DNA from: a virus | Length of the DNA: 21,200 nucleotides | Strand: one strand, 5' to 3' | Virus record (IMG/VR): IMGVR_UViG_3300008448_000798 | Location: 1 to 21,200 of that record | Shown: piece after piece, positions 1-21,200 of the stretch | Numbering within the stretch: the first letter of the stretch is position 1 | How the letters are laid out: every line of letters begins with the position of its first letter | Translations under genes and position numbers: made by a program | The notes under the pieces: generated by a model | Seen by the model: the letters and a program-made list of their open reading frames with translations, nothing else | Databases searched by the model: none | What the model was told of the DNA's origin: nothing

Positions 1-491
1 TTGATCATTGAATAGAAGTTTTGTTTCTTTTGTTCATTGTCTGAATGTAATATAACCTGTTTGGTATCACCTACGCTACCTGTTTCTGATTCAACATATT
101 CAAACACAAAATGCTCTGCATCTTGTGGTGCTGCATAGATTACAGATACTTGTCCATACTTCTTTCCAAGTGCTACTAAATCTTCTTTACTAATATTGTT
201 GATTAGATAAGAATCTTCTTCTACTCCAAACTTACCACCAATTTTCATAAAGCCATATTTACGAATGTCAGCTTCAAGCTTTTTGTTTGCTTCATTATTG
301 AACTTAGGAGTTGCTTGTTGCCCATTTGGATTTTGTGCTGTCATAATACCAAATGATTTAACAGAAGGAACGGCACCGCGAGCAATATTAATTACTCTTG
401 TCAATCCAGATTCATTAATTACTACTTTCTTTTTGTTCTCTTCAAGAACTTCTCTGATTAAGGATTTAAGATCGTTTACAGTTATAGACAA
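1..491 (-). CDS. DUF3293-like protein, 3' end cut by window edge
   Basis: The reading frame runs on the minus strand from a TTG at 491-489 off the left edge, with 163 codons visible. An in-frame TAA at 497-495 stands just before the TTG, so no upstream start is possible. A strong GGAGGG (504-499) lies 7 nt ahead of it. The protein begins MSITVNDLKSLIREVLEE, a helical leader of a kind I recall at the start of many marine phage proteins. Further in are a TAQNP segment, a conserved Asn pair (FNNEAN), GVEEDSYLI and KKYGQVSVIYA. This order resembles DUF3293, whose function is unknown to me. It is the last gene of the group behind the promoter at 1016-1044 and starts 3 nt after the gene at 495-776. 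The gene is real beyond reasonable doubt. The family name is a recollection from motif order, so moderate. Confidence 0.7.
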   Translation of the reverse strand, partial: MSITVNDLKSLIREVLEENKKKVVINESGLTRVINIARGAVPSVKSFGIMTAQNPNGQQATPKFNNEANKKLEADIRKYGFMKIGGKFGVEEDSYLINNISKEDLVALGKKYGQVSVIYAAPQDAEHFVFEYVESETGSVGDTKQVILHSDNEQKKQNFYSMI

Positions 492-494
492 GAT

Positions 495-776
495 TTAGCC
501 CTCCGTTGGCATAAGTATACCTATTATATAGTTTGAAGTAACGAAAAAAGCAGTTTGCGAACCTATCTGCGCTTTCTCTAGGACTTGTGTTGGAATAAGA
601 AGAAGTGTTCCTTGGCTATAAAGGTTATTAGAATCATCCAAAACCCTTACAACAGTATAAGGACTAACCTCTTCCATTTCAGTAGGAAGGATAAATGCTC
701 TTGATTCTTCCTTCTTGGTATCTACCTCAATAGGATAAACAGAGATATAGTTGTTACGCGGAATAATATGATACAT
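495..776 (-). CDS. small beta-rich protein, possibly GroES-like co-chaperonin
   Basis: This 93-residue protein starts with ATG at 776, overlapping the upstream stop by 1 bp (TAATG), so translational coupling is likely. It opens with PRNNYISVYPIEV, then KKEESRAFILP, PYTVVRVLDDS, GTLLLIPTQVLE and a closing SNYIIGIL. The run of short beta strands, a central mobile-loop-like stretch near residues 20-35, and the terminal xxIIGIL strand recall the GroES/gp31 beta-barrel, in which a final DILAII-type strand ends the domain. T4 and some relatives encode gp31, a GroES substitute needed for capsid folding, so the role would fit a large phage. I see no signature that proves it. A generic small phage beta-barrel is the alternative. 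The gene call is firm but the function is tentative. Confidence 0.6.
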   Translation of the reverse strand: MYHIIPRNNYISVYPIEVDTKKEESRAFILPTEMEEVSPYTVVRVLDDSNNLYSQGTLLLIPTQVLEKAQIGSQTAFFVTSNYIIGILMPTEG

Positions 777-994
777 TACTTCTCCAATAGTTTGCGGTTA
801 GTCTCAAAATCTTCTTGTGACAAGAATGATGTTACTCGTCTATCACAATATTTGCACATAAAATCAACTTGAATTATATTGCCAAATTGTGCTTCTATAC
901 GTCCAGTTGGTATCCAATAGTGGATCTTGCTAGTTGGATCGGAGGAGCACTTTTTGTTTTGTTCGTGCTTTGGAACTAAATGGTTTAGTTTCAT
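776..994 (-). CDS. small hypothetical protein with CxxC
   Basis: This is a 72-residue protein of unknown function. It starts at ATG 994 behind GGGAG (1006-1002) with a 7-nt spacer. It carries one CKYC pair near residue 47, plus Cys16 and several His residues (His5, His10, His25), which might bind a metal but do not form a recognised finger. It is the first gene after the promoter at 1016-1044 and its ribosome binding site lies in the 3' arm of the hairpin at 1002-1033, so its translation may depend on where the transcript starts. Its stop overlaps the next start by one base. The short length and lack of known motifs limit the call. Confidence 0.6.
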   Translation of the reverse strand: MKLNHLVPKHEQNKKCSSDPTSKIHYWIPTGRIEAQFGNIIQVDFMCKYCDRRVTSFLSQEDFETNRKLLEK

Positions 995-1001
995 AGTAAT
1001 A

Positions 1002-1033
1002 CTCCCGACTGATTAATAATAACCAATCGGGAG
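1002..1033 (-). promoter_or_regulatory. hairpin hiding the ribosome binding site of the 776-994 gene
   Basis: CTCCCGA and TCGGGAG form a perfect 7-bp stem (1027-1033 with 1002-1008), with partial pairing extending it inward around an A/T loop. The 3' arm on the minus strand contains the GGGAG used to start the gene at 994. The 5' arm lies between the -35 and -10 boxes of the promoter at 1016-1044. A transcript begun at that promoter (about 1009) would therefore lack the 5' arm and leave the site free, while read-through from the reductase gene would fold the full hairpin. There is no T-tract, so it is not a typical terminator. Confidence 0.6.
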
Positions 1034-1044
1034 CAAGGTGTCAA
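1016..1044 (-). promoter_or_regulatory. sigma70-like promoter
   Basis: On the minus strand, TTGACA (1044-1039) is followed after exactly 17 bp by TATTAT (1021-1016). The -35 box is a perfect match and the -10 box matches five of six positions. The predicted start is near 1009, giving a leader of about 15 nt before the ATG at 994. It lies in the gap after the reductase stop codon and would drive the three small genes to its left. It is the best promoter in the window. Confidence 0.75.
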
Positions 1045-1053
1045 GCAGAAATG

Positions 1054-3465
1054 TTAATTACATTTGCTCCAACCACAGGTAGAGCAGCTAACGCATCCAT
1101 CTTGATAGATAAGCTCGGTTGAACCACAATCATTACAAGTCTTCTGACCTCTAACCTTTGTTCCATCTGGTACATAGGTCTTTAGAACTCTTGCAATACA
1201 ACGGGCAAATGAGAACATATCAGAGTCTAGATCTTTTTGTAGTTGCTCAACTACATAGCTTATGTGTGCTCCGTGTCTTAGAGACAAGGAAAGCAAACGA
1301 GTAAATGCAGAATAATTTGGATTATCAAATACTTTTACTACGTCCTTAACAGTTAGATCGCCAAATGTAAGGTCATAACGTGCTTGATTTTTACCTATTA
1401 CTTCCTTTATTAGCTTGCCTTTCTTGACACTCTTTGGAAGATCAACAATCTTGTTTGTTCCACCCAATACTTCGTATGGCTTACCGTCTAGTAGACCAAT
1501 AAGGATTGTCCATTTCTCTCCCTTGATAGAAAGATTGTGAATATCACATTCAAGTTCTGTTGGACGTTTTGGAGCATCATATTGTGGGAATGATTCTTTC
1601 TTTGTTTCTGTGATAAGAACACCGTCACGGGAACCATCAACATATACTGTAACTCCCTTCAAACCAAGCTTCCAAGCAAGCTGATATAGTTCTGCGACTG
1701 TATCTGGTGAAGTGCCCTTTGGAAGATTGATTGTAGATGAAATAGAATGATCAATATGTTTCTGAATAACACCTTGGATTTGAACACGACGCTTCCAATC
1801 AATCTTGTCTGATTCCGTGAAGAAGTCTGGAACTGTATCTGTCTTATACCTCTCCATAAATTCTTTTACATTGTGGTGGTAGACTTTGTATTCTGTCCAC
1901 TTATCACCTACTGAGTCAATAAATGTAGCGGCTTGATCTTGCTCATTGTGAGAAAGCTTACGACGACGGATATAGAAGTTACGGAATACTGGTTCAAGAC
2001 CAGATGAAGTCTGTGACATAATAGAAACAGAACCTGTTGGTGCATTTGTTAGGATACTGATGTTTCTACGTCCAAATGTCTTGATTGCATTCTGTAAACT
2101 TGATGGAAGAGATTTGATAAATGCGTTGTCTTTCTCTTTTTCCCAATCAAATACAGGGAATGCGCCACGCTCTTTGGCAAGCCATACTGATTCTTCATAT
2201 GCACTTTCTTTTAGAGTTGCATAAATTTTATCAATAATAACCAATCCTTCTTCTGAGTCATAACCAAACTTTAAACAAGCTAATGCGTCTGCTAGTCCGT
2301 GTGTACCAAGACCAGTTCTACGACCATTCATACAAGCTGCTAGGAGTTTTGCCCATAGTTCTTTTTCGTCTTGTGTGTTGCAAGCTCCAAGGATAGCTGT
2401 AAGCTTTTCAATTTCAAGATCAATAAGATCGTCAGATAAGCGCATAGCACGACGAACAACTGTGCTAAAACGTTCAAAATCGAAGAAAGCGTTATCTTCA
2501 AATGGGTTAACGACAAAGGACTTAAGATTGACTGAAATAAGGCGGCAAGAGTCATAAGCAGATAAAGGAATTTCACCACAAGGATTAGTTGTAATAGTCT
2601 TGAATCCAACATCTTTATAACTCTCGGCTGGTAAGAACTTCTCGATATTACCCCACATTAAGAGGCCGGGTTCTGCGGTTTTTGTCGCTGAATCAACAAT
2701 ATCCTTCCATAGCTCTCTGGCTCTAATATTTTTAGTATAACTATGAATATCGGAATCACAAGGAAATCGCAGAGTAAAATCTTGGTCTTGCTCCACAGCT
2801 TCCATAAAGTCGTCTGAGATTTTAATAGAGACATTTGCACCTGTTACCTTTGTTAGATCGTGTTTCATCTTAACGAATTTTTCAATGTCGGGGTGTCTGA
2901 TATCAAGAGAAATCATAAGAGCACCACGACGACCATTCTGACCAATCATACGACAAACATATGAATAGAAATCAGCAAATGACCAAGCACCAGTTGTAGT
3001 ACCAGCAGAATTGTTTACTACCATACCCTCTGGTCTTAGCTGAGAAATATCTACACCAACACCGCAACGACGTTTAAATAGGTTTGCCAATTCTTTTCCA
3101 GAATCTACAATAGAAGAAACGTTATCTTCTGGTGATGCTACTACAACACAATTGGACAAAGAAACATTAACAAAGCTATTTCCAATACCATACATTGGTG
3201 AACCTTGTGGAACAATGTCTCCAAAGTTCTTTAAGTGTTCAAGAATAGTATCAAAGCTTAGTGCTGACTCTCCACCATATTTTGCCTCAATGCGTGCAAA
3301 CTCTTCTGCAAGACGAACGTGCATATCTGCTGGTGAGGTTTCCAGATATTTACCATCTTTTGTTTTAAGTGCGTATTTTGTAGCAAACACCCCTGCTGCT
3401 AGTTCATCACCGTTAAAGTATAGTAAACTATCTTTATTAACTTCTTCTTTGCCATAGGTTCTCAT
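1054..3465 (-). CDS. nrdJ: class II (adenosylcobalamin-dependent) ribonucleotide reductase
   Basis: This enzyme reduces ribonucleotides to deoxyribonucleotides for phage DNA synthesis, using a B12-derived radical. The 803-residue chain has SLSNCVVV near residue 105, the active-site block NPCGEIPL with Cys296 and Glu298, then SCRLISVNL, and the PTGSVSIMSQTSSGLEPVF barrel-end motif. The C-terminus is a Cys-rich tail (Cys777, 780, 791, 794, 797, 802) ending CGWSKCN, typical of NrdJ enzymes, where it relays reducing power. There is no N-terminal ATP cone and no class I tyrosine-pair tail, and no small-subunit gene lies beside it. All of this fits class II rather than class I. The start ATG at 3465 follows GGAG, 3 nt after the helicase stop, so the two are probably co-transcribed from the promoter at 4869-4897. 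The cofactor must come from the host. Confidence 0.93.
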   Translation of the reverse strand: MRTYGKEEVNKDSLLYFNGDELAAGVFATKYALKTKDGKYLETSPADMHVRLAEEFARIEAKYGGESALSFDTILEHLKNFGDIVPQGSPMYGIGNSFVNVSLSNCVVVASPEDNVSSIVDSGKELANLFKRRCGVGVDISQLRPEGMVVNNSAGTTTGAWSFADFYSYVCRMIGQNGRRGALMISLDIRHPDIEKFVKMKHDLTKVTGANVSIKISDDFMEAVEQDQDFTLRFPCDSDIHSYTKNIRARELWKDIVDSATKTAEPGLLMWGNIEKFLPAESYKDVGFKTITTNPCGEIPLSAYDSCRLISVNLKSFVVNPFEDNAFFDFERFSTVVRRAMRLSDDLIDLEIEKLTAILGACNTQDEKELWAKLLAACMNGRRTGLGTHGLADALACLKFGYDSEEGLVIIDKIYATLKESAYEESVWLAKERGAFPVFDWEKEKDNAFIKSLPSSLQNAIKTFGRRNISILTNAPTGSVSIMSQTSSGLEPVFRNFYIRRRKLSHNEQDQAATFIDSVGDKWTEYKVYHHNVKEFMERYKTDTVPDFFTESDKIDWKRRVQIQGVIQKHIDHSISSTINLPKGTSPDTVAELYQLAWKLGLKGVTVYVDGSRDGVLITETKKESFPQYDAPKRPTELECDIHNLSIKGEKWTILIGLLDGKPYEVLGGTNKIVDLPKSVKKGKLIKEVIGKNQARYDLTFGDLTVKDVVKVFDNPNYSAFTRLLSLSLRHGAHISYVVEQLQKDLDSDMFSFARCIARVLKTYVPDGTKVRGQKTCNDCGSTELIYQDGCVSCSTCGWSKCN

Positions 3466-3468
3466 TGT

Positions 3469-4845
3469 TTAGTTCTCCGTTTTCTTTGGTTTCTTCTTGT
3501 AAGACTTGTATTTGTTCTTCAAATTCTCTTCTTGTTCTTTCGCTGATTTTGTAATAATCTCTGATGGTGTTTCGCCTGTAGAAGCTAACATCTTTATTCC
3601 TACATTGCCAGTATCCATATAAATTGGATACACAAGACCATCTGGGCCATTACGGTTTTTAGCTATGAAGATACGACCACCGTTTACTGTTTTATCCTCG
3701 ACTGTTCTAGAAACAGAGAAAATAAGGTCCGCTACGAAACATTTGTTGAATGCTTCGCTGATAGATTCCATCGTGATAACCTCTGCATTTAGACCAGATC
3801 GATTGGTCTGTGAAGCGGTCCACAAAGGACAGTTGGTTTCGGCTGCAATACCTCGTAGCTCTTCATAAATAGTTTCAAGTTCTGTTCGTTTCTCTTTTTG
3901 AGTAGATATTGGACGGAGAAGATCACCATAATCTACAATAATCATATCTGGATTGATACCACGAATCTTCAACTTTTCAAGATGCATACGAATAGTGTTG
4001 GTTGTAGCTGTCTTTGTTGGATATTCCTTAACAATCAGCTTACCCTTCATATCCTTGATTTGATCAAAGATTTCATCTTTAAACTGATGTAGTTCGCGGA
4101 TATTGAAGCCGGTATAACAACTGTCATACCGTGAAGCTACAACGGTATCTGCAAGCTCTAGAGTGTAGTGAACAACGGTCTTTCCTTGCTTTAAAGCTTC
4201 TGTGCCAAGATGAACAAGAACCATTGATTTACCTGCACCAGTTGGCGCAATAACTACTCCAAGTTCACCACGACCAAGACCACCCTTTGTAAGATGGTCC
4301 ATTTCATCCCATCCAGTTGATACTGGATTTCTTGACCTAATCTCAAATCGTTTCTCAAAGTCTACAAGAAAGTCATAACCATAATCAGAGGATACACCAA
4401 GCTTGAGTGCATCATTGATTGTCTTTGAAATCTCGTCAAACGAAGCAGATTGAAGTAGCTTTACAGACTTCAACATTGCTTCCTTCAACTTTTGCTTCTT
4501 ACAGAAATCAAGAGAAGTTTCCTTGATATAATCTACACCTTCAACTTGATTAGAATGAATGCGCGCAAAGTAATCGCGTACTTGCTTCTGCAAAGCTTCG
4601 TTTTCATCATCCAAAGTGTTACGAATGATTGAAGTCATAATATCGTAAGTTGGATGGACTTTGTATTTATCCTTGTAATCAAAGATACGCTGAACAAATA
4701 CTTGTAGATACTTTAGTTCAAGAAACTGAACGTCCATTACCTCTTTTAGTTGATCGCAGAAAGGCCGATCAATAAGCATAAGCTGAACAAGATTTTCTTG
4801 AAAAGCCTTGCCAAAACGTGAAAAGTCACTTTTCTCGTTAGTCAT
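3469..4845 (-). CDS. replicative DNA helicase, DnaB/T4 gp41-like
   Basis: This is a hexameric 5'-3' helicase of the DnaB superfamily (SF4) that would unwind DNA at the phage fork. Of its 458 residues, the first ~170 form a helical N-terminal region. The RecA-like motor follows, with Walker A PTGAGKS at 201-207, a Walker B strand MIIVDYGDLL around 301-310 (Asp305), the H4-type SQTNRSG near 345-351, and KNRNGPDG near 396 carrying the likely arginine finger. The length matches gp41-type helicases. The lysine-rich tail (YKSYKKKPKK) is a plausible DNA or primase contact, which is inference. No primase gene is visible in the window. The start at 4845 has AAGG 10 nt ahead, and a sigma70-like promoter precedes it. 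The helicase identity is secure. I cannot say whether it is a closer relative of gp41 or of bacterial DnaB. Confidence 0.9.
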   Translation of the reverse strand: MTNEKSDFSRFGKAFQENLVQLMLIDRPFCDQLKEVMDVQFLELKYLQVFVQRIFDYKDKYKVHPTYDIMTSIIRNTLDDENEALQKQVRDYFARIHSNQVEGVDYIKETSLDFCKKQKLKEAMLKSVKLLQSASFDEISKTINDALKLGVSSDYGYDFLVDFEKRFEIRSRNPVSTGWDEMDHLTKGGLGRGELGVVIAPTGAGKSMVLVHLGTEALKQGKTVVHYTLELADTVVASRYDSCYTGFNIRELHQFKDEIFDQIKDMKGKLIVKEYPTKTATTNTIRMHLEKLKIRGINPDMIIVDYGDLLRPISTQKEKRTELETIYEELRGIAAETNCPLWTASQTNRSGLNAEVITMESISEAFNKCFVADLIFSVSRTVEDKTVNGGRIFIAKNRNGPDGLVYPIYMDTGNVGIKMLASTGETPSEIITKSAKEQEENLKNKYKSYKKKPKKTEN

Positions 4846-4868
4846 AAGACACCTTGGGGATTGTTTAT

Positions 4869-4897
4869 AATCTAATATGTATACGGTCTAAAGTCAA
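4869..4897 (-). promoter_or_regulatory. sigma70-like promoter before the helicase gene
   Basis: TTGACT (4897-4892) and TAGATT (4874-4869) are spaced by 17 bp on the minus strand, in the 63-bp gap before the helicase start. The -35 box matches five of six consensus bases and the -10 box four of six. It would drive helicase and reductase. The spacing matches the other promoters in the window, which strengthens the call. Confidence 0.5.
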
Positions 4898-4908
4898 ATG
4901 GTTTTATA

Positions 4909-5949
4909 TTACCAAGCTTTGCAGGACCAGTAGCGTGCTTTGGTCTTTGGACCGGGATTATCGCAGTTATGGCGAGCACGGAATGATTTACGTCTTGCTG
5001 GGATATTCTTTTTAATCTTCATATTCTTGTCACCAAAGTTGACTTTTTTAATATTTCCAGTTTGTGGATCTCTTACGTAAACTTTTGACTTCTTAACGTC
5101 ACCTTTCATTGGTTTGTTAAGAGTTACAGTCTTACCTTGATATTTAGCTTCTTGAATAATTGTTCTTTGACTTTCTAATAACTCTTGTAAGCAAGCTTCG
5201 CAAACAAGTGTTCCATCATCTAAATGTGCTCCTTCATACATTGAAGATTCTTCAGTATCTCTTTTGCCAGTAATACCGGCAACATCAGCTATGCTACCTA
5301 TAACATTTCCTAAATCTTCAATATTATTAGATCTATATAATTTGTATATACTATTGACTATAGTTTTCAATGCGGTTGCGCTAGCACCTTGAAAATCACC
5401 AGAAGCAGCTTGTGCTAAACCAATAGCAATAGAACCAAGAAAAGCACCTGTACCAATTTTTTGTAAACCTTTTTCTAAACTTCCACCACCCAATGTTTGT
5501 AAAGCAGAAAATGTTAAATTTGTTGCCGCGTTTTCCAAAGACTCTTTCTGTACTTGTTGAGTATTTTGTTGTTGTGATTGTTGTGGTTTTGTTTGTAATA
5601 TTAGTTGAGCAGCTTTTGCAGTCTCTGCTTGGTCTTCTGGTGATAATTGGTTAAATAATTGTAAGAAAAGTTGTGCGGCTTGCAGCGGTTGAGTAACTGA
5701 GCGTGCAGCTGCTAAAATTTTAGGATTCTTTTCAATATTTTGTTTTGTTATTTGATCTGGGCCAGCACTACCAGATTTACCTCTTGCTTTAACCAAAATC
5801 ATATTTTTAATATCAGCTGGCTTTCTTACATCAAGTTGTGGTTGTTGTTGAGCAGGAGCTTGTTGCGCTACTGGTTGTTGTTCAACAAGAAAGTTTCTCC
5901 AACCTTCTGTTATTAGTTGTTGTTCTTTAAATGATGAAAATTTGCTCAT
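4909..5949 (-). CDS. putative head-packaged protein with RHNC...RYWSCKAW tail
   Basis: This 346-residue protein has no known enzymatic domain that I can see. It starts with a leader MSKFSSFKEQQLITEGWRNF closely matching that of the next gene upstream and ending in Leu21-Val22-Glu23, the form of a T4-type prohead protease site. A Gln/Pro/Ala-rich linker follows (residues 24-40), then a helical middle with a second Gln-rich patch (about 125-140) and an Ala/Gly-rich segment (GAFLGSIAIGLAQAASG) that might contact membrane. A CEAC pair sits near residue 249. The last 75 residues form a basic module with TLNKPMKGD, VNFGD and ARHNCDNPGPKTKARYWSC, a block I recall attached to varied proteins of marine T4-like phages. 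AAAAAGGA precedes the start at 5949. The structural or injected role is inferred. Confidence 0.7.
   Translation of the reverse strand: MSKFSSFKEQQLITEGWRNFLVEQQPVAQQAPAQQQPQLDVRKPADIKNMILVKARGKSGSAGPDQITKQNIEKNPKILAAARSVTQPLQAAQLFLQLFNQLSPEDQAETAKAAQLILQTKPQQSQQQNTQQVQKESLENAATNLTFSALQTLGGGSLEKGLQKIGTGAFLGSIAIGLAQAASGDFQGASATALKTIVNSIYKLYRSNNIEDLGNVIGSIADVAGITGKRDTEESSMYEGAHLDDGTLVCEACLQELLESQRTIIQEAKYQGKTVTLNKPMKGDVKKSKVYVRDPQTGNIKKVNFGDKNMKIKKNIPARRKSFRARHNCDNPGPKTKARYWSCKAW
5893..5949 (-). repeat. direct repeat copy 1: gene-start leader sequence
   Basis: These 57 bp encode the first 19 residues of the 346-residue protein. They align without gaps to 6641-6697, with 7 mismatches by my count (50 of 57 identical). 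The second copy sits in the same position at the start of the kinase-like gene, so the leader was duplicated at the DNA level or exchanged between genes. Confidence 0.8.
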
Positions 5950-5968
5950 AACTTAATTAGTCCTTTTT

Positions 5969-6697
5969 TTACTTTTCGCCAGATATTAAAGATTGTAAAG
6001 CTTTTCTATTATCAACAGATATTACTTCATCAAATCCTTCGTTTGGTGTTACTTTTTGATAAGAAGCAAACATTCTTCTCATAGCAGAATCTGGGATTGT
6101 CTTTGATTTGCCCATTTGTTTGGCAACTTCTGCTCTTTTTTGTGCTATTTGAAGTATTAACTCTTCTGCTCCTTCAAACTCAAATACAACTGCTATTTTT
6201 TTATATTCACCCTCTCTACCTTCTATTGGTTTTAGAGCGGCTTTTCTTGCACCAGCACTCATATTAGTCATATCAACAACTATATCTTGATTTGATGAAG
6301 CGGCATTTGCAACTCTTTCGCTAAACAACTTTTGAACCTTATTGTTGGCTTGTAAAATTTTATCAAATGATAAAGGTTGCCAAGTCATAAAATCTGGTGA
6401 TTTAACAACAGTTCCATATTTTGGATTTGTGTCACCAAGTTTTGCATCTTGTGGTGGAGGAACAAACATATCATCATATGACCATCCATATTCATCAGCT
6501 ACGCTTTCAGCGATATCATCACGATTGATTATATATGGTTTTGATTGTCCAAAAGTATTGCTAATCCAAGTTGATTTTCCTACAGATGGTGGCCCAACAA
6601 GAACAAATATCTTTTTCTGTTCTTGTGCTTCATTTATAAACTTTCTCCAACCTTCAGTTAATAGTTGTTGTTTTTTATATGATGAATATTTGTTCAT
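5969..6697 (-). CDS. P-loop kinase (PNK/AAA_33-like) with leader peptide
   Basis: This 242-residue protein has a leader (residues 1-23) followed at once by an ATP-binding domain. Walker A is GPPSVGKS at 35-42. It is followed by IINRDD near 57-61 and by IVVDMTNMS around residue 140, a strand equivalent to the DxTN strand of polynucleotide kinases and zeta-toxin-like kinases. A late region, AKQMGKSKTIPDSAMRRMF, has the Arg-rich lid expected in such kinases. The likely activity is phosphorylation of a polynucleotide, nucleotide or small molecule; the substrate cannot be read from sequence. The leader ends in Ile21-Asn22-Glu23, and cutting there would release an intact kinase. That makes a head-packaged, injected enzyme plausible. 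AAGGA lies 7 nt before ATG, inside the end of the upstream gene. The kinase fold is well supported and the role is open. Confidence 0.8.
   Translation of the reverse strand: MNKYSSYKKQQLLTEGWRKFINEAQEQKKIFVLVGPPSVGKSTWISNTFGQSKPYIINRDDIAESVADEYGWSYDDMFVPPPQDAKLGDTNPKYGTVVKSPDFMTWQPLSFDKILQANNKVQKLFSERVANAASSNQDIVVDMTNMSAGARKAALKPIEGREGEYKKIAVVFEFEGAEELILQIAQKRAEVAKQMGKSKTIPDSAMRRMFASYQKVTPNEGFDEVISVDNRKALQSLISGEK
6641..6697 (-). repeat. direct repeat copy 2: gene-start leader sequence
   Basis: This is the partner of 5893-5949, encoding the first 19 residues of the kinase-like protein. The identity stops soon after the leader, where the two genes encode unrelated domains. Confidence 0.8.
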
Positions 6698-6700
6698 ATT

Positions 6701-7495
6701 TTAGTCCTTCTTTTTAGTCCAAGATATGGCTTTAGAAGATTTCTTTTTTCTTAATGGGCCTTTACCAGCGGACTTGCATTGTGCTTTGGTTGGTCTACAA
6801 GCTGGATATTTGCCGCCTTCATCTGCATTGTCTCTGCCACAAGGACCGCCAGTTCTACAATTGACCCAACCTTTTCCTTTATTTCTTGCAAACCATCCGT
6901 GAAGACCTTGCTCTTTTTCCTTAGAGAAGTTTGGTTTATAATCTTTCTTTTCTTCTATTATCTCAAGATCATCATAAACTTCTTCGTTCTTCTTTCTACC
7001 TTGACAGTGCGCTCTTTGAGAGAATCCTTTTGGATTCTTGCAATCAATAGAACGTTTATATTTTTCTGACCACTCTTCATCAATCAAGTTTAGTTCTTCA
7101 TCTGATATATTCTCTGATACACCTTTCCAGATCTTACCTTGACGGCATTTAACAACTGCACCAGAGGCATATGCAGAGGGCCATACATTATATTTGCGCT
7201 TTGCTATTCTTGTGCAACGATCATCTTTTTCAGCTATTAATGATTTAAGTTCTTCTTTTACTAACTGATCAATTTTTAGTTTCAGATCTGTTCTCAAAGA
7301 TGCTTTATCAATACCAGTAGAAGATGCAAGATTATTTATATCGTGTAATGTGTTTTCAACATCGCCCAATATTGTTGATTTAGCTGCATCTTTTTTTTCT
7401 TGTTCTGATGTTTTAGGTGTTTCCTGTGAAAGCGTCATATCTTCGGCTTCACCTATAAACTGTTTCCATTCACGCAAAAGTTGACTGTATTTCAT
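6701..7495 (-). CDS. Cys-rich DUF5872-like phage protein with leader peptide
   Basis: This 264-residue protein is built from modules. It begins MKYSQLLREWKQFIGEAED, a leader with Ile14-Gly15-Glu16 that could be a prohead protease site. A helical acidic region runs to about 90. Next is CTRIAKRKYNVWPSAYASGA, a Cys/Trp block I recall from many marine phage proteins, then CKNPKGFSQRAHCQGRKK, and finally a tail with LHGWFARNKGKGWVNC, GGPCGRDNADEGGKYPAC and RPTKAQC, which resembles DUF5872. The regularly placed Cys and basic residues suggest small zinc-binding or nucleic-acid-binding units, but no function is established to my knowledge. It is the first of three consecutive genes with related leaders, so a place inside the capsid is inferred. 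The hairpin at 7504-7532 lies just ahead of its start. Confidence 0.75.
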   Translation of the reverse strand: MKYSQLLREWKQFIGEAEDMTLSQETPKTSEQEKKDAAKSTILGDVENTLHDINNLASSTGIDKASLRTDLKLKIDQLVKEELKSLIAEKDDRCTRIAKRKYNVWPSAYASGAVVKCRQGKIWKGVSENISDEELNLIDEEWSEKYKRSIDCKNPKGFSQRAHCQGRKKNEEVYDDLEIIEEKKDYKPNFSKEKEQGLHGWFARNKGKGWVNCRTGGPCGRDNADEGGKYPACRPTKAQCKSAGKGPLRKKKSSKAISWTKKKD

Positions 7496-7502
7496 AAGAA
7501 TA

Positions 7503-7533
7503 ATCCCACACTATAAATAGCATAGTGTGGGAT
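7503..7533 (-). promoter_or_regulatory. 12-bp hairpin before the 6701-7495 gene
   Basis: TCCCACACTAT and ATAGTGTGGGA (7504-7514 with 7522-7532) pair perfectly, plus one flanking A-T pair, around a 7-nt loop. On the minus strand it follows the PurA-like stop codon and is followed by TTATTCTT and the ATG at 7495. It may be a weak terminator. It may also be a structure masking the GGGA that could serve as ribosome binding site. I found no sigma70 promoter here. CTATTTATA in the loop and stem is a possible late-promoter-like element. Confidence 0.55.
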
Positions 7534-7546
7534 AAAGTTCTTTGTT

Positions 7547-8575
7547 TTAGAGATTTTCTACGATTTCTGGAGAAGAAGAGAACACAATCTTGGTTAAATA
7601 GCTACAATCTGTAGACAATACAGAATCAATCATCTTTCTCATTTCTTGCCAGTTCTTAAACTCAACAAGTCTATTCTGATAAAATAGCTTAAACTTTCCA
7701 GTAGATTCTAGAATATCACATTTGTTGATAATAATCTGAGTTGCGCCAGTTAGATTACAGGAATCAATAAGCTTATCAAGATTTAACCAGTTAACTTTTC
7801 GACGGCGACCTGTTGTTACGCCATATTCCTGTCCTGCATCAGCAATAGCAAGGAGTTCTGGATTTTCTAGAAGTGAAGCAGGAAAGTCTGGATCTTCACC
7901 AGAGCGAGTATCATAAGCTTTTGCTACTGCGTAGATATGGCGGATATCTCTTGGGCTAAACCCTAGCGAGCAAGCAGCATAAGGCAGACATTCGCTTGAA
8001 GTTACATAAGGATAGTTACCCCAGTTAATATCAAGCCAAACTCCTTGTGCGCCTTCACAAAGAATATTACCAACCAAATCTTCTTCTAGCAAGAAAGACT
8101 TGTCGATTGGACTATCCTTTGCAAGCATACCAACTCTTGCGTACTTGTCGCGATAAGCAGGGGCGATACCTTGACCTGTTGTACCAAGTTTTCCAGCAAG
8201 TTTAGCCTTATCTTCTGTGATGTGCTCAGATGTTACAATATGGGCACGGGGATGCACCTTAATGAGAGAAACATCAATACCATCTTTTTCTAGCTCACCT
8301 ACTTCTTTATAGAAAGCTTCTAGATTGATAACACAACCCGGCCCAATAACAGACTTAATGCCATAAAAGACACCACTTGGAACAATGTGTGTGGCAAACT
8401 TCTTGCCGTTGTGATAAATCGAATGCCCGGCGTTCGAACCACCATTGAATCTGCATACAAAATTATAATATGGAGTATTATCGTACTCCTTTCGCGATGC
8501 TAGATAATGTGTGACTTTACCCTTGCCTTCGTCACCCCAACAAGCACCAACAACAACGTCAACATTTCTTGCCAT
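7547..8575 (-). CDS. purA: adenylosuccinate synthetase family (PurA/PurZ0-like)
   Basis: Members join aspartate to a purine 6-position using a nucleoside triphosphate: IMP to adenylosuccinate in PurA, dGMP to the 2-aminoadenine precursor in phage PurZ. At 342 residues this is the size of archaeal PurA, not the ~430 of bacteria. It keeps GDEGKGK with catalytic Asp15, NAGH with His51, GTTGQG (131-136), the Arg147 position, EGAQG (174-178), TTGRRRK (254-260) and NKCD (284-287), the guanine-recognition motif. From memory, phage PurZ replaces the catalytic Asp with Ser and uses ATP, so this protein looks like a PurA or the GTP-using PurZ0 type. The loop TRSGEDPDFP (223-232) differs from the usual TRVGAGPFP and lies near the ribose in PurA. 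ATG directly abuts the exonuclease stop (TAAATG). Family certain, substrate open. Confidence 0.9.
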   Translation of the reverse strand: MARNVDVVVGACWGDEGKGKVTHYLASRKEYDNTPYYNFVCRFNGGSNAGHSIYHNGKKFATHIVPSGVFYGIKSVIGPGCVINLEAFYKEVGELEKDGIDVSLIKVHPRAHIVTSEHITEDKAKLAGKLGTTGQGIAPAYRDKYARVGMLAKDSPIDKSFLLEEDLVGNILCEGAQGVWLDINWGNYPYVTSSECLPYAACSLGFSPRDIRHIYAVAKAYDTRSGEDPDFPASLLENPELLAIADAGQEYGVTTGRRRKVNWLNLDKLIDSCNLTGATQIIINKCDILESTGKFKLFYQNRLVEFKNWQEMRKMIDSVLSTDCSYLTKIVFSSSPEIVENL

Positions 8576-9529
8576 TTAAGCCCTCTTCGTTAGTTTCATA
8601 TTATCAAATAACACGGTCATATTAAGTGTGCCAATACCATCTTCAACCATCATTTTTTTAAAGTTAAAGAAACTCATTTGAGGCTTGAAGTTGTCGAATA
8701 CAGCTTCAATCTCTACCTTTGTCTGAATAGAAACTTGTGGAGAATAAAGCTGCATAATCTTATAGTTATCTCTAATGACTTGCGCGTTATTTACGATATT
8801 CTCAAATGCTTTTACTTTTGTTCCTTGTTGACGGCAGTAATCCAATACATCATCAATCGAATAAGAAGTGCTCTCTGCAAGCATTGGGATGCGTTTAGCG
8901 ATTGTTGGTAGACCAATACCACCTACACCATCAAGATTGTCTGATTTGTCTCCTGCAATAGCTCTTGCAAGCGCAAAATTAGTTGGATGAATATTGTATT
9001 GTTCCACCACCTTCTTTACATTCAACACTTCTTCTTGAATAGGTCGATAAAGAACAACATTCTTATCAAGAATCTGAATATAATCCTTGTCAGAAGATAC
9101 AATAACCTTTTGACTGTTGCTCAAACTTGGAAGAGTGCAAACAAAAGAAACAAGATCGTCTGCTTCAATGTCTGGATACATAAGCTGAATAACTGGAAGT
9201 TCGTTTAGATACTCAATAATCCTTGTTTGCTGCCACATTTTGTTTCGTAGTTCTTCATTTTCTGATAGAATACGAACATCACGGTTAAGTCTTACAGGTG
9301 CTCTGCCCTCTTTGTAGTTAGAGTTCATTGCACGACGCTTGCGAGAGCCGCCTGCACCGTCCCAACAAACTACAACAAGATCTGGTTTGGTTTCCTTGCA
9401 TAGTTTCTGCAAGATCTTAAGAAAACCTACAACTCCACCAATAGGTTGACCATTTGGAGATAGTGTGGGATTAACGATATACGCTCTAAAAAACTGATTT
9501 AGAGCATCAACAATCAAGATACGATGCAT
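8576..9529 (-). CDS. 5'-3' exonuclease / flap endonuclease (T4 RNase H-like)
   Basis: This FEN-family nuclease would remove RNA primers and 5' flaps during lagging-strand synthesis. The 317 residues show the family's metal ligands in order: ILIVDALNQFFRAY at the N-terminus (Asp8), VCWDG near 58-62, IEADDLVSFV near 121, SSDKDYIQIL near 145, and AGDKSDNLDGVGGIGLPTAK-like helix-hairpin-helix residues around 192-210 (actual reading AGDKSDNLDG then VGGIGLPTIAKR). The basic stretch GGSRKRR and NSNYKEGR lies in the usual arch region. The length fits a stand-alone T4 RNase H or T5 exonuclease type enzyme. Family A polymerases often carry this activity as an N-terminal domain. Here the polymerase lacks it, so this gene probably provides it. 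The start at 9529 lies 14 nt behind GAGG and overlaps the preceding gene by 16 bp. Confidence 0.92.
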   Translation of the reverse strand: MHRILIVDALNQFFRAYIVNPTLSPNGQPIGGVVGFLKILQKLCKETKPDLVVVCWDGAGGSRKRRAMNSNYKEGRAPVRLNRDVRILSENEELRNKMWQQTRIIEYLNELPVIQLMYPDIEADDLVSFVCTLPSLSNSQKVIVSSDKDYIQILDKNVVLYRPIQEEVLNVKKVVEQYNIHPTNFALARAIAGDKSDNLDGVGGIGLPTIAKRIPMLAESTSYSIDDVLDYCRQQGTKVKAFENIVNNAQVIRDNYKIMQLYSPQVSIQTKVEIEAVFDNFKPQMSFFNFKKMMVEDGIGTLNMTVLFDNMKLTKRA

Positions 9530-9735
9530 TTAATATCATCCTCGTGTACTAGGTATTGTCTATCTTCGCTAATAATGTATACTTTATACATTTTAGGCCA
9601 GCAATCTGGCGGGTTTGTATCGTCTATGATAACGCCCATTAGATTGTGTCTTGTAAATAAGCTTTTTTGTTTTGGAACAGGATGGGCATCCCATTCTCCA
9701 AACAAGTTTACTATTACTAAATCACCCCTTTTCAC
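9514..9735 (-). CDS. small hypothetical protein, GTG start
   Basis: This 73-residue protein of unknown function reads from GTG at 9735 and overlaps the genes on both sides (14 bp with the one before, 16 bp with the exonuclease). It begins KRGDLVIVNLFGEWD and has a strand-rich pattern (MGVIIDD, MYKVYIISEDRQYLVHEDDI) like small SH3-type barrels. No good ribosome binding site precedes the GTG, so it may be translated by coupling. Continuous reading across most of the gap between two genes supports it. Confidence 0.6.
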   Translation of the reverse strand: MKRGDLVIVNLFGEWDAHPVPKQKSLFTRHNLMGVIIDDTNPPDCWPKMYKVYIISEDRQYLVHEDDIKCIVS

Positions 9736-10147
9736 GGAATGCTCTGTGTTCTTTGAAGCATTCTTCGCAAAGAGGGTAGAATGTTGGTCTTAGTTTTATG
9801 GGAAGTGGTTGTTGAGGTTTAATATCTTTGGAACAAGTAATACAAGTTCTTGTTGCTCTATACTCTGCTTCTGATATGATACTATCAACAAAGCTATAAA
9901 TTCGTTCACGTTCTGATCTCCACTTTTCTTCTATTTCATCATCATAATCATATGGATAAGAAACATAGATTCTAAGTGTTCCAAACTTTTCTTTTATTTG
10001 CTCAACCCGAACGTGTTCTTCGAACTTGGACAGTTTTTCTACTGCTTCTTCAATAACATCATACCAGCCTTCTGGGCACTCAACATATGATATCTTCATA
10101 AGTTTTGGGTATTTCTCTATGAGAATATCGTATTTTTCACCATTCAT
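9722..10147 (-). CDS. phage protein with KEKFGTLRIYV motif and CxxC pairs
   Basis: This 141-residue protein is of a type I recognise as common in phages but without known function. It has CPEGWYDVIEEAVEKL, then EQIKEKFGTLRIYVSY (the hallmark), an acidic helix, and a terminal Cys cluster CITC (near residue 110) and CEEC (near 130), probably one zinc ribbon. The start ATG at 10147 lies 6 nt after AGGA. It sits between the deaminase and the small GTG-start gene in one transcription unit from the promoter at 10599-10627. Its place with nucleotide and replication genes hints at early expression but not at a job. Confidence 0.75.
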   Translation of the reverse strand: MNGEKYDILIEKYPKLMKISYVECPEGWYDVIEEAVEKLSKFEEHVRVEQIKEKFGTLRIYVSYPYDYDDEIEEKWRSERERIYSFVDSIISEAEYRATRTCITCSKDIKPQQPLPIKLRPTFYPLCEECFKEHRAFREKG

Positions 10148-10155
10148 TTGTTATC

Positions 10156-10572
10156 CTAAAGTCGAATCTCTTCAAGGTCGCCAACAGAGTTAGAATAGAT
10201 AACTCGCTTGATGCCTACAAACTGCATTGCAGCCTCGCACATAGGGCAAGGCTTAGAGTTGCGAAGATGCTTGTCTCGTCCAACACGAACAACGTAAATG
10301 GTAGCACCTTCGGTAATAGAACGGTCAAGACCAAGAATAGCACCAATCTCTGCGTGAACAGTGGCGTGACCCTTCTGCGTCTTTCGGAATCGATTAGCCC
10401 AAGCCTTGTACTTATTCTTGTTGCAAGAGGTATTCAAGGCAACTCCACCACGAACAAGTACAGCACCGTGTCGATATTCCTTGAAGTCCGTTTGTTCCGC
10501 TACGCGGGAAGCAAGGTCAATATAACGCTGCTTCTTATTGCTAAGGTCAATCGGCTTCGGGTGATACTCCAT
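10156..10572 (-). CDS. deoxycytidylate/cytidine deaminase-like zinc enzyme
   Basis: This enzyme hydrolytically removes the amino group of a cytosine nucleotide, most likely dCMP to dUMP on the path to dTTP. In its 138 residues the zinc site is clear: HAE (around 74-76, His ligand and proton-shuttling Glu) and PCPMC (around 109-113, two Cys ligands), set in the typical ATVHAEIGAI and SKPCPMCEAAMQF context. It is shorter than T4 dCMP deaminase (193 residues) and lacks the insert that holds the regulatory site, so allosteric control by dCTP may be missing. RibD-like or other deaminase substrates cannot be excluded. It is the first gene after the promoter at 10599-10627, with GGAG 12 nt before ATG, a longer gap than usual. 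Confidence 0.82.
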   Translation of the reverse strand: MEYHPKPIDLSNKKQRYIDLASRVAEQTDFKEYRHGAVLVRGGVALNTSCNKNKYKAWANRFRKTQKGHATVHAEIGAILGLDRSITEGATIYVVRVGRDKHLRNSKPCPMCEAAMQFVGIKRVIYSNSVGDLEEIRL

Positions 10573-10598
10573 AGGGTTCTTGTTCTCCAGACACCTTT

Positions 10599-10627
10599 AA
10601 TATAACAAGGCTCCACAAGAGCGTCAA
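10599..10627 (-). promoter_or_regulatory. sigma70-like promoter before the deaminase gene
   Basis: TTGACG (10627-10622) and TATATT (10604-10599) are 17 bp apart on the minus strand. Each box matches five of six consensus bases. The predicted start is near 10592, about 20 nt before the ATG at 10572. The -35 box lies in the loop, and half of the spacer in the 3' arm, of the inverted repeat at 10609-10640. Confidence 0.7.
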
Positions 10628-10640
10628 CCCCTGTGGAGCC
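10609..10640 (-). terminator. hairpin terminator overlapping a promoter
   Basis: GGCTCCACA and TGTGGAGCC (10609-10617 with 10632-10640) form a perfect 9-bp GC-rich stem with a 14-nt loop. On the minus strand it is followed by TTGTTATATT, and on the plus strand by TTTCTTTT. It probably ends the UvsX/His-rich unit. Its sequence is shared with the promoter at 10599-10627. Confidence 0.65.
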
Positions 10641-10658
10641 TTTCTTTTATACTATCTT

Positions 10659-10946
10659 TTAATGTCTACCGCAATGAGTTCTTCCATCTGCGTGTCTGTG
10701 ACAATCAGAATGTCTTGGATTTCTTGGACGATCATAGGGCATAGTCCAATGACCCGAAACCCATCTTCCATTTGGTGCGTAATATCCAGCTACCCAAATA
10801 TTTCTTGGATAAGCTGGTGCTGGAACATAGGTTCTTTGAACGTGTGTGTGGTAATGAGTTTGGCTGTAATGAACAGGACTTGTTCTTACAGGAGTATTAT
10901 CATAAGCATACATTACGCAACCTAATAGATAGAAGATAGTATTCAT
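10659..10946 (-). CDS. His-rich WxxGxW protein, possible lipoprotein or exported
   Basis: This 95-residue protein starts with ATG at 10946, overlapping the uvsX stop by one base (TAATG). A short hydrophobic start MNTIFYLLGCVMYAYDN contains LLGC, a lipobox-like site with Cys10, but it has no positive n-region, so export is uncertain. The middle has many Tyr and His (HYSQTHYHTH), then WVAGYYAPNGRWVSGHW, two units of the WxxGxW type found in bacterial envelope proteins. The tail HSDCHRHADGRTHCGRH is rich in His and Cys and could bind metal. The composition differs strongly from its neighbours. Such a protein beside a recombinase gene suggests an accessory or host-interaction role. The function is unknown. 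Confidence 0.6.
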   Translation of the reverse strand: MNTIFYLLGCVMYAYDNTPVRTSPVHYSQTHYHTHVQRTYVPAPAYPRNIWVAGYYAPNGRWVSGHWTMPYDRPRNPRHSDCHRHADGRTHCGRH

Positions 10947-12094
10947 TAGTCACCTACTGGAATTTCTACGTCTGGTTCATCACCGTCGATATTATAATAA
11001 TTAGATGCATTTCCTTCTTTTGTCTCAAAGTTTTTAATGATCTCTTTATCCATCAACTGTAATACTCTATCACGGAACTTCTGATTTTGCAACTTATCAA
11101 GCCAATTTGCTGCTTGAAATTTATCTTTTGTTCCATCGGCATAAACCAATGAATACCAAGCACCACCTTGTTCAAGAAACTCTGAGGTCTTGATTGCTTC
11201 TAGCCAAGACTCTTCATCTTGAATAGCGATATCGTTTCCTCCCCAAAGAATCTTGAATGTACATTCACGACCTTCTGTACCAAAGCGAGACTTCTGTAGT
11301 TTTGCTTTTAGTTCAGAACCAACTTTATATCCCTTCTCGTCATAGATATAGGATGCCTTTGCTTTGCGCCCTGTAAGCCATATACGGAGCGAATAGGCAT
11401 AGGGCAATGCCTTACCACCGGGAGTGAAATAAGGCTCTATAAGGGCTTCTGCGGGCGTGCTAGTGATATTGGTTTTAAGCTGATTCAAAACCAATAATGT
11501 GCATTGTTTGTTGGCGATTGGCTGAACAAGTTTAGACATACCCTTTGATAGAATGCGTGGCTTTTGTGCCATTGAAGATTGTGGATTAAAGTCTCCTTCA
11601 ACGTCTGCATTTGCTGGTGTCATAGCAAGCGAATCCCAAATGAATAGGATTTTACCTGTATTCGCTCCAACTAACTCTTCAATAGTTTCAAGAACGAACT
11701 CTACCGATGTTGCTTGAACATACAAGATTTCATCTACCTTGCATCCTGCTCTTGCAAGAAACTCAGAATCAAGTGCAGACTCTGAATCGAAATATACTAC
11801 TTCAATACCTTGTTTCTGTGCATTTGCAGCAATCTGTGCAGCCATATATGATTTACCAGATGCAGAAAGACCTGCAATCTCTGAAATCTTTCCTACTGGA
11901 ATACCTGCAAGTTTTCCCTTGCAAATGATGGAATCTAACCAACGTGAACCTGTTGCAATCCAATCTGAAACATCTGTTGGGTTATCGTCAAGTAGATTAT
12001 AAGCTACTTCTGTTCCTGCTTTCTTGTTGATAAGCTCTCTCATTTGAGAGATTGATAACTTTCCATTTGCTGTTGTTGATACTTTTTTTGCCAT
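10946..12094 (-). CDS. uvsX: UvsX/RecA-like recombinase
   Basis: This strand-exchange protein coats single-stranded DNA and pairs it with homologous duplex for recombination, repair and recombination-dependent replication. I place the start at ATG 12094 (MAKKVSTT), which gives 382 residues and has AAAGGA 6 nt ahead. The earlier in-frame ATG at 12127 lies inside the loop of the upstream terminator. Walker A is GLSASGKS (75-82), then YFDSESALD, Walker B ILFIWDSLAM near 150, and TPGGKALPYAYSLRIWL near 230, the DNA-binding loop 2 zone. An acidic tail (DGDEPDVEIPVGD) ends it, as in many RecA proteins. It follows the SSB gene, its functional partner, as gp32 partners UvsX in T4. RecA core certain. 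UvsX rather than bacterial RecA is judged from the context and divergent sequence. Confidence 0.9.
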   Translation of the reverse strand: MAKKVSTTANGKLSISQMRELINKKAGTEVAYNLLDDNPTDVSDWIATGSRWLDSIICKGKLAGIPVGKISEIAGLSASGKSYMAAQIAANAQKQGIEVVYFDSESALDSEFLARAGCKVDEILYVQATSVEFVLETIEELVGANTGKILFIWDSLAMTPANADVEGDFNPQSSMAQKPRILSKGMSKLVQPIANKQCTLLVLNQLKTNITSTPAEALIEPYFTPGGKALPYAYSLRIWLTGRKAKASYIYDEKGYKVGSELKAKLQKSRFGTEGRECTFKILWGGNDIAIQDEESWLEAIKTSEFLEQGGAWYSLVYADGTKDKFQAANWLDKLQNQKFRDRVLQLMDKEIIKNFETKEGNASNYYNIDGDEPDVEIPVGD

Positions 12095-12108
12095 GTTTGT
12101 TCCTTTAA

Positions 12109-12143
12109 TAAATAAAAAGAGGCACACATTTCTGCGTGCCTCT
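12109..12143 (-). terminator. rho-independent terminator after the SSB gene
   Basis: On the minus strand AGAGGCAC (12143-12136) pairs with GTGCCTCT (12125-12118) over a 10-nt loop and runs straight into TTTTATTTA. It stands 15 bp after the SSB stop and before the uvsX ribosome binding site. With no promoter visible between it and uvsX, read-through must feed uvsX, giving more SSB than UvsX message. Confidence 0.85.
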
Positions 12144-12158
12144 CAAGTTCACATTAGA

Positions 12159-12929
12159 TTAGAGGCCAAAGTCTTCCAATGCCTCGTCTACCTTAGATTT
12201 ACTTCCTGTTCCACGCTCAACTGTCGAAGAACGCTGCTCTGCATCTTCATCGCTAGTGAATGCTTCATCAAGAATCTTCTGAACTTCTGAGGTTGAAAGA
12301 CGCTTGAAGAGACTATCAAAGTCTGGAAGGGTATCGAGAATCTCCTTGCACTTAGCTGGTCCACCATAAGATGGATCGCAAAGTGGTGAGGACTTACGGC
12401 GTGGTGTAATCTTTGTCTGTGGGAAAGCACCGGGAGTTGTTGGCTTACTGTAATCGATTACAAGATCAAGACCATCCTCTGGATCGGTAATATCGCCATA
12501 CTCTGGATTAAGAACAAGCTGAATCATAGTCTCGTAAGCAGTCTTACCATAAGACCAAATCTGGACTCCGCGCTTTTCATCGCCACGAACAAGGATTGGT
12601 GAGGAGAAACGCTGGCGTGGGAATAGCTGTTTAGCCATCTTCTTGCTCTCGTCGTCCTCATTGGCAACGCCTTCCTTCCAAAGCTGTGAAGCAAACTCAC
12701 AGATTGGACAATCTTCACCAAAGTTCTTCTTAGGACAAAGAACGCTCTTGGTCTTGCCTACCTCATAGTGAAACCAAAACTCCTTGAATGGATCACCGTC
12801 AGCAGTTGGAACAATACGAATAGAGTGCTGTCCTTCCTCTGGTTTCCAAGAGTTTGAAGAGTTACCGCTTTTACCGTTATTGGCAAGGCTATTAAGTTTT
12901 GCACGCATTTTGTTTAGATCGAGAGCCAT
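12159..12929 (-). CDS. single-stranded DNA-binding protein, T4 gp32-like
   Basis: This protein coats single-stranded DNA during replication and recombination. The 256 residues follow the gp32 plan. A basic N-terminal segment (LNKMRAKLNSLANNG) stands for the cooperativity region. An OB-type core carries a zinc site His54, Cys65, Cys74, Cys77, whose spacing is close to T4 gp32 (His64, Cys77, Cys87, Cys90). An acidic C-terminal tail (EDAEQ, then DEALEDFGL) is where gp32 docks its partners. It is somewhat shorter than T4 gp32 (301). AAGGAG, a perfect ribosome binding site, lies 9 nt before ATG 12929, fitting high expression. A terminator follows. An imperfect hairpin at 12962-12985 lies in the leader, where T4 gp32 is known to act on its own message. 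Confidence 0.88.
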   Translation of the reverse strand: MALDLNKMRAKLNSLANNGKSGNSSNSWKPEEGQHSIRIVPTADGDPFKEFWFHYEVGKTKSVLCPKKNFGEDCPICEFASQLWKEGVANEDDESKKMAKQLFPRQRFSSPILVRGDEKRGVQIWSYGKTAYETMIQLVLNPEYGDITDPEDGLDLVIDYSKPTTPGAFPQTKITPRRKSSPLCDPSYGGPAKCKEILDTLPDFDSLFKRLSTSEVQKILDEAFTSDEDAEQRSSTVERGTGSKSKVDEALEDFGL

Positions 12930-12961
12930 GATTATTTTCTCCTTATGGTTTGGTTTAAAGT

Positions 12962-12985
12962 CAGAATGTCTAATCTCACATTCTG
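12962..12985 (-). promoter_or_regulatory. hairpin in the leader of the SSB gene
   Basis: CAGAATGT and ACATTCTG (12962-12969 with 12978-12985) form an 8-bp stem with an 8-nt loop, directly after the stop of the preceding gene and about 33 nt before the SSB start codon. No T-tract follows it on the minus strand, so it is not a clear terminator. No convincing -10 box was found. It may take part in control or stability of the SSB message. Confidence 0.4.
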
Positions 12986-13258
12986 CTAGATTGCTGTACT
13001 TCCATCATACTCAACAGATCGGATGGATTCGACTTTATTCTCTATTAGTTGTCCCTCTAGAGTGTTGAAATTGAAGATGCGAAAATCTCTTGCATCTACA
13101 TCATATACTACTTTTGAACCTTCTGCAAGGTTAACTTTACGTCCTGTATTTTTAAGTGTTGATTGTAGGAACTCTTGTGGTAGATCCTCCATTTTAACAA
13201 ATGTCATTGTTCGCTTTGTTCCGTCCTTCTTTACAAATGTACCTGTATACGCTGTCAT
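12986..13258 (-). CDS. small beta-barrel protein, WYL_2/DUF2693-like
   Basis: This 90-residue protein starts with ATG 13258 in an ATGA overlap with the gene before it. It reads TGTFVKKDGTKRTMTFVKME, then LPQEFL, GRKVNLAEGSKVVYDVDARDFRIFNF. The pattern, a KKDG turn between two strands and a late VVYDVxxxxFRxFN strand, recalls the small Sm/SH3-like phage family named WYL_2 (DUF2693), of unknown function. Its position before the SSB gene suggests a part in early replication functions, but nothing more can be said. The family call is from motif memory. Confidence 0.65.
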   Translation of the reverse strand: MTAYTGTFVKKDGTKRTMTFVKMEDLPQEFLQSTLKNTGRKVNLAEGSKVVYDVDARDFRIFNFNTLEGQLIENKVESIRSVEYDGSTAI

Positions 13259-14079
13259 ACTATTCCTTGAATGTAAGGTGATTTATATTCAACAAAGACT
13301 GTGGTTGAGTCTAGGTTACTTTCAAAAATGTGATAAGAAACTTTTTGTTCTTCACTAAACTTAGTGTTTATTTGTTGTTCTATATGGTCAAAGAGGTCCG
13401 TATCCTCTTCTAGTTCTTGTTTGACTATGTAGTAATTGTAACTCTTCTCTCTGATGTTGTCAAGTGGGAAGAAGTTCTTTTCTATTCCTGTTTCAAAATC
13501 CATTACTCCAAATGTTCTAATGCCGTAGGTACTTGGAGTATCTATTGTTTTTTCATAAACAGATTGAATGTTCTCAAACATATTCTTCATATAATATGAA
13601 TATGCCAAGGTAGAGTAAAGTTTTGTTTGTCTTTCTTTCAAACTGACCTTACCTAATATATCCGCTACAAGCTTTAAGTCAACCAAATACATTAAACTTA
13701 TTTTTGCTGATCTTGTAAGCTCTTGTAAAACTGAGTATACAACACGATCTACCATCTTTTGTATTGGATTCATAAACTTTAAATCTGGCTTAATGTATAT
13801 GATTTTAAGTTCTAAATCTTTGTATTGCTCTAATATTCTAAGACAACTAAGAGAACAAGTGTCTTCACCAGATAAGATTAACGTTAATTCATCTTTAAGT
13901 TCAAATGGTATAGGTGGAAAGCTTGCTTCATATTGCTCTGGCTTTTCAAACGTAGGAATACAAAAGGATTGATTGTTGTTATCTATATCTTCACCAATCT
14001 TATATACAGTAAACTGTTTATATTGCAAAAATTGTGCTGCAATATCAATTCCTACTGTTCCCAAGCCAACAATGTTCAT
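13255..14079 (-). CDS. GxGxxG nucleotide-binding protein, possibly tubulin/FtsZ-like
   Basis: This 274-residue protein is of unknown function. It opens MNIVGLGTVGIDIAAQF, a glycine-rich strand-loop-helix as in Rossmann or FtsZ/tubulin nucleotide sites. Strand LTLILSGEDTCSLSCLRIL (about 66-84) stands where FtsZ has its GGGTGTG loop, but the glycines are absent. Then LELKIIYIKPDL, a helix with LQELTRSAKISLMYLVDLKL, and ADILGKVSLKER, which mimic the order of FtsZ strand, helix and the xxLVDNxxL segment. The C-terminal half (GIRTFGVMDF, NFFPLDNI, KVSYHIFES) is beta-alpha rich like the FtsZ second domain. The likeness is in order and hydrophobic pattern only. A dinucleotide-binding or ThiF-like fold is the alternative. 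ATGA overlaps link it to both neighbours. Confidence 0.6.
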   Translation of the reverse strand: MNIVGLGTVGIDIAAQFLQYKQFTVYKIGEDIDNNNQSFCIPTFEKPEQYEASFPPIPFELKDELTLILSGEDTCSLSCLRILEQYKDLELKIIYIKPDLKFMNPIQKMVDRVVYSVLQELTRSAKISLMYLVDLKLVADILGKVSLKERQTKLYSTLAYSYYMKNMFENIQSVYEKTIDTPSTYGIRTFGVMDFETGIEKNFFPLDNIREKSYNYYIVKQELEEDTDLFDHIEQQINTKFSEEQKVSYHIFESNLDSTTVFVEYKSPYIQGIV

Positions 14080-14471
14080 TTTATTCCTATTAAAGCTTTT
14101 TGAACCGTGTCATACAAACTTGGTGTAACATTTTGTAGCTCTTTAATTTCTTCAAGAGTAAACCATTTATAATCAGAATGCTCAAAACTAAGCTTTACTT
14201 CTCCACTATTATATTCTGCACCATATTGATAGATCATCCAACCATCATCAGAATTTTTAACACCACAATAATATGGCTCAATGTCTAAATTGCACTCTTC
14301 TTTTGTTTCCCGAACAGCAGCTTGATATGGACCCTCTCCTTCATCCATATGTCCACCGGGTAATCCCCAACAAAGTGGCATCCAAGTATCAGTCTCAGAA
14401 CGTAACAAGCATAAAACCCTACGCTCACTATCAAAGATAGATGTAACTACTGCAATTTTTGGGTGGAACAT
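14076..14471 (-). CDS. Nudix hydrolase
   Basis: This 131-residue Nudix protein would cleave a nucleoside diphosphate linked to another group, for example an oxidised or non-canonical dNTP, a sugar nucleotide or an RNA cap. The Nudix box runs from GHMDEGE (residues near 40) through AAVRETKEECNL, matching Gx5Ex7REUxEExGU except that the last Gly is Asn and the U before it is Thr. The metal-binding Glu residues are all present. WGLPGGHMDEGE also gives the usual substrate-side GLPGG. GAGG lies shortly before ATG 14471, and the promoter at 14488-14516 precedes it. As the first gene of a unit with SSB and other replication genes, a pool-cleaning role is plausible. The substrate is not readable. Confidence 0.88.
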   Translation of the reverse strand: MFHPKIAVVTSIFDSERRVLCLLRSETDTWMPLCWGLPGGHMDEGEGPYQAAVRETKEECNLDIEPYYCGVKNSDDGWMIYQYGAEYNSGEVKLSFEHSDYKWFTLEEIKELQNVTPSLYDTVQKALIGIK

Positions 14472-14487
14472 TATTTACCTCTTGTCT

Positions 14488-14516
14488 AATATAACCTAAA
14501 CATTAGTTTTGGACAA
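14488..14516 (-). promoter_or_regulatory. possible sigma70-like promoter before the Nudix gene
   Basis: TTGTCC (14516-14511) and TATATT (14493-14488) are separated by 17 bp on the minus strand. The -10 box matches five of six and the -35 box four of six. The -35 box lies in the last codons of the upstream gene. A start near 14481 would leave GAGG in a leader of about 10 nt. It is weaker than the others, but the spacing is the same. Confidence 0.45.
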
Positions 14517-14925
14517 GTTTAATATTAAGAAAATAAACAATACGTTCTTTGATTGTTTTTTCTATTTTTTCTAATTTATCATAATATTTTGGATCTTCAT
14601 CCAAATGATCTTTAGCTGTTTTCTCTGCCATATCGTGAGCACGTTTCTTGTCTTTTATACCTTTTTCGTGCTCCATTTCAACTTTTGTGCCTTTCTTAAG
14701 AGCTTCTAGATCATACTCTTTGTCTAGTCTATGGGTCTTTTCTTCTTCCATAGCACCAAGACCGGAAAGAGCACCAGCATTTGCATAACCAATAAGTTTC
14801 TTTTTAGCTTTTATATTCTTCTTTCTAACTCTATCTTGAAAAGGACTGATAAAATACTTCTTACCTGTTGAATAATCAACAATTTCTTGAAGAGCTTGAT
14901 TGCAAATTTTATCTACTGCGTTCAT
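14503..14925 (-). CDS. DUF5661-like phage protein
   Basis: This 140-residue basic protein has two parts. The N-terminal part (1-60) is Lys-rich with YFISPFQDRVRKKNIKAKKK and a small Gly/Ala segment (YANAGALSGLG). The second part has LKKGTKVEMEHEKG (about 76-89), a run of charged helix, then AKDHLDEDPKYYDKLEK. The order G-x3-E-x-EH ... DHL-E-P-YY-L is the signature I associate with DUF5661, found in phages and sometimes fused to structural proteins. No function is established. The His and Glu residues could bind metal. It follows the polymerase by 8 bp with a poor ribosome binding site, so its expression may be low or coupled. Confidence 0.65.
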   Translation of the reverse strand: MNAVDKICNQALQEIVDYSTGKKYFISPFQDRVRKKNIKAKKKLIGYANAGALSGLGAMEEEKTHRLDKEYDLEALKKGTKVEMEHEKGIKDKKRAHDMAEKTAKDHLDEDPKYYDKLEKIEKTIKERIVYFLNIKLVQN

Positions 14926-14933
14926 ACTTGTAA

Positions 14934-16121
14934 TTAGTTCTTTATAACACTTTTCATACTTCCATAATCATTTCCAGCCTTAATATTCACACGAAACATA
15001 CCATACTCTGTATCTGCAAAAATCTTCATAATTTCTTTCATATACTTCTTTTCATCATCTACCAAATCAATAACAACATTGTCGTGGACACAAAACGCAA
15101 TCTTTGAACGTTTATCTTTTAGAAACTCATTTACTTTTAAGATTTGACGCAAGACGATATCTGAAAACGTAGACTGAATAATATACGACATAGCGTGGTG
15201 TCTATCGCTTTCAATAACACGGTTATATGGAGTTTTTACTTCATAACCGTTCCAGTATTTATCTCTTACCAAGTCTCTGTCATAGATATCAGATGCAAAC
15301 TTGTTTGTCTTTTCAGAACCATAAAGCCAAGCAAATATTTCTTCTTTTGCCTTATCTCTCTCTAGTTCTCCATTAAATACATTCTTGACATTCCAATCGT
15401 GGATATCGCAGTCTGGCTGCTCTTTGCCTGCAAGAGCCAAGAAAGTACGAAGTTCTGCACCGTTAAAATCAAGTTCTACAAACCAATCATTATTTGGTTG
15501 TATTACTTGACGAAACTGCTTATCCAACGACAGAATCGGAAATGAGTTAGGCATTGTTGCAAGACGACCTGTAATGGTGCCAAACATATTATACTTGATA
15601 ACTGGCTCCATTTCATCAAGCTTGTTCTTCATATTTCTAAAACGTGGGTGAGCAATCTTGACATTCAAAGGAGAAGTATCAATGTTTAGCTTCTGTCGTT
15701 TAATTTGATCAACAAACTTCGCAAGACCAACAAGAAAGTCGTAGTTTTCTGGCTTTTTATAGTTTTGATGAACATACTGAGTAATCTTGGACTTGACTGA
15801 AAAATACTCAATCAAAAAACGTTCTGGAACAAGATCGTAAAAGCAGTTATGCTCTAGGTTGATTTTTGATACAACAAAAGACCGCATATAAGCTTTCAAT
15901 CGCTCTGAAGCGATAGTCCAGCTTTCTTTTAGTTCTGGTGGGCAAACTTCTGATATATCTTTACCACCGACATATAGACTTACAAACTCCACTTTATCTG
16001 TTGGAATGTTTGGACTATATGACCAAGTAACGGAACCACCATCTGGAAATGTGCTATGAACGTCGTTGTTTGCATAAAATCCATAGCACTCAATCTTGTT
16101 ATCGAGAACTTCAAAATACAA
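14934..16121 (-). CDS. short family A DNA polymerase (polymerase domain only)
   Basis: This is a template-directed DNA polymerase of the Pol I type. At 395 residues it has little more than the palm and fingers. It shows TGR at 184-186, motif A LDFNGAELR with Asp218 and Glu223, motif B with Arg255, Lys259, Phe263, Tyr267-Gly268 in exact R-x3-K-x3-F-x3-YG spacing, and motif C VHDN (345-348). The usual Glu after the catalytic Asp347 is Asn. No 3'-5' exonuclease motifs occur, and only ~180 residues precede TGR, so the exonuclease is absent and the thumb reduced. Family A polymerases of phages are commonly 600 residues or more. The start is TTG at 16121: an in-frame TAA stands just upstream and AGGAGG sits 4 nt before it. 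A separate proofreading subunit may lie outside the window. Confidence 0.88.
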   Translation of the reverse strand: MYFEVLDNKIECYGFYANNDVHSTFPDGGSVTWSYSPNIPTDKVEFVSLYVGGKDISEVCPPELKESWTIASERLKAYMRSFVVSKINLEHNCFYDLVPERFLIEYFSVKSKITQYVHQNYKKPENYDFLVGLAKFVDQIKRQKLNIDTSPLNVKIAHPRFRNMKNKLDEMEPVIKYNMFGTITGRLATMPNSFPILSLDKQFRQVIQPNNDWFVELDFNGAELRTFLALAGKEQPDCDIHDWNVKNVFNGELERDKAKEEIFAWLYGSEKTNKFASDIYDRDLVRDKYWNGYEVKTPYNRVIESDRHHAMSYIIQSTFSDIVLRQILKVNEFLKDKRSKIAFCVHDNVVIDLVDDEKKYMKEIMKIFADTEYGMFRVNIKAGNDYGSMKSVIKN

Positions 16122-16125
16122 GCGT

Positions 16126-16131
16126 CCTCCT
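16126..16131 (-). promoter_or_regulatory. AGGAGG ribosome binding site deciding a TTG start
   Basis: A perfect AGGAGG overlaps the upstream stop codon and ends 4 nt before the TTG at 16121. It fixes the polymerase start, as the next in-frame ATG comes about 80 codons later. Confidence 0.8.
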
Positions 16132-17371
16132 AAAGTTTAAAGATTACGTTTAGAGTATTCTTATTCGATCTTAACCCTCTTGTCAAGGAAAGAGGAGGAT
16201 TGCGGCCACCAGCGGGCAATGTCTTGGTATTCTCAACAATAAAATTGTATGCTGCTTCTTTTCCGCTGCTAATATAAATTAAAGACATTTTAGATATTAC
16301 TTCTTCAAACTCTTGTTGATTTAGTTCAAAGTTTTCTTCTTTTAATCTAAGATAGAAGTATAGTTTTAGCAACTTATTTTCTGTTATATTTTCTAATTCT
16401 CTTTCATAATCAGTTGTAAATCTTGGTTTTGTAGTTGTTACTGTATTAAAACCATTTTGATCTTTATAAACATTTGTTTGAAACACATATTTATATTTAC
16501 CACAAATATAATTGTAATGCTCAATAAAACTATTAATCATTAAATTTAATTCATTTTCATATGTTTTGTTGTAAAATAATCTGAATATGTCTCTTTCGCT
16601 TTTGATATCATATTTTGACATATAAGTTTTTGAAAACTTAGAATTAACATTAAATATAATTCTCCACGGTGCATTAACATCATAAGAAAAACCGTACTTT
16701 CTTAATATGTTATCGTATAATCTAAATTGAGATAATTCATAGAAATTTTCTTTTTGTAAATCTGATGAAAAATCTTTATTCTTTATTTGAAAACATAAAC
16801 CGCTTGTGTTAATGTTTAGAGAGAGGAGAAACGAGGTAGCTGTTAGTGGAATATTAATTGGCTTTACATAATCAATAAAATAGTTCATATAATCTTTAAA
16901 ATTAACAACTTTATCAATAAGTTCATATTTGTTTAAATACGTTTCAAATTGTATTAAAAAATTTCTTATATAATTTCCATACTCATTTTCAAAATTAATA
17001 AAAGTTGACTCTACAGAAAAAGGAAATAACTCTGATTGTTGTATTCTGCCTTCTCTTATAGATTGCAATATTTCATTTTCCATTTGAACAAAGGCATCGT
17101 TGACAAATGGTAAAACAAATACATTTGTGCTTTTTCCTCTAGAAAAAAGTTGTGTCATATTGTTTATTCTTGGATATACAGTATTTTGTTCTACATCTAA
17201 TCTACCATACATTTCTTTATCTGTAGAAACATTTAATGCATTATTCTTTCTTTTATGTTTTTCTTGATATACAATTCTGTCATTATAAGTTTCTATAATA
17301 GAAGATCTATTGTCAGCAATAGAAAAATCTCTATTTTTAATTTGTTCTTTTATTCTATTGTTAATAGACAC
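16130..17371 (-). CDS. hypothetical protein, probably structural
   Basis: I do not recognise this 413-residue protein. It starts with GTG at 17371, with GGGAG 6 nt ahead, 2 nt after the baseplate gene stop. The sequence is rich in Asn, Tyr, Phe, Ile and Lys and very AT-rich at DNA level, like the tail genes to its right and unlike the replication genes to its left. Helical segments dominate (for example VDKVVNFKDYMNYFIDYVKP, shown in part as NFKDYMNYF), with an Arg/Gly/Pro tail PAGGRNPPLSLTRGLRSN. No catalytic motif or membrane segment is visible. Its place at the end of the tail block suggests a tail or neck component, which is inference from context only. Confidence 0.65.
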   Translation of the reverse strand: MSINNRIKEQIKNRDFSIADNRSSIIETYNDRIVYQEKHKRKNNALNVSTDKEMYGRLDVEQNTVYPRINNMTQLFSRGKSTNVFVLPFVNDAFVQMENEILQSIREGRIQQSELFPFSVESTFINFENEYGNYIRNFLIQFETYLNKYELIDKVVNFKDYMNYFIDYVKPINIPLTATSFLLSLNINTSGLCFQIKNKDFSSDLQKENFYELSQFRLYDNILRKYGFSYDVNAPWRIIFNVNSKFSKTYMSKYDIKSERDIFRLFYNKTYENELNLMINSFIEHYNYICGKYKYVFQTNVYKDQNGFNTVTTTKPRFTTDYERELENITENKLLKLYFYLRLKEENFELNQQEFEEVISKMSLIYISSGKEAAYNFIVENTKTLPAGGRNPPLSLTRGLRSNKNTLNVIFKL

Positions 17372-17373
17372 GA

Positions 17374-19989
17374 CTAACTCCCAAGTCCCGCGCTTTCAGC
17401 AGCACATCTTCTTCTTCTTTCTTCATCACTTGTTACTGTGCGACTTTCACCAGAAGAATTCCAAAAACACTCTAAAGTAGTTTCATAATTATCTTTAGAC
17501 AAAACAGTAGAAACTTTTATTACATCATAATAACCGCCCATTCCCATTATATTTGAAACCGTATTTTTAGTACTTGGTTCTCCCATAACTGAAACAAATG
17601 GATGAACATAAATTAATTGACCGGGATAATAATAGTGATTACCATACATTGTTATGTCAACACTGTATATATCTCGTAACTGATTTAAGGGAATAAACCC
17701 ATCTTTTGTTACTTTTGCTTCTTTAAAACCCGGTTGATCAATTCTTTTAAATTTTATAGATTTAATTAGCCCTCTAGTATCTCCGACAAAAAAATGAGAT
17801 ATACCTTGAGTTCTATCTAAAGTTATATCACGCAAAACTCTTCCAAAAGAACTAATTCTTCTTTGAGAAATAGATATATAAATTAAAGTTCTTGTTGGTG
17901 GAAATGGAGCAGGATTTTTAATACTATCTATTTTTGAAGCATCTATTTCTCTTGTGTCCCCTATTCTTGGTATTTGTCTATTTTGTAATGTTGGAGTTGG
18001 CGCATAATTAAACAACATATCGTGTGGAATATATTCTATAAAAGCAGAATAATTATCACCAATTGCAACACTTCTTTTACTTTCTCCTTTTAATGATGGT
18101 AATAACAGACCATTTATCAGATCATTTAATAGTTCTCTGAGTGGGTAGTTAACTTTTTGTTTGCTAACAATGTAATCCTTAAACCATACAAAAAAAGAAT
18201 TTAAACTTATAGGAACAAACCAAAGTGGTAAAAGTTTTTGGTTTGATTCGATTGATTCTCTACTAGTATAAACAAAATCTCCCAAAACAATATCTATATT
18301 TTTAATTGCAACAAGATCTGAGCCTTTAAAATTTTCAATCATAAATTCAATTATGTTATCTAGTAAGGCTCCAAATGGCATATAATAAAACCTTACATCT
18401 TCTTTTAATGGTGTATTTTTAAATTTTTCATCAATTTCTTTCAACAAATCTGCATTTGAATCAGAGAAAAATTTCTTAATTCGATCAAGAAGATCTATAT
18501 TAGATTCACTTGAAGAAGGTGGTGTTCTGGTAAGTTGAACCAATTCTTCCGATAATTTTTGAACTCCTGTTGAATCAGCACGTAAACCAGCAGTTTCACC
18601 GGGGCGACTATAAAGATTTGCTATTAATGTTGTTATTAAATCATTATCTCTATAATCTGTCTCCAATGTAGCGTTATATTGTTCAATCACTTTATCATCA
18701 AGAATTATATATCTAATATCATCAATTCTTTTTTCTAAAATAAATGTTATAAATCTATTATAAATATTATACAAAACAGTATTATTGTCAGTTTCTGCTT
18801 CTTGTGTTTTTTGATTAATTTCTTGTTCCAGAGTTGTTCTACGAGTTTTAATTCTTTCTCCCAGTTCTGGGCATGAATTTTGCAGATCTACCAATCTTGA
18901 TAACTGTTCTTTTTCTGAGCTTACATCTGCTGCTCTTGGCACAGAGCTTCTAAGACTTTTGTATGATGCTAAAAGAAAATCAATTTCTGTTGTTCCCATC
19001 ATTTTTGTTTCAAATGAACCAATATAATTAACTTTTAATTCTAATGTACCTTCTTCCGTTAGGCTAATTTCGTGATTTACCAAATTTAAATATAAAAATT
19101 GATCATATTTTCCATTATTAATTAACTCAACAAATTTTTCTTTTCCTTTAAATATTTCTTTTTTTACTAAATCATTTGAATCAGCTATTCTCCATCCTAA
19201 TTTTAGCAAAACTTCAAAGTAATTTGGGACGTAAACACTGGTTCCAGTAGCAGCAACAGAATCTCTTGTTATTGATTCAAGTTGAACTTGCGATGGTGGG
19301 TATGTTATTAATGAAAGAAAGTTTCTTGTTACGCCTTTTTTACCAGTTTCACCAGTACTATTAACCCAATCAGTTGGATCAATAACGGTTCCTCTTTCTC
19401 TTTTTAATAAAACTTCATCAATTAAACCAGCGGTACTTACTTGTTTTCCTACCAAAGCATCAAAAGAAGAAAAAGAAAAAGTAATAGATACGTCTATTGC
19501 TCTTTCGCTTTCAGCCGGATTTGTACCAGCAAAAGTATAATCTATACTTTTAATACCAGCAGAAAATTGATTTGGATTATAATAAGAAGTACCTTTATTG
19601 TTTAAATCAAACTCATAAGAGCCTGTAGTATTATTAAATACAAATTCTCTTTGTATATAAGATGAACTTCTAGATGTTAAATAATCTCTTCTGAATAATT
19701 CAATTGTAGGAGTTATACAAGCCAATTCTAGTTGGGTTAAATTATCTAAATAATAGTTAAAAGAAGGTGTTAAGGCTGTATCTGTACCTGTTGGATATTT
19801 TATTTTATTTATAAAATTTTCTTTATTAAATCTCTTGCTGAGATCTCTTATATCGGCGGGGGTCTTTGGGCCGGTCCAATAAACATATTTGCTACTATTG
19901 GCTGTTGATGTTGAACTAACCAAGACTGTTGAAAATTGATCAACATAATCTGTAAACAATGTTTCTATAGCTATTGTTTCTTTTGACAT
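17374..19989 (-). CDS. large baseplate/tail structural protein
   Basis: This 871-residue protein probably forms part of the baseplate hub or its periphery. I see no enzymatic motif. The N-terminal third is rich in beta strands and Ser/Thr (AGIKSIDYTF, DVSITFSFSSFDALVG). A charged helical stretch runs from about 360 to 405 and could be a coiled coil. The C-terminal 200 residues are again beta-rich: YPGQLIYVHP, then MGMGGYYDVIKVSTVLS and a closing YETTLECFW. That ending resembles the last strands of hub proteins of contractile tails, in which a GGxYxVxxVxH strand is followed by a TxLEC-like strand. It sits between the LysM-type baseplate gene and the unknown 413-residue gene, 1 bp from the former. 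Tail role likely. The exact T4 counterpart is unclear. Confidence 0.7.
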   Translation of the reverse strand: MSKETIAIETLFTDYVDQFSTVLVSSTSTANSSKYVYWTGPKTPADIRDLSKRFNKENFINKIKYPTGTDTALTPSFNYYLDNLTQLELACITPTIELFRRDYLTSRSSSYIQREFVFNNTTGSYEFDLNNKGTSYYNPNQFSAGIKSIDYTFAGTNPAESERAIDVSITFSFSSFDALVGKQVSTAGLIDEVLLKRERGTVIDPTDWVNSTGETGKKGVTRNFLSLITYPPSQVQLESITRDSVAATGTSVYVPNYFEVLLKLGWRIADSNDLVKKEIFKGKEKFVELINNGKYDQFLYLNLVNHEISLTEEGTLELKVNYIGSFETKMMGTTEIDFLLASYKSLRSSVPRAADVSSEKEQLSRLVDLQNSCPELGERIKTRRTTLEQEINQKTQEAETDNNTVLYNIYNRFITFILEKRIDDIRYIILDDKVIEQYNATLETDYRDNDLITTLIANLYSRPGETAGLRADSTGVQKLSEELVQLTRTPPSSSESNIDLLDRIKKFFSDSNADLLKEIDEKFKNTPLKEDVRFYYMPFGALLDNIIEFMIENFKGSDLVAIKNIDIVLGDFVYTSRESIESNQKLLPLWFVPISLNSFFVWFKDYIVSKQKVNYPLRELLNDLINGLLLPSLKGESKRSVAIGDNYSAFIEYIPHDMLFNYAPTPTLQNRQIPRIGDTREIDASKIDSIKNPAPFPPTRTLIYISISQRRISSFGRVLRDITLDRTQGISHFFVGDTRGLIKSIKFKRIDQPGFKEAKVTKDGFIPLNQLRDIYSVDITMYGNHYYYPGQLIYVHPFVSVMGEPSTKNTVSNIMGMGGYYDVIKVSTVLSKDNYETTLECFWNSSGESRTVTSDEERRRRCAAESAGLGS

Positions 19990-19990
19990 T

Positions 19991-20326
19991 TTATGCTCCG
20001 CTCAATAGCGAAATTACATATCCAATTGGTTGTGGTATATACAAAACAGTTCCTAGTTTTATTGATGACTCTGTTGGTTTTCTATTATAATATGCTATAA
20101 TCCACCAAAAATTTCGATTGCCATAGTATTTTGAAGACAACTTATAATATGAATCTGTAGATTCCCAAACGTGCTCTATCTCTGTCAGAGTTCTTTTTTG
20201 TTCTGGGGTTAGGTTGACTAGTTTTGTTGTGGCAAGAAAATCAATCTTTGGCACACCACGATCAGATAAATATTTTGTATAAAACTCGTTGTTTAATGTT
20301 TTTTGTGATTGTAAAATTCTAGACAT
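19991..20326 (-). CDS. LysM-type baseplate wedge protein (gp53-like)
   Basis: In this 111-residue protein the second half reads as a LysM fold: HVWESTDSYYKLSSKYYGNR, then FWWIIAYYN and LGTVLYIPQP. LysM domains of this kind are found in T4 gp53 and in similar small baseplate proteins of contractile injection systems, where they join wedge components. The N-terminal half (QKTLNNEFYTKYLSDRGVPKID) would be the partner-binding arm. GGGG lies just before ATG 20326, and the gene ends one base from the large baseplate gene. The order tape measure, tail protein, LysM protein, large baseplate protein is usual in tail clusters. Confidence 0.75.
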   Translation of the reverse strand: MSRILQSQKTLNNEFYTKYLSDRGVPKIDFLATTKLVNLTPEQKRTLTEIEHVWESTDSYYKLSSKYYGNRNFWWIIAYYNRKPTESSIKLGTVLYIPQPIGYVISLLSGA

Positions 20327-20350
20327 TTTTACCCCGTTTAACTCCCTGTA

Positions 20351-20959
20351 TTATGTAGCACCTTTAAACGGCCAATTTGACAAACTACCACTTATAGCTG
20401 TATTTGGTGAAACTTTGTGTAATACAGTAAAATCAAAAGAAACACCAATTTCTGTAATACTATATTTGTTTGTGCGTACAGTTCTACCATTAACTGTTGA
20501 TGTTGTTGTTTCTACTATTGGATTACCTGCTGCTGTGCTATTGAGTGCTTCTTGGGATACGGCAAAGAATAGTTTTTTTGGCTTATAATTTGGGACAACA
20601 GATAGGTTTTTAACTATACCAAATTCTTCTAAATATCCAAAAGAATTTAATTTATATATTGGCGCATTTGTAACATAAGTCGAATCTCCGCCAGTAGAAT
20701 ACTTTGGTAGTGTTAAGAGTGCAAATTTTTTAAGATAACCAGTTAGATCAACAGTAGCATTTATTGTAAACGAAATTGTAACATTTCTCTTTGTGTTTTT
20801 CCAGTTAACAATTGGATCAAATTTACCAAATGCATATGTTTCATTATATTCTGGTGTTATTTTATCTTCAATTTTTAGACCAGACATAACATAAACTGGA
20901 ATTTCTATGCTAGCATTTGTAGCTAAGTTAGTAAGTAAGAAATTTTCTATTGCTAACAT
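20351..20959 (-). CDS. tail/baseplate structural protein
   Basis: This 202-residue beta-rich protein has no enzymatic motif. After a short start it shows SGLKIEDKITPEYNETYAFG, then FDPIVNWKNTKRNVTISFTI. A pattern of xYGxxDPIxxYxxTxRxIxxSF recurs in phage proteins coded right after the tape measure gene, which I take as the family mark; here Y is replaced by F and W in places. The C-terminal half carries ITEIGVSFDFTVLHKV. GAGG stands 7 nt before ATG 20959. The neighbours support a part in the tail tube end or baseplate. No T4 gene number can be assigned. Confidence 0.65.
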   Translation of the reverse strand: MLAIENFLLTNLATNASIEIPVYVMSGLKIEDKITPEYNETYAFGKFDPIVNWKNTKRNVTISFTINATVDLTGYLKKFALLTLPKYSTGGDSTYVTNAPIYKLNSFGYLEEFGIVKNLSVVPNYKPKKLFFAVSQEALNSTAAGNPIVETTTSTVNGRTVRTNKYSITEIGVSFDFTVLHKVSPNTAISGSLSNWPFKGAT

Positions 20960-20982
20960 TATAGAGCCTCAAAAATAAATAG

Positions 20983-21200
20983 TTAAGTATTAGCTTTTTT
21001 AATGACTGTACTTGAGGTTCCTCTATCGTTTAAAACATCAACAACTGCTTTTCCAAATTCTCTCTCATTTAGCTTCATAATCACATTAGTTTGTTGCTTG
21101 GCATTTGCTGCTGCGGTTACTGCCCCTGTTTGACCACTAATAGCATCTATTAATTCCTTAAAAGGTGCAGTAATGTTTAAGGTTTTATTTATTGCAGCTT
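20983..21200 (-). CDS. C-terminal end of a probable tape measure protein, 5' part outside window
   Basis: Only the last 72 codons are inside the window, ending with TAA at 20985-20983. They read NITAPFKELIDAISGQTG, an Ala-rich helix, and NVIMKLNEREFGKAVVDVLN. The closing VxMKLNERExGxAVxDVL is a recurrent end of phage tape measure and related tail proteins, in my recollection. The gene sits directly upstream of the tail/baseplate cluster, where tape measure genes usually lie. The full protein would set tail length and be ejected at infection. As only the end is visible, the family is a moderate call. Confidence 0.6.
   Translation of the reverse strand, partial: AAINKTLNITAPFKELIDAISGQTGAVTAAANAKQQTNVIMKLNEREFGKAVVDVLNDRGTSSTVIKKANT

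Follow-up and report, generated by a model that had tools for sequence, protein, structure and literature searches.

The window analysed here, a 21.2-kb viral record from IMG/VR (IMGVR_UViG_3300008448_000798; 21,200 nt), contains three neighbouring genes on the minus strand whose products start with related leaders. The genes, their leaders and the domains behind the leaders are listed by position in the window.

4909..5949, minus strand: P0001, a candidate cargo protein of 346 residues, basic (pI 9.6)
5881..5949, minus strand: leader of P0001, MSKFSSFKEQQLITEGWRNFLVE, predicted to be cut after Glu23, with Glu15 as the alternative
4912..5154, minus strand: C-terminal basic module of P0001, phrog_7595
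5969..6697, minus strand: P0002, a candidate cargo protein of 242 residues, P-loop kinase
6629..6697, minus strand: leader of P0002, MNKYSSYKKQQLLTEGWRKFINE, identical to the P0001 leader at 58 of 69 nucleotides
6056..6607, minus strand: AAA_33 P-loop kinase domain of P0002, with the Walker A motif GPPSVGKST and an NRDD motif
6701..7495, minus strand: P0003, a candidate cargo protein of 264 residues, basic (pI 9.2)
7448..7495, minus strand: leader of P0003, MKYSQLLREWKQFIGE, predicted to be cut after Glu16
7037..7321, minus strand: phrog_727 module of P0003, DRCTRIAKRKYNVWPSAYASGA, common to cyanophage proteins
6725..6952, minus strand: DUF5872-like basic module of P0003, a weak match below the Pfam cut-off

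The original prediction described the N-termini of P0001 and P0002 as alike, that of P0003 as a shorter form of the same leader, and the domains that follow as unrelated, and each of these observations was borne out. The leaders MSKFSSFKEQQLITEGWRNFLVE and MNKYSSYKKQQLLTEGWRKFINE have 15 of 23 residues in common; the next best N-terminal pair among the 23 window genes compared shares 6, and in 200,000 shuffles of one leader, the number of matching residues did not exceed 10. The ends of the leaders, LVE23, INE23 and IGE16, are likewise as described, and behind them lie phrog_7595 in P0001, AAA_33 in P0002, and phrog_727 with the weak DUF5872 match in P0003. Two features had been missed, namely, a further [LI]-x-E that closely precedes the Trp in all three leaders (ITE15, LTE15 and LRE9) and the extension of the leader family far beyond this locus.

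The obvious point of comparison is the capsid targeting sequence (CTS) of bacteriophage T4. In T4, ipII and ipIII start with MKTYQEFIAE (NC_000866); mutational work on IPIII assigns targeting to residues 4 and 7 and processing to residues 8 and 10, the protease gp21 cuts after L/I-x-E, and the CTS propeptides are 10-19 residues long (PMC9026906). The internal proteins of T-even phages have been described as diverse defence proteins in which the CTS alone is conserved (PMC3012670). The family consensus of the leaders described here, [LI]-x-E-x-W-[KR]-x-[FY]-[IL]-x-E, is found on unrelated domains, and its W, F/Y, I/L and E correspond, with identical spacing, to Y4, F7, I8 and E10 of the T4 CTS. 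The likeness to IPI, IPII and IPIII extends to the overall plan, with an N-terminal leader that bears a cut site, unrelated domains behind it, basic cargo, and an S77 protease together with a gp23-type capsid protein (here, in relatives of the window virus). P0001 and P0003 could, tentatively, be basic DNA-associated proteins like the basic internal proteins of T4. Unlike the T4 CTS, however, the leader has an [LI]-x-E-x extension on the N-terminal side of the Trp and carries two [LI]-x-E motifs, Trp replaces Tyr/Phe, and two of the three window leaders (16 or 23 residues) are slightly longer than those of T4; furthermore, whereas T4 has three small proteins, the cargo elsewhere in this family is a large set of enzymes.

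Neither head genes nor an S77 protease were found in the 21.2-kb window. The relatives of P0001 in IMG/VR led to four contigs, G001 (184 kb), G002, G003 and G004, which have the same gene order as the window and encode DnaB and ribonucleotide reductase that are about 75-77% and 80-82% identical, respectively, to those of the window. The prohead protease, whose absence from the complete genome the original prediction had named as counterevidence, is present in these relatives: an S77 protease of the gp21 type was identified in G001 (E=8e-29) and G002 (E=2e-30), and one is encoded in all five leader-bearing contigs of at least 180 kb. A gp23-like capsid protein is encoded in all four contigs, and in the alignment with T4 gp23, L63 and E65 of the T4 cut site are invariant, the sequence at this point being LLRE-S in the relatives and, in the cyanophage S-CREM2, LLTE-A. 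The isolates with the closest major capsid proteins, Microcystis phage Mel-JY01 and Flavobacterium phage immuto, show no LENW leader family, nor do their N-termini reveal a clear family built on the generic motif.

Several other features of these genomes were observed along the way. Positions 1054-3465 of the window encode an adenosylcobalamin-dependent class II ribonucleotide reductase (NrdJ_Z, above the cut-off), and positions 7547-8575 encode a homolog of adenylosuccinate synthetase, also present in G001 and L007, that retains the Asp of GDEGKG and matches PurA (E 5e-76) far better than PurZ (1e-34), with both matches below the curated cut-offs. In G001, at about 153.4-157.3 kb (L098-L099), a second N-terminal motif, MKITExxLRxxIREEIxxYLxE, is found on at least four proteins that flank the S77 protease, as well as in internal or C-terminal positions in other proteins; this is, possibly, another head-targeting or core element.

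Searches beyond the locus show that the leader is a family in its own right. A strict degenerate DNA pattern for the leader matched 65 IMG/VR stretches and none of 84,980 prokaryote genomes, and the control pattern read backwards had no matches in six contigs. In an alignment of 92 leader proteins, collected with a seed pattern that already fixed part of the motif, the leader alone was conserved (consensus MKLLLENWxxFLxE), with W17 invariant and E15 and E23 present in at least 90% of the sequences. In G001, a contig reached via P0001 and not via the leader, the motif W..[FY][ILVMK].E occurs 7 times within the first 30 residues of the proteins (7,597 residues) versus 3 times elsewhere (50,699 residues), and a looser motif that allows any aromatic residue is less selective (8 seen, 2 expected). 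The leader-like N-termini of G001 belong to nucleotidyltransferase-like, kinase-like and HAD-like proteins and to an exonuclease, some of these domain names being a reading of motifs. In another contig, G018, 13 leader starts are packed inside 14 kb, about 7 kb from the S77 gene. A tblastn search with a 20-residue leader against 50,697 phage records, a weak test at such length, returned only a chance match to a microvirus, and a literature search for leader strings recovered only unrelated text. A host-type signal peptide was considered and dropped given that searches of host genomes gave no matches.

The end of the leader behaves as a protease site would. Because part of the motif had been imposed by the search itself, we examined 131 leaders that were defined by the front half and the aromatic residues. 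The Glu of [ILVM]xE is located at W+6 in 121 of these, 8 keep [ILVM]xE 1-4 residues later, and 2 are without it; by comparison, random positions in the same proteins carry [ILVM]xE at this offset in 1.8% of the cases. Retention of [ILV]-x-E despite shifted spacing is as predicted for a cut site. W-x-x-[FY] is present in 130 leaders, with Trp in the remaining one, both positions having belonged to the selecting motif, and W-4, a position fixed by no pattern, is Leu or Ile in 129 of the 131. Cutting may occur at the final [LI]-x-E, at the upstream one, or at both. Nine syntenic relatives, the P0001 homologs L008-L015 and L030, read ENFKNFIE(T/A/S)EE, with Phe in place of the Trp and no canonical final [IL]-x-E after FIE(T/A/S)EE; the upstream LTE is kept in them, a hint that cutting may take place there.

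The domains behind the leader are highly varied. Pfam matches among the leader proteins include NUDIX, NT5C, RNase_T, ART-PolyVal, S-AdoMet_lyase, Pkinase, NTP_transf_2, tRNA_lig_CPD and AAA_33. The polyvalent proteins (Iyer et al. 2017, PMC5512222) are similar in that they, too, include the ART-PolyVal domain and effectors of the kinase and peptidase types delivered with the DNA; they are, however, giant and multidomain, whereas the leader proteins are single domains, each with a short leader. The C-terminal module of P0001 (phrog_7595), named HVA1 family in Roseobacter phage CRP-901, is found behind the long leader, behind a T4-type 10-mer (MKKFKQYIDE in C48C1, MLKFSQYIEE in L038), or leaderless, the last in non-T4 phages, Kolga and CRP-901 among them. 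This module carries the leader in G001, G002 and G006, where S77 is present, and is leaderless in G008 and G009, large contigs in which S77 was not found, these numbers being small. Two further arrangements were noted in G001. At 2218-3585 (L091), an in-frame fusion places a 2H-phosphoesterase-like domain ahead of MDKILQNWDKFLNEQ and a phosphatase-like domain, and in G004 (31915-32820; L111), the same leader begins a separate gene, which suggests an internal start or a fusion. At 38050-46108 (L093), three large neighbouring proteins (884, 859 and 941 residues) that share a VLRMSDxxxxSCHS-like motif adjoin a leader-tagged HAD-like protein.

As for P0002, its Walker A motif GPPSVGKST and NRDD align with T4 polynucleotide kinase (1ly1), with a weak E value of 0.002. 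The Walker A motif and a general-base Asp are features of kinase domains, and Arg38 of the T4 enzyme is a substrate phosphate contact. The Arg that follows NRDD-Tyr in the T4 kinase (R38) is Ala in P0002, and a polynucleotide kinase assignment was dropped on this ground; moreover, unlike the T4 enzyme, P0002 has no phosphatase domain and carries a leader in front. An AlphaFold model of P0002 made without an alignment (pLDDT 41) was discarded, and a scan of IMG/VR found no relative of this protein. P0002 might, tentatively, be considered an early-acting P-loop phosphotransferase.

Cyanophage virions bring direct observations on analogous leaders. For S-CREM2, a T4-like cyanophage, the virion proteome has been published (PMC10665884), and among its virion proteins, a SAM hydrolase (MKDFDSFLEE), an APH-like kinase (MKRFDAFLTE), a cytidylyltransferase (MKNFSSFLTE) and some hypothetical proteins carry a T4-type leader. 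All three S-CREM2 proteins with the strict leader motif are in the virion (p=0.002), and with a relaxed motif, 5 of 7 are, versus 21 of 186 other non-structural proteins (Fisher p=5e-4); the numbers are small, the relaxed motif was chosen after the list had been viewed, and the strict result is cleaner, yet the strict motif had been tuned on related phages. The NMNAT of S-SCSM1, another T4-like cyanophage, was detected in the virion by mass spectrometry and starts with MKSFLQFLKEA. These enzymes share an MKxFxxFLxE start and detection in purified virions, but their leader is ten residues long, as in T4, without the LENW extension. L145:8826-9377, which carries the LENW tag, is a SAM lyase and a homolog of the SAM hydrolase found in S-CREM2 virions, and in the alignment of the two, leader matches leader. 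Another virion protein of S-CREM2, gp12 (OR473000 7704-10313; L208), with a Cas9-like annotation, has LRFASFMAE at about residues 17-25 and not at the start. The S-CREM2 authors, whose paper mentions no leader or targeting sequence, note that the non-structural proteins may be co-purified contaminants (PMC10665884); a T4-type targeting leader offers a simple explanation for the presence of such suspect enzymes in cyanophage virions.

Together, these observations support the central proposal of the original prediction, a cluster of head cargo targeted to the capsid in the manner of T4: the leader matches the mapped residues of the T4 CTS in kind and spacing, S77 and gp23 are encoded in the syntenic relatives, the cargo domains vary freely behind the leader, and proteins with T4-type leaders have been detected in S-CREM2 and S-SCSM1 virions by mass spectrometry. 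We consider it highly probable that the three window proteins are T4-type head cargo and that the leader is a capsid targeting sequence, with packaging, cutting and injection inferred for the window virus. An amphipathic-looking leader with conserved bulky residues could, in principle, dock on anything, and the genes of some tagged relatives lie among replication genes and not in head clusters, so that the leader might instead target a membrane, a replication site or another phage structure, or serve as an uncut docking tag unrelated to the head. The conservation of [ILV]-x-E across spacing shifts, the T4 CTS spacing, the co-occurrence of the S77 protease and the analogous leader proteins in the two cyanophage virions make this an improbable alternative.

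Far less room is left for the idea that the leaders are a nucleotide-level feature, such as a translation enhancer or a recombination hotspot, with the protein sequence incidental. The P0001 and P0002 leaders are indeed 84% identical in DNA (20 of 23 at third codon positions, with no excess of third-position changes), and AAGGACTAA lies upstream of both. Among the 131 leaders, however, synonymous codons vary freely while the residues hold, Asn and Phe using both of their codons and Leu at W+4 all six, which implies selection on the protein and largely refutes this explanation. None of the relatives examined has P0002 at the corresponding syntenic position; in the closest of them, L007, P0003 is directly followed by P0001, with no kinase gene in between. 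Apparently, the kinase gene either arrived together with a recent copy of the neighbouring leader or acquired such a copy. That the three genes are merely relatives by duplication, the shared N-terminus reflecting common descent with no targeting role, would agree with such a recent copy but is hardly credible given the unrelated domains behind the leader and the occurrence of the same leader on many unrelated folds, in many contigs, where all else has diverged.

For head cargo delivered by a capsid targeting leader, the following scenario can be envisaged. As in T4, the protein would bind to the scaffold core of the prohead through the aromatic residues of its leader (Trp, Phe/Tyr). Cutting by the S77 protease of the virus would follow, behind [IL]-x-E at Glu23, Glu23 and Glu16 in the three window proteins and possibly at the upstream [LI]-x-E as well. 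Once mature, the protein would remain with the DNA and be delivered into the host cell during infection. Domains would be exchanged freely behind the leader, and genes could be added to the cargo when the leader of a neighbour is copied to them, the apparent history of the kinase gene in the window. The window proteins may act against host defence, and it is plausible that the leader-tagged SAM lyase found elsewhere in the family is an anti-restriction enzyme.

The leader system is probably a new, widespread variant of the T4 capsid-targeting system. On balance, we lean toward a broader interpretation, under which uncultured T4-like aquatic phages possess a modular injection arsenal defined by the leader, with numerous unrelated enzymes in each lineage (SAM lyase, ADP-ribosyltransferase, protein-kinase-like, NUDIX, nucleotidase and exonuclease), cargo islands such as that of G018, and leader copying, so that the leader alone would predict which proteins are delivered. 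Injected phage proteins are hard to find, being small, diverse and not conserved, and a recognisable leader opens them to a sequence search for proteins delivered before viral gene expression, even in uncultured viruses. Since the same tag is borne by dozens of unrelated enzymes from related viruses of aquatic origin, the arsenals that these viruses probably inject can be deduced from their genome sequences.
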